NCBI GenBank assembly: GCA_963402885.1
Contig: OY727098.1
Span: 14,370,717-14,434,716, forward strand
Length of the DNA: 64,000 bases
Source: Antedon bifida
Taxonomy: Eukaryota > Echinodermata > Crinoidea > Comatulida > Antedonidae
Direction: 5' to 3'
Part shown: in pieces, positions 1 through 64,000 of the stretch
Numbering within the stretch: position 1 is the stretch's first letter
How the letters are laid out: every line of letters starts with the position of its first letter
Program-made: the position numbers and the translations under genes
The notes under the pieces: generated by a model
What the model was told of the DNA's origin: nothing
The model's database searches: none
The model's input: only the letters and a program-made list of their open reading frames with translations

Positions 1-668
1 ATCTTTCGCATGAGTTAAAAATATTTTAATTTTTATGACGTCATCATTTCTAAAAATGAAAATAACGTGGGTCACTTATTTTCATCTTTACAGTAAATTT
101 CAATCTGTTATAGCTCGTCAGAATAAAACGTGATAATCATTATTAAAACGTTTTCTGGAAGCTATTTGATTGTAGATACGAATTCATGTAAACATTTTGT
201 CAATCGGATGTTGTGACGTCATCATATGGCCAGTTGAATAAAAAAAGTCGTATTTTCATATTTTGCGTAATAGTTCATCACATTTAAAAGGGCGCGCATC
301 TATATTTTACGTATTCAAATTTCTTCTACACGTTAATATGTGGTTGCTGAGATAATGTCCTTCCGAAATTACTATCTTAGTGTTTCATTTTGATACCGTC
401 GCCATGCTGAAAATAAGAATAAACGGGGGGTCCCGTAATTTCACCTATTATACACTGTATGTAACATGTATACAGATTATACCGTTTGCACTGTATATAC
501 TATATGACGTAAAATTGACAGAATTCAGCACTAACAGCATATGATATTCTTCAGTTCAGGTCATAATGCCATAATCTTTTTCCGTGTGCAATATTCCAAC
601 GTATGGCGTGGACGTGGCGTTTGTCGTGCGGATAACTAACTCGTCAAAGTGACGAGTTTCATGTCTAG
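1..668 (+). mobile_element. Helitron-like element, 3' part (cut by window start)
   Basis: The sequence closely matches 3870-4530. It ends with a 9-bp-stem hairpin (638-658, AACTCGTCA-AAG-TGACGAGTT), then a short spacer and CTAG at 665-668 followed by T. A hairpin just before CTRR and insertion next to T is the hallmark of Helitron 3' ends. GCGGATAAC lies just upstream of the hairpin and is complementary to GTTATCCGC at the 5' ends of the neighbouring copies. No Rep/helicase coding sequence is visible, so the copy is non-autonomous. The assignment to the Helitron/Helentron class is inference from the ends. Confidence 0.7.
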
Positions 669-1324
669 TATTTATTTCTTTCCTTCCACCCTTCTCCCCC
701 AATTTTTGTTCGCAGCGTATCTCTAATTCTGGCCAATATATGATTGTATAACTTTGTCAAAAGATGGCCCTGTAGCTGTAGATGTGCAAGAAACTTTTTT
801 ATTCGAATTTCGAGTCGCGCAGCGTAAGTTACGCGCGATTTTATGAATTTCAATGATTGATCATAGATTAAAAACCAAAAGTCATTTTGTAATGAAACTT
901 GGTGAAAATTTAAGTCATACTATGCGCAAACTTTCTATGGATTAAAAATTACATGTTTCACAGAAAGTTACGCGCGCACGCGCGTTTAAAATTTTAAAAT
1001 GCGAAAAATCAATTTCTAATCAACTTTCTACGCGTTTCAGGTCATTTTGAGCATTTCAAAAATTTCCACACGTGCGCAATTTTACGCGCGCGTGCGTACG
1101 TAGCGCAAAAACATCATTTTTTTGCTTGATTTATAATGTAGCAGGCCAAATAAGACTAAGTACTGATTGGCTATTTGTGATAAACAAATAGGTCCAGGAA
1201 CCTATAGTATAGTATAGTAGTCATATTAATCTTTTTCTGTGTGCAATATTCTAACGTATGACGTGCACGTGGCTTTTGGGCTGCGGATAACCTAACTCGT
1301 CCGTAGTGACGAGTTCAAATCTAG
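669..1324 (+). mobile_element. Helitron-like element, internally deleted copy
   Basis: This copy begins directly after the CTAG of the previous one. Its first ~420 bp match the 5' region of the two full copies (compare 1430-1830), but it lacks the 5' palindrome. It then jumps to foreign sequence around 1140-1230 and ends with the family's 3' end: hairpin 1294-1315 (AACTCGTC / GACGAGTT) and CTAG at 1321-1324. It is 656 bp against about 1.6 kb for complete units, so it is a deletion derivative or a chimera. No coding sequence is visible. Confidence 0.65.
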
Positions 1325-2922
1325 TTGGTTATCCGCAACTTAGTTGCAGGATAACCTATGTGATTGTAAATATCTTTTTTTTCATCTTCATCATCTTTGT
1401 TATTCTTCTTTCTTTCCCGGAATTTTGTTCGCAGCGTATCTCTAATTATGGTCAACATAAGATTGCATAACTTTGTCATAAGATTGACCTGTAGCTGTAG
1501 ATGTGCAAGAAATTTCGTTATATGACGTTAGAGTCGCGCAGCGTAAGTTACGTGCGATTTTATGAATTTTAATGATTGATCATAGATTATAAACCAAAAG
1601 TCATTTTGTATTGACACTTGGTGAAAATTTAAGTCATGTCAAGGGCAAACTTTCTATGGATTAAAAATGGTATGTTTCACAAGAAGTTACGCGCGCACGT
1701 GCATTTAAAATTTCAAAATGCGTAAAAATAATTTCTAATCAACTTTCTACGCTGATCATAACATTTTGAGCATGTCAAAAATTCCCACGCGCGCGAAAAA
1801 ATTTACGCGTAAGGTGCGCACGGAGCATGAAAATCATTTGTTTTTTTCTTTAATTATGATTTTACAGCCTTTCTTAGTCATTTTAAAAAAGATTTACATC
1901 ATTTCAAATTAAAATGACGTCATACAAACACGTTGATTTAGACCATTTGCGCGCGTTTTAGTTGCAAAAGTGACAACATATTGTCAAAATTAAGCCTATT
2001 TTTAATCTATTATAGCTCCTCAGGATCATCCACGACCCCCAATTTTTTTAATTTAATATGTAAGCAGATATGTTGTAGATATGAATTCATGCAAAACCTT
2101 TACCACTCGGATGTTATGACGTCATCGTATGGCCACACGAATGTAAAATATAGCATTTTTTACTCTTTCGTTATTGCTCATCACATTCAACAAAGCGCAT
2201 CTCGGTTATATGTATTCCATTTCCCCCGAAATTTTAATATTGTCTATGTCAATCAACTATCTTTCGCATGAATTAAAAATATTTTAATTTTTATAACGTC
2301 ATCATGTCTAAAAACGTAAATAACGTGGGTCACTTATTTTCATCTTTACAGTAAATTTCAATCTGTTATAGCTCGTCAGAATAAAAAGTGATAATCATGA
2401 TTAAAATGTTTTCTGGAAGCTATTGGATTGTAGATACGAATTGATGTGAATATTTTGCCAATCAGATGTTGTGACGTCATCATATGGCCAGTTGAATTCA
2501 AAAAGTCATATTTTCATCTCTTGCATGAAAGTTCATTGCGTTTAAATGAGAGCGCATCTCACTTTTACGTGCCCAAAATTCTTCAAATTTGTTTTAATGT
2601 AATTATTTAGATAATTATCTTCTAAAATTGTTATCTTTATTTGTCAATTTGATGATGTCATCGTGTTAATAATTTGATTTAAAAGATGGGTCTCGTAATT
2701 TTGTCTATGCTACACTGTATATAACATATACAGTTTATTCTGTAAAATACTGTAATATGGTGTATGCTAGTGCTACATAATAGGTACAATTCAGCACTGT
2801 AAACATATTTATTTCATGTCATAGAATGGCATAATAATTGTCGAGGTTCATATAGTTAAGTATGTGCATGTTGCGTTTGCGCGGATAACCCGAACTCGTC
2901 AAAGTGACGAGTTCAAATCTAG
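1325..2922 (+). mobile_element. Helitron-like element, full-length copy (1.6 kb)
   Basis: This is the first of two complete units. The 5' end carries a near-perfect palindrome at 1327-1356 (GGTTATCC-GCAACT ... AGTTGC-A-GGATAACC). The 3' end has GCGGATAAC, the hairpin at 2893-2913 and CTAG at 2919-2922. The inside is AT-rich with several TGACGTCA palindromes (1915, 2117, 2472) and two related sub-blocks near 2117 and 2472. No transposase is encoded; the short open frame near 1981-2271 has no recognisable protein features. The 5'/3' complementary 9-mers resemble the asymmetric terminal inverted repeats described for Helitron2/Helentron elements. Confidence 0.7.
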
Positions 2923-4530
2923 TTCTGTATTATTAGTTATCCGCTTGGTATACCAAGCGGATAACTCCTTGTAATTGTATGAGATCAATATTTTTTTTCT
3001 GTATTATTCTTCTTTCCTTCCTTCCTTTTTGTGAGTCGTGTTCCTCTAAAATGTGTAAACATAACATTTCATAACTTTGACAACATATGGGCATTTACGT
3101 GAAGTTGTGCACCTCCTATTTTTGAATGACGTCATAGTTGCGCAACGTGACTTACGCGCAATTTTATGAATTTCAATGATTGATCATAGATTAAAAACCA
3201 AAAGTCATTTAGTATTGACACTTTGACAAAATTTAAGTCATATCAGGGGCAAACTTTCTACGGATTAAAAATGGCATGTTTCACAAGAAGTTACGCGCGC
3301 ATGCGCATTTAAAATTTCAAAATGCGCAAAATTAATTTCTAATCAACTTTTTACGCGTTTCTTGTCATTTTGAGCATGTCAAAAATTCCCACGGGCGCGC
3401 AATTTTTTACGCGCGCGGTGCGCACGTAGCGTTAAAAACATATTTTTTTCTCTTGAATTATATTTTTCAAGCCTTTCCTAGTAATTTTGAAAACAATTTA
3501 GACCTTTTCCAGTTTAAATAACGCCATACGAACACGTTGAATTAGACAATTCGTGCGCGTTTTTTATGAAAAAGCTTAAACAATCATCAAAATTATGTCT
3601 TTTTTTAAACAGTCATAGTTTCTAAAGTAAACCGTTAACCGTTTATTTTTATTACAAAATCTAGAAGTTGATGAGTTGTAGATATCGGATCATGCATCAA
3701 TAAGGCTAAAAAAACATTGTGACGTCATCGTATGGCCACACGAATGTAAAATATAGGATTTTTGTCTCTTTCGTTATTGCTCATCACATTCAATGGAGCG
3801 CATCACGCTTATCTGTATTCCTTTTTCTCCTACATTTATATATTGTGTAGGTCAATCAACTTTCTTTAGCATGAGATAAAAATATTTTAATTTTTATGAC
3901 GTCATCATGCCTAAAAATTTTAATTACGTGGGTCACTAATTTCATCTTTACAGTAAATTTTAATCTGTAATAGCTCGTAAGAATAAAATGTGATAATCAC
4001 GATTAAAACGTTTTCTGGAAGCTATTGGATTGTAGATACGAATTCATGTAAACATTTTGCCAATCGGATGTTGTGACGTCATCATATGGCCAGTTGAATA
4101 AAAAAAGTCGTATTTTCATATTTTGCGTAATAGTTCATCACATTTAAAAGGGTGCGCATCTATATTTTACGTATTCAAATTTCTTCTACACGTTAATATG
4201 TTGTTCCTGAGATAATTTCCTTCTGAAATTGCTATCTAAGTGTTTCATTTTGATACCGTCGCCATGTTAAAAATTGGAATAAATGGCGGGTCCTGTAATT
4301 TCACCTATTCTACACTGTATGTAATATGTATACAGCTTATACTGTTTGCATGTATATACTATATGACACAAAATTGACAGAATTCAGCACTAACAGCATA
4401 TCATATTCTTCAGTTCTTGTCATAATGCCATAATCTTTATCCGTGTGCAATATTCCAACGTATGACGTGCACGTGGCGTTTGTCGTGGTGCGGATAACTA
4501 ACTCGTCAAAGTGACGAGTTTCATGTCTAG
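2923..4530 (+). mobile_element. Helitron-like element, full-length copy (1.6 kb)
   Basis: This second complete unit directly follows the CTAG of the previous one. A perfect 32-bp palindrome at 2935-2966 (AGTTATCCGCTTGGTA and its reverse complement) lies at the 5' end. The 3' hairpin is at 4500-4520, with CTAG at 4527-4530. The stem of the 5' palindrome shares GTTATCCGC with the preceding copy, but its inner arm has a different sequence that still pairs. Its 3' 660 bp are almost the same as 1-668, so those two copies are young relative to each other. Confidence 0.7.
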
Positions 4531-5399
4531 TTTAATTTACAATTACAGTATAAATGAGTGTCCGCCATCAAATACACGTTATATATATATAATTCTAAAA
4601 GTATTTGAATTATTTCTTTATTTCTATCATTACTTTTGAACCATTAAACCATTTAATTAAGACCACAATACATTTCAACCAAATTTTATTGTTTAGATTT
4701 ACAAGATACAAGATAACTTTATTGCCAAATAGTTCATCAACGAAAGATTTGAAATTGGTTTTTCTCATGGCAACTTAATATAAAAATAGAATAAAATCAG
4801 TAAAATGTTAAAACAAAAAGTAAAATACACAGTACTGTAAAATATGTACAGATAAGATGCATATACAGAATTTACAAAATACAAAAAGAAAAGGATAAAT
4901 GCTATCAGATTTACATATTTTATCCGTTATATAATTCGTTATATAATTCAATGAACATACGGTAAGTAATATTGGTATAGTTGCAGAGATCGGTTACCCT
5001 AAGGCATAACAGGAAGGACCACGTGAAGGTTCACTTTGTTGCTTCCAATATGTAGGGAATATAATGTATGCATGAAAGTACAATTCTAGACTAACATGGC
5101 ACAACATTGATCCCTTTATTATTGTAGGCATTTTAAACCAAGTTCAAGTCAAGTCAAAAACCAGGGCTGTGGTCAAAATCCATACTAATGTAGTATGTTA
5201 ACTTCTACAGCTTACATAACAAATACTACATTATAAATGTAGGGAATATGACATTGTGCATGAAAGTACCTTAATGCTCTAACATGACACAACATTTATC
5301 TCTTCATTATAAACAATGATTATTATTAGGCAAAATAATACAGTGCATTAAACAAGTCACAAGTAAAATACAGTATGTAAAAGGTATTAAAAAGCCTAT
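4531..5399. other. Intergenic AT-rich DNA with repeat remnants
   Basis: No gene is recognised. At 4695-4790 the text around 'aagataactttattgcc' and 'gaaattggtttttctcatgg' looks like a common invertebrate retroposon 3' tail. Around 5040-5120 and 5230-5310 there is an imperfect duplication (tgtagggaatat ... catgaaagta ... acatggcacaacat), roughly 190 bp apart. Nothing else is supported. Confidence 0.4.
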
Positions 5400-6055
5400 G
5401 CAAAGAGGTCATCCAAACAGGTATCATCAACTCAGCTTTGTTTTCCAGTCTATTCCCGCAGTTTGTGGAGCGGCAGAGATCAGAGCATTTCATACTTGAT
5501 TTTTTGCATTGGCACCTTCCTTGGTTGCATCCAGACTTACAACCACATTTTATTATTTCTAATAATGTCTGCAGTGCTGGGTCTTGATTCATCCATTTTA
5601 CACAAATTTTGTAATCACCCACTGTCCATCTATGTTTATTTGGTGATGGTGCATTGAATACAGCTCTTTCCGTGTATGTCCTTCAACATTTCTTGGTCAT
5701 TTTTCATTTCAGCAGCTGCTCATAGCAATCCTTTAAATATACAGCATAAAAAATGGTTAATAAGTACATAATCTATACCACGTACACAAAATTGTAGTAA
5801 TTATTTTAAAAGGCTCCTACCTGCATCATCTGTGACAGCCTTTCTCAATTTCTGGTTGCAGGTTTTGTAATTTTTTCTAACCTGCTTCTGTGCCTTCTTA
5901 CAAATAATACATACTTTAGGTAAAATAGTCCCTGATTGACTGATACTGGTCTTGCTCCGTAACAAATGTTTAGTCTTTTTAGTAGGTGGAGGATCACTAG
6001 CAGTACTACTAGTAGTACTAGCACGGTCAGTTGGCTGGAAACTTTCCATTTTTCG
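5400..6055 (-). pseudogene. Remnant of a repeat-associated gene with a CXC cysteine cluster
   Basis: Two coding pieces lie in order on the minus strand. The upstream piece (about 5815-6055, start MESFQPTDRAS) contains a C-x2-C motif (KVCIICKKAQK) and ends at a plausible donor (GCAG|gtagga). A short continuation near 5680-5730 reads AAEMKNDQEMLKDIHG. A downstream piece (about 5445-5660) reads VKWMNQDPAL...LEIIKCGCK, followed by CNQGRCQCKKSSMKCSDLC, a CXC/tesmin-like zinc-binding cluster. As I recall the family, multi-copy genes of cnidarians and echinoderms carry this N-terminal Cys motif and C-terminal CXC cluster with a long middle region between them. Here the pieces are less than 200 bp apart and in different frames, so the middle is missing and the copy looks dead. 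The function of the family is unknown to me. Confidence 0.45.
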
Positions 6056-6607
6056 ACACACGATTTTCAGCCTAAATGAAAAATTAAGAATAATTTTGTT
6101 AACTGGCATATGTAGAGTTTACTACCACTGCACAGTTGTATATTATACTCTATTTGTTGGTCTACTTCTAATTTTAATTTAGTCTAGGCCTAGTTACTTT
6201 CACTGCTTGAGTCAATGTCCTATGCCTGAGTTATAAAATTAGAATTTTATAACTCCATGGCCTAGGAGGAATCACCGGTAGAACTAGGTAGGAGGCTACT
6301 CTTTTGTTAGCCTATATTTTGGTTTGAATCGTTTGCACTAAAGGAAATAAGCCTAGGCCTAGGTCTAGGCTAGTGAATGTGTTAAACTTACCAATTGGCA
6401 ATTCTATCGTTCTTGTGTTGATGTATTTACGATAACAATGAATGGTGATGAAATCCAAAATATGGATGCTTTGTTATTATGTCTTCATATGATTTATTAA
6501 GAATATCTAGGCCTAGGCTAGCTCGGTTAGGCCTACATTAGCTAGGCCCTAGCCTTAGTTTATTAGCAATATATATAGGCCTAGGCCTACTAAGGGGATC
6601 TCCGGCC
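6056..6607. repeat. TAGGCCTA-rich low-complexity DNA
   Basis: The stretch is full of TAGGCCTAGGCC-like words (6185-6200, 6350-6370, 6508-6600) with no open frame of note. The same word type recurs throughout the window (for example 12950-12990 and 54080-54420). The last 8 bases before the next element (6600-6607, CTCCGGCC) are its target duplication. Confidence 0.5.
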
Positions 6608-8615
6608 GGTTTACGATGAAATCGGTCGCGTCTGAAATCGGTCGCGTTTGAAATCGGTCGCGATAAAATCAACTTCCGGTATTTTGTATGGCGCGCCGCT
6701 AGAGCTATACTTTTGATGATATCGGTCGCGTTTGAAATCGGTCGCGCTATTTTGTATGGATCGAGCGGGATGCATGCTAGAACGGGATATACATTTTTCG
6801 TTTATATAGATTTAATTGATATTTTTTAGGAACTAGATTATTTATGTGTAGGCCTATATTTTTTACTTGGTTAATAAATATTTATTATCAATCAATAAAT
6901 TAATTTTTTTTTTGTATTTCACAGGTCTCGGAGAAAGACTGTGTCTTTTCAAAATGGCCATTTCTAAACACGTTTAAATATTATATTAGGCATAATTTTA
7001 TATTAGGCATATAATAATTTACCTCTATTTATATGTACTGTAATTAATATATTATATAGAGAATATACGTCTGTCGTGTCTTTTATTATGCAAACAATTA
7101 CATAAAAGAGAACAATTATTTAAAAACAATACTTTTTACAATATAGCCCGTAAAGCCAGCGTATCCATTTTTATACTTATGCATACTGTGGCAGATTATA
7201 TCATATCCATGTCATTAACAACATACTATTCGATCACCTTTTTTTTATTTTATAATATTAAGTGTATAATGATTATTGTTGAGGCAAATCACGTGTATGT
7301 TTTTATTTCTAATGTTTAAAATAGTTTTTAGTAAAATGCTCATTATATGCGGATGGTTAAAAGGCGAGTTACTGAAATAAACCCCCGAATAAGCAATATT
7401 GGAGATGCGCCTTCTATGGTCGTGCAGCTGTTTCCTCTAACAATACGTTATTTTGCTGACGGGGATTCCCCTTTTTAAAAAACACGCACTACTGTAGTAG
7501 TGTGTCAAATCATGGACAAAACACGTACGATCGTTGTCCATGGCGAGGTAAAGATGACATCTATTACTAATAACCATACATTTGAAACGTCTATAGGCCT
7601 CCTGCACGTGTTTTTGTGAAACGATCCAATGAGCTATAGATGCTCGACGCGATTATGAGATCATGTTCATTCATTCATTCTTTATTTAGCCTTTAAAATC
7701 GAAATACATTAAAAACATAGGTAACCAAATCAAGACACGTGGAAATATAAGGAGGCAAGGATAAGCAAAAGCAATTAAAATCGCTGTAGCTCACAGGCTT
7801 GCTTATCCATAATAATTCCGAATAAAGCACTTTTTCTATAATTTGACAGTATGATTTATATATAATTTACGTAAATACGTCGGCGATACTATAGATTTTA
7901 ATTTGAATATCTTTTATTTCTTCATTTATAATAATCATTTAATGTAAATAATTAAGTAAGTGCAACTCAGTGTCTCGCATTCATACGCCGTTCGTAAATG
8001 TTTAAATATCAGTGCATATTACCTCTTTGAGAATCGTGTCCACCTTTATTATCCATACATTATTATTCTCACATCTATCATTGTACATCATAGTCCTACT
8101 GTAGGCCGGTAGATTGATTTATAACGGCATATTATCTATATATTTTATTAATATCCTAAAACCATTGTTTGCATAATAAAATACACGACAGACGTATATT
8201 CTCTATATATTAATTACAGTACATATAAATAGAGGTAAATTATTATAAAACATTATGCCTAATATAATATTTAAACGTGTTTAGAAATGGCCATTTTGAA
8301 AAGACACAGTCCTTCTCCGAGACCTGTGAAATACAAAAAAAAAATAATTTAATGATTGATAATAAATATTTATTAACCAAGTAAAAAATATCCTCATAAA
8401 TAATCTAGTTCCTAAAAAATATCAATTACATCTATATAAACGAAAAATGTATATCCCGCTCTAGCATGCATCCCGCTCGATCCATACAAAATAGCGACCG
8501 ATTTCAAACGCGACCGATATAATCAAATGTATAGCTCTAGCGGCGCGCCATACAAAATACCGGAAGTTGATTTTATCGCGACCGATTTCAAACGCGACCG
8601 ATTTCATCTGACACC
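6608..8615. mobile_element. Non-autonomous DNA transposon with ~0.5 kb terminal inverted repeats
   Basis: The left inverted repeat runs 6608-~7098 and the right one ~8164-8615. The ends read GGTTTACGATGAAATCGG and, reversed, GGTGTCAGATGAAATCGG. CTCCGGCC flanks both sides (6600-6607 and 8616-8623) as an 8-bp target-site duplication. The outer parts of the arms contain several copies of GAAATCGGTCGCG in tandem. The ~1.06 kb centre has no transposase and holds a TTCATTCATTCATTC microsatellite near 7665. Eight-bp duplications are made by hAT, P, Merlin and Zisupton elements; the terminal GG does not settle which, so the superfamily stays open. Confidence 0.75.
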
Positions 8616-9535
8616 CTCCGGCCTAGCCTATCTAGGCCTAGGCCCTCTATCTTTACAGGTACCATCTAAGTTTACCCATACCTTGGTACAAGCAACAACC
8701 TTATAAAATCGAACTTCCATAATTGGAAATGCTGTTTTATCAGTAATGTTTTCATGATGAAAACAACACTTTATTTGAAGATCACAAACGTGGCCGGCTT
8801 TCCTCAATTGAAGCCATGTTGTTGTTTGTGCATAGTAGTTAATTCCTGTCACGCATCCATATTCACCAAATCGTTAACAATTGTTGTACTAAAATTACGA
8901 TAATATTGTTTTATTATCAAGTTTCCTGTTATAATAAATATACTAAATGTCACTGTGCTTATTGAATGTGTAGTTTTTGTGAATAAATATTTTATTTAAT
9001 GAATAAAACCTCAATGAAAAAAAACATTTTTTGGCTAAAAGAGTTTCGTGTGGAAAAGGTCATGGGTCAACACAATGTAAAAAATTTTTCAAATACTGAC
9101 GTTGAAATGTGTTTTCCTTGTTATATGATACGTTTTTTAGGTGAAACTTTGTGTTATTACTTTTAAAATATTATTAACATAATTATCATGTAGAGTTTTT
9201 TTAGGCTAATGAGACTGGAACGGGATTGAACGATAGGATTTTCACCCGATGGCCTATACATACAATTCTAGAATGAAAAGGAAGTCATGCCAGAAATTAA
9301 TTTTCAATACATGACTTTCGGTTCGGTTTTCGGAAACTACCGTCCCTAAAACAACAAGGAAATAGTTTTATAGGCCTATACATATATTGAAAGTATGATA
9401 GAATACTGCAGTCAACAGCAAGGATCTTGATTTCAGGTTTACATTCGGAGGAATAAAACGTAGTTGTAATTTTCTATACACATCAATACTTTCGACGTAA
9501 GTATGTTTAAAGGGCGCGCCTATAAACCGGACTAA
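8616..9535. other. Intergenic DNA without a recognised gene
   Basis: I see no supported gene or element. A 74-codon open frame on the minus strand (8628-8852) has an unremarkable composition and no motif I know. It could be a stray exon but has no support. Confidence 0.35.
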
Positions 9536-9752
9536 AGCTTGGTTCCCACTAGCGACGCAACGTAACGCAATCTACGCAACGTAAGCAAATGCCCTTCAAA
9601 TAATTGTGTTTGCCCCTGTCTGTGTGAAATCAAACCTGCGATGTTTGCAGCACTATTGCGTCGTCGGTTCCCACTTGTGATTACGCATCACGGCACGTTG
9701 CGTCGATACGTCATTGCGTTGCGTTACGTTGCGTCCTAGTAGGAATCACGCT
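9536..9752. mobile_element. Foldback MITE of the AGCTTGGTTCCC family
   Basis: The inverted ends are AGCTTGGTTCCCACTAG followed by repeated ACGCAACG words on the left, and the reverse complement (GCGTTGCGTCCTAGTAGGAA) on the right. The copy is about 217 bp. The better-preserved copy at 24977-25138 is flanked by TTAA on both sides. Other copies lie at 27081-27571. No coding capacity. Confidence 0.6.
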
Positions 9753-10424
9753 TAACTGTTCTCCCCCCAAACTTGATTATCGATTCTCCATACATGGAGG
9801 CCAAAGAAATTATACCGCAAAAATCTGCTGTTCGTCCGAAGCGTGTAATATTAGCTAAAGTTTAATTTTAGGCCTATGGCCTATGTACGTCGAATGTCGG
9901 ACCAGCGGTGGCACCTAAATTCCCCGACGGGGTGGGGGGGGGGGGGGCTATGCGAGTGAAGCGAGCATCAATAGGCTGGGGGACCAGGGGGCGCCAATAA
10001 AATAGTGTGTGAACAACACATTGCACTAGGCCCAATGGGTAGAACAAAGAGCGAGGCAGGGAAGGCAAGCGAGGCAAGTCATCAAAAAATGCGTGGCATC
10101 ATTTTATCAATTCCCAAAATTGCGAGGCAGGAAATCACCGAAATAGCCTAGGCCCGCTGTTCCATTTTGCACCTGCCTTGTATTTTAACTCGAAATTTGT
10201 TAACCAACTTTATCCTGAATACCACACCTTAGAATTAGTAGGCCTACTTTAATCAGTGCGCGAGAAACACGCCTGTAAAATCATTAATTTAAGGATTTAT
10301 TTGTTACTTTTTATGTGATTCTTTCTCATTAAAGTACTTATGAGGTATACTTCTAAGGTGTAGTATTCACACGATAAAGTTAGTTATCAAATTTAGAGTC
10401 AAAATACAAGCGCGGAAACAGCGC
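9753..10424. repeat. Inverted/duplicated pieces of the GCGAGGCA repeat family
   Basis: The words GCGAGGCA and TGCCTCGC are dense at 10050-10140. 10080-10240 is an inverted copy of roughly 12030-12200 (shared CCTTGTATTTT, GAATACCACACCTTAGAATT, CCGAAATAGCC). 10230-10400 also resembles 11980-12110 in direct orientation. A G-run sits at 9930-9948. These are pieces of the same foldback family that makes up the next element. Confidence 0.45.
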
Positions 10425-12543
10425 GTGTTGACAATGTGCGAGGCAAGCGAGGCATGCGCGGCACGCCAAATATTTGTGCGAGGCATCATTTTATCATTTC
10501 CAAAAGTGCGAGGCATGCTAGGCATATAGTTCACAATTTCAAAAAGGTGCGAGGCATATCTTAACGTGCTATTATGCTATATTATAGGCATAATAATCAA
10601 TTATTTATATTTGTATAATAGGCCTAGCGTATCTAAATAGATTCAATACACTCAACATGTTTATTTTTATGTAACGATTGTTTTTTTCATTCAAGTCATA
10701 TCGTGTCAAATTTTACTTTTACAAAAGTGCCCAAACTGTTGTGCAAAGTTGTGCATTCGTAATTCGGTATGCGCCATATTTTAAAAATCTGAACGACAGT
10801 CTTCAACTTTGTTATAGCGACACTTATCATTAAACGACTGCCATGTTTGTTGGCATTTCGAGCGTGTTCACTTTACAATTAATTTAACATGTCTCTCGAA
10901 CATAGCAGAGTGAAAATAATATTTTTGTCACACCCCCGCGCCTCGATCCAGTAGACCCGAGAGATGGAAAAACCATCTTTACTATTTAGCAAGTAGCGGC
11001 GGAGTGATTCTGCCCTGAGAGGATTTGGCCTTGTGGCGATTCCCCTCCTATATAGCACGTGGTTTCAGCAGCAACGCACAGACTTCTCTCTGAGCGGCGT
11101 GCCAAAGACATTTTTGACATTCCATTCTCTAGGAAATCAACACGTGTACCTCTCTCGCAAATAAAATGAACAGCGATGGCCAGGACAAGTTCAACAATAA
11201 AAGGTAACTGATATGCCGATCAAATAACATGCCGCAAAGAAAAATAATTGCGAGAGAATTCTGGAGCGCGTGTGAGAGAAAGACTTACGTCCGCCAATCG
11301 TAATACTAGGCCTAAAATTAAACTTTAGCTAATATGCTTAGCCCTAACCTAGAGGCCTATGCAGAAAATAATTTAATCAATTTTAATATAATAATAATTG
11401 GTGTAATATTTTAATAATGATACACTATTCCTGTTTTAGTAGGCTAGGTATATTACGATTTGTATTTATTGTTGTCCATGTACGTACTAATTAACCTGGC
11501 GCTAGTTTCCTTTGCTTGTGTTTGTACTCCAAATCAATTTCTCATGCATTTATTGGTGAAAAACACGTTTTATTTCAATATATTTTTTAATCTGTCAATA
11601 AAAATACTGTAATAATGTTACTGCTGATAGGCCTACTACTGTTCTGTTTTCAAAGAATAATAATCGATCCTAAATAAACATCACTACCTAGCCTAGACCT
11701 AGGACATCCTACTAAGGATATTATTCTTTAAAAGGTTAACGAAACCGTGTACAGTATCAACAGTAACATTATAGTTCACTATGTCGGTCGGTCGGTCGGT
11801 CGGTCTAGTATCACTATGCTTAGCACGCGACTTATGGCTGTTGGCCTTGTTCCTTACTGACTGACAAAATCTTCACCAAATAATGCGTAATATATAGATT
11901 CCACAGAGTTTTTAGCCCTCTAATTAATTTTGCTCTTTTGACGTTCCATAGAAACCAAAATATTGAGTGTGCGAAATTCGCGAACAGTATGCGAGAAAAA
12001 CGTCTGTAAAATCACCAATTTAACGGATTTATTCTTCATTAAAGTAGGCCTACTAATTCTAAGGTGTGGTATTCACGATAAAGCATGGTTAACAAATTAA
12101 TACAAGGCAGGTGCAAAAGGGAACTAGCCTACTAGCGGGCCTAGGCCTAGGCTACTTCAATTTCGGTGATTTCCTGCCTCGCAATTTTGAGAAATGATAA
12201 AATGATGCCTCGCATTTTTTGATGATGGTAAAACGATGCCTCGCATAAATTTGTGACTTGCCGCGCATGCCCCGCTTGCCTCGCTGCCTCGCACTTTGTT
12301 ACTACCCCATAAATTTGTGACTTGCCGCGCATGCCTCGCGTGCCTCGCTGCCTCGCACTTTGTTACTACCCGGTTTATTAGTACGTACATGGACAACAAT
12401 AAATAAAAATCGTTACTAAAACAGGAATACTTAGTGTATCATTATTATTATATATTACACTAATTATTATTATATCAAAATTGATTAATTTATTTTCTAC
12501 ATAGGCCTCTAGGTTAGGGCTAAGCATATTAGCTAAAGTTTAA

Positions 12544-14219
12544 AGCCCCCTTCCCTACGTTTTTTAGATCTAATTTAAGATCACAAACTATATTTAATGT
12601 AAAAATAATACTATTATTATTGCGATAACTTTTTTCGTCTTTAAACGGTTAAAAATGTGAAAAATAAGTCGATTCTAATAATTATAGCGGCCCGCTATAA
12701 ATCCCAAAATGCATTGCGCGCGGATTGATATTTTTGTTTTTCACCTGTAATTCGCCCACTTTTCGATCGATCGTGAGGCCAAAACAAATGGAAGACTCCT
12801 AAATTTTAAGCGAAAATACCGGGTTTTCCCCAATTTGTATCAACGGAGTCTGGCAAAAATAGAAAGACAATTAATGCAGCAACTATACAACGTCAGGCTA
12901 GGTATATAGCTAGCGTACGATGTTGGTACGTTACCGATGTTTACCAGCTAGGCCTACAAAACTAAGCCTAGCTAGGCTAGGCCTAAGACCGTCCACGAGA
13001 GGTCGATCGCCGCGAGCTACTTAGGTAGTGCATTGTTTCTCACTTTTTATCATAATTTACCATAAAACGTACATTTAAGACAAGGAATGACATGGTTTAA
13101 TGTTTTTAAAGTGATATATATGTATTATTTTCCAAAAAACGTCCAAAATTGCAGGGAAGGCAGGGCCGTAGCCAGGATTTGTCAAGGGAGGGTTCGGACA
13201 CTAAGTATTTGGGTCACCGCCCCCCCCCCCCCCCCCCCCCTTGAGGCGAAGCGAATTTTGTTAAATGACACCCCTAGATGGACGGAAAAGACACTCTCAT
13301 GCAGCATGCTACCAATGAGCAAAATGATCGTACTTGGACTCGTGGACTATTTAAACGATAACATTTGTTGCCGTATGTTAGATGCGCGTGCTCTGTGCGG
13401 AACCGCCGATTGTTTGATCATTTACTCGGTATTTTGTTTTGCGTTCAAGTTCAATGCGAACGTACGTCTAGGAGAAGCCCCGAAAAAAGTACACTGGGTG
13501 AAGGCAAATGCAATTCTTATTATAGCTCTTTCTATAATATTTATTTACAGCAATTTGTTGAGGAAATTAAATATGCCAATGTAAATAGGTGATATTGATA
13601 CATTTGAGTACGTATCGGCTGGTGGTCTAGAAAAAAATAATCGGATGCCATAATGTGAACTACAGTACATGATACCATAGATATTATTGTGTAAAATATT
13701 AATATTCACTATAATCCTCTGAGATACATTATACTTCATAGCCACACATAAATACTGATGTATGTCGGAAGGCTATATACTTTATGCACGCTGCCTGACT
13801 GCCAGTGATCTAAACAATTGGTACGCAGTTGTCTGGCGGTGTCCTTTGTACGAATCTTTCGTGCCCCAGCTCGCTGTGAGACGCGTCAATATCATGTTAC
13901 ATGCAGAGACCAAACATTTATTTTTCAGGTTAAAATCGGCAATTCATTTGCAACTCTTAGAAATTTACAGACACGTATCGCTCGAAGTACGTTCATCGGA
14001 TATATTCCGAACGAGTTTACGAATTTTTCAATTTACGAACAACTTTTTGTACTGTGGGGCACGTATTTGGACGATTTTCGGAGATGAGGGTGAGGTATTG
14101 GGCATTTCGGGGATGGGGGTTCGCAGTCGGTTAAGGGGGGTTCGCTGTAAAGGGGGGGGGGGGGGGTTCGCCCGAACCATAAACCCCCCCCCCCCTGGCT
14201 ACGGGCCTGGAAGGGGTCT
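12544..14219. mobile_element. TTAA-target element inserted in the foldback element
   Basis: TTAA occurs at 12540-12543 and 14220-14223, exactly where the right arm of the surrounding element is broken; the uninterrupted left arm reads straight through (AAACTTTAG near 11320). The ends are AGCCCCCTTCC and, reversed, AGACCCCTTCC. Without the inner insertion it would be about 630 bp. TTAA duplication is typical of piggyBac and Kolobok elements. No transposase remains, so it is non-autonomous. Confidence 0.7.
13161..14209. mobile_element. hAT-like non-autonomous element, nested
   Basis: The left end CAGGGCCGTAGCCAGG (13161-13176) matches, in reverse, CCTGGCTACGGGCCTG at the right end. GAAGG flanks both sides, suggesting a 5- to 6-bp duplication. 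Removing it restores the end of the TTAA element (GCAGGGAAGGGGTCT). C- and G-runs lie close to both ends (13219-13240 and 14151-14166; 14184-14195). CAGGG ends suggest hAT; the short duplication is compatible with the hAT5/hAT6 groups. The open frames inside show no transposase motif. Confidence 0.55.
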
Positions 14220-15337
14220 TTAATTTTAGGCCTAGTATTACGATTGTCCGACGTAAGTCTTTTTCACACGCGCTCCAGAATTTTCTCGCAATTTTTTTCT
14301 TTGCGGCATTTGAGTCATGGAAACGATTAGCGTACGCAATGTCTACCCAAGACGAATAGCGTAACGGATGATGATGATGCATTTTATTTGATCGGCATAT
14401 CAGTTACCTTTTATATTCACCGCCAGTTATTGAACTTGTCCTAGCCATCGCTGTTCATTTTATTTCCGAGAGAGGTACACGTGTTGATTTCCTAGAGAAT
14501 GGAATGTCAAAAATGTCTTTGGCACGCCGCTCAGATTGAAGTCTGTGCGTTGCTGCTGAAACCCACGTGCTATAGGAGAGGGGAATCACCACAAGGCCGA
14601 ATCCTCTCAGGGCAGAATCATTCCGCTACCTGCTAAATAGTAGTAAATAGAGGGATTTTACATCTCTCGGGTCTACCAGATCGAGGCGCGGGGGTGTGCC
14701 AAAATATTATTTTTATTGCTATGTTCGAGAGACAAATTAATTGTAAAGTAAACACGCTCGAAATGCCAACAAACATGGCAGTCATTTGTTGATAGTCGCT
14801 ATAACAAGTATTGTTTAAGTTGAAGACTGTCGTTCAAATTTTAAAAAATATGGCGCATACGGACGGATGCACAACTTTTGAACTTTTGTAAAAGTAACAT
14901 TTGACACCATATGACTTGAATGAGAAAAACAATCGTTACATAAAAATAAACAACATGAGTGTATACACGAATCTATTTAGATATACGCTAGGCCTATTAT
15001 AAATATATAAATAATTGATTATTAGGCCTATAATATAGCATAATAGCACGTTAAGATATTGTAAACTATATGCCTCGCATGCCTCGCACTTTTGGAAATG
15101 TTAAAATGATGCCTCGCACAAATATTTGTCGTGCCTCGCATACCTCGCACTTTGTCAACACTCAGGTCCGATGCGATGACTGTAAATCCATTCTTTCAAT
15201 TTTAAATGAAGTTTTTAAAGTTAAATATGCCTATTATGCTGGGTATTTCGAAAAAAGAAACAGCTACAGAAACAGCTATTTTAGGTACCCCGCGGTACAG
15301 TATGGAACGCCTCCTCTGCCTTCAGTTCACATTTATC

Positions 15338-15574
15338 ATGCAGTACACACCAATCGTCATGCAGTACACACCAATCGTCATGCAGTACACACCAAACATG
15401 ATGCAGTACACACCAATCGTCATGCAGTACACACCAAACATGATGCAGTACACACCAATCGTCATGCAGTACACACCAATCGCCATGCAGTACACACCAA
15501 TGGTCATGCAGTACACACCAAACATCATGCAGTACACACCAATCGTCATGCAGTACACACCAATCGTCATGCAG
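15338..15574 (+). repeat. 21-bp tandem array, 11 units
   Basis: Units read ATGCAGTACACACCAA plus a variable tail (ATCGTC, AACATG, ATGGTC, ATCGCC, AACATC). There are eleven full units and a partial one. Because the period is a multiple of three, several frames stay open through the array; this is not evidence of a protein. Confidence 0.9.
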
Positions 15575-16741
15575 TCAAATATTGCGCAGAGCCATATATA
15601 TAAAGAGTTACGACATTGAAAATTAGAAGCCATTTTTGTGTCAAAGAATTCGCACGCTGAGGGCGCGCGCGTCTCTTTTGTATAGCGTTTTCCTATAGTT
15701 CATGCATTCTTTTTAGATTTTTTTGTCTATGAAATAACGCTTATATTCCGTTTTTATTTTAGTAATTAATTTTATTAATGGTATTAATTTGGTAACATAT
15801 ATATATTGTGTCTATAATAACAAAAGAATAAATGCTAGGGCCTACATGCAAGTCAGGATACATCAAAGCATGAACCAATACAAAAAACACACAAATTCAC
15901 CCCTCTTTTTATACAGTATATGGCTCTCTGTGTGTTTTTGACACAAACTTTCAGAGACTCGTTCATCATTTCATTTGTAATAATTTGCCTTTATTATTTT
16001 AATATTGTTCATACCCTATTCAATATATTAACAAATATATCCACGACACTTTATTATTTTATTTAGTCATCAAAGCATGCATTATGAATTGAAAATATTA
16101 CATAATTGTTATTAATAGGACGTAGTTATGGGATGTTTCGTTCCAAAATCAATCAATCGAACTTTATAATGTACTAGCGCACGTGCGCGCAATATTCTTT
16201 GCCGCAAGTACTTCTTTACGCTGTGCACATCGATATTTCAACGTAAAATGTGCAATTACATTTTTTTAAATATAAGAAAAAGTTTAAAGTATTTTCTTGC
16301 TCCTATACTTTACATGCAATAACGGAGACAAGTTTGACACAAATTGATCTGCATATCACGTGACTATAATCCAATGTCGTAACTCTTTATATATATGGCT
16401 CTGATATTGCGTAATTTATACCGCCACCTATCGACAAAATCGAATATCACGTGACGTTTATTAGACGGCTGTAAAACTAAGACTATTTATTATTTCTTTT
16501 ATGGAATTCAATGATTACAATGGCCTCCTAGCCGCGCCTACGTCCTATAGATTCCAAGATTTCTTTAATAGTTTTGCGAGCCATTTTAGTCATAAAGCAC
16601 GTGCGATGTAGTAGTAGACATCGTGAGTTGCTGTAGTATACAGTTTGAATAGCCTTAGTTTTACAGTCGTCTAATAAACGTCACGTGATATTGGATTTTG
16701 TCGATAGGTGGCGGTATAAATTACGCAATATTTGACTGCAT

Positions 16742-17035
16742 GACGATTGGTGTGTACTGCATGACGATTAGTGTGTACTGCATGATGTTTGGTGTGTACT
16801 GCATGATGTTTGGTGTGTACTGCATGACCATTGGTGTGTACTGCATGACGATTGGTGTGTACTGCATGACGTTTGGTGTGTACTGCATGATTTTTGGTGT
16901 GTACTGCATGACGATTGGTGTGTACTGAATGATGTTTGGTGTGTACTGCATGACGATTGGTGTGTACTGCATGACCATTGGTGGGTACTGCATGACGATT
17001 GGTGTGTACTGCATGACCATTGGTGTGTACTGCAT
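16742..17035 (-). repeat. 21-bp tandem array, 14 units, inverted relative to the first
   Basis: The same unit as at 15338-15574 in reverse complement (GACGATTGGTGTGTACTGCAT with variants GATGTT, GACCATT, GATTTTT). There are fourteen units with a different order of variants from the left array, so the arms have gained or lost units independently. Confidence 0.9.
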
Positions 17036-17076
17036 GATAAATGTGAACTGAAGGCAGAGGAGGCGTTCCATAGTAC

Positions 17077-17250
17077 AGAGGGTTAATCGTAAATTAAAAA
17101 TTAAAACATACGAACAATAGATCGCGAACATAATTCGTACCCTTTTGCTGTATAGTTACGTCGATACACACGTAACGCGTCGGTAAACTTCGCCTGGAAA
17201 GTAACTACAGTACACATTCTGGTCCCTGGATTAAACATGATATCACGCGT
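17077..17250. repeat. Dispersed repeat shared with 33680-33860
   Basis: Text such as GTAAACTTCGCCTG, AAGTAACTACAGTACAC and TGGTCCCTGGAT.AA.ATGATATCACGCG occurs in the same order and orientation at 33680-33865, at roughly 85-90% identity by eye. Short open frames on the minus strand of both copies look alike only because the DNA is alike. Confidence 0.7.
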
Positions 17251-17334
17251 AAACCGCAATGGGGCGGGCTGCGATATTTTTTTTCGTACATAAGTTGGGG
17301 ACCCCATGTGAAAAATAGCCGAACTACTTAGGTG

Positions 17335-17442
17335 TCTAGAAAACTCAGATCTCAGATATGGGTGTCTAGAAAACTCGGATCTCAGATATATCTGAGTTTT
17401 CTAGATCTAGAAAACTCAGATATCAAGATCTGAGTTTTCTAG
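17335..17442. repeat. Cluster of short palindromes (TCTAGAAAACTCAGATCT words)
   Basis: Four to five copies of TCTAGAAAACTC(A/G)GAT alternate with their reverse complement ATCTGAGTTTTCTAGA. Together they can form extended hairpins of about 20 bp per stem. Function unknown; it could be the core of a small foldback element. Confidence 0.6.
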
Positions 17443-17587
17443 TTCAATCATCAATTGGATCGTTCCATTATTATTAGAGGGTAGCATATTATTTGAAATA
17501 CTACACAGTATTATACGTTTTCTTACTAATAATAGCCTACAGCCAACGACTTAAATCATAAAGAAATACAGTATACTGTACACTGTT

Positions 17588-18215
17588 GTTAGGCTCCCCG
17601 ACGAGGGCCATCGCTGTTCACTTTTTTTCTGCGTGAGAGGTACACGTGTTGATTTTCTAGAGAATGGAATGTCTTTGGCACGCCGCTCAGAGAGAAGTTT
17701 GTGCGTTGCTGAAACCACGAGGAGGCCGAATCGTGCCAAGAAGGCGCGGGGGTGTGACTGTGACTGTGACAAAATATTATACTTTCATGTTAAATTAATT
17801 GTAAAGTGAACACCCTCAAATGACAATCAAGAATGCACTGGGTCATTCGATGTGTGTCGCTATAGCAATTATTGTTTATCGGAAGACTTTCAGATACAAA
17901 AAATTGCGCATACGGCGGATGCAAACCACAGACAACTTGTGGACAGTTTGGGCACTGTTGTAAAAGTAAACTCAAATAATTTGACACGATCGACTTCAGT
18001 GAAATAAAAAATAACAATCGTTACATAAAAATAAACAACATGTTGAGTGTATACACGAATCTATTTAGATATAGGCCTCTAGCCTATTTTAAAAATATAA
18101 ATAATTGATTTATATAATATATTAATATCATAGCATAGTAGCACGTTAATATATGCCTCGCACTTTTTTTAAATCGTAAACTATATGCGTCGCATCATGC
18201 CTCGCACTTTTGAAA
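17588..18215. repeat. Partial third copy of the 10.4-15.2 kb foldback arm
   Basis: This copy has the same orientation as the right arm (14450-15160): GAGAGGTACACGTGTTGATTT, TGGCACGCCGCTCAGA, GGCGCGGGGGTGTG, then TATACACGAATCTATTTAGATA and TGCCTCGCACTTTT. It is shortened relative to that arm. It lies about 330 bp upstream of the first NHL gene. Confidence 0.65.
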
Positions 18216-18541
18216 ATAATAAAATGATAGATCTCGAGAAAATGCAATTTTAGTTTACTTGTTACTTCGAGACTGCTCGCCGGCTTTTGGAAATTGTCTC
18301 CTACTTTTTTAACACTAGCAAGTCTGAAAATAATATTTAAAAAGTGGTCCAGAATTGGAAAACTGGTTCGAATTGTCCTTGACCACATATCTGTATTTTC
18401 ATTTTGGTCAAGATCTTGCAGTTACTTTTTGAGTAATCCTGCTAACAAACAGACACATGCGATTGAATACATATTATACCTCCTTGTAAACAATGTGTAT
18501 AATAACAATATTTAACTGGCACTTGTTTTGTATTTCCACAG

Positions 18542-19441
18542 ATGGCAGCGTCGTCAAATTACGAAAACACTCATTTGCTGACCATCGAGCCAAACACCTA
18601 CTGGTCAAATGCCACCGGCGAAGTTACGTCTTCTTATCCTGTTGATGTCGAATTTGACATCGAGGGAAACATACTTGTCTGCAACGCAACCGATGAAATT
18701 TTAAAATTTAGTCAACAAGGCAAATTTCTCTCCCGCTTTTCCGTTGGTCTTGACAGAAAAATAAATGGAATGTCGTGCAACGAAAAAGGTGAAATTTTTA
18801 TGACCGATGACAACGCAAAAGAAGTAATAGTCTGTGATGATAAGGGTCAGGTAACGTCCAATATTTCGGTACTTGATCCTTCGGAAAATAAGGAGAAGGT
18901 GAAAATCAGAGGATTGGTTGTTTCAGACAAAAGCGGAGAAGTGTTTGTGATCGTGGATTACCAAGTTCGACGACTCAAAAAAGACGGGAAATTATTGAAC
19001 AAGATAGGCATCAATGATTCAGGTTCATTATATAGAACGGGGAAATTAGTAAGTCCTTGTTACATAGCCTTAGATGAGAACCAAAACGTACTTGTAAATG
19101 ATGGCAACCAGAAACGTGTACAAGTATTTCGACCGGACGGTCAATTTGTCCGCTCTTTACGAGGACGTCGCCGAATTGAAAGGTCGGATTTGGGATGTTT
19201 TGCTGAACCGGACGGTATTGCCGTTTTTGAAGACGGAAGTGTAGCCGTTGGTTGCCGGAGAGGGTTGTTTGTTTGTAAAAATAAATCGTACGGGCCCGTA
19301 ATCCGTAGGTTTGACGATGAAAACAGTTCGGATAGCATTATGGGTACTAACGGTATTGCTACATATCGTAATGTTATGGCAGTTGCGATAACCACACGAA
19401 GTGCTGAACCTACCATTGAGCTATTTAAATATGATTATTAG
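18542..19441 (+). CDS. Intronless NHL-repeat beta-propeller protein, copy 1
   Basis: A single open frame encodes 299 aa. Six NHL-like blades can be followed: about residues 34-70 (PVDVEFDIEGNILVCNATDE), 75-108 (MSCNEKGEIFMTDD), 120-158 (RGLVVSDKSGEVFV), 170-208 (VSPCYIALDENQNVLVND), 222-255 (PDGIAVFEDGSVAVG) and 265-299. Together they make a complete six-bladed propeller of the kind at the C-terminus of TRIM2/3/TRIM32-type proteins. No RING, B-box, signal peptide or membrane segment is present, so it is a stand-alone, probably cytosolic propeller, usually a protein- or RNA-binding surface. The start is supported by the paralog at 27786, which begins at the same residue. The bases just before ATG (tgtatttccacag) look like a 3' splice site, so a non-coding or further 5' exon may exist. 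AATAAA lies at 19458 and 19475. Substrate unknown. Confidence 0.8.
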   Translation: MAASSNYENTHLLTIEPNTYWSNATGEVTSSYPVDVEFDIEGNILVCNATDEILKFSQQGKFLSRFSVGLDRKINGMSCNEKGEIFMTDDNAKEVIVCDDKGQVTSNISVLDPSENKEKVKIRGLVVSDKSGEVFVIVDYQVRRLKKDGKLLNKIGINDSGSLYRTGKLVSPCYIALDENQNVLVNDGNQKRVQVFRPDGQFVRSLRGRRRIERSDLGCFAEPDGIAVFEDGSVAVGCRRGLFVCKNKSYGPVIRRFDDENSSDSIMGTNGIATYRNVMAVAITTRSAEPTIELFKYDY

Positions 19442-20270
19442 GTTATGTGGGCTACAAAATAAAGTATATAAATGAATAAAGGCGACTTTAAAAATGGAAT
19501 GTTTGAATAAATAATTAGTAATGCAATTTTAGAATACCCAGTTATTTTACTATTTTATGTGAGGTGTACGGAAGACTTGTGTATTTAATGTGTACGCATA
19601 TAAGTTTAAATGCGGAAAGGTCACATTATTGCAGTTGAAGCCATATTAATTTCTATCCATACAACAAGGAGAACAGAAACAATTTAAATAGTTTTTATCA
19701 AACCTATATTATATTAGTTTTTATCATATTTAAAATGGTAGGCCTATTGTTAATTAACCTATTATTTCGATTCGATTTTGCATTTTGCATTACCTTTAAT
19801 AGTTGTTTTTCGTTTGTTATGTCCATATAAGGTCCTAACGATACAAGGCTCCGCCTTCTAGTTTGTGGCCCTATCATCTGTTTACTTTTCTGATTATTAA
19901 ATTTTATCTTAAAATCTTAAACTGTTGATAAATAAATGTATATTATGAATGAGGCATATGATATTAATTTTTAAAATACAGTGAATAACAGAGGAACCAT
20001 TTGAATCTCTCTTTTCAAATGCATGTGGTTAGTCAAGGTTAGTATACCTTTCTTCGCCATGAATTTATTTTTAGTATTTTTTAATGTTGTTTATGTTTAC
20101 TTAACTAATCAGGCAGTTACTTCAAAAGTTTTCACTTGAAATAAATTGCATAATTTACATTACATGTGTTGTATGACTCAATAATCAACCACCGATACAC
20201 AGTTTACCGGTATGTTTTGTATTCTCGGTCTACTCTTGGTTATATCAGGGAAGATCCCTGGTTAGATTTA
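19442..20270. other. 3' flank of NHL copy 1 and intergenic DNA
   Basis: Polyadenylation signals AATAAA at 19458-19463 and 19475-19480 probably end the NHL transcript. From about 19500 to 20270 the DNA is AT-rich with nothing I can support. Confidence 0.5.
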
Positions 20271-20589
20271 TGTAACCCAGTGCAAAATCACAAATGACAG
20301 GGAACCATAATATAGAGAGCCCTCTTGCAATGTTTGTAATTAAAGAAGACATAAATTACCAAAAGCCTAGCCCCACATTCCATTCTCCTGATGCACACAG
20401 ATAAAACCAAGACATATAAAGTGTAACAGTGCTCCGACCATATTAACAACCTGTTTTTTAAAGTTTCTATCTGGCCTGGCTCTTTTAGTTTCAGATTAAA
20501 TTAAACTTCAATTGGAATAAACTCCGGAATAATATAAATTTATTTGGAATCCGAGTTTTTATTAGTATTTTCGAACAAGAAGGGTTACA
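20271..20589 (+). repeat. 5' LTR of the gypsy element
   Basis: The 319-bp segment starts TGTAACCC and ends GGGTTACA, a perfect 8-bp inverted repeat with the canonical TG...CA ends. It is followed after three bases by the primer binding site. The matching 3' LTR was not found in the window. Confidence 0.85.
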
Positions 20590-23500
20590 AATTGGGGGCT
20601 CGTCCGGGAAACCCAATTGAAGCTTGGAAATTTAAGGAATATTGAGCCAGTGTACAAAAGATCATGCCAGACTACGTTTCGTACGGAATCGAGTGGTGTG
20701 AGGAAAAAAACTACCCCGTAGATCGATGTTTGTTGTTAGTCAGCCGAAAATTGGAAATTCCTACAAAAAGAATTTATATTTCTCTGTGTGGGTCGCTTCC
20801 AACTGAAACAGTGGACAGACGAGAGGAGGTAGATGCTCATGGCTGGCAGAAGACGCTAGTATTGGCAAAGCTTTCCATACATGTCAGAGAACTGAACATC
20901 CCAGAAACGATTGTGGTAGCCGAAGACATAGAGATGCGAACCATCATCCTAAAGAAGACAGCCGTGACTTCAACACCAATGGTATCATCGTCTCCGGCAC
21001 CAACAGCTTCTACAAACAACACTTCACCGGCAATTGATCTGTCCAGACTTTCGCTTGGTAGCAACTACCGAAAGCTCCGTGTGTTATCTGGTCACACAAC
21101 CGACAAGTCAAAAGATGAGGACAAATACCATGTTTGGCGGGCGCAAGCCAAAACACTGATAGAAGAAGCCGAAACTGAAGTCTCCCAATCGGAGAAGAAG
21201 AGAAGACTGAGAGAGGCTCTAAGATCCCCAGCATTAGATATTATAGATGACTTGAAGAAAGATAACCCGCAAGCCACCGCCAAAGACTACTTGGGCGCGT
21301 TGGAGGTGGTGTTTGGAACTACGCTTTCGGGAGAAGAACTATATCACCAGTTTGTGGGTTTAGATCAGCAAGCAGGTGAGAAGCCTTCTGATTATTTGTC
21401 CAGACTACAGTCTTCATTGAGGCAGATAGTACAAAAGGGAGGGATTACAGCAGACAAGGCCAACCAGGCGCTTTTGAAGCAATTCCTGAAGGGAACTCTC
21501 TTCGACCAACTTCTCCTCGTAGACCTGCATCTTCGAGATCAAGTTGTTAATGCACCGACCTACCTGACTCTTCTAGGACAGGTGCGTAGATGGGAAGAGG
21601 AATGCCAAGTGAAAACCAAGAAGGCAAAGGCGATTGGTGCTAGAATCGCACATGTGCCGAAGGTTGAAGCAGTAAATGATCGAAAGTCAGAACAAGACTT
21701 GGCTAGAGGCTAGGTAGGATTGAACAACTCCTGGCTAATTCAGCATGTAGCTACCAGCAACAGTCAACTGAGTCTACAACACCACCAAATTCTTCTAGCC
21801 AATCACGTCAGCCTAGACGGCCCCGACCATACTTTTGCTATAAATGTGGAGAAGAAGGACGTAGTTGCCAGAATAGCCAGAACCCAGAGCTAGTGAACGA
21901 AAAACTGATAGCTGCACTGCATCAGGGAAACGGAAGACGGCATTTGAGAAGGAGCGACCAGATGTCATCAGACGATCAGTAGCTCCGAATAGTGACATTC
22001 CACATGGTTTAGTTGGAGAGAGTATAGTTGATGTCTGTTACATTAATGGAATATGCCATCCTTGCCTCCTCGACAGCGGATCTCCCGTTATTAGTAATTC
22101 CATCTTTGAGTCTTTAAATACAAATCTGTATCCACTTTCTGACCTTGTTCTTTGGCATGGTGGAGGCGGAAAGATACCGTATCTTGGCTGGACCAAGATA
22201 GAATTAGGCTTTAACCAACATTTTGCTGGCACCCGACAGTCATTTTCAACTTTAACATTAGTAATAAAAGACAATCCACAGGCACAACACCAAATTATAA
22301 TTGGTACTAACACTGGACTTTTTGATAATTTAAGACGACGATGTAAGAAAGATGCTGGTAATCAATATTTGCAAAAGTTAAATATGCATTCCTGGTGCGC
22401 CACACTGTATAGCAAGGCAGAGAAGCACAATTAGGTAGCGAAGGGAAGTTGGGAGTAGTAAAAGCGAAAGGCTCGACTACCATTCCTGCAGGTATGACCA
22501 AGGAAGTTCAAGGTATTATACGGAACCGTTTGCGAACACAAAGACTGTGCTTATAGATTCTCTCAGTAGAGGTAATAATCGAGGTATAGTTCCAGTGGCA
22601 AGTATAGCAGAGGTTTCGCACACGTCAACTTGTAAACTAACTGTAAATATATACAATTCAACTAAGGATGATATCCATATTCCTACGGGTGCTCCGCTGG
22701 CGGAAGCAACTCTCCCAGATTTGATTTCTTCTCCAATTTATTCGACTGATGTAAATAGTAACAGTAATGTAACATGTGGAATGACTAATGTGTCCAGTAC
22801 AGCTAGTAAAGATGTTACTGTCTCTAAATTGCCGATCAAGTGGGGACAAGATGTTTCACCCGAAATAAAGACCCGCATACTAGAGAAGTTTGAAACCAGA
22901 TCGAACGTCTTTGCCAAGCATGAATGGGATCTAGGTCTTCCGTGAGCGTACTCGGAAGGTATCACCTGCTGATCTTAAAGACTTACAGAATCACATACAA
23001 GAGCTGTTAGACCATGGAGTAATTCGTGAATCTAGGAGCCGATATGCCTCTCCAATAGTACTTGTTCGCAAGAAAAATGGAAGCTTGAGGATGTGTGTTG
23101 ATTACCGACTACTAAATTCAAGGTCAGTTCCAGACCAGTACACTGTGCCTCTCATTCAAGATACAGTAGACTATTTAAGCGGCTCGAGCTGGTTCTCAGT
23201 CATAGATTTGAAATCTGGATTTTACCAAATTCCCATGAAAGAGGAAGACAAGGAGCGAACAGCATTCACCTGTCCTGTAGGTTTTTATGAGTTCGAGCGA
23301 ATGCCGCAAGGTATAAAAGGAGCACCAGCTACCTTCCAACGTCTCATGGAAACCTGTATGTCTGGACTGAATTACTTAGAAGTTCTTGTGTATATGGACG
23401 ACCTAATTGTTTTTGCCAAAACCCCTGAAGAAATGGAAACTCGTCTCCTCAAAGTATTAGATCGACTAAATGATTACGGTTTAAAGGTATCTCCAGAAAA

Positions 23501-24830
23501 GTGTCAGTTTTTCTGCAAGTCTGTCAAGTACTTAGGCCATATTGTTAGTGAAGAAGGAATCCATACTGATCCTGATCAAGTATCTTCAGTGAAGTTTTGG
23601 CCACGTCCAACTAACGCAAAAGAGTTGCGAAGCTTTTTAGGACTTACCGGCTACTATCGACGGTTTGTGGAAGGCTACTCCAAGATTGCTAATCCTCTTC
23701 ATGCCCTGTCTAGTGGTTACGGATATGCCCAGAAGCGAGGACGTGTGAAGAAACGCAACCATCAGAAATCTGATTTGAAACGAGCATCAGATCCATTTGG
23801 TGACTCATGGACCGATGAATGTGAAAATGCCTTTCAGACTTTGAAAGATAAGTTGTCTTCATCTCCAGTTCTGGCTTATGCTGATATTACTAAACAGTTC
23901 ATTCTTCACATTGATGCAAGTCGAGACGGGCTTGGTGCTGTTTTATGCCAAGAAGTTCAGGGAAAGTTGAAACCAGTAGCATACGCCAGCAGAAGTCTGA
24001 TACAGAGTGAAATTATCCAGCTCATAAGCTTGAATTCCTCGCCTTGAAGTGGGCTGTCACCGACCAATTTCGTGACTATTCGATCATGCAAAAGGAACTC
24101 AAGTTTTGACAGATAACAATCCGTTAACCTATGTTTTGACGAGCGCGAAACTTGATGCTACAGGACATAGATGGCTTGCTGCCTTAGCAAATTTCGACTT
24201 TACAATCAAGTATAAACCTGGTCGCACCAACCAAGATGCTGACGCCTTGTCCCACACTGAATAACTCAGCCTCAAAGGACATCTCAGATCAACAAAACAT
24301 CAAGGATTTATTAGAAACAAGACTCCAAGTATGTTCAAAAGATGCTATGGATGCAATATTATGCTCGGAACTCAGTTAATATTAATGAAACGTCGGGTAA
24401 GAAGAATCCACATAGGAACTTTACACCCTATGCATATTGCTTAGGCATGGGTCAAGATGAAATACCCAATGAATTCTTAGCTTCAGATATAAATCCAGAT
24501 TCTATAGATTGGAGAGAGGCGAAAGACCCAGTAATTAATAAAGTACGCAACGCAGTAACCGCTTGTCGGAAACCTGCTAAGGAATACACCGATGACAATA
24601 AAGAACTTTTCCAGATTTTTAGAGAATTCCATAGGCTGAAGATCCATGATGGTATACTATATAGACACGTAATCAAACCGGATGGCACTCCTATTAGACA
24701 GCTTGTTTTGCCTGATGAATATAGACAAAAGTCAATCAGGATGTTACACAACGAACTCGGACATCTAGGAGTTGAACGCACTACGGCATTAGCTAGAGAA
24801 AGTACAGTAGTACTAGTAGGCTATCGTTGT
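20271..24830 (+). mobile_element. Ty3/gypsy LTR retrotransposon, old and incomplete
   Basis: A fossil element. Parts in order: 5' LTR (20271-20589); primer binding site from 20593 (TGGGGGCTCGTCCGGGA, complementary to the 3' end of a tRNA-Pro-type primer); gag region about 20.66-21.71 kb whose N-terminus (MPDYVSYGIEWCEE) recalls PNMA/gypsy gag; a zinc knuckle near 21.84 kb (CYKCGEEG); an aspartic protease near 22.06 kb (LLDSGSP); reverse transcriptase about 23.0-23.7 kb (VYMDDLIVFA active site, LKSGFYQIPM); RNase H about 23.9-24.25 kb; and the N-terminal zinc-binding part of integrase near 24.7 kb. No integrase core or 3' LTR is present. The coding regions are broken, with about five or more breaks in total. 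With one LTR the age cannot be estimated from LTR divergence. It lies between the two NHL paralogs. Confidence 0.9.
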
Positions 24831-24976
24831 TATTACTCAATATCACTGCGGCACCACGTCGTTCGTGTTCTGTAACCGGCGCTTCAACAACAAAAAATAG
24901 ACGCGGTAATCATAAACTAAAGTTTATCTTCGATAACACCTAGCACGGTGTGGTATACGATACGTTTGAACATTAA

Positions 24977-25138
24977 CGCGTGGTTCCCAACTAGAGACGC
25001 AACGCAACTTGACGTACACGCAATGCAGACGACTTGACCAATGACAAGCCACTGTTCGAATAATCCATCGCTTGTGATGGGTCAAATCATTTACGTTGCG
25101 TTACGTCCTTGCGTTGCGTCTCTAGTGGGAACCAAGCT
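24977..25138. mobile_element. AGCTTGGTTCCC-family MITE with TTAA target duplication
   Basis: The ends are CGCGTGGTTCCCAACTAGAG and, reversed, AGCTTGGTTCCCACTAGAG. TTAA flanks at 24973-24976 and 25139-25142. The inside holds ACGCAACG-type words and GACCAATGACAAGC / GCTTGTGATGGGTC. A partial copy in related orientation follows at about 25146-25258. No coding sequence. TTAA suggests piggyBac/Kolobok-type mobilisation. Confidence 0.75.
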
Positions 25139-25316
25139 TTAACGAAATTTGACCAATCCAAGCGATGGATTATTCGAACCGTTCCTTGTGGTCAATTCGC
25201 TTCCGTTGCGGCTTACGTTCTTGCGTTGCGTTCTAGTGGCAACCACAGCGTTCTGCTGAGAGCTATATAACAACGTAACTCAAGGCGTAGGCGAGGTATA
25301 TTCAGAGCGTCATTCT

Positions 25317-26206
25317 GACGATGGAGCATTCTCTACTTCTTGAATTCCAAATTTAGCACCGGTGGAGCACAGTGATATAAAATAGAAATAAAAGTCACTA
25401 ATGTTAATATCTTTTCGTATGTTAAATACATACATACATACATCAAGTGAAACCAATTTGGCGCCAGAGGAGCAGAGTGATATGGAAACAAGTCACTGAA
25501 TTTTAATATCTTTTCGTATGTTAATACACTGTGCTCAAGTGGACCCAATTTGGCGTCAGTGGAGCACAGTGATATAAAATAGAAATAAGTCACTGAATGT
25601 TAATATCTTTACGTATTAATACACTGTACTCAAATGGGCCCAAAACTGATGTGGCTTGAAACTACTTTTTCTTTTGCATTACGGATGGATTAACCGATAT
25701 TGAACATTTATATCCAGTTTGATTTGTTGTGAACTACATAAGTATGTTTGTGCGTGTGACTATTTCGCTGTGCTCCACTGACGCCAAATTGGATCAACTG
25801 GACAGTGTATTAATTACATACGATCGAACATATATTAACATTTCTGTTATTAAAATCACTGATATGGCTTGAAACTAATTGCTCCTTTGCATTACGGATG
25901 AATTAACTGAATTGAACTTTATATACCAAGTTTGAAATATTTTTTAATTCGAGAAGTACTTTTACTCGATGTTTTTGTATGTGAATATTTTACTGTGCTC
26001 CACTGTGCGCCAAAATTGGTCCACTGGAGCAGAGTGCATTAACACACCAAAAGGTATTTGTTAGTGACTTTATTTATACTTAAATCACTGTGCTCCACCG
26101 GTACTACATTGGTCCACTGGACCATTACCGTCGTACTGTTCCTATTTCGGAAGTTAATAAAGGCATAAATGGCGCTCCGTAGAGAAGTAGAGAATGCTCC
26201 ATCGTC
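25317..26206. mobile_element. Non-autonomous element with subterminal GTGGAGCACAGTG repeats
   Basis: Perfect 24-bp inverted ends begin GACGATGGAGCATTCTC (25317-25340 and 26183-26206). Inside the left half there are three ~105-bp units carrying CCAA.TT.GCRCC.G.GGAGCACAGTGATAT (25340, 25451, 25547). In the right half the same motif appears three times in reverse (25770, 25990, 26085). An ACAT microsatellite sits at 25425-25442. Multiple subterminal motifs pointing inward are typical of transposase-binding regions. No transposase or clear target duplication was found. Confidence 0.65.
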
Positions 26207-27080
26207 AGATCATGGAGTAAAGTAAGCGAAACTACCTCAAGCAATTTGACCACAACACAGCAAATTATCCGAACTTTCTTTTTGTCAACTCGCGGGGTCA
26301 AACCCGCATTCAAGCTTTAGAACCCGGAAATTACAATTCGTTGTTTATTCTTATATAGGCTACTGCTGTAAACTTGATGTCCGCTTGTGTAGGCCCATTT
26401 ATTAATAGTCCTATCCATTTGCTAACCGTTGGACTTTATTATTAATTTTCCATTTATAGGTCGATTTGTTGTTTCAGAAAGAATCCGGTTCAAAGATCTT
26501 TCAAGACGCAATATGAATCAATTCATTACGCAACTATGATCTAGAATATGTGGATCAATGGTTATCATCAATACGAGGACAATTCTCTATATCAAAAGTC
26601 AAGACAACAATTCTTTGCATAAACCATGATACTATAGGCTTAATAATGATATATCTGATATATCAATCAATAATTTTCTAGCCGCAGCCGCACTACCGTG
26701 TCTTTTAAAAGACAAAGAACGGTCGGGTCATAAACCAGGAAATCATTATTATATAATATTATTACCGTTACCGATACCGCATTATAACAACACCGAGTAG
26801 CAAACAACATTTTCAGTTCTTCAATGTATTGGAAAGAAGTGTATTTCTATTGACACAGTAAGTTGTACTTAGAATAATTCTAAATATTATATGCGTTAAG
26901 AGGTATAGTCATGGACGTAGGTCTACCACCGCTTTTAGTATATATAGGACTATTTTTTAAAGACGCATCACGTAGCCTTATTGAGATGTTCCTATGGCAT
27001 AGATTTCAGAGAGGGCCTATACTGTTTAAGACCGTTCGCTAATCCTAAAAGGTATGATTTATAGGTCAACCCTCATGCTT
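26207..27080. other. Intergenic DNA without a recognised gene
   Basis: AT-rich DNA with short stop-dense frames. I see no conserved domain, repeat end or RNA gene. Confidence 0.4.
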
Positions 27081-27571
27081 GGTTCCTGCACTGAACGCAA
27101 CGACGGGACGCATCGCAAGTGAGAGTTACCAATCACAATTCAGAACGCGTCTGTTTTGGTGAAATTACGTAAGCTCGATGGTTCGCACTCTTCTAATCCC
27201 ATTTTACTTGACTCCAATCAATCAATGTATTATCAGAACTGATTTGTTCACTCGCTTGTGTCGCGCTACTACAGCTTGGTTGGCCACTAGAGACACAACG
27301 CAAGTACGTAACGCAACGTAATGCGTGGTTCCCACAGAGACGCAACACAACGACGTAACGCAACGTAAGGTATTTGACCAATCACAACCGATGGATTATT
27401 CGAACTGTCGCTTGTCATTGGTCAACTCGCTTGCGTTGCGTCTACTTCCTTACGTTGCGTCCTAGCGGGAACCAAGCTTAAGTGATTTGACCAATCACAA
27501 TTAGATCGATAGTGATAGGTCAACTTGCTTGCGTTGCGTCCGTCCTTGCGTTGCGTCCTAGTGGGAACCAA
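27081..27571. repeat. Cluster of AGCTTGGTTCCC-family MITE copies
   Basis: One fairly complete copy runs 27322-27477 (GCGTGGTTCCCAC ... GGGAACCAAGC, TTAA to the right). Partial copies flank it: ends near 27081-27140, 27270-27320 and a right end at 27545-27571. Further fragments (CCCTAGTGGTAATCAAGC near 27675, GGGAACCCACTAGCTTTAG near 27718) continue up to the NHL gene. The copies are piled up in one another just upstream of the second NHL gene. Confidence 0.6.
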
Positions 27572-27736
27572 GCTTTAATAAACACATTGACGTAGCCGCA
27601 ACACAAGTGAGTGCTTACCACAAGCGACAAGTAATCCATCGATCGTCGTTGATCTGTTGTGCTTAACGTCTTCCCTAGTGGTAATCAAGCCACAATGTAC
27701 TTGCGTTTTGAGTCCATGGGAACCCACTAGCTTTAG

Positions 27737-27743
27737 TATAAAT
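27737..27743 (+). promoter_or_regulatory. Possible TATA box of NHL copy 2
   Basis: TATAAAT lies 43 bp upstream of the ATG at 27786 and immediately downstream of a MITE-like end (CCACTAGCTTTAG). Transcription starting 25-30 bp downstream would leave a very short 5' leader. This is inference from position and motif only. Confidence 0.3.
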
Positions 27744-27785
27744 CGTGTTTTTGTTTTTTTTTCCCAAAAAAGTTTGAAGAGCAAT

Positions 27786-28658
27786 ATGGCTGTGGCATCA
27801 ACGAATTATAAGAACACTCACTTGCTGACCATTGAACCTGATACCTACTGGTCAAGAAGAACGACTTCTGATCCTGTTGATGTTGAATTTGACATCGAGG
27901 GAAACATTCTTGTCTGCAACGCCACTGATGAAATTATAAAGTTCAATCAACAAGGCCAATTTCTCTCCCGCTTTTCCGTTGGTCTTGACAGAAAAATAAA
28001 GGGAATGTCGTGCAACGAAAATGGTGAAATTTTTATGACCGATGACAACGCAAAAGAAGTGATAGTCTGTGATGATGAGGGTCAAGTAACTTTCGATTTT
28101 TCAGTACCACGAGATGCGGAATCACCGATGAATCTCAGAGGATTAGTAGTTTCAAACGAAACCGGAGACGTGTATGTAGTGGACAGTTACGCGGCAAAAG
28201 TTCTAAGACTCACAAAAAACGGGAAATTATTAAACAAATTAGGCATATATAATGAGATAAAGGGAAACTTAGTTTCCCCATGTTATATAGCCTTGGATTC
28301 AAATCAAAATGTGTTAGTAAACGATAAGGACCAGAATCGTATCCAAGTATTTCGACCAGACGGTCAGTTTGTCCGATCTCTACGTGGATGTCGCCACCCG
28401 GGAACGTCTCTAGAATTCTTAAATCAAGCCAGTGGTATTGCTGTTTTAGCAAACGGTACTGTAGCCGTTGGTTCACAAGCTGGGTTGTTTGTTTGTAAAA
28501 ATGAATCATACGGGCCCATAATCCGTAGGTTTGACGATAAAAACAGTTCGAATGGCATTATGGGTACTAAAGGTATTGCTACTTACCGTAATGTTATGGC
28601 AGTTGCATTATCGATACCAAATGCCGAATCCACCATTGAGTTATTTGTTGGATATTAA
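27786..28658 (+). CDS. Intronless NHL-repeat beta-propeller protein, copy 2
   Basis: A 290-aa protein starting MAVASTNYKNTHLLTIEP. The frame is open upstream to 27657, but the paralog's start and the MITE-derived upstream text both support the ATG at 27786. Six NHL-like blades are present as in copy 1. Blades 1-2 (VDVEFDIEGNILVCNATDEI, GMSCNENGEIFMTDDNAKEV) are nearly identical to copy 1, and the last blade (GIATYRNVMAVA) is too. Blade 3 and the loops around residues 105-160 and 205-225 differ and have small length changes. No RING or B-box is present. AATAAA lies at 28822 and 28955. Probably a cytosolic binding protein; partner unknown. Its upstream region differs completely from copy 1, so it may have its own promoter. 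Confidence 0.8.
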   Translation: MAVASTNYKNTHLLTIEPDTYWSRRTTSDPVDVEFDIEGNILVCNATDEIIKFNQQGQFLSRFSVGLDRKIKGMSCNENGEIFMTDDNAKEVIVCDDEGQVTFDFSVPRDAESPMNLRGLVVSNETGDVYVVDSYAAKVLRLTKNGKLLNKLGIYNEIKGNLVSPCYIALDSNQNVLVNDKDQNRIQVFRPDGQFVRSLRGCRHPGTSLEFLNQASGIAVLANGTVAVGSQAGLFVCKNESYGPIIRRFDDKNSSNGIMGTKGIATYRNVMAVALSIPNAESTIELFVGY

Positions 28659-29357
28659 GAACATTTCTTTAATATTAAATGTTGCAACAATTAAGAGTAG
28701 GCCTACTAGAGGATTTAAATTGCAATTTTACAGTATGTGGCCCGGCGAGAATTAGAGTGAACAGGTTTTTAGTCTATATTTTACGTTCAAAAACAAAATA
28801 ACTGACTGTACTACTACAGAAAATAAACTTTTCTCTGAATAGGCCTAAACACATTTCCCCCACGATTAATGTCTGCCGATCCAGAAGTAGTTGTAGGCCG
28901 CATCATGTATAATATTATGGTAAATTTGTTTGCACTGAATTGAATACCGAGTCGAATAAACATAATTTAAAACCTATACTTTCATGTTGTTTTATTTATT
29001 GCGAGGGGGAAGGGGTGTTGCGCTTACGTACGTCTTTGCGCTGCGTCCTAGTGGGAACAAAAACGGCTTCGTCGTATCTTCCGACGGAATAATGAATCTT
29101 TAAAATGCGTTTAGTGCGAATTATGATTTTCATATTTTTTCGAATAAATTTAATAACCCCCCCCCCCCCCCCTTACTTCTGAAATAAAAACCCCGGGCCT
29201 TTATTTTTTCCTCAAAATATAACGCCCCACCACAACACACAATAACTCATGATTGATTATAATGTTACCATATTAAACCCCACAAAAAAATAAAGGCCTT
29301 CCCTAGAATACCACCCGCCCCATGGCGCGTTTACGGTATTAATTTCATCTTCATTAA
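28659..29357. other. 3' flank of NHL copy 2 with repeat fragments
   Basis: AATAAA at 28822-28827 and 28955-28960 are likely cleavage signals. A fragment of the GTCCTAGTGGGAAC MITE family lies at 29038-29060. A run of 16 C is at 29157-29172. No further gene is seen. Confidence 0.5.
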
Positions 29358-29876
29358 AGATGTATTGTCCCTTTGATTAATTCCAAAAAAATTTACAAAA
29401 AAATATTTCGAAAAAAAGTGGGTCATTTTGAAGTATCATAACAGTAATTACTTTCACCAAAAATTAGTCGAAAAAAAAAAATCATTTTTTGTTCAAAAAA
29501 TAACTTTGACTTCCAGTTTTCGATCAAAACATATCTCATCATGCAACGCGCTTGTTTGGCTACTCTGTATGCATAATTATAAAACTTCCTCGCGATCTGT
29601 GTGAAAACACCTTCTCAACCGTGACGAGTTGTAAACAATCCTAATTAGCATCATGCCTAATGCACCTCATGGTTTGAAATCTTTGTTTACTTTCGCTCGC
29701 GACGATTTTCCAGCAAAATGTAATCAAATTAATTTTACCTGTTAATTACGTAAAACTTGTTGTTTTTGGCTCGAATTTTCGACTTAAAGTGAATAACTTT
29801 AATATTACTTTGATATGGCCAATTTGAATTTAGAATATTTTGACCATTTTTTTGTGTTTCAAGGGACAATACATCT
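29358..29876. mobile_element. TTAA-target MITE (519 bp)
   Basis: Perfect inverted ends AGATGTATTGTCCCTT / AAGGGACAATACATCT are bounded by TTAA at 29354-29357 and 29877-29880. The inside is AT-rich and non-coding, with AAAAATT-type runs near both ends. The target duplication and ends fit a piggyBac- or Kolobok-derived MITE. Confidence 0.8.
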
Positions 29877-32454
29877 TTAAGTTATTTATTCACCAACAAA
29901 ATATAATGTAAAATATAGGCTGCTACAGAGATGAATACAACATAAATTAAATACTAAAAAAAAAATTCTGAGATTTATCAAGAAGGAAAAGAGTCAACAG
30001 ATGATAAAAGATGTAATGGGGAAGAGATTCGTAACAACTAATTGACGTAATGAGGAAGGTATCATAGACCAAAGCTTATAAGGGAAGCGGACGAGTGCAA
30101 GAGTTCGAGAAAAGAGCTGATGATTTGTTTTCTCTATTTTTTTTCTATTATAAAGCTACAGATGATCGGTCTTTATTTTTATAAATGTAGGCCTATGTCC
30201 CCTAAAAACATGAAAAATAAAGATTAATAAAATCAGATTTTGAATAGGCCATTTTGCAGTTTTAATAAAGTAGTTATTCACTTCTGTAGAAAAAAAATCA
30301 ACAAAAATAAACATTTCACTTATAAAAAAAGACAAAAGAAACGGCTAATTTTAACCAAAAACCATTCTCTGACAATTATTTTGCTTTAAAATACATTTTA
30401 TCAGGTAAATAATTTTTTTTTTCAATCCAGTTTTATGTCAAAGTGAATAACTAAATGGCATCTATTCAACAAGAAATGTAATAAAAATATTTACGGTAGG
30501 CCTACTATTATAGTAGGCCTACTATACGTAACCTAAACCTATGATTCCGCCAAAGGATAAAAGGATAAGTGCATAACCTATTTTACATGTCATATTATAA
30601 TTATCAATAGAAATTCTTAACGCATGGATGGATCCCCATGACAACTGTTCAACATTGCCGATCAAGGTGTGTTGCTTCAAAAGCGCCATCCATACAGTAC
30701 AACACAGTCACCACCACAGAACAATACAACGCCATTGTAACGGCCATCCGCTAGGCCATTTTATCCGTAACTCGTCACTCAAATCTTTCTATAGCGTAAC
30801 AAAATAGTTATATACAAAGAAAATAATTTAAAAATTGACACTATTAGAAGATGCAAATTATAAAATCATGCAATTAATTGTGCATTTTATTAACCTATCT
30901 TCTAAACAAATATTCAATTTAAGAACAATTTTACATAAAATAAACGAAAATATTTAGGCGGATGAATACATTTCCTTCCGTTCAGTTGTAAGGACTAGCA
31001 ACTGTTGCCTTGAGAATAAACGCCATAGTCACCGTAGTCTTGACGACTGTTACCCGCCAACTACAAGGTAATTTCTGTTTTTATTATTCCTAGTGTCCGA
31101 TTGCAAGAGACTGCGCTTGCTATGTATATATTCTACTATAGACAGACTACATTTATTTTCATGATGTTTACTGAAAAATGCTAATATTACACAATTTACT
31201 GCCTATGATTTTTAGCTAACGTGACAAAATGGCGGTGCATGCACGCATTTTTCTGATTGACTTCTACTTCGTATCGTAGTCACAACCAGTCACTACATAG
31301 AAAATCGAATTCGTTTAGCTGCCTGGTGGTGTGGGTGGCGGTGGTGATGCAGTGGCTTTACCACCTCCCAGCCTGTACATAAAGCAATGTTACTCCACCA
31401 TTCTTTTACGTTAATAAACTAAACTGTGAAGTACTGCAGTTAGTTAATTTACACGGAATAACGTACAGTAGGCCTATATATTAATTCATTCCATCATTCG
31501 TGATGTTGAAAAAAAAGAAGAGTTTTTCCCAAGCTCTAGCCTTGCCATATGGTTGATAGATAATGATATGGGTAGGCTATATTCTGCATGCAGTGCCCTC
31601 TGTGTATATTGTAAACTACAGTAAAAATAATTTCTGTTTAGAATCAAAATGTTGGTGATGTTTGATAAATGATAAAAACGATCCGTCAGGTTTCAGAAAA
31701 ATAAAAACAGTCATTAGACATTTTATTAAAAAAAAGATATGGCTGATTAAATTTTAGTGGGGAAGACTATGAAGAAGAAATAAGTTATGTTCTCCATGTT
31801 TGATCTTGACGAAAATGTTCGTAAACGTACCAAACACTGGAATGTAAAATCCTGTGTGAACTGTGATGCAACACAGTGATATGCGTTATAAATAGGGATA
31901 CCGAGAGCTGACTCCATTTTCATTACCACGATTAAACAGCGCGCACGTTACTATGCGCGCAATGTCATTGACGCAGTGTTTTTTAACTTTGGTAAACACT
32001 TTTTATTAGGTAATTATTCTGAAAATAAATAAATTATGAAAATATCCTTTTGAGTAAATATTTATTTACCTATTATTCTATAAGATAAAGTATTTTTTAT
32101 TTCCAATTCATTCAACCAAAAATGTGAATATAGTGGTTAAAAGATCGTTATCGCCTAGCGCGTATAGACTTTGTTTACTACGAAACCCTCGGAAGGCTCA
32201 ATGACCTACCATTTTCAACCTTATTTTTGTAGTTGAGCCTCTTATGACCTCAAAATGTTTTTTATTCCTACACCAAGATAATATAGTTCCACATACCATG
32301 TGCTTGTTACTAAGAAAAATATTAATTTTAACCCATATACCATGAAAATTATCCGTTTTGTCCATTTTTAAAATAATTTTTGGAAAATTCCGAGAGGCTC
32401 AACTACAAAAACGCCATTTTGTGGTATGATGTCATTGCAAGCCAATCAAACCTG
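29877..32454. other. AT-rich intergenic DNA; possible RFX 5' region
   Basis: No coding region is supported. The notable part is the less AT-rich stretch 30960-31070 (separate entry). An inverted pair, GTAGTTGAGCCTC near 32229 and GAGGCTCAACTAC near 32392, lies about 150 bp apart in otherwise plain sequence. Confidence 0.4.
30960..31066 (+). promoter_or_regulatory. Candidate 5' non-coding exon and promoter of the RFX gene
   Basis: The first RFX coding exon starts just after a splice acceptor (37401), so an upstream non-coding exon must exist. CTACAAG|GTAATTT at 31066 is a good donor. Just upstream are several X-box half-sites: AGCAAC-T-GTTGCC (30997-31009) and GTTACCCGCCAAC (31049-31061). RFX1 is known to repress its own gene through such sites. 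The exon placement is inference; other positions in the 6 kb upstream are possible. Confidence 0.25.
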
Positions 32455-32950
32455 TGCATTCGACCGCTCTGCAGGTCTCACGGTTGAACGATTTTGGATT
32501 CTCGCCCTTTGATTGGTTGACGCGAATCAACACACAGCGGAATAATTTTCTCGCGAGTGCCATGAAGTCACATGGTCTAAGGCCTGTCCAATTACACGTG
32601 AAAATAATGCATTGAAATTCTTCGAATGAGGTTAAATTAACACTTTTTTTTATATAATAAATAAGTAATATATTTTATTGAATTTTACAATGTTGATATA
32701 CAAATTATATTACTTAAAACCGTGATTTTATTTAATTATTTTTACGAAAAATTACTAGTTCATACAATTGTCGACTGAGGGCGAAATTTGTTTACATCGT
32801 TCGTGGCTAAAAACGATCATTTTCGACGATGTTTTAAACCCTATATTTCGAAAACTACAAGTCATATTTTCATAATTCTTTCTTTATTATAATATTGATA
32901 CAAAATACTAACAGGCAATGTATAATTTGGTTGAAAAATATTAACTTTTA
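32455..32950. repeat. Dispersed repeat shared with 51905-52300
   Basis: Both copies have, in order, CTCACGGTTGAACG, TTTGATTGGTTGAC, CGAATCAACACAC, TATTTCGAAAACTACAAGTCA and AACAGGCAATGTA in the same orientation. The second copy lies in a HYI intron. Family unknown. Confidence 0.65.
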
Positions 32951-33679
32951 ATTTTACATCGTTATCCCTATTATAAATGGGAAACCCTGGGCGTGCGTTG
33001 AATTTTTACCCTCCAAAAACAAAATTAAAATGTATTTTCTGGGGACCTAGAGGTCTATATTCCTAAAATTGTCTTACCTCAGTCCCAACTATGGTTTGGC
33101 TGAGGTGTGGCTAATCCTTTATATTATACATTTACTACACTGGTCCAGTGTTGGGCTGCGAAATAAACAGTTATCAGAGTGTTGGTCTAGATACCAAATT
33201 AAAAGGTTTGCATTTAGTATTTTACATAAATGTACACTAGTAAATAATTTTGAGAATAGTTTATTCTTTAGTAGACTACTGTACTTTAATACATTGTTCT
33301 TAGTCTCATCTAATATTCTTATTCACTAGAAGCCTGATTTATTCATTTTACCATTTCTACCCCCTGTTGATCTTGCGTTTGTTAGATCAATTTATAATTG
33401 AGTGATCACAAATAAAGATACAGTACAAAGTCAACTTGATTTTTCTGTATTAGGTGGTTTCCTTATTCAGATGCAAACATTTCAGTCAAATTATTTATGA
33501 ACCATTGAATTCTTAAATGGGATATTAGCAAAAAAAAATGTCTTGTTCAGTAATTGTATTAAGTACCTTTTTTATTAATTATGTGTAGGATTTTTGTTTC
33601 AAATGAAGCCCAAGTACAGTATGACTTCCCTGCCTTGAAGAAGCTACTGTACTGTAGTAGCAGCTGTGGCGCCATGATC

Positions 33680-33860
33680 TTCCTACGGTACAGAGGGTTA
33701 CTTGTAAATTAAAACATTGGTGAACATACGAACAATTAACATAATTCATTTTTGCTGTAGCGTACGTCGACACATAGTACACGACGTAACCGTCGGTAAA
33801 CTTCGCCTGAAAAGTAACTACAGTACACTTTTTGGTCCCTGGATGGAACATGATATCACG
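33680..33860. repeat. Dispersed repeat shared with 17077-17250
   Basis: This is the second copy of the repeat ending in TGGTCCCTGGAT...ATGATATCACGCG. Unlike the first copy it is not next to a 21-bp array, so this segment is a repeat in its own right. From 32950 to 33680 I see nothing else. Confidence 0.65.
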
Positions 33861-34450
33861 CGTCTGGACCCAACGTTGAATGATTCGTACAAAGGGACAC
33901 CGCCAGACAAGTGTGTACCTAGCTACTGTTTAGTAGTTAGATCGCTGACAATAATGAATGCATATAAAGTGCATAATAGCCCTCTGACGTACTCACGGTC
34001 AATGGAACGTCGCGGTTTTCTAGGCGCTGAAGCTACGAAGTGAACGCGAACGATTTTTACTGTATATTATATTCCCCGACAAAAAGTACCCTAGATCCCC
34101 CTTAGAACAACCCCCCTCCCCGCTGCCGCCACCACTGTGTAGTAGGTGTATTAGATAACACCTTTTTTCACTAGCTAAAAACAAATCACCATTTTCTTTT
34201 GATTAAACTGCCACAAGTTGTTTGTTTTTTTTTAAATCTATCCTAGAACATAGTCTGGTAATCTGTTTACTGATTGCAGCCTTTAAAATGTATTTTAAGT
34301 TTAAATAACTACAGACTTAATTTGAGCAACATTGAAAGTGGATTAATAATTACAGTTTTACCCACCCTGTTTATTATATGTTTTAACACTAGTATCCCAC
34401 TTTCAATTATATACAGTAGTTAGAAATTCAGGATATTTTAAAATAATTAA

Positions 34451-34638
34451 ATAGCTCTGTCTACACTATCAAACTAATTTGACAAAAAAAAGTGTGATGT
34501 GCCCAAATATGGTAGTGATATGACCAAATATGGTAGTGATATGACATCATGTCCATGTTTGGTTTTTTTTTGCCTACAGGTAGCACATCACATTTTTTTT
34601 TTGTCACAAAGTTTGATACATGTAGTGTAGACAGAGCT
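34451..34638. mobile_element. AGCTCTGTCTACAC MITE, copy 1
   Basis: Inverted ends AGCTCTGTCTACACTATCAAACTA and TAGTGTAGACAGAGCT enclose CACATCACATTT / AAAGTGTGATGTGC. TTAA lies on the left; the right flank reads TTAC. The ATGGTAGTGATATG segment is duplicated inside. Confidence 0.75.
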
Positions 34639-34641
34639 TTA

Positions 34642-35417
34642 CAGTATAGTCGACCTTCTCATTTACACACTTCTCAATTACGAACCTTCTAATTGTATTT
34701 TACGAACACCTTTTAAACGATGACATCATCAGCCAATTAAAAAAATAGCATTTAAAACTTTTACACCTACTATAGTATTTTATCATCTTAATTTATTAAA
34801 CTATCCCAAAACATTTATTTCAAAAAATAAAAAAGATAAATAAAGCAATGGTTTAATTACAAACATATTCTGTTTATTTCAAGTTTAAAAGTTGTTTAGG
34901 CCGTTTAGTCTAGGCCTAAGCTAGTGGTCAGGAGATCATCATCCCCATGGTAGAGGGACGATTCGGCCCTGGGGGACGATTCAGTCTGGGACTATTCGGG
35001 GAATTTCATTTTACTTGCTGTCCACACTAGATTGTAGTAGCTTTCAAAATGTAAAATACTGTATATGCGGTCCAGAACGGATTTGATATTATTACTTCAA
35101 GAACAGATTTGTAAATTACAGTTTGTATCAAAATATGCAAAAATAAAAAGTAAACAATGGAACAGAAATATAAATCTTTTTGGCAGTCAAAGTGTTAATT
35201 TACATGTTAAATTTGATTGTTTTATACTGTATTTTTAATAAATATTGTTTGTTCTTCTTACTATACTATGCACAGTAAGTTATACATCGGAACTTTGTTA
35301 GGTTTCTACCACTGATTTTAATAGAGGGCGCTTTTTTCGAAGCTTCTCATTTACAAACTTATTCATTTACGAACGCCTCTCAGACCAAGGGGTACGTAAA
35401 TTAGACCTGGTCGACTG
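34642..35417. mobile_element. Tc1/mariner-like MITE with TA target
   Basis: The ends are CAGTATAGTCGACC on the left and GGTCGACTG on the right (reversed CAGTCGACC), flanked by TA on both sides. Subterminal text CTTCTCATTTACA.AC...TTACGAAC repeats on both sides (34655-34710 and 35341-35370). No transposase. It abuts the preceding MITE. Confidence 0.6.
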
Positions 35418-35734
35418 TATTACATTTAGTGTCGTCATCATCCACATACCCATTCATTAGTTGTGTTGCCTAGCAACCACTATTTGATATAACTATTGCA
35501 ACTGTTTTGTTCACCCTTGGCTTATTTTATATGAATCACTCAGCAATTTTAGTTCGTTGCTTAGCAACAAATCATATAGCATATATTTGATGGAAGTATG
35601 ATTTTAAAGTAATCAATATAATATATATATAATATAATGCATATTTTCATTGGTATTATATTTTATTTTTATAATTTGCAAGTTCAGATGACTTTATCCT
35701 CCTCTCAATAATAATTAACTCATGTCAAGCAAAC

Positions 35735-35903
35735 AAGGTTTATTGCAAATAGCGTGCGCGATGCATGGTGGGAAGGTTTTGGGAGCTAACTTCATAGCGC
35801 TTATGTACGTGAATTGTTGTTTGTACGTACGCTCCCAAACCCTTCCCATCATACATTGTGCAATGACGTTACTCGCAAAATCAAGCTATTTGCAATAAAC
35901 CTT
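35735..35903. mobile_element. Foldback MITE (169 bp)
   Basis: Inverted ends AAGGTTTATTGCAAATAGC / GCTATTTGCAATAAACCTT flank a mostly palindromic body (GGGAAGGTTTTGGGAGC pairs with GCTCCCAAACCCTTCCC). Target duplication not identified. Confidence 0.7.
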
Positions 35904-35966
35904 ATTCGGTACAGTAGCATATTATTTCAGAAGAACAGATTACTGTAACTTTTGCTCTGTAATTAC

Positions 35967-36439
35967 CGTACTGATGCAGGTATAAGCCCATACTCGGGTT
36001 TAAGCCTACTCCCGACTTTTGACTAATTTTCATGCAAAATGCGGCACTCGGGTATAAGCCCACCCATTAATTCGAAGATGCCGTAATACATTATTTTGTA
36101 TTTGATAATACAAAATATAGTATTAGTTTTGTGATGGTCGACTCATCTGGCGACTTCCATACACCGCATCCTCCTACCTTTTATCATAACCAAGCTGGGC
36201 TAATATAAGCTGAGGCCATATCAGTCCTAGCGGCCCTGTTTGGTTTACACTCCATCGCGGACGAAGATCGCTGCACACACCCCGCTCGAATCACAAGTCG
36301 CCAAAACGAAGAACTGAACCACAATTTGGTATCAGCTGTCATACTGTAAACAAGCTTATTAAATTTCTTTGGTACAGTACATTTCTATCTAACGAACATT
36401 GTATACTTGCTTATACAGGCTTATTCCCGCATAAGTACG
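35967..36439. mobile_element. Small inverted-repeat element (CGTACT ends)
   Basis: The ends CGTACTGATGCAGGTATAAG and, reversed, CGTACTTATGCGGGAATAAG form an inverted repeat of about 22 bp. GGTATAAGCCCA is repeated at 35978 and 36050. The inside is non-coding. Superfamily unknown. Confidence 0.55.
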
Positions 36440-37415
36440 ATATATAAATAATAATCTTTTAAAATTAGTAAAATTCTTGAAAACAAATCTGTACCCCACT
36501 GTATAATTAAGGTTACAGTGTAGGTAGATGGGAATGGAAGAACTGTCCCTTGCAAGCACTAGTCTAAAACATATTTTTTACTGTATATTAATAATAATAT
36601 ACTAAATTTAAATTAACACACTTTACAACAATGCATTGTATAACATGTAGATAACAATACAGCAAGACTACAGTTTTCATCTAACAAAATAAAACTAACC
36701 CAAAATAATGAAGAGGGAGTCATTATTGAATGTATTGGAATTATTTGATCTTCTCACCAATATTGTCAAAGTACTTACTGTATTCTTCTACCAGTAATAC
36801 TTCCCAGGGTCATTGGAACATGATTTGCATACCAATTAGAATCAAACAATAGCTAGTGAATGTTACGAGAATTAAGACATTGAAATTGTCAGATTAGCAC
36901 TTTGAATTGGCTGTAAAGTGTACTTAATTATTAATGTATAAAACCTAGAAATATTAGTCGAAGGTTGTTTAGTGGTGAGTGCATGTATTGTACAATAAAG
37001 TGCCTAATGTTAATGGATTGTAAAAACAAAGAAAAAAAAGGAAATTATTTAATTAACAAAGGAGCAATGCTTGTGTACTATCTACCAGTTGTTTTATTAA
37101 TATGATATTGATTTTCCTTTTATTCTATGTCCAAAATGTCTTTATTAATTTTATCGAATAATTATTTCATTTATTTGTCAATGTTTGAATACATTTAGTT
37201 TGTACATATGTCCTTCAAAACATAGACTGTATTTAATGAAATATTAAATTATGATAAGCACAGTCAACTATACAACAGTAGGATACAACAGACAATAGTC
37301 TCATTGCTATCTAATATACTGTACCACGATATTGTTTATTAAATTATTTGTATATAAATAATTCTTGCTAGTAAACCAATCAATATCTTTTTATTTGACA
37401 GACTTTGAATGAAGA
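36440..37415. other. RFX upstream intron/5' leader region
   Basis: AT-rich and without a recognised element. It ends in a clear acceptor (tttttatttgacag, AG at 37400-37401) followed by a 14-nt leader and the RFX start codon. Confidence 0.5.
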
Positions 37416-40400
37416 ATGGCAACACAAACAGCGTTTGTGTCTGACATGCAAATAACACCATCACAGGACCAACAGCAGACAGTTAGCCATCAGACAATTA
37501 TAACTGCGCAATCAACCCAGCGTACATCACAACCACAATTTATTGTTACAAGTCAGTTATATGTTTTAATGTTAATTATGTCACCTTCATTCTCAAATAT
37601 GAATAATTGTTTAATACCATGGTCATTTTTTTGAAAGAAGAATTTTCTATCCCTTAATCTCAACCATGGTCTACCGTCAATAAATACAGTATTCTGATCG
37701 CCCATTTTTGGGGGACAATTTCTGTTGCGATCTTTTGAGGTCTTTATGAATTCTAATAAGAAGCTAACTACAAATTCAATAATAGTGGTCTCAAAGTTAG
37801 TCCTTTTTTAATCCGGGGAAGCTAAATGAATTTACGCACAAAATTGTATAATAGAAAGTACTGTAAAGTGACTTGGATTCTTATCTTGTTAATAAATAAC
37901 TAGGAATACAGTATGTCCAATCCTACTGTATACAGTATGCTATTAATTAAATTGATAATACAAAAAATTAATTTATATACTAAAAAAAAACTGAGATACA
38001 GAGGTAACTGTATATTGACAATATTGGGACGTACATTACATTTATCTGTACCACCACTCTTGGGGCAGAGGAGTGTTTAATCGTGTTGATGGTAACTTTT
38101 GTGAAGATCAAAATACAAGCTGGCTATAGCTATAAAGATTTGTTTAATTTGTTTTTAACTGTTATTAATCAACTTTTCTTACAGATTCAAACGACGTTCT
38201 GAAAGACTCCACATCAAGTACCAACACTGTTACACTTCAAAACGCCCAACCATCGCAGCAACAGCAGCAACAACAATCTGTATTTTCAAACCACTTGCAG
38301 TATGTCACGGACAACGACAACAACCAGACCATCTTCGCTAACGGCACTATGTGAGATAAACCATTAGACAGCTCTGTGGTCGTGTGCCGTGAAGTGAAAA
38401 AATCTTTGTGCTGTGTTTATATCAAACTGTAGTCGTGCACCGACCCTAAATCGTAGTCGGCTTTCATTGTGTTTTTTTTTTCGCACACGATTATTGACGC
38501 TACACAAATGGTCCCACATTGTGCCTAAAGCACTAACCAGTTGGCTATCTTGATGTTGCTATTGTTATACACAACAGGACACTATGAAGAATAGTCTGAG
38601 CATGTCTACACACCAATCTCCTTTAATAATAGCTTCTCTGACTATCCTAACCTACTAACCCAGAATTTATGTTGGCGATAAGCTTATGCAAGATTCTGGA
38701 ATTGGGGTAGTTAAGGAAGCTATCACAATGCTGATGGGTTTGTACACATGAGCAGACAGTCGTTATGTACTGTTCTTGGTCTTTTTGCTGTGTAATGCTT
38801 ATCATTTGATGTTGGCAGTTTTTATATATTTGTTTACAAAACAAACAATCCATCTTCTTTTAAAAAACTCTTATCAATATTATACTACAAAAAGTAGTAA
38901 ATTAATTATTGAATTAGCAAGTCAAAATTTCCTTTACATTTACTTTTTAAAGATTTCCCAGAGACGTGGAATTCTGAACTTGTTCTCATAAAGCAATAAC
39001 TGTGTTTTGAGGAAATTGATTGTTTAAAGATTTTAGTAAATGAAATAACATGTAAATTATTCCTAATTTCAAGCACCCCCAGTTTCTTTTCCAATATATT
39101 TTAAAATTAGCATATTCAAGACATTCCAAGCCAACTGGTTCAAATTAGATGTAGTCTGTTTTGTTTTATTTGTTATATTTTAATTCTATAAGCTTTGCAT
39201 GTCTCTATATATTTAGAATGTGTCTTGTATATGTTGTATAATTGTCTAGTGCTTTATAATGAATGTGTGAGATTTTGGATGTTGCTGAAAATGATTTGAT
39301 TTTGTACATTTAATTTAGAAAAAAAAGAATTCACATTTGCCTAGCATTATATAGCTAATGTGTTGCATGTTATTGGTGATGAATGAACAAGAATGTAGTA
39401 TTTTTTGGCTATTTCCCATAATACCAAATACCCTGTGTATATAGCCTGGAAACTTGGGATGTCTATAGTTATATACTGTGCATATTATAATATTGACAGT
39501 TACACTGTCTATATTGAAATATTTACAGTTATATACTGTACATATTATTTGTGACAGTTTATATACTGTATGTATTATTGACAGTTATACTGTACATATG
39601 TTATTTTTTAATGCATGTTTTTATAAATAGCATGCACTTTTAACCACAAGTCTTTAATGAGTTCATAGTTTATGGATGTTGTTGAATTTACTGAGTGCAG
39701 TGATTGACAAATTAAATATAATTTTTTTTTAATTGATATTGTAGCTACAAAAATGTCCCCTCTTATTAATCATGCCATATTTATTTATTATATATTATAA
39801 CTGTGGTACTGTATATGCTACAGTATATATTAATATTCTTTTTCAATTTGTATATATTTATTTATTTAGAATTCCCTTTAGAAATCAAAATACCTGAATA
39901 ATCATTATTTCATAAACATGCATTTCCATGGCCCAGGCAAAAATGAAAGTAGTAAAGCCTTTAACAACTGCCCGCTCCTATTTAGAATTCATCGTGCACC
40001 CCTAGGTGAATAGAGTTAGCATGACTTTTTAAAAAAACAATTTTTAAAGGCTTTCTGATTATACCAACCTGCCAAGATGATCATTTTAAAACATTAAGAT
40101 AATCATTGCATGTTATATATACCATTGCTTGTACTGACATTCATATTTTTTCCTTTCCAAATTTTCATCCTCTACTCCATCTTTCACTCCATCTATTGTT
40201 GTGGCCATTCTTTGCCGAAACCAAATCTTATACAGGCCTTATCGCTACAGCGACTCAACAACAATGTACACGCAAGCACCGCAAGTCCAAGGAACAACGT
40301 ACTTCACCGCTCCTGCTGGTAGCACGGCTGGTGTTGTAGTATCGACCGGCTCCGTCGGAAATGTACAAACGATTGGAACGTCAAATTCCGTTATCGGAGG

Positions 40401-43400
40401 ATCCACAGTGTTGGGAAACACAACAGGTCTATTGGGTACACATATTATTTCCGGTTCACCAATCATTACAAACCAGGGTAATACATATGTGGTGGCCGGT
40501 CATATGGATGACCATCATTTGTCACCAATTAGTCACATGACCAGAGCATCGCCGGCAACAGTAAGTGGACATGTGAGCAATTCCTCTTTACTAACATTCT
40601 TAATATCAATATTATCTAGTGTATATATTTTTTTTTTTAATTAACGGGGAGTTTTAATATGTTGAATCATTTATGGTTTAAATTGTTAAAATGTATTCAT
40701 TTTAAGTAGATATGTGGTTAATCCTAGAATAATTCTGAATTTATCTATTTCTATTTTAATGACAAACAAACCACCCTCTAAGTTATATTTGTAAGGTACA
40801 GTCTTTGCTTTAGGTCTATCCATTATATTTTATCTGTTTATAAATAAGCATTTCCATCTTCTTTTTTTACAGGTACAATGGCTTATCGATAATTACGAAA
40901 CAGCAGAGGGAGTGAGCCTTCCCAGAAGTACTCTGTATGCCCATTACTTAAGGCATTGTACGGAACAGAAACTTGACCCAGTCAATGCTGCTTCATTTGG
41001 AAAACTGATCCGATCTGTGTTCCTGGGCTTGAGGACTAGACGTTTGGGTACAAGGCAAGTTAAAATCATGCACAATGTTTTTAAAATTCGTAACTATGAC
41101 ATATTAACACTTTGCCATATACCTGCATTTAAAATGAAGTTGAAGTTTGTCGTTTTTAATCATTTATCCTATAATTTATTTTTAATATTATTTTACCCAA
41201 CAGAGGCAATTCTAAGTATCATTATTATGGGATTCGAATCAAGAGCTCGTCTACACTTAACATGTACCAGGATGATATTGGCCACACAGCAATGCGTCAA
41301 CAACCTTTAAACACTGGAAAAAGGTTTGTACTTGATGTACTATTGCTAATCCTTGGCCACATGTGCCTCAATTCATAAAATAAATACTAATTAAGAAATC
41401 ATATCAGTCATAAGATTGTACTGGTAAAATATTTATTCCCTCTCATTAATAATGGAAAGGTCCATTTACAAATCTGATTTCTAAAGAAAAACCCGTTCTA
41501 GATCTAGACATTTTTCTAGATTTAGAAAAACTCTGACACACCCCAAAAAGACTAAACATAGAAAGAATTTGATTTTACATTGGAAAATCTGTGGCATTAA
41601 AAAACAACTTTCTTGGGTCTATTTAGATTCAAGCCACACAATCTACAAACTATTGGTGATAGTAAAGACATAACAACTACAGATGAGCAGTCATCCACTA
41701 TTGTTGAACCACAACCTCAAACACAAACGCAGCAACATCAACAGTTCCTTGGTGATGCTTCACTGGCCTTGCCTTCATTTGACGAGATTAATTTTAACGG
41801 AAGTGAACTACCTGAAGGAATAACTAAAGCTGATATTGTCATGTTTAAGACACTTTACAGAGAACATTGTGAGGTATGTAATATAAAATGTAAATGAATG
41901 GTGCAATATTTAAATAGTTCATTGACTTCTGTGTGAATATGATTGTATATTTTGTTGTTTTATTACCTCCACCAGAACAATGGCGAGAGGTTATGTGGTC
42001 GATCGCGTGTGTGTTTATTTGTTATTGCCCGACTTTCATAAGATTTTAAAGGATGGTTTCGTAGGGAACGTGTCATTGGGAACAAAAATTTAATTTTCAT
42101 TTACCTAGGCTGAGGTTTGTGCTCTCTGAGTGTCCTTGTAGTTGTACATGGAAACAAGCTCTAACATGCCATTTGATTGTCATATTGCCTCTTTAAATGG
42201 CCTACAATAAATCTAATAGTGTTTTGTTTAATTTAAATTATCACAACTTCTATTCTATCTCTTTAGGCTGTTTTAGATGTAGTTGTAAATCTTCAATTCT
42301 CATTGATTGAAGCTCTTTGGCAGACTTTCTGGAGGAATCCACCAGCAGATAGCCCGACCAATACAAAGTAAGTTCAGCCGTGTATGACTATTATTTTATT
42401 AAAACGACCGGATGTACACAATATCAACCAGCCCAGCTTAGATTATTTACATGCCTGTTCAATATTGACATTTAGATTTAAAACAAGCATTATATTTTGT
42501 TTACATTTTACAGCGAAGCAGATCCAGAAAAGAGGTTGCCGAAAGCCAAGTTAATAGCTTTGTCTAAATCACAGCCAATTCTCAACTATATCAAGCATTA
42601 TGATCATGTACTCTACCAAGGCTTAGTGGAGGTTCTTATACCGGACGTTCTTAGGCCTATTCCAAGTAAGTAACATAATTAGTTTTACTAATAATAATCT
42701 TGATTAAATAAATTGAATTCACATAAAGAAAGCTACTGTTATATTTATCAGTTTAAAAATGCTTTTTTTATTATATTAACATAGGTGCCTTGACTCAAGC
42801 CATTAGAAATTTTGCAAAAAGTTTAGAAACCTGGTTGAAAAATAGCATGACAGGTATACCTCATGAAATGTACACTATGAAGGTAAAGTTTTACATCATC
42901 ATTGTACTTAAATGTTTGTGCATGCCTACAGACCAATCTGCGGTGTGATAGCTTCTGTAACTGTACCAAATTTCGATGAAATAGCAGAAATTGTCACAAC
43001 AAAGATGGGGTTACGCTGATATTGTTACGGCATAATACTGTACTGTGTAATCTGTTATTGCCATCTAGTACTAAACTGAAGTCTCAAGTACTTCAGGTTA
43101 CTCATCATCTAACTAACCAAAACGGAACTACAATACAGTAGAATCCCTATTAAGGGGCAACAAAGTGTCCCCTGTATAGGAGTTGGCTGTAGTATTAAAA
43201 CATGTATTTCCCCTTGTTCGTTTTAACATGAAAATGCCTTTTAAAAGGGGTTTCCACTAAATAGGATGTCCCAAACAAGGAGGTCTACAGTCGCTAGAAT
43301 TAACTAATTTAATTGCCTGCTACTTTTTGTACTGAACTGCTAATAGATTTTTATTTTGATATTTGCAGAATGGAGTAGTGACAGCATTTGCACAGACCTT

Positions 43401-45537
43401 GCGTCGGTATACATCTCTGAACCATCTTGCCCAGGCTGCAAGAGCCGTTTTGCAAAATACCTCGCAAATTAGTCAGATGTTGAGTGATCTTAACAGGGTA
43501 GATTTTGCTAATGTTCAGGTAAATCTAATTGTTTAGACATAATTTATTACATACAACTTTGCAAATGCCATCCTCCAATTTTCATTTCTCTACAATTGGT
43601 ATAACATTATTGTGTTAATTGTTTATACAATACAGAATGTTTTGAATGATTTTTAAAGCCATTACCAGTTTCAAATAATTCTATTTAGAATAAAATGCAT
43701 CTCTAAAATGAACAAATTAAACTTATGAAATGAAAATATCAAACTCCCCAGTGCCCTCTCTAAAACTCTGTCTACACTATCAAACTAGTTTGACAAAAAA
43801 GTGCTCAAATATGGTAGTGATATGCCCAAATATGGTAGTGATAAGACATCATCATGTCCATATATGACCACATCACATTTTTTGTCACATAAAGTTTTAT
43901 AGCTTAACTTTCTTATGATTAACAGGAGCAAGCATCGTGGGTGTGTCAATGTGAGGATCAAATGGTGCAACGTTTAGAGCAAGATTTTAAGAACACGCTC
44001 CAGCAGCAGAACTCATTGGAGCAGTGGGCAGCATGGTTAGAGAGTGTTGTCACTCAAGTACTCAAACCTCATGAAAACTCACCAAACTTTGCCAAGGCTG
44101 CAAGACAGTTTCTGCTAAAGTGGTCATTCTACAGGTGAGAGTTACAGACACCCAGGGTCCAATTCTCAGTGCTGTATCTATATGACAATAATTGCCCAGT
44201 ATCATAGAAAAATTTGGTAATACAGTATCACATCTGTTGGCTATATCATGTAGGGTTAGGCTATGATCTATGATGATACATGTGAAGTACATGTGATGCA
44301 GTATTTATACTCTGGTCACATAGAGTCTGTTTCATGGGCACAGTGAATTGTCACTAACTTTGCTTGATAAGTCACAAACTTATCCAGATAAATACCTGTG
44401 ACCCATACACTGTGATAATAGTTACATCCTTTTCTGAATTATGTTTTTAATTATGATAGTATTTAATTCATTTTTAATCCATGTTTGTATATTGAATTTT
44501 GTTACATTTAAATGCACTAAATTTCAATCAAATATTATAAGGCCTCTGTAAAACAAAGTATAAACAGAAAATGTGTAAGTGTTAATTTCTTGTGAATGTT
44601 CTAGTATGTTTAGCCATTGAAGTGTTTTTTTAACACTTAAAAACCCTTGACATCTGGAGAAGTGCTTGTCTCATTTGCTCTTAATTAATATTATTAGTAT
44701 AACATAATGGAAAAACAGATTAGGTAGTACTTTTGTAGTTAATTGCAAAAAATAAATAAATAAATTACAGGTTATTTACAGAGTATTCACAAGTTTATCG
44801 TAATATATTGTATATAATAATAATATTAATATTTGATTACATTTATAGCTCAATGGTGATTCGTGATCTAACTCTTAGAAGTGCCGCTAGTTTTGGATCA
44901 TTTCACTTAATCCGTCTCCTTTATGATGAGTACATGTTTTACTTGATTGAACACAGAGTTGCATCGGCAACAGGTGAAACCCCTATCGCTGTAATGGGTA
45001 AGTCCATACCTTTTTTTTTTATCCCAGAGAGATTAAATTAACATTTAGTGCAAATCCATACTAAAAAGAAAGATTATTTTAACAAAGTCAGTATGCATGA
45101 ATGAAAAGAGTTCCCCAATATTGAGATAAAAAAAAAATCCATTTTGAGCATTAAAATTATGCCAATATAAGGCCAATTTACACAGATGAGCGGTAAATAG
45201 AATCTATGTTATTTCTTATGACCATTTACACAGAATGTGGAGCAGATGGGCGGTTGAGCAGAAATTCCGCTCGGGATAGAAATCGATTCTTACACGGCCT
45301 TGGTCTCTCTTTTGGATGAATTTCTTTGTTTCTTGAAATTGCCTGCATGAGTAATTTTCTATAGCGCCATCTAAATGACCGATATTATCCATTTGTTGTA
45401 CAGATAAAGTAGACAGCCGAGGTGTAAAGAAATACTCATCGTCTGTTAATCACATGGATGCCATCCAAGCTGACGTCAGTGATCAAACAAACGGTGAACC
45501 AGACGCGAAGAAGGCCAAGACGGAAATAAGTTTGTAG
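37416..45537 (+). CDS. RFX3-like: RFX1/2/3-type winged-helix transcription factor
   Basis: Thirteen coding exons give 722 aa: 37416-37551, 38185-38350, 40236-40560, 40873-41054, 41204-41323, 41627-41873, 42267-42367, 42514-42665, 42785-42882, 43369-43518, 43926-44134, 44849-44997, 45404-45537; all phases fit. Residues 1-209 are the Q/T/S-rich activation region (seven Q in a row near residue 69). Residues 210-285 are the RFX DNA-binding domain ([20 protein letters not shown] ... [19 protein letters not shown]), which binds X-box DNA. Domains B, C and the dimerisation domain follow ([54 protein letters not shown]). Length and layout match vertebrate RFX2/RFX3 rather than the longer RFX1. Animal RFX1/2/3 proteins drive ciliary genes in the nucleus. 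Intron 4 uses a GC donor. Acceptor at 37401 implies a 5' non-coding exon. Telling RFX1, 2 and 3 apart needs a tree. Confidence 0.95.
41966..42080. repeat. Dispersed repeat (GGTTATGTGGTCGATCGCGTG type) in an RFX intron
   Basis: ACCTCCACCAGAACAATGG and GGTTATGTGGTCGATCGCG resemble the copy at 62170-62290 in a DEPDC1 intron (GGAGGTATATGTAGTCGATA). This is a widespread invertebrate retroposon-like motif. A second repeat type (CCCTATTAAGGGG-like text) lies at 43140-43290 of the same gene. Confidence 0.5.
43764..43903. mobile_element. AGCTCTGTCTACAC MITE, copy 2 (in RFX intron 10)
   Basis: The left end ACTCTGTCTACACTATCAAAC is intact; the right end is shortened (GTTTTATAGC, then TTAA at 43904-43907). 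It has the same internal ATGGTAGTGATATG duplication as copy 1. Confidence 0.7.
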
Positions 45538-48500
45538 GTTGAATAGTAGAATTAAAAAAATGCCAAGTTCACATATTGTGCTTTATTGCCAAGTAATAAA
45601 TATCGGGGGTTGTTAATGTTGAGTGCAGCAGGGGAAGTTTTATCAACTATTCACCATTTTAAAAGTGTATGCTCAAATTGCTTTTTTAAAGGCAATAAAA
45701 CGATAGTGTTGTGATCTGTTAAACTGTTTTTAAAGTTAAATGTTTAGATATCAAAACCCTCAATTGGGATATTATTTAGGTAACACACTGTAGTTGGTTT
45801 ATGTTCTAATGTATACACCGCCTATTGATAACAAATCGTTTTTAAATGATTGTATATTATGAATACTGTACTACTTTTAGGTTAAAAACCTAGTAATAAG
45901 TAGAACAAATTAATGTGGTGTCACTGAATGAAATTGGTTTAGTTACAGAGATTAAATTGTCAAATACACTTAAAAGTGCAGTTTTTAGTTAGGTAGAATA
46001 GTCTTTAAGATATGCTGTTTATTTATGTGTGTGTGAATTTGACGTTTGACTCTAGACATACAGTATAGTTAAATTTGGATTTTATGTTTCTGAAATATAT
46101 GAATATATTTATTTGTTCTTCATATGACTATTTGTACTTCATATTAGAACAAAAGTATGAATAGACAATGAGTTAACCTAACTCAACCTAAACAACATTT
46201 ATAAGATGTAGAAATAAACTAGTGTTTTTATTTAACAAGTCTTTCATTGACTATCGTTGAAGTTAGAGGTACATTTTTGTATTTATAAATTTGTATAGTA
46301 GTTATATTATTTGTATTATATTAGGGATTTTGTTGAATGGTGTGTAGATAGGTTTAAAATTTATCAATGTGTGCCGAAAAATAAATATTTTATTGTTGAA
46401 AGTTTAGGCATAAAAAAGATTGTTTTTCAAATATAGAAGCTAATATGGGGGAATTACTTGCAGTATACGGTGTATTAAATATAATCTACAATCTTACCCA
46501 TTTGTTATATTATTAAAAGCTTGCTTCATAAATGGGTGACAATCTTTTATAGGCCTTATTATTAATGTTTAGTATGTTAATTATGGTTCTGTTTTATCAA
46601 CTGCATGTGATAATTATAATAATTATTTTTAATGAGTTAATTATATGCATTGCACTTTAATTTTTGTAATAAATGCTGAATGTGATGTGGCGAAAAAATG
46701 TTATACGAAATCAATATTTAACTATGCATACATCAAATTTGAATATATTTCTTTTTTATCAAATAGAATTTTTTGTTATTTGGCCAAACAATAATAATTA
46801 CGCGAGGAAAATAAATATGCATAAATGACATAGTAACTATGTAATATTCAAAGTGGCTTATAAGGTATGTATATAATAAGAAATGTAAGAAAGAAATTTG
46901 CGTTTTGCTCAAAATTGGGTAAAAAACTTTGAATAGGTGAAATACATAGTGTTCTATGCATTGCAGATATAAAGTGATGAGTTGACGTTTATTTTTGGAT
47001 AACAGAAAAATACTTTGTACAGTATTTTTTTTTAATATTACCAAAGCTTTGCTATTTAAAACCTGTTCATGTGTATAGACTGTTGCCAAGCATCGCTTGA
47101 CGGCGCCTGATGTATAATTATCATCTAACACCAAAAAATGATATGAGAGTTAAAGAGAGCATAGAATTAGAGATTACACTACATTGTATATAGAGTACAG
47201 TAATATATTTCATTTTTACTTTATATAAGTGTTTTATATCTCCCCACATCTCTTTAGTATTTTCAATATCAGTACTAAGCACTTTGGATTCTTTCACCTC
47301 GTATATTACCACATAGCTGTGAAATATATAGGTGAAAAAAATATTTGTTAAAAGTAAACCCTTTCCTAAATTTTTTTATGTAAAAGGACAATGAGAAAAT
47401 TACTTTAAAATTGTAATTTTTAAATGTAATTTCTTAACTTGTTATGTATGTTACACTCATTATATTTAATAGTTGCTTTTTTTTTTAATGTAACACAAGA
47501 ATAAGACTTGACAGTAGTTTTATTCAACACCGATAACAAACTTTGCATCAAGATTTGTTAAAGGTATTATTTTATATTGTGGCAGTGTATGTGTAATATA
47601 AAATAATTTGCAATTTTGTTACATTTTAATGCTAGATTTGTATCAATGGTATGTATTGTATCTATGTCTGGTTGAAGTTTGTATAAATAGATAGGCTATG
47701 TTTTAAGCATTTTAGAATTTATCCCAGGATGTTGAAATTAGAAAGTCAAATATGTGAAGTAAAATCCTTAAATCACAATGAACTTTTTATTCCAATGTCT
47801 TATTACAACCGGTATAGCTAGTTTCAAGTTACATTTTTCTGTTTTGATGTCCAAAATGTCGAGATTATAACATTGTACCAGCGAGTAATCTATCATTAAA
47901 AGAGTTTTAAATTTGACCATCACACAATTACCTACGCTCCAATGTTCAGGGTGACCATCACACAATATCTACACTCCAATATTCAGGGATTGTAATTAAA
48001 ATTAGGTGTCGTCAACTTACCATTGTAATTTTATGGAAAGTTTATTCCGAGTACAGTCCCGACTCGCAAGTCATAGAATAGTAAAAATGAATACCACTTG
48101 AAAGAAAATACTTTGACTTAAGTAAATACTGAAGTGTGATTGGCAACATGTTGGACCAACACAAGGGTGTTTTGTTTGGTAGAGTTGACTCTAATTATAT
48201 AATTGTTTGCTTTGAAGTGAAATAAGGTATTTTTACTTGTCTCCTTGAAATGGCGTTTTAAATGCGTAATTTAGAAAATAAATGTGTTAGCTATGTACTC
48301 CATGGCTATGTAAAAAAAAATCAGAATTTGGAATTGTCACATTATTTTCTCACATGGTAATAAAATCAATTTTGCTTTCTAATGGGTGATTTATTAAAGT
48401 GTAACGTCAATATTGATGAAAATAATAAAATAAATAGAAATAACAGTGGTTGGTTTTATTTATTCATATTAAATATTTTCGATTTCATTATACATCATTT

Positions 48501-48642
48501 ATAACTATGGTTATGAGATAATATATATAACAAATATAATAACAAAATAAAAGATAATTAGTTTTTGTTTTTAAATTATAACTCTGGTGGAGTTCCTTGT
48601 TGTTGAGCGGTTTTACACTTGGATTGAAATATTTTAGCACCT
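45538..48642. other. Tail-to-tail interval: RFX 3' UTR and HYI 3' flank
   Basis: AATAAA signals follow the RFX stop at 45595 and 45694, with further ones to about 48350, so the 3' UTR may be long. HYI signals on the other strand include reversed AATAAA near 48455-48463. A 38-bp imperfect duplication (TGACCATCACACAAT) lies at 47916-47990. No further gene is seen in these 3.1 kb. Confidence 0.5.
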
Positions 48643-51600
48643 TTAGATATTTGCCCATGGTTTCAACCAGGTAAAGCTGTTTTCAGTTTTTCCTGTGATG
48701 AAAATAGAAAATACAAGTGATAACTTTAAAGCATTATGTTTGTTGAAATTTGGTCAATTTCAAGGCCATAGCGAGATGTTAAAAACAGACAAGGCTTTAA
48801 TAAGAATTATTAATATAAAATACGACAATCTGTGGTGGGGAATTGGGGTGGTGGGGAATTGGGGTGGTGGGGAATTGGGGTGGGCGAGCACCTCGTCTGC
48901 CTCATGGCCCTGAATTTAGTAACAGGACCTCACTGGAAACTATTATTTTCCATGAACAGTTCCTGCAGGATACCATGTATTTTTACTTACTATGGCTCGC
49001 ATCGTACATGTACTGTATACCCACCTTCCGCCTTAATAAATCATTACCCTTCTTATTACCTTTGTGTATTGTAATAGAATGTAATTGCTTCCAGTGTTAT
49101 TTCATTCGCTTACCTGTTGGTTTATATTCACAACCTATCCAGTTATCATAGCCTAGCTCTTGGAGTATTTCATTCGCTTACCTGTTGGTTTATATTCACA
49201 ACCTATCCAGTTATCATAGCCTAGCTCTTGGAGTATTTCATTTGCTTACCTGTTGGTTTATATTCACAACCTATCCAGTTATCATAGCCTAGCTCTTGGA
49301 GTATTTCATTCGCTTACCTGTTGGTTTATATTCACAACCTATCCAGTTATCATAGCCTAGCTCTTGGAGTATTTCATTCGCTTACCTGTTGGTTTATATT
49401 CACAACCTATCCAGTTATCATAGCCTAGCTCTTGGAGTATTTCATTCGCTTACCTGTTGGTTTATATTCACAACCTATCCAGTTATCATAGCCTAGCTCT
49501 TGGAGTAGTTGCAATATGTAGGTATAATTGAGCTCCCCAGGACTGTCTGGCTCACCTCTACCAGGCACCTGCGCTATTTGTACATGACCTGAGGGAATTA
49601 GAAAATTTGATCAATGTTAGAGACAGAAATGTAATAGTACAAACGACTTACAGTGACAGGAGAGTTAATGTTCTGATATAGATATTCAGAATATTGTAGT
49701 ACCAGGGGCCTGGGCAACAATCTTAATTTCATACTAAATGTTTTTTCTGCCATTTCATCGTATTCAATATCCATATAACGTTATAGAAGTCCAGGACTGA
49801 AAGAGAATATATGTAAATTGACAGACTGCACTGCAACATTTAACCACCAGAGTAACCAATACCACGGACAATGTATTGATTTTCAGCACATATTTTTTTG
49901 TAGATATGTTTCTGACCATGCGCAGAATGAATTTCTGACTGACTAGTTGCTTGCATCCCATCATATTTGTCCATAATGAATGCGTTTTGTTGCCAGCCGG
50001 AGGTTTTCTATAATTTAAGGCCAAAAAATCATAATTTAGTATTTCCGTGTAGTACCCTGTTTATCGTCCGAAATATTAGGCTGAATTTCCGTAGTAATTA
50101 TGGACGTTCCGAACTTTGAAATAACAGTGTTATACTGGTAGCAGAGCAAAGTTTGGTGCTTTCTGAAAATTTCCTATATAATAGTAAATTTGCATCAATT
50201 GACTACAGTTATTAAATTTTATTACTGTACCGGAAGTTTCATCGGGGACTTCCCCTGATTTCTCATACGCAAAAAATGTTATCAATGTTAGTCACATGTG
50301 TTTTATTAGAATACGATCGTATTGAAAAATAGGCTACGATCGTATCGGATAGCTCACTATGGAGTGACATTTTCGGCAAACAAGAGGTACCATTTATCAT
50401 GAATTTTACGTGCAAGAGTACCATTTCCTGCAATCTAGTGGTGTTATCTAACAAAATTCGCTTCGCCACAGGCCCCATGGTGTCCACAGCCCTGGACTAA
50501 TTGGGCAACCCCTTGAAATAGTCCTAACACCGCCCCATTTTTAACTCACTGTTGAATACCAGTGGGAATCAGGCATGTCTATAATTATTACTCTCTTTTA
50601 TATGAATGCATCTTATATTGTACTGACCTATGTAGGGATACAATTCCTTAATGATATTTGTAATATTGCCATGTTGTTGTTGGACATGAAATAAATCCTG
50701 TAGGGAAAAAATAATTACAAATAAGGTAAACAAACATCTGTTGTAATTATTTTGTATAATACAGTATAATTGTAATATTATTTTCACACCTACCATCTGT
50801 AATTTTAGGTTTGGATTTTCTACTTTCTTGATAATATCAACAGCTTAAAAAAAACCAGTATATTAAGTATTATACTACATATTGAACAAAATAGAGAGTT
50901 TATTTCTTATAAATAGTAGTAGTAGTATAAACAATACAGTTTTGATACCTTGATATTGACTGTTCAAGAAATAATTTGGTACTGTTATCTTATTCAAAGG
51001 CTCTATTAATGCTAAAATACCTTCCTGAAAAAAAACCAACATATTTTGTACTTTTGAGATTTCAGCTTTATTTATTTTTTAATCCAGATTTTATAAGTAT
51101 TGGGTACAATAGAAAAAACATATTTTTTAACTTACTTACAAACAAAAGTTTTTTTAGATAATTAAAAAACATTTTTTTTAAATGGGTAGATTTAATTGGG
51201 GAGCACATGTATTATTGTCCAAGTCATGGCGAATATAATTTTGAATTAACTAATGACAATAATGGGATAATAAGATTATTTCATGCGAACCTTACTTAAG
51301 ACATCTGCAGCATACTTCAGATTCGTAACAAACTTATCTTCCATTTTTTTTAATAGATTCTCAGTCTCCTCTTCTGTATGTTCTGGTATTTTACCCGACA
51401 TGATATGCAATCTAAAAAATGATGTAAATGTACGTGTAAAAACAACATTTTTTGCAGAGCTGGCCTGGCATTTACCAATTGCTTAAGATAGCTCAGTGCT
51501 TAAAGCTCTGTCTACACTATCAAACTAGTTTGACAAAAAAGTGTGATGTGCCCAAATATGGTAGTCATATGCCATCATCATGTCCATATATGGGCACATC

Positions 51601-53567
51601 ACATTTTTTAATCACATTAAGTTTGATAGTGTAGACAGAGCTTTAAAGTGAAAAATTAAGTTTTATTTATCAAACCCATTCTTTTTATGGAATTTGTCAA
51701 ACAATGACAAATATACTGTATATATATTATTTTCGCCCCGCGGCTTTAGCCAGCTAAATCCCCAGAGGACGTAATCAATAAGAAGCTTTATTAACGCGAA
51801 AGCTATATATCTACAGCTGACAGTTTCGGAATGTTATAAACTCGACTAATTTATAGGTGCAAGCTGCTGGACCCAAAAAACGTCTAGGAAAAGAGAGTCT
51901 ATGAGGGCTCACGGTTGAACGTATTTGGGTTATCCCCCTTTGATTGGTTGACTTGACACGAATCAACACACTGCGAAAGTGAAGTCATGTTGTCCAACAC
52001 ACGTCAGGAAAATAAGGTATTGAAATTCTTTGAATTAGGTTAAATAAACACTCTTTAATATCATATTTGATTGAATTTTACAATGTTGATATACAAAATA
52101 TATTACTAAAAACTGTAATTCATACAATTGCCTACTGAGGATGCAATTTATGTACTTCGTTCGTGGCAAAAAACGATTATTTTCGGCAATGTTTTGGACC
52201 CTATATTTCGAAAACTACAAGTCAGATTTTCATAATTTTTCTTTATTTAAATATTGATACAAAATATTATAATATATAACAGGCAATGTATGCTATTAAC
52301 TTTTAATGTTGGCCAGGTCATTAGGGAGTAATTAATGCTCCTACCCTGGAATATGTACATATACTGTAGTTTAGTTTATGATTATATTTTTGTTCTGTAC
52401 AGTAGGCCAGACTATATTTACACAAAATGTTTACTACTGATTGTTAAACAAAAATAATTGTATAATAAAATAATAAATCATTATATCTCAAGAAAGAACA
52501 ATGTTAAAAAAAGTCGAGCAGCGTTTTTTGTAAGAAATAATTCTTGTTTTAACTAAAGATCATGGTACTATAAGTTAAGTCCACCATTAAAGCTAAAAAA
52601 TCATTTAATTCAAAACAGTTTTAGTACACTATTTTTTCTCACCTGGTACAATTGAGGGCCTTACAATACTTGATGGATAATGTAAGGGCATCTTGGAATT
52701 CCTTTTCTTTACCTGGAATCGCACCATGTCCCAATTCACCAGCAGACAAGTCACCTAAGGAAAGACAATAAAAGGCAAAACTAAGGCCATGTTTCCACAG
52801 CCAAAAAGTAACCGATAAAAATTAACCGATAAAGTTCCTGTGGAAATTTAGTTGAACCAATTTCACTTGAGAAAAATTAACCAAAAATTATCTCATTCAA
52901 ATCAGTTAATTATCGGATCAATGCGATAATTTTTAACCTTTAATCTGAAGGACAAATCATTGCGTTGTGATTGGGCACTTGGTTGTTCGGTAATGACTGA
53001 TCATGCGCACTTTATTTTAATTAATTCTGCTAATTTTGCTATGGCTGCGGAAATACGGCTGGTAAACGCAGCATAAGCTTTGTACAACAATTGTGTCACT
53101 GTCATATGACATTGGCAACTTCATTCTGCACAAGTTTCAAATTCCCGATAATTGCAGAGTTTTCCGATATTCTCCCGATCGCCAGCTAAAAAATGCATTG
53201 TTAGGATAATCAAAAATCATCCCGATATGTATTACTTAGGTTTTATTTATTTTTACATGTCGGAGCCTTTGCAATAGTAATTAATTTAATTAGAGTAAAA
53301 ACTGAGTTTTAGAGCACTAAACTATCTCCCTGAAAACAAACCAATTATAAGGCTCAAACGGCGCTTCATACCTGGGAAAATATTGAGGAGAACTTGTTTT
53401 TGGTTGTTTGATTCGAGGGCTTCTTTGATATCTTTCGCGGGGTATGTGTATGGAAAAGCTACTTCTACTGCTTGAAATCCGGATTCTTTTGCTGCATAAT
53501 ACCTTTGTCTTAAATCTGGCAAATCTGTGAACAGAAAGGACAAATTTGCAGCAAACTTCAAGCTCAT
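48643..53567 (-). CDS. HYI: Hydroxypyruvate isomerase
   Basis: Eight exons, in coding order 53372-53567, 52643-52754, 51291-51411, 50949-51024, 50794-50843, 50628-50697, 49454-49588, 48643-48692, give 269 aa, the usual size. The enzyme interconverts hydroxypyruvate and tartronate semialdehyde and has an AP-endonuclease-2-type TIM barrel. Recognisable strands: [67 protein letters not shown] and [12 protein letters not shown]. By analogy with bacterial Hyi the metal/catalytic residues are E151, D186, Q212 and E249; all are present. Start chosen at [10 protein letters not shown], where family similarity begins. The exon 3 donor is the less usual AAG|GTTCGC, because the stronger GTAAGG 5 bp upstream shifts the frame. 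The intron after exon 7 carries a minisatellite made from exon 7 and its donor. Confidence 0.92.
48832..48886 (+). repeat. G-rich minisatellite, quadruplex-capable, in last HYI intron
   Basis: GTGGTGGGGAATTGGGG is repeated three times, giving at least six GGGG runs spaced by four bases. This could form a G-quadruplex on the + strand, which is the template strand for HYI. It sits about 140 bp from exon 8. Confidence 0.85.
49104..49505 (-). repeat. 68-bp minisatellite containing the HYI exon 7 end and splice donor
   Basis: Six units begin at 49104, 49172, 49240, 49308, 49376 and 49444. In HYI sense each unit is 50 nt of exon 7 (CCAAGAGCTAGGCTATGATA ... AAACCAACAG, encoding [16 protein letters not shown]) plus 18 nt of intron starting GTAAGC. 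The unit at 49444 is the one joined to the rest of exon 7. Units are identical except one base in the third (CATTTGC for CATTCGC). All six keep the donor. Confidence 0.95.
51504..51642. mobile_element. AGCTCTGTCTACAC MITE, copy 3 (in HYI intron 2)
   Basis: This is the best-preserved copy. AGCTCTGTCTACACTATCAA and TTGATAGTGTAGACAGAGCT form perfect ends, with TTAA at 51500-51503 and 51643-51646. The 139-bp body is almost one hairpin (GTGTGATGTGCCCAAATATG pairs with CATATATGGGCACATCACA). Confidence 0.9.
51905..52300. repeat. Dispersed repeat shared with 32455-32950 (in HYI intron 2)
   Basis: Same orientation as the copy at 32455 and with several internal deletions. It extends from CTCACGGTTGAACG to AACAGGCAATGTA. 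Confidence 0.65.
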
Positions 53568-54033
53568 TTTGATACGGATTAGGGTGTCATCAAAGAACAA
53601 ATACAGGTCAGAACTAACTCCAGATCCACCAATCAACGTCACCCATATATTAATAATTGAAAGTTTACACAGCGACGTTGTAAAATGTACGTATATGGTT
53701 TTTTTTAACGGTTTTTTATTAATAGAAATATAATTGAATAAGATTCTTAAAATATTTTGCCTCTAGGGTGGTGGTGTTTAATTCCTTTGAAATTAATTTA
53801 TTCGAAGTACTGTACTGACTTACACAATTTGGACCAATGGTAGAGTGTCTAAGAGAAGCTAATTAGTACAATTCTGTCCAATCACAGTTCGTTGTCATTC
53901 AGGGTGGCGCTTTTGAAAACATGGAGACCACCACTTACTTAAAATAAATGTTTATTTCGCGAATGAAAAAGTGTTAACTTTGAATATGTTTACATATTAA
54001 TATTTATTCTTATTGTCTACATATTATTCTAGT
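53568..54033. promoter_or_regulatory. Bidirectional promoter region of HYI and DEPDC1
   Basis: The two start codons face away from each other, 466 bp apart. CCAAT boxes lie at 53834-53838 (in the palindrome CCAATGG) and 53878-53882. GGCGCTTTTGAA at 53907-53917 has a CHR-like TTTGAA next to a GGCGC core, as in promoters of G2/M genes; a second TTTGAA lies near 53975. No TATA box is seen. A 9-codon frame starts at ATG 53921 and could be an upstream ORF of DEPDC1. Function is inferred from position and motifs. Confidence 0.5.
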
Positions 54034-57000
54034 ATGGAACCTTTCAGAGCAACAAGATTGGTAAGCCTGACTGCTCATATTCTATAGACTAGGCTAGCCT
54101 AGCTAGGCTAGGCCTAGGCTAGAGGGCCTACTCTACACAGTCTTACTCAGTCTTAGTTAGGCCAGGCCTAGCCTAGCTAGTAGGCCTAGCTAGCTAGGCT
54201 AGGCCTACTACACTACTATCTAGCCTAGCCTGAGCGGGATTCCGCCTGCCGAGCTAGCCTACAAAAACACACACACAGCACTCTATAGTCTAGGGCCTAC
54301 TATGCCTACACTACTAGACTAGAGAGCTAGATAGGCAGATATGTGACGCAAGCAAGCCATACTGCAGTACTAGCCTACCTAGTAGGGTAGTAGATGTACC
54401 ATACATAGTAGTTACATACCTCGGCAGGTTACAGGGGAATTCGTTATTTACGTGTATTTTTTAAAAGCATCACAAAATATTTTTTGGTAGAGTTTTTAGT
54501 ATTTATATAAGTAGTAAATACAGCAGTGTGAATTATCATTGCATCAAATAAATATAATTAATTAATAATTAACAAACAATAATAAAAAATGTGTTTTTTA
54601 TTTATATGTACCAACTCGGCATGTGTGTGCCAATCCTCGGCATACGCTGCTCAAGCAAGCCTGAAATTACGCGCGAGCGATTGCGCAATCGATCGTCGAT
54701 GAAATAGCAGGCCTAGCTAGGCCAGATGTGAAATAAATGAGTCAAAAAACAGCAATATTAACTTTATTTTACCAACAATTATATTTTGAATAAAATTTAA
54801 TAAACAACATCGCAAACAATTTCATTTAATTAGTTATTTCCGTTAGGTGCCGAAGTCTGGCACATATCATTAATTATCAACCAAACATCTTAACACCCCT
54901 CATAAACCCTATATTTTTTCATTGGTATGTTGGTACAATACAGTAGAAGCCTATTTCAATCCCAGACGTGTCCCTCGTGTGTAATTTTTCATACCCAGGA
55001 ATTTTAAATGGAACAGTCACATGTTAGCTGATTGGTCTATTTTGCTGAAATTTCACTTCCGGGTTTCAGTTTTTATGGCTACTGGCAGACATGTTTCGCT
55101 GTTGTCTAGTAAACGATCGGTGGTTTATATTTACCACCTATAAATAAAGTATACCTTAAGATATACAACAAATATCAATTATTTAATTAATTATAACTAA
55201 TATAAATACAACCTGCCGAGTTTGGCACATTGCCGAGGTCTGGTACATCTACCCTAGGTCCTAGCCTAGTAGACCTAGCTAGTCAATGGCTGAGGCCTGG
55301 GCTAGACTAGGCCTACTGTCTGTGTAGGCAGCTCAACATTAAGAGCCAACAAAAAATATGCATAGGCCTAGGCTAGGCCTATATGAATAGTAAGGATCAG
55401 GTGCCCTTTTTTCGGCCACCTCAACTTATATTAGATGGACTATACAATTATTATGATCGCCATGGCTAAAGATACGGTACCGTATCCATACTAAATCCAA
55501 AACTAAAGGTACAGTAATTATAGAGGACGCTTCCGTTTGCTAAAGGTACGGTAAAATTGCATTCCTAAAACTCATACCTAAATATAAAACTCGTTCCTAA
55601 ATATTAAAAACCTAATCCTCTAAATAATCCGTGGCTAAAGATATGGTACTATATCCTAACTTCCGTTTGCTAAAGGTACGGTAAAATTGCATTATGTCAT
55701 AATCAGCCAATGGGGTGCTGGTACGTGTGTGTCGTCATCGTATAAGGACTTTGGATTTTTTTGTCGCGAAAACAGTGATTAACTGCTTAATATTTTCTTT
55801 TTTGCTAGGTCTTGCTTGCTAGGTCTAGCCCCGGGGCTCTGAGTCACAGAATCAGCGCACACATACATGCAGCCTGGTGCCACCGATAGGCATTCTCTAC
55901 AACGTGATATGAAAAAAAATCCAAAGTCCTTATACGATGACGTCACACACGTACTCAGCACCCCATTGGCTGATTATGACGTACTGAATGCAATTTTACC
56001 GTACCTTTAGCAAACGGAAGTTAGGATACGGTATCTTTAGCCACGGCGCTAAATAATCTCTCTTAAATTAAGAGCTAAAAAAAAAAACGTCAAGTAGAGA
56101 ATCGAACCTCCGCCCCGCAAGCCATAGCCTCATCACAAGCCCACCAAGCCACAGCTTGCTTGCTGAAAACCATTGCCATAACCTTTAGTTTTTATCTTTA
56201 GCCATAACATTAATGGCTAAATTTTACTAATACTAGCTAGCTTCTTCTAGCTACAGGAGGTTAGACTAGGCATACAAATTATTGTACTATACTGCCGGCC
56301 ATTATTAGACCTAGATAGTTATTGAAATGTGTACAGTAGATAGGTTTAAAATTTATCAATGTGTGCCAAAACAAATATTGTATTGTTTTCTTAGTGGAAT
56401 GGTCTAATTAAAGAATTCCGTAATGGTATTTACCCAAAGAGACATCGATGGCGGATGAGATATTATGACAATTGCTTTACATCCTCCGAGGCTATTGAAT
56501 TCCTGCTGATTCATCTGCACAATGATCCAAGCTTTGGACCCTGGGTGACACGTGATCAGGCCTTAAGACTTCTCACAAAGTTTATTGAGAATCACGTAAT
56601 TGTAGAAGTTAAAAGCTCATCCAGTAAAGGACCATTTGAAGATGATGGCAGATTATATAGGTTTGTTAATGAAACCGAATGTATAGATATAATCCATGGC
56701 ATTAGTGTATACAGTATTTGTGATACAATTATATTGATAATTATACACCTAATTATAATTGATCTAAAACCAATATTACTGTACACTTACTGTCAACCCA
56801 TTATTAGATAAAGATGCAGCAGAACATGTATTACTTTGCGACTTAACATAAATACAATACTTAGTTTTATTTTCAATTTTAATATAAACTAGTACTTGCC
56901 ATAGTGTATTAGTCAGTTTAATTGGTTTACCTGGTAATTTATTATGTATTTTTGTATTAGGATGTGTCCATTTTCACCCATTAAAAAGCTCCGATCAGCT

Positions 57001-60000
57001 CTCAATAGCCGCACTAATCTTCGTGAATTAGCAGAAGCAAGTCCTAAAAAACGTCCAAAATCATCAGTAAAACCCAAGAAGATTGTATCCACACCACCAA
57101 CATCTTCATTGAGTGTACCATTCTCCAAACCTGCATTGAATGAGGTTAAAGAACAAGAGTTTGTTAGACGTTCTTCAGCTCGACTGAGGGTTAATGAACA
57201 ACAAGAGTTTGTTAGACGTTCTTCAGCTCGACTGAGGGTTAATGAACAACAAGAGTTTGTTAGACGTCCATCAGCTCGACTAAAGTCATGCAAGGTCATC
57301 CCAAGAAGCATAGGAAAAATTGAATATCAGGAGGTTTGGAAGAGTTCTGCACTCACAAGGTACTTTACTGTATATATTTTGAGTGAATAGGGAGTTTTTG
57401 AATAACTGAACAATGCTATTTTTAATGTTGCATTATTCGTTCTAATTTTAATTGGAGGCATAAGATGTAAAAGAGCATAAGGCTGACATACAGGGTATGT
57501 ATCGCACAAAGCATCACTCATACAGCCTTGGCCTATGTTATACCCTTTACTGTGATAATTACAAAATAATTCTTTTTATTGCTTAATTTAAACAGTAAAA
57601 CTCTGTTTCTTTATCAGGCTTCAGCGTATTACAGGAGTATCAACGATTGAGGATTTTGTCAGAGTCGATGAGATTCAAGCTTGTGATATTATTCAAAACA
57701 ACTTAAAGATCAGTCACAACAAAATTGTGATCATTGAAGACAAGTCCCAGGACCTACCGCATTGGGTGTTGTCTGCCATGCGTTGCCTTGCTCATTGTAA
57801 ATCAACTTTTATTTATTTTTAAAAATTTCATACGCATCCAACAGCGAGCAACTTGCCAATTACAGGATGGATAATCTATTTCATAATTTATCGTGCTTAT
57901 ACAGTAAACTAAAGGATTCATTGAGTATCTTAATATATTTTTAATTTTACGTGGTGATGAATAACAATGTCCAATTTATTTGACAGGGCCTGACAGAGCT
58001 GATGAAACTGTATTGCCTTCTTATCCTGGCTTTGAAAGAGATGTTTTCAAGACTGTTAGTAATTACTTTCACAGCCAACCTGAACCTCTCTTGACCTATA
58101 ACCTTTATGACATCATAACTGGGTCATTTTGTAAGTATTACATTCATCTACGACCATCACTTTTGGTTTATTATTTTACTTTGCATGAAAGGTGTGAGTA
58201 TTCAATACAGTGTGGAAACAGGTCTAAGCCAGCAGCTCCAAGTAACATTTTTGAATTTACAGAAAGATTTCCTACCTCTGCACAGTACAAATGATGATAA
58301 AATATTTGAATTTTTATTTTCAGAGAATTTTGTTATGTTTGTTATTTTAACTATTATTAACACTACAACTAAACTCTGCATGCCAAAAAATGTAATAGTA
58401 CAAATTAAAGTATAGAATTTTATGGGGTTGTGTTTAGTAGGACCATTTTATTCAAGTTATTTTTATTTTAAAACATTGTTCTATGTTGGAAAATTATAAT
58501 CAAGATGGGTTAGAATACTTCAGTCCTGATTCCTTTTTTTTGTTCTACTAACAGCATGTATTTTCATTTGTTTTGTGTTATCATTTGTTTAATCTGCAGT
58601 AATCTGCGACCGACGTGATCGGGGCCTTGACGATTCCCCTTCTGATCTAACAACTCCACCAAGTGTAACTGCCACCAATCGTCTTAACTCATTTGGCTCT
58701 GTGGAGAATTTGATGCTTGACATGACTATGGGGTGGACACCACTAACCAAGTTCACTGGTCAGTCGTCCGAAGATGTAAACCGGGGTGGATTTGAAAGAC
58801 GGTCAGTTAATCGTCAACCGTATGTGACCCCTGTCAATACAAAAAGTAGAAATCAGTCGCTGACTAGTGGGAAAGGTAATGATTGTTACTCCGGTACAAT
58901 CTTCTGTCTAACATCTCAAAAAATAATGTCCCCTGGGGAATTGAGCCTAAACGAGGTTCCTAGTCAAAATCAGAATGAAAGTTATGTTTCAGAAATGTCC
59001 AAAAATGAACATAATCAAGAAAGCCATCCACAAAGTGTCTCTCCAGAGGGTTATAGTAATATCTATACGCAAGATGAACCTGCCACATATTTACAGCCAA
59101 GTAATATCATTGATGATTATGGTTTTCTGCCAGCTCAGTATTTCAGTCCAGCAAAGAAGACCAGTGAGCATTCAAAACGCTATTCTTCTGATTCAGACCT
59201 GATGAACTGTCGCTCTTTTCTTGATAATAGTAAACACAGTTTGAAGTCTGATCAACCTGTAAATGATGAGCGCCCTCTAAATGAGTTACACTATGCATCT
59301 ACCTCGTGTCTAGAAACGAAGGACTCGTCCCTGTCTTCAGAAGAATGCTCGTTCGAATTCAGTCGTACCAGAAGTGGTTCATTCAGAAACCGTCGCAAGT
59401 TCAGTTCTTTGACCAACATTGACATTAAACCAACAGCAAATGATGACAAACGTAAAAGAACTTCAAAGAATAATTTAGGGATCTCAAAAAAATTTGGGTC
59501 AGCATCTGAAATATTTCAGAAAATCTTCACAAAAAAGACAGAAAGAACTAAATCTAAGTGGTCTGTACATGAACCAAAGTTGAATGAAAAATCAATGTCT
59601 TTTAACTCTAATGTAAAACTTCAGCAATGGAATTTGGCAGAAAGAAGTACAGAACGACATGTTTTAGAAGGTTGTAGAAGACAAACTAGTCCGCCCTATC
59701 CGTCACCAATACGTGCAACTTTATCTCAACCCGTCCTCGTTGGTAAACGCAATGATTCTAGTACTTCTCTTAACTCCTTCCAGTCTAAGCACAATGAATC
59801 AAATACCTCAGTTGGTAAACAAAATACCTCTAGTCCCAGTCTTGGCCAACAAGCAAATGTTCAGAAGTGTTATGTGTCGGGTTCAAATCTTGATTCATTT
59901 AATCCAGTTCTCACTTGTAAACAAAATTACTCTGGGTCTAGCCTGAATTGCCTCAGGCCTGCCTTTGCCAGTCAACACACTCACTCTGGGACTCACTCTG

Positions 60001-63000
60001 ATCCTAGCCTGAATTCTCTCAAGCCTGCCTTTGCCAGCAAACGCACTCACTCAGGGTCTAGCCTGAATTCTTTAAAGGGTTTAAAATGTAACAAATCCGG
60101 CACAAGTCTGGACTCATTTCATTCTGCAAAGAGTAACTTAACACGACAGACTAGCAGTTCATCAAGCATGAAATGGAGCACACCGGAAGAAGATAAACAT
60201 TCATTAAGCTCAACAAGTAAGATCAGTTGCACATGCATGATGTCATCCTCCTCCATGTTTGTTGTTTGTCACTCATTCTGATGTCATCACATTTTCTATA
60301 GTTCATTGCTAAGGTTGATTTTCACTGGTCGTTGTAACTGTGGTGTAGTAAATTAACTATTTTAATCCATTAAAACATGCACCATTGTATTGTTTGATTG
60401 GTTTTTAATAGAATGCAGTGTAGACAGAATGCAGTGAAATTCTTATCTTTCAAGTGTCAGTGACTTTGTGTAGTCTGTGCTTTAGTCTAGTAAATATACA
60501 ATTCTATATATGTTTAAAAGTGTGTACCAAACCAATGCACATTTCCATCTTTTATGCATGCACGATTGTTATTTTGGTATTTTAAATTATTGATATTTTG
60601 TACTAATGTGGTGTTTATCAATTTAATGTTCACTAATTGTCCTTTGTATTCTATTTTTTCATACAATTTTATGGCATGATTTTCTTTTAATTGTAATTTA
60701 TACCTTTGTTATCTATTTAAACCTAAAGTTGCATTTACTTGTTTGTTTTTTTTTTTACTTTAATTACACTATAGTACAGCATACAGGGTTGACTTATACA
60801 TTAATGCCCATTTATACTAGGAAGATAATGATCAATGATGAATAGATAAATATCAATTTTTCATACCTAAAACAAAAGAAATCTAAAAAGTTTCATTCTA
60901 GAACTATATGAAACATCTATGCTTCCTTTGATGAAAATGATATTTTCGCACGTCCAATCAAATGACGCCATGATTAGTAAGAGCAATAAATCGTGACAGT
61001 AGAACGATTTTATTGATCATGACGTCATTTGAATTTGAATAGATTTATTAAAATATTTTTATCAAAGACAGCATAAATGATTATTCTATAGTTTGGAACG
61101 AAAACCTTTCTTTCTATTTATCGTCGATCGTTATCATCCTAGTATAAATGGGCCTTTGAGATACTAAATAAAACCCAGTACAAACAAAATAGTTTTAATT
61201 CTTCTTTTCTGTACTAATATTTTATTGTTTTGGTGCTAGGTTTATGTTTGACTGATGATCAATCGTACACTATTGAAGGCCTCAAGATGTGCTGCCTCCT
61301 ACTGCCATCCCCTAACAGGAAAAAACTACATTTACTTCTCAAACTGATGGCTAAAATGGTTAACAACAAACAGCTTAACTTGAGCAAACAAATGTCTACA
61401 AAATCATTGGTAAATTATACAATAGAACCTCTATTTAGGGGACACCTTGGGACCAAACAAAGTATAGGTTGGCTGTATTGTTAATTTCACAGAAGGTGTA
61501 CCCTTAATAAGGATGGCCCAATGCAGATGGGTATCATCGTTTTCTCTTATAATGACATTAAGGTTTTTTTTATCATATTTATTAGTTTTTTATATGACTG
61601 TCTTAATTAATAATGTCACCACCAGGATTGAAGTTTTTGATCATATTAACAGTAGCATTTACTTCACGAAAGGTGTACTCTTAATCGGAATGTCCCAACG
61701 TAGAAGGGTATCGTTTTCTCTTATAATGACATTGAAGTTATTTTTTTCTTATAATCATACATTTAACTCTTCAATATATCTGTCTTAATAATGTCACCAC
61801 CAGTAAAAAATACCATAACTTCATTTAAATGCTAATGCTAACTGAAAATCTTTATTTTCATTAGGTGTTGCAGACCTTTTGGCGATGTATTTTGAGCTGT
61901 GAAGTAGAGGTTGGATTGGATGAGATCCTAGCTATTAAGGTAGTCACCTATATGATGGAACACTATGATCAAATCATGACCGTGTCCGAAGAATTAAAAT
62001 CAGATGTCCAAGAAAGAATGTTGTATTTGCGTAGAAGTCAGGTAATTTATCATTAGAGTTTTTAAATAATTTAATACTAAAGTACAGTCGAGGCCAAGTT
62101 AAACCTTCAGGACACAAGTTTCCTCTTAATAGGTGTTGGACCAGAAGGGTTAAAGCATTGCATCTTGTTTAATTTACCTACACCAAGGAGGTATATGTAG
62201 TCGATAGCGTGTGTCTGTTTGTTTGTTAGCAGGATTACTCAAAAAGTAATTGCAAGATCTTTGCCAAAATGAAAAAACAGTTAGATATGTGGTCAGGGAC
62301 CACTCCATTAAATTTAAAGTAACAAGTAATCTGAAATTGCATTTTCTCGAGAACTACTTGTCACAAAACTTCATTTTTGTGATTTGTAATTTTAAAACAC
62401 ATAATGTACAGGTTTTTTTTATATGAGTAGAAAAAAAAACATTTCTTTTCAATTTCGCCTGTTTGTTTTTGCCGTTGCTATTCTATTGTTAGTCAACTGA
62501 AACTATTGTTAATTGAAAGGCTGGTTACATAACCTTTACACTAAACTCGCATACACATGCTTGTAGTGACGGCTTTCTAGTTATTATTATTATTATTTCA
62601 TTTATATAGCGCTTTTCCAAAAAAAAAAATTATCAAAGCGCTTTAACATACAAAAGATGCAACAATGAGTTACTTCTTAGGAAATAGATTAGTTTTAAGG
62701 GCTTTTTAAAATTTCAAAGCCGTGGTTTGTTCCCAGATCTCAGACTGAAGTTTATTCCATATCACCGGTTCACTGGTAGTATTACCAGAGGTTCTGTTTC
62801 ACAAGAAAGTGTCTCCTTAATAGAGGTGCCCCTAAATAGTATTGTAAAAACATTCTGGTCTTTCATTTCATAGGAAAGTGTCCTATTTGCTTAATATAGG
62901 TATTTGATTATTTATAATAGGTTAAATACAATGGAACTGAAGATGTCGAGAATATTCCTGTGACGTTCTGCCAGCAGATAAGCACAGACGAATACAGGGA

Positions 63001-64000
63001 ACAGAAGTTAAGTTATTCTGAGAATGCTATATCAATGCTGCTTGAAGACATTATCAACAGCAAGACAATGGCAATTAAGGTCAAGAGGAAGAAATTGAAA
63101 AAGGTTGGTTATTATTTATATTAATTTTAGTTGTGTTGCTTGGTAGATTGTGGAGTGGAGTTGTGGCTTGGTGATTATGATGCTCGGCTACCAATCCAAG
63201 GCTCCTGGGTTCGAGTCCTGTCATGTCAGGATTTGTTCTAATGACGATTTACAACTCCACTCCACTCCACTTTATGTAGAGTATCTTGTGTATATGTTTG
63301 TCATGTGAACAGAATTACCACCTATAAGAAGGATAGCTCATGGTTATCTTTGGCAAATTGACTAAATAAATAAAAAACAACACATAATACTGTGGTAATA
63401 AATGTTAATAAATTAATGTTTGAGGTACATCAAAAGGAAATAAAGTAATATATAGAATGTTGGATGATGTTTTGGTTGTTACTCCAGAAGACGGTAGCAT
63501 AACGGAGCATGACATTCTCCACTTAACTTTATTTTCTTAGAAGCACATTGTGTACTACCACAAACCTCACTTTTCGCCAGGCAAAACTTTTCCAACGGCT
63601 TAAGATAGAAATTCTCAAACTAGCTAAGATGTGATGTTATACCAGGATATTAAAAAAATCTCCTACCTAAGTAAATACAATTTAGGGGAAATACTTAATA
63701 TTTAAGGGAAATATCTCACTTAAGTGTGATTGGTGAATACGGCCACATAATTCTAGTGGTGTTGTTATGTCATATACTTGTAAGCTATTCTGAACAAATG
63801 CATGTTTTATTATTAGTAAACAACCTAATTTGTCAACAAAAGCAATATCTATTTTTTTTTTATGAATAATACTTCATGCGTAATGAGTATAATCTCATTT
63901 TTATTTCAGTTCCAACAAGAATATCCAGACATCTATGCAAAGAGGCTGCCAACTACATCTCACGAAGCGGAGTTGTTTCCTCAGAAGCCAAAAATAAAAC
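54034..64000 (+). CDS. DEPDC1: DEP domain-containing protein 1 (3' end beyond window)
   Basis: Ten exons seen: 54034-54060, 56395-56660, 56961-57359, 57618-57796, 57987-58130, 58600-60216, 61240-61409, 61865-62041, 62921-63103, 63910->64000; phases agree, giving at least 1084 aa against 811 in human DEPDC1. Residues ~5-98 are the DEP domain (FRATRLWNGLIKEFRNG ... LLTKFIENHVI). Residues ~225-345 are the RhoGAP-like domain (DLPHWVLSAMRCLAHWP, FERDVFKTVSNYFHSQPEPLL), with no catalytic arginine finger evident, as in its relatives. The conserved C-terminus follows (IEGLKMCCLLLPSPNRKKL, KVKRKKLKKFQQEYPDIYAK). Exon 6 encodes a 539-aa low-complexity Ser/Asn-rich linker and explains most of the extra length. 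Vertebrate DEPDC1 acts in mitosis and transcriptional control. Exon 1 codes for only nine residues before a 2.3-kb intron. Confidence 0.93.
54070..54420. repeat. TAGGCCTA/CTAGCTAG low-complexity DNA in DEPDC1 intron 1
   Basis: Dense words TAGGCCTAG, GCCTAGCCTAGCTAG and TAGTAGGCCTAGC, with high self-complementarity and an ACACACAC run near 54270. A similar but shorter patch lies at 55255-55385. Confidence 0.7.
55622..56060. mobile_element. Foldback MITE in DEPDC1 intron 1
   Basis: Arms 55622-55765 and about 55912-56060 are inverted copies (CTTCCGTTTGCTAAAGGTAC, AATCAGCCAATGGGGTGCTG, ATCGTATAAGGACTTTGGAT). The loop is 55770-55910. A tandem partial left arm lies at about 55455-55560. No coding sequence; the frame in the loop is not supported. 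Confidence 0.75.
56092..56160 (-). repeat. tRNA-like sequence with A and B boxes (SINE head or relic)
   Basis: On the minus strand TGGCTTGGTGG matches the pol III A box and GGTTCGATTCT the B box, about 33 bp apart. The ends do not pair as an acceptor stem, so it is not a working tRNA gene. It lies in DEPDC1 intron 1 about 235 bp before exon 2. Confidence 0.5.
57151..57291 (+). repeat. In-frame 48-bp tandem repeat in DEPDC1 exon 3
   Basis: Three units encode EQ(Q)EFVRRSSARLRVN (the first lacks one Q, the last ends PSARLKS), residues about 162-208. The DNA of units 1 and 2 is identical apart from the missing codon. The repeat adds three RRSSARL basic/serine motifs. Confidence 0.9.
59700..60130 (+). 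repeat. Degenerate SGSSLNSL repeat in DEPDC1 exon 6
   Basis: Units related to SGSSLNSLKPAFASKRTH recur about six to seven times (SSTSLNSFQS, SGSNLDSFNP, SGSSLNCLRPAFASQHTH, SDPSLNSLKPAFASKRTH, SGSSLNSLKG, SGTSLDSFHS), residues about 705-848. The last full units are the most alike. Confidence 0.75.
62150..62880. repeat. Dispersed repeats in DEPDC1 intron 8
   Basis: 62180-62290 matches the RFX-intron repeat at 41966 (GTTTGTTAGCAGGATTACTC). 62577-62660 has the palindromic TTTATATAGCGCTTTTCC / AAAGCGCTTTAAC motif common in invertebrate repeats. CCTTAATAGAGGTGCCCC-like text (62085-62150, 62800-62850, and 61425-61520 in intron 7) belongs to another dispersed family related to 43140-43290. Confidence 0.5.
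63150..63385 (+). repeat. tRNA-derived SINE in DEPDC1 intron 9
   Basis: An A-box-like TGGCTTGGTGA (63164) and a perfect B box GGTTCGAGTCC (63208-63218) head a ~235-bp unit ending in TAAATAAATAAAAA. The tRNA-like part is enclosed by a perfect 15-bp inverted repeat (GTGGAGTGGAGTTGT at 63150-63164 and its complement at 63251-63265). Likely SINE; direct flanking repeats not identified. Confidence 0.55.

Follow-up and report, generated by a model that had tools for sequence, protein, structure and literature searches.

Which of several identical 5′ splice sites is used when they lie one after another at the end of a single exon, and does their number matter to the gene? The question is raised by a minisatellite on the minus strand at positions 49100–49507 of the window (the whole 64,000-nucleotide stretch of DNA analysed), where the end of exon 7 of a HYI-like gene is repeated together with its splice donor. 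TRF, applied to the 64-kb window, placed the array at 49098–49507 with a period of 68, 6.0 copies, 99% matches and a score of 813, the highest among 26 rows (runner-up, 494). Cutting 49100–49507 into 68-mers gave six head-to-tail units with a total of one base difference: five of the six are identical, the exception being copy 4 (counted along the transcript), where GTAAGCG has become GTAAGCA. Both procedures bear out the six-copy repeat of an exon end and its donor described in a first-pass annotation, and they correct its extent, from 49104–49505 to 49100–49507, and the make-up of each unit, from 50 nt of exon plus 18 nt of intron to 52 nt of exon 7 plus 16 nt of intron 7 when counted from CTCCAAG (54 and 14 nt when counted from TA). 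The GTAAGC donor, said earlier to be kept in every copy, is present as CAG/GTAAGC in 6/6 units.

Unit 1 (49440–49507) contains the authentic exon end and the donor of the normal splice, which begins at 49453. Units 2–6 fall in the modelled intron 7, with donors at 49385 (unit 2, 49372–49439), 49317 (unit 3, 49304–49371), 49249 (unit 4, 49236–49303, the sole variant), 49181 (unit 5, 49168–49235) and 49113 (unit 6, 49100–49167). The window contains six instances of the sequence CAGGTAAGC, all within the array, and no 14-mer of the 68-bp unit was found on either strand of the window beyond 49081–49519. Searches of the whole window with Rfam at gathering scores and for tRNAs returned 0 matches each, and comparison of the array junction with viral contigs returned 0 exact matches.

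The host gene was modelled by hand from the sequence with GT-AG introns, and the model is supported by Pfam, NCBIfam and PDB matches. It occupies 48643–53567 on the minus strand and comprises eight coding exons encoding 269 aa: exon 1 (53567–53372), exon 2 (52754–52643), exon 3 (51411–51291), exon 4 (51024–50949), exon 5 (50843–50794), exon 6 (50697–50628), exon 7 (49588–49454; 135 nt, phase 1-1), which includes Glu249 according to the model and its alignment with 3ngf and 1k77, and exon 8 (48692–48643), which completes a Gly codon and adds 15 residues and the stop. The model protein matched AP_endonuc_2 in Pfam (E = 1.6e-40) and, over residues 4–264, the NCBIfam hydroxypyruvate isomerase family TIGR03234 (E = 6.1e-84), at a score of 281 bits that is below the equivalog cut-off of 353; NF043033 (2-oxo-tetronate isomerase) scored above TIGR03234, at 301 bits, still below its cut-off of 325. 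The nearest PDB chains were 3ngf and 1k77 (residues 4–267), and Glu249 pairs with the Glu at residue 240 of 1k77_A (position counted by hand on the alignment), which we take to be catalytic. A full-length family match with a conserved active-site region supports the earlier naming of the gene as HYI, in the form "HYI-like" that suits bit scores below the equivalog cut-offs.

Among the seven donors of this gene, that of exon 7 is closest to consensus (8/9 positions) and second in U1 pairing, at −11.0 versus −11.1 kcal/mol for exon 2. The donor modelled for exon 3 (51285–51295) is weak, with AAG/GTTCGC matching 5/9 positions at −4.1 kcal/mol; a GTAAGG 5 nt upstream is little better (6/9, −5.0) and, joined to modelled exon 4, leads to a stop after 152 aa. 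Array-like copies appear to be peculiar to exon 7 within the gene: a 40-nt ungapped comparison found none within 1.5 kb of the other 13 HYI splice sites, where the best match was 27/40, as against 40/40 when donor 7 was compared with three of its copies. Intron 7 also holds a second tandem array at 48832–48883, a perfect 16-bp repeat of 3.2 copies (GTGGTGGGGAATTGGG), and intron 2 holds a MITE-like inverted-repeat element of 141 bp at 51503–51643 with ends AAGCTCTGTCTACACTATCAAACT, which has CAAATATGGTA in common with 21-bp repeats near 34494 and 43802.

Elsewhere in the window, frames neighbouring HYI match RFX DNA-binding, BCD and DEP domains, and the structure of the gene suggests an animal host. 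Downstream of the DEP-domain match, an open frame contains a 48-bp array at 57152–57281 (2.7 copies, 97% matches) that encodes an in-frame 16-residue repeat, VNEQQEFVRRSSARLR, and may represent a minisatellite in the coding region of the adjacent gene. One 21-bp unit is present in 11.4 copies at 15336–15575 and in 14.4 copies at 16735–17037, in opposite orientation and about 1.2 kb apart; they may be the repetitive termini of a single mobile element. Retroelement-like open frames occupy 20646–24875 (limits and Gypsy-like label assigned by eye), with reverse transcriptase and RNase H domains within 22935–24044. Similar long open frames at 18506–19441 and 27591–28658, whose weak beta-propeller-type Pfam matches are nearly all below curated cut-offs, look like gene duplicates.

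The coding outcome differs sharply between the first donor and the rest. Model translation of all six donors agrees with the earlier claim that only the exon-proximal one gives the normal protein: donor 1 yields the 269-aa product and restores a C-terminus that aligns with the solved relatives, and donors 2–6 do not. With each of the latter, translation continues past donor 1 into unit 2 and yields 262 aa without the normal 15-residue end, the length being the same in every case because the TAG falls inside unit 2. The tail added by read-through of donor 1 is GKRMKYSKS, nine codons before the TAG, which accords with a stop predicted within about ten codons. This TAG lies 39 nt upstream of the junction when donor 2 is used (extended exon, 203 nt) and 107, 175, 243 and 311 nt upstream with donors 3, 4, 5 and 6, respectively. 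Retention of intron 7 also gives 262 aa, and skipping of exon 7 (135 nt) keeps the frame and gives 224 aa. By the 50–55 nt rule of nonsense-mediated decay, which comes from mammals and may not hold in this animal, messages spliced from donor 2 could escape decay and those from donors 3–6 would not.

Can the six donors be told apart? On the two strands of the window, 12 GT sites match 8/9 consensus positions, half of them (6/12) within the array, and none matches 9/9. A single 9-mer is shared by all six array donors, as are a U1 pairing energy of −11.0 kcal/mol and the 52 nt of exon before the donor; the copy 4 variant, at +7, is outside the scored 9-mer. Predicted accessibility ranged from 0.021 to 0.043 with windows of 150, where copies 3 and 4 were highest, and from 0.018 to 0.025 with windows of 200, where donor 1 was lowest; these are small predicted differences, in which we discern no clear trend. 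The donors had been described as identical, and that holds for the scored 9-mer and U1 pairing, with similar predicted accessibility; the converse idea, that they are unlike in strength or structure, was rejected on the same measures. Because U1 pairing is equal and predicted accessibility similar, nothing marks the later copies as improved or suppressed, and it is therefore mainly position that can distinguish the six. Exon definition would favour donor 1, with an exon of 135 nt over exons of 203–475 nt. In experiments with duplicated identical 5′ splice sites, the copy closest to the 3′ splice site has often been reported to be preferred, and this preference would instead favour donor 6 (421-nt intron). 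What has been shown is the anatomy of the repeat, the identity of the donors and the protein that each donor would give in the model.

Real competition is consistent with six donors that pair identically with U1 and have similar predicted accessibility, and with an early TAG that all the later ones share, at 39 nt before the junction for donor 2 and at 107–311 nt for donors 3–6. A substantial share of splicing would then use donors 2–6, and copy number would set the amount of full-length HYI, the yield dropping as copies are added; a truncated but stable protein would come from donor 2 and decay targets from donors 3–6, if the mammalian rule applies. Use of repeat donors has a precedent in IFI6 (PMC4526556). 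We nonetheless consider competition of this kind unlikely, given the lancelet genes in which tandem repeats across exon-intron boundaries, termed "mirages", have been described (PMC3087553, PMC3902484): data on these are said to suggest regular splicing, and the inferred preference for a 135-nt exon would pull in the same direction. Considerably more doubtful is the proposal that the array is a mirage outside cephalochordates that serves as a copy-number dial on HYI, with inter-unit splicing or re-splicing healing errors tracelessly in the mRNA; we would put its chances very low. Output would fall with copy number because each extra unit adds an equal donor leading to a stop. Since every unit closes its exon part with AACAG/GTAAGC, whole units would be lost when one unit is spliced to another, or when a wrongly spliced message is spliced again, and the normal sequence would be recovered.

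In that motif an AG adjoins the GT in every unit, which brings up a reading of the intron-gain type, with the AG within array units acting as acceptor. A model of this sort is discussed for lancelet globins (PMC3087553), and fission yeast introns across tandem 24-bp AGGT repeats are cited in PMC4974935. The pyrimidine tract preceding the array AG is poor, however, at 0.47 versus 0.80 for the exon 8 acceptor and 0.67 for the exon 7 acceptor, and stops occur in all three frames through the array. Array units were set aside as acceptors on the strength of the tract, and we find the reading barely credible.

The uniformity of the units bears on the age of the array and on its reality. One change was counted in 340 copied sites (95% Poisson interval, 0.03–5.6 changes). 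Since the copies are near-identical although copies 2–6 should drift freely, the array is recent or is kept uniform; dating from copy differences says only that it is recent or homogenised, and the one base difference among six units upholds the first-pass annotation on this point. Duplication at a TA microhomology, proposed at the same time, was set aside: given this base composition, 18% of random junctions would match at two or more bases, so that the match is weak evidence and within chance. Near-identical 68-bp units over 408 bp can also be mis-assembled, in which case the true copy number would differ or fewer units would have been put together wrongly, and one lancelet mirage was apparently assembled aberrantly in a genome draft, according to a figure legend (PMC3087553). 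We judge such an artefact improbable here. The copies come to a clean 6.0, copy 4 has a private variant and the flanks are consistent with the gene model; the junction would, moreover, still require at least one duplication.

Based on these results, it appears probable that the array is a near-neutral, recent minisatellite of the mirage type in which donor 1 is the main splice site used, some splicing perhaps leaking to the donors that follow; the main use of donor 1, the neutrality and the recency are what we infer. Slippage or unequal exchange presumably produced the array: a 68-bp stretch across the boundary of HYI exon 7 and intron 7 would have been duplicated in tandem, and a recent expansion or homogenisation would have brought it to six copies, leaving units 2–6 intronic. 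Donor 1 would be the one mainly used, giving the 135-nt exon and full-length HYI, and the later donors would be little-used pseudo-donors. Any use of a later donor would produce the 262-aa form without the conserved C-terminal segment, and messages from donors 3–6 would be expected targets of nonsense-mediated decay under the mammalian rule. This explanation accommodates six units with one difference, a C-terminus aligned to solved relatives that donor 1 alone restores, six donors equal in U1 pairing and similar in predicted accessibility, the finding that 0/13 other HYI splice sites have such a copy within 1.5 kb, and the same anatomy in lancelet genes, where the data are said to suggest regular splicing. 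It sits less easily with the preference reported for whichever donor is closest to the 3′ splice site, here the donor of a later unit, and with the fact that IFI6 repeat donors can really be used (PMC4526556). By the lancelet precedent, which may not carry over to this host, tuning by competing donors seems less likely than a near-neutral mirage; anatomically the competing-donor reading is sound, but the tuning itself is hypothetical. Copy-number polymorphism of the array would be expected by analogy only.

As a feature of the HYI gene itself, the array is probably ordinary. Its value is that of a natural experiment on donor choice by position: it presents six naturally occurring, identical 5′ splice sites, all of them preceded by one and the same 52-nt exon sequence. 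The kind of feature is already known, because lancelet mirages and the IFI6 donor minisatellite have been described; the HYI array is a new instance of that kind, and no report of it was found for the HYI gene. The GC content of the window is 35.2%. Branchiostoma has a GC content of about 41%. PMC7351957 reports 33.2% in a feather star and 33.7% in a sea urchin and calls these similar to the values of hemichordates and most chordates, so that GC content does not discriminate between a lancelet and another host. A literature search drawing mostly on titles and the beginnings of abstracts, and on few subscription papers, found no mirages outside lancelets beyond IFI6 and intron-gain cases, and we make no claim of absence. 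For earthworm metallothionein (PMC12783039), minisatellites within introns are described, along with duplications of the fourth exon that the final transcript lacks, and the passages on these repeats state no array across an exon-intron boundary; the DDX3Y paper deals with an upstream minisatellite.

In human IFI6 (G1P3, 6-16), a minisatellite provides multiple splice donors (Turri et al. 1995, cited in PMC4526556), and two downstream repeat units are said to serve as donors, giving isoforms (PMC4526556). IFI6 and HYI are alike in having a minisatellite at an exon end, and IFI6 units act as 5′ splice sites; the used IFI6 donors give isoforms, however, whereas every later HYI donor gives a premature stop. 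The units also differ in size, IFI6 units being 12 nt long and those of HYI 68 nt. The potato RdRp case, as outlined in PMC4974935, resembles HYI in having tandem copies with adjacent AG and GT, and differs in that in HYI an existing donor has been copied into its own intron with no sign of a good new acceptor.

Lancelet mirages are the closest relatives. They are described in Adh3 and the globins BflGb6 and BflGb9 (PMC3087553), to which PMC3902484 adds TnC together with imperfect duplications of its own in PGBD5, and their units measure 10–72 bp (Adh3), 60 and 108 bp (PGBD5), and 150–160 and 157 bp (globins) (PMC3087553, PMC3902484). The authors take the Adh3 data and their globin RT-PCR to suggest that regular splicing is undisturbed, and they add that the splice signals in the repeats could still serve as cryptic sites (PMC3087553); Adh and TnC mirages are stated to generate no aberrant mRNAs (PMC3902484). 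Length instability is reported at Adh3 and BflGb6 (PMC3087553, PMC3902484), with somatic instability detected at Adh3 and 6 and 3 units in two haplotypes of BflGb6 (PMC3087553). The HYI array likewise repeats across an exon-intron boundary, with a splice signal in 6/6 units where lancelet mirages, as described, have them in many, but it sits in a different gene. It differs from BflGb6, in which the acceptor side rather than the donor side is duplicated and units are 81–100% identical, less uniform than those of HYI, and agrees with BflGb9, in which the 3′ boundary of an exon is duplicated. Were its host something other than a lancelet, mirages would extend beyond that group, and this would be the main new point to emerge from the comparison.
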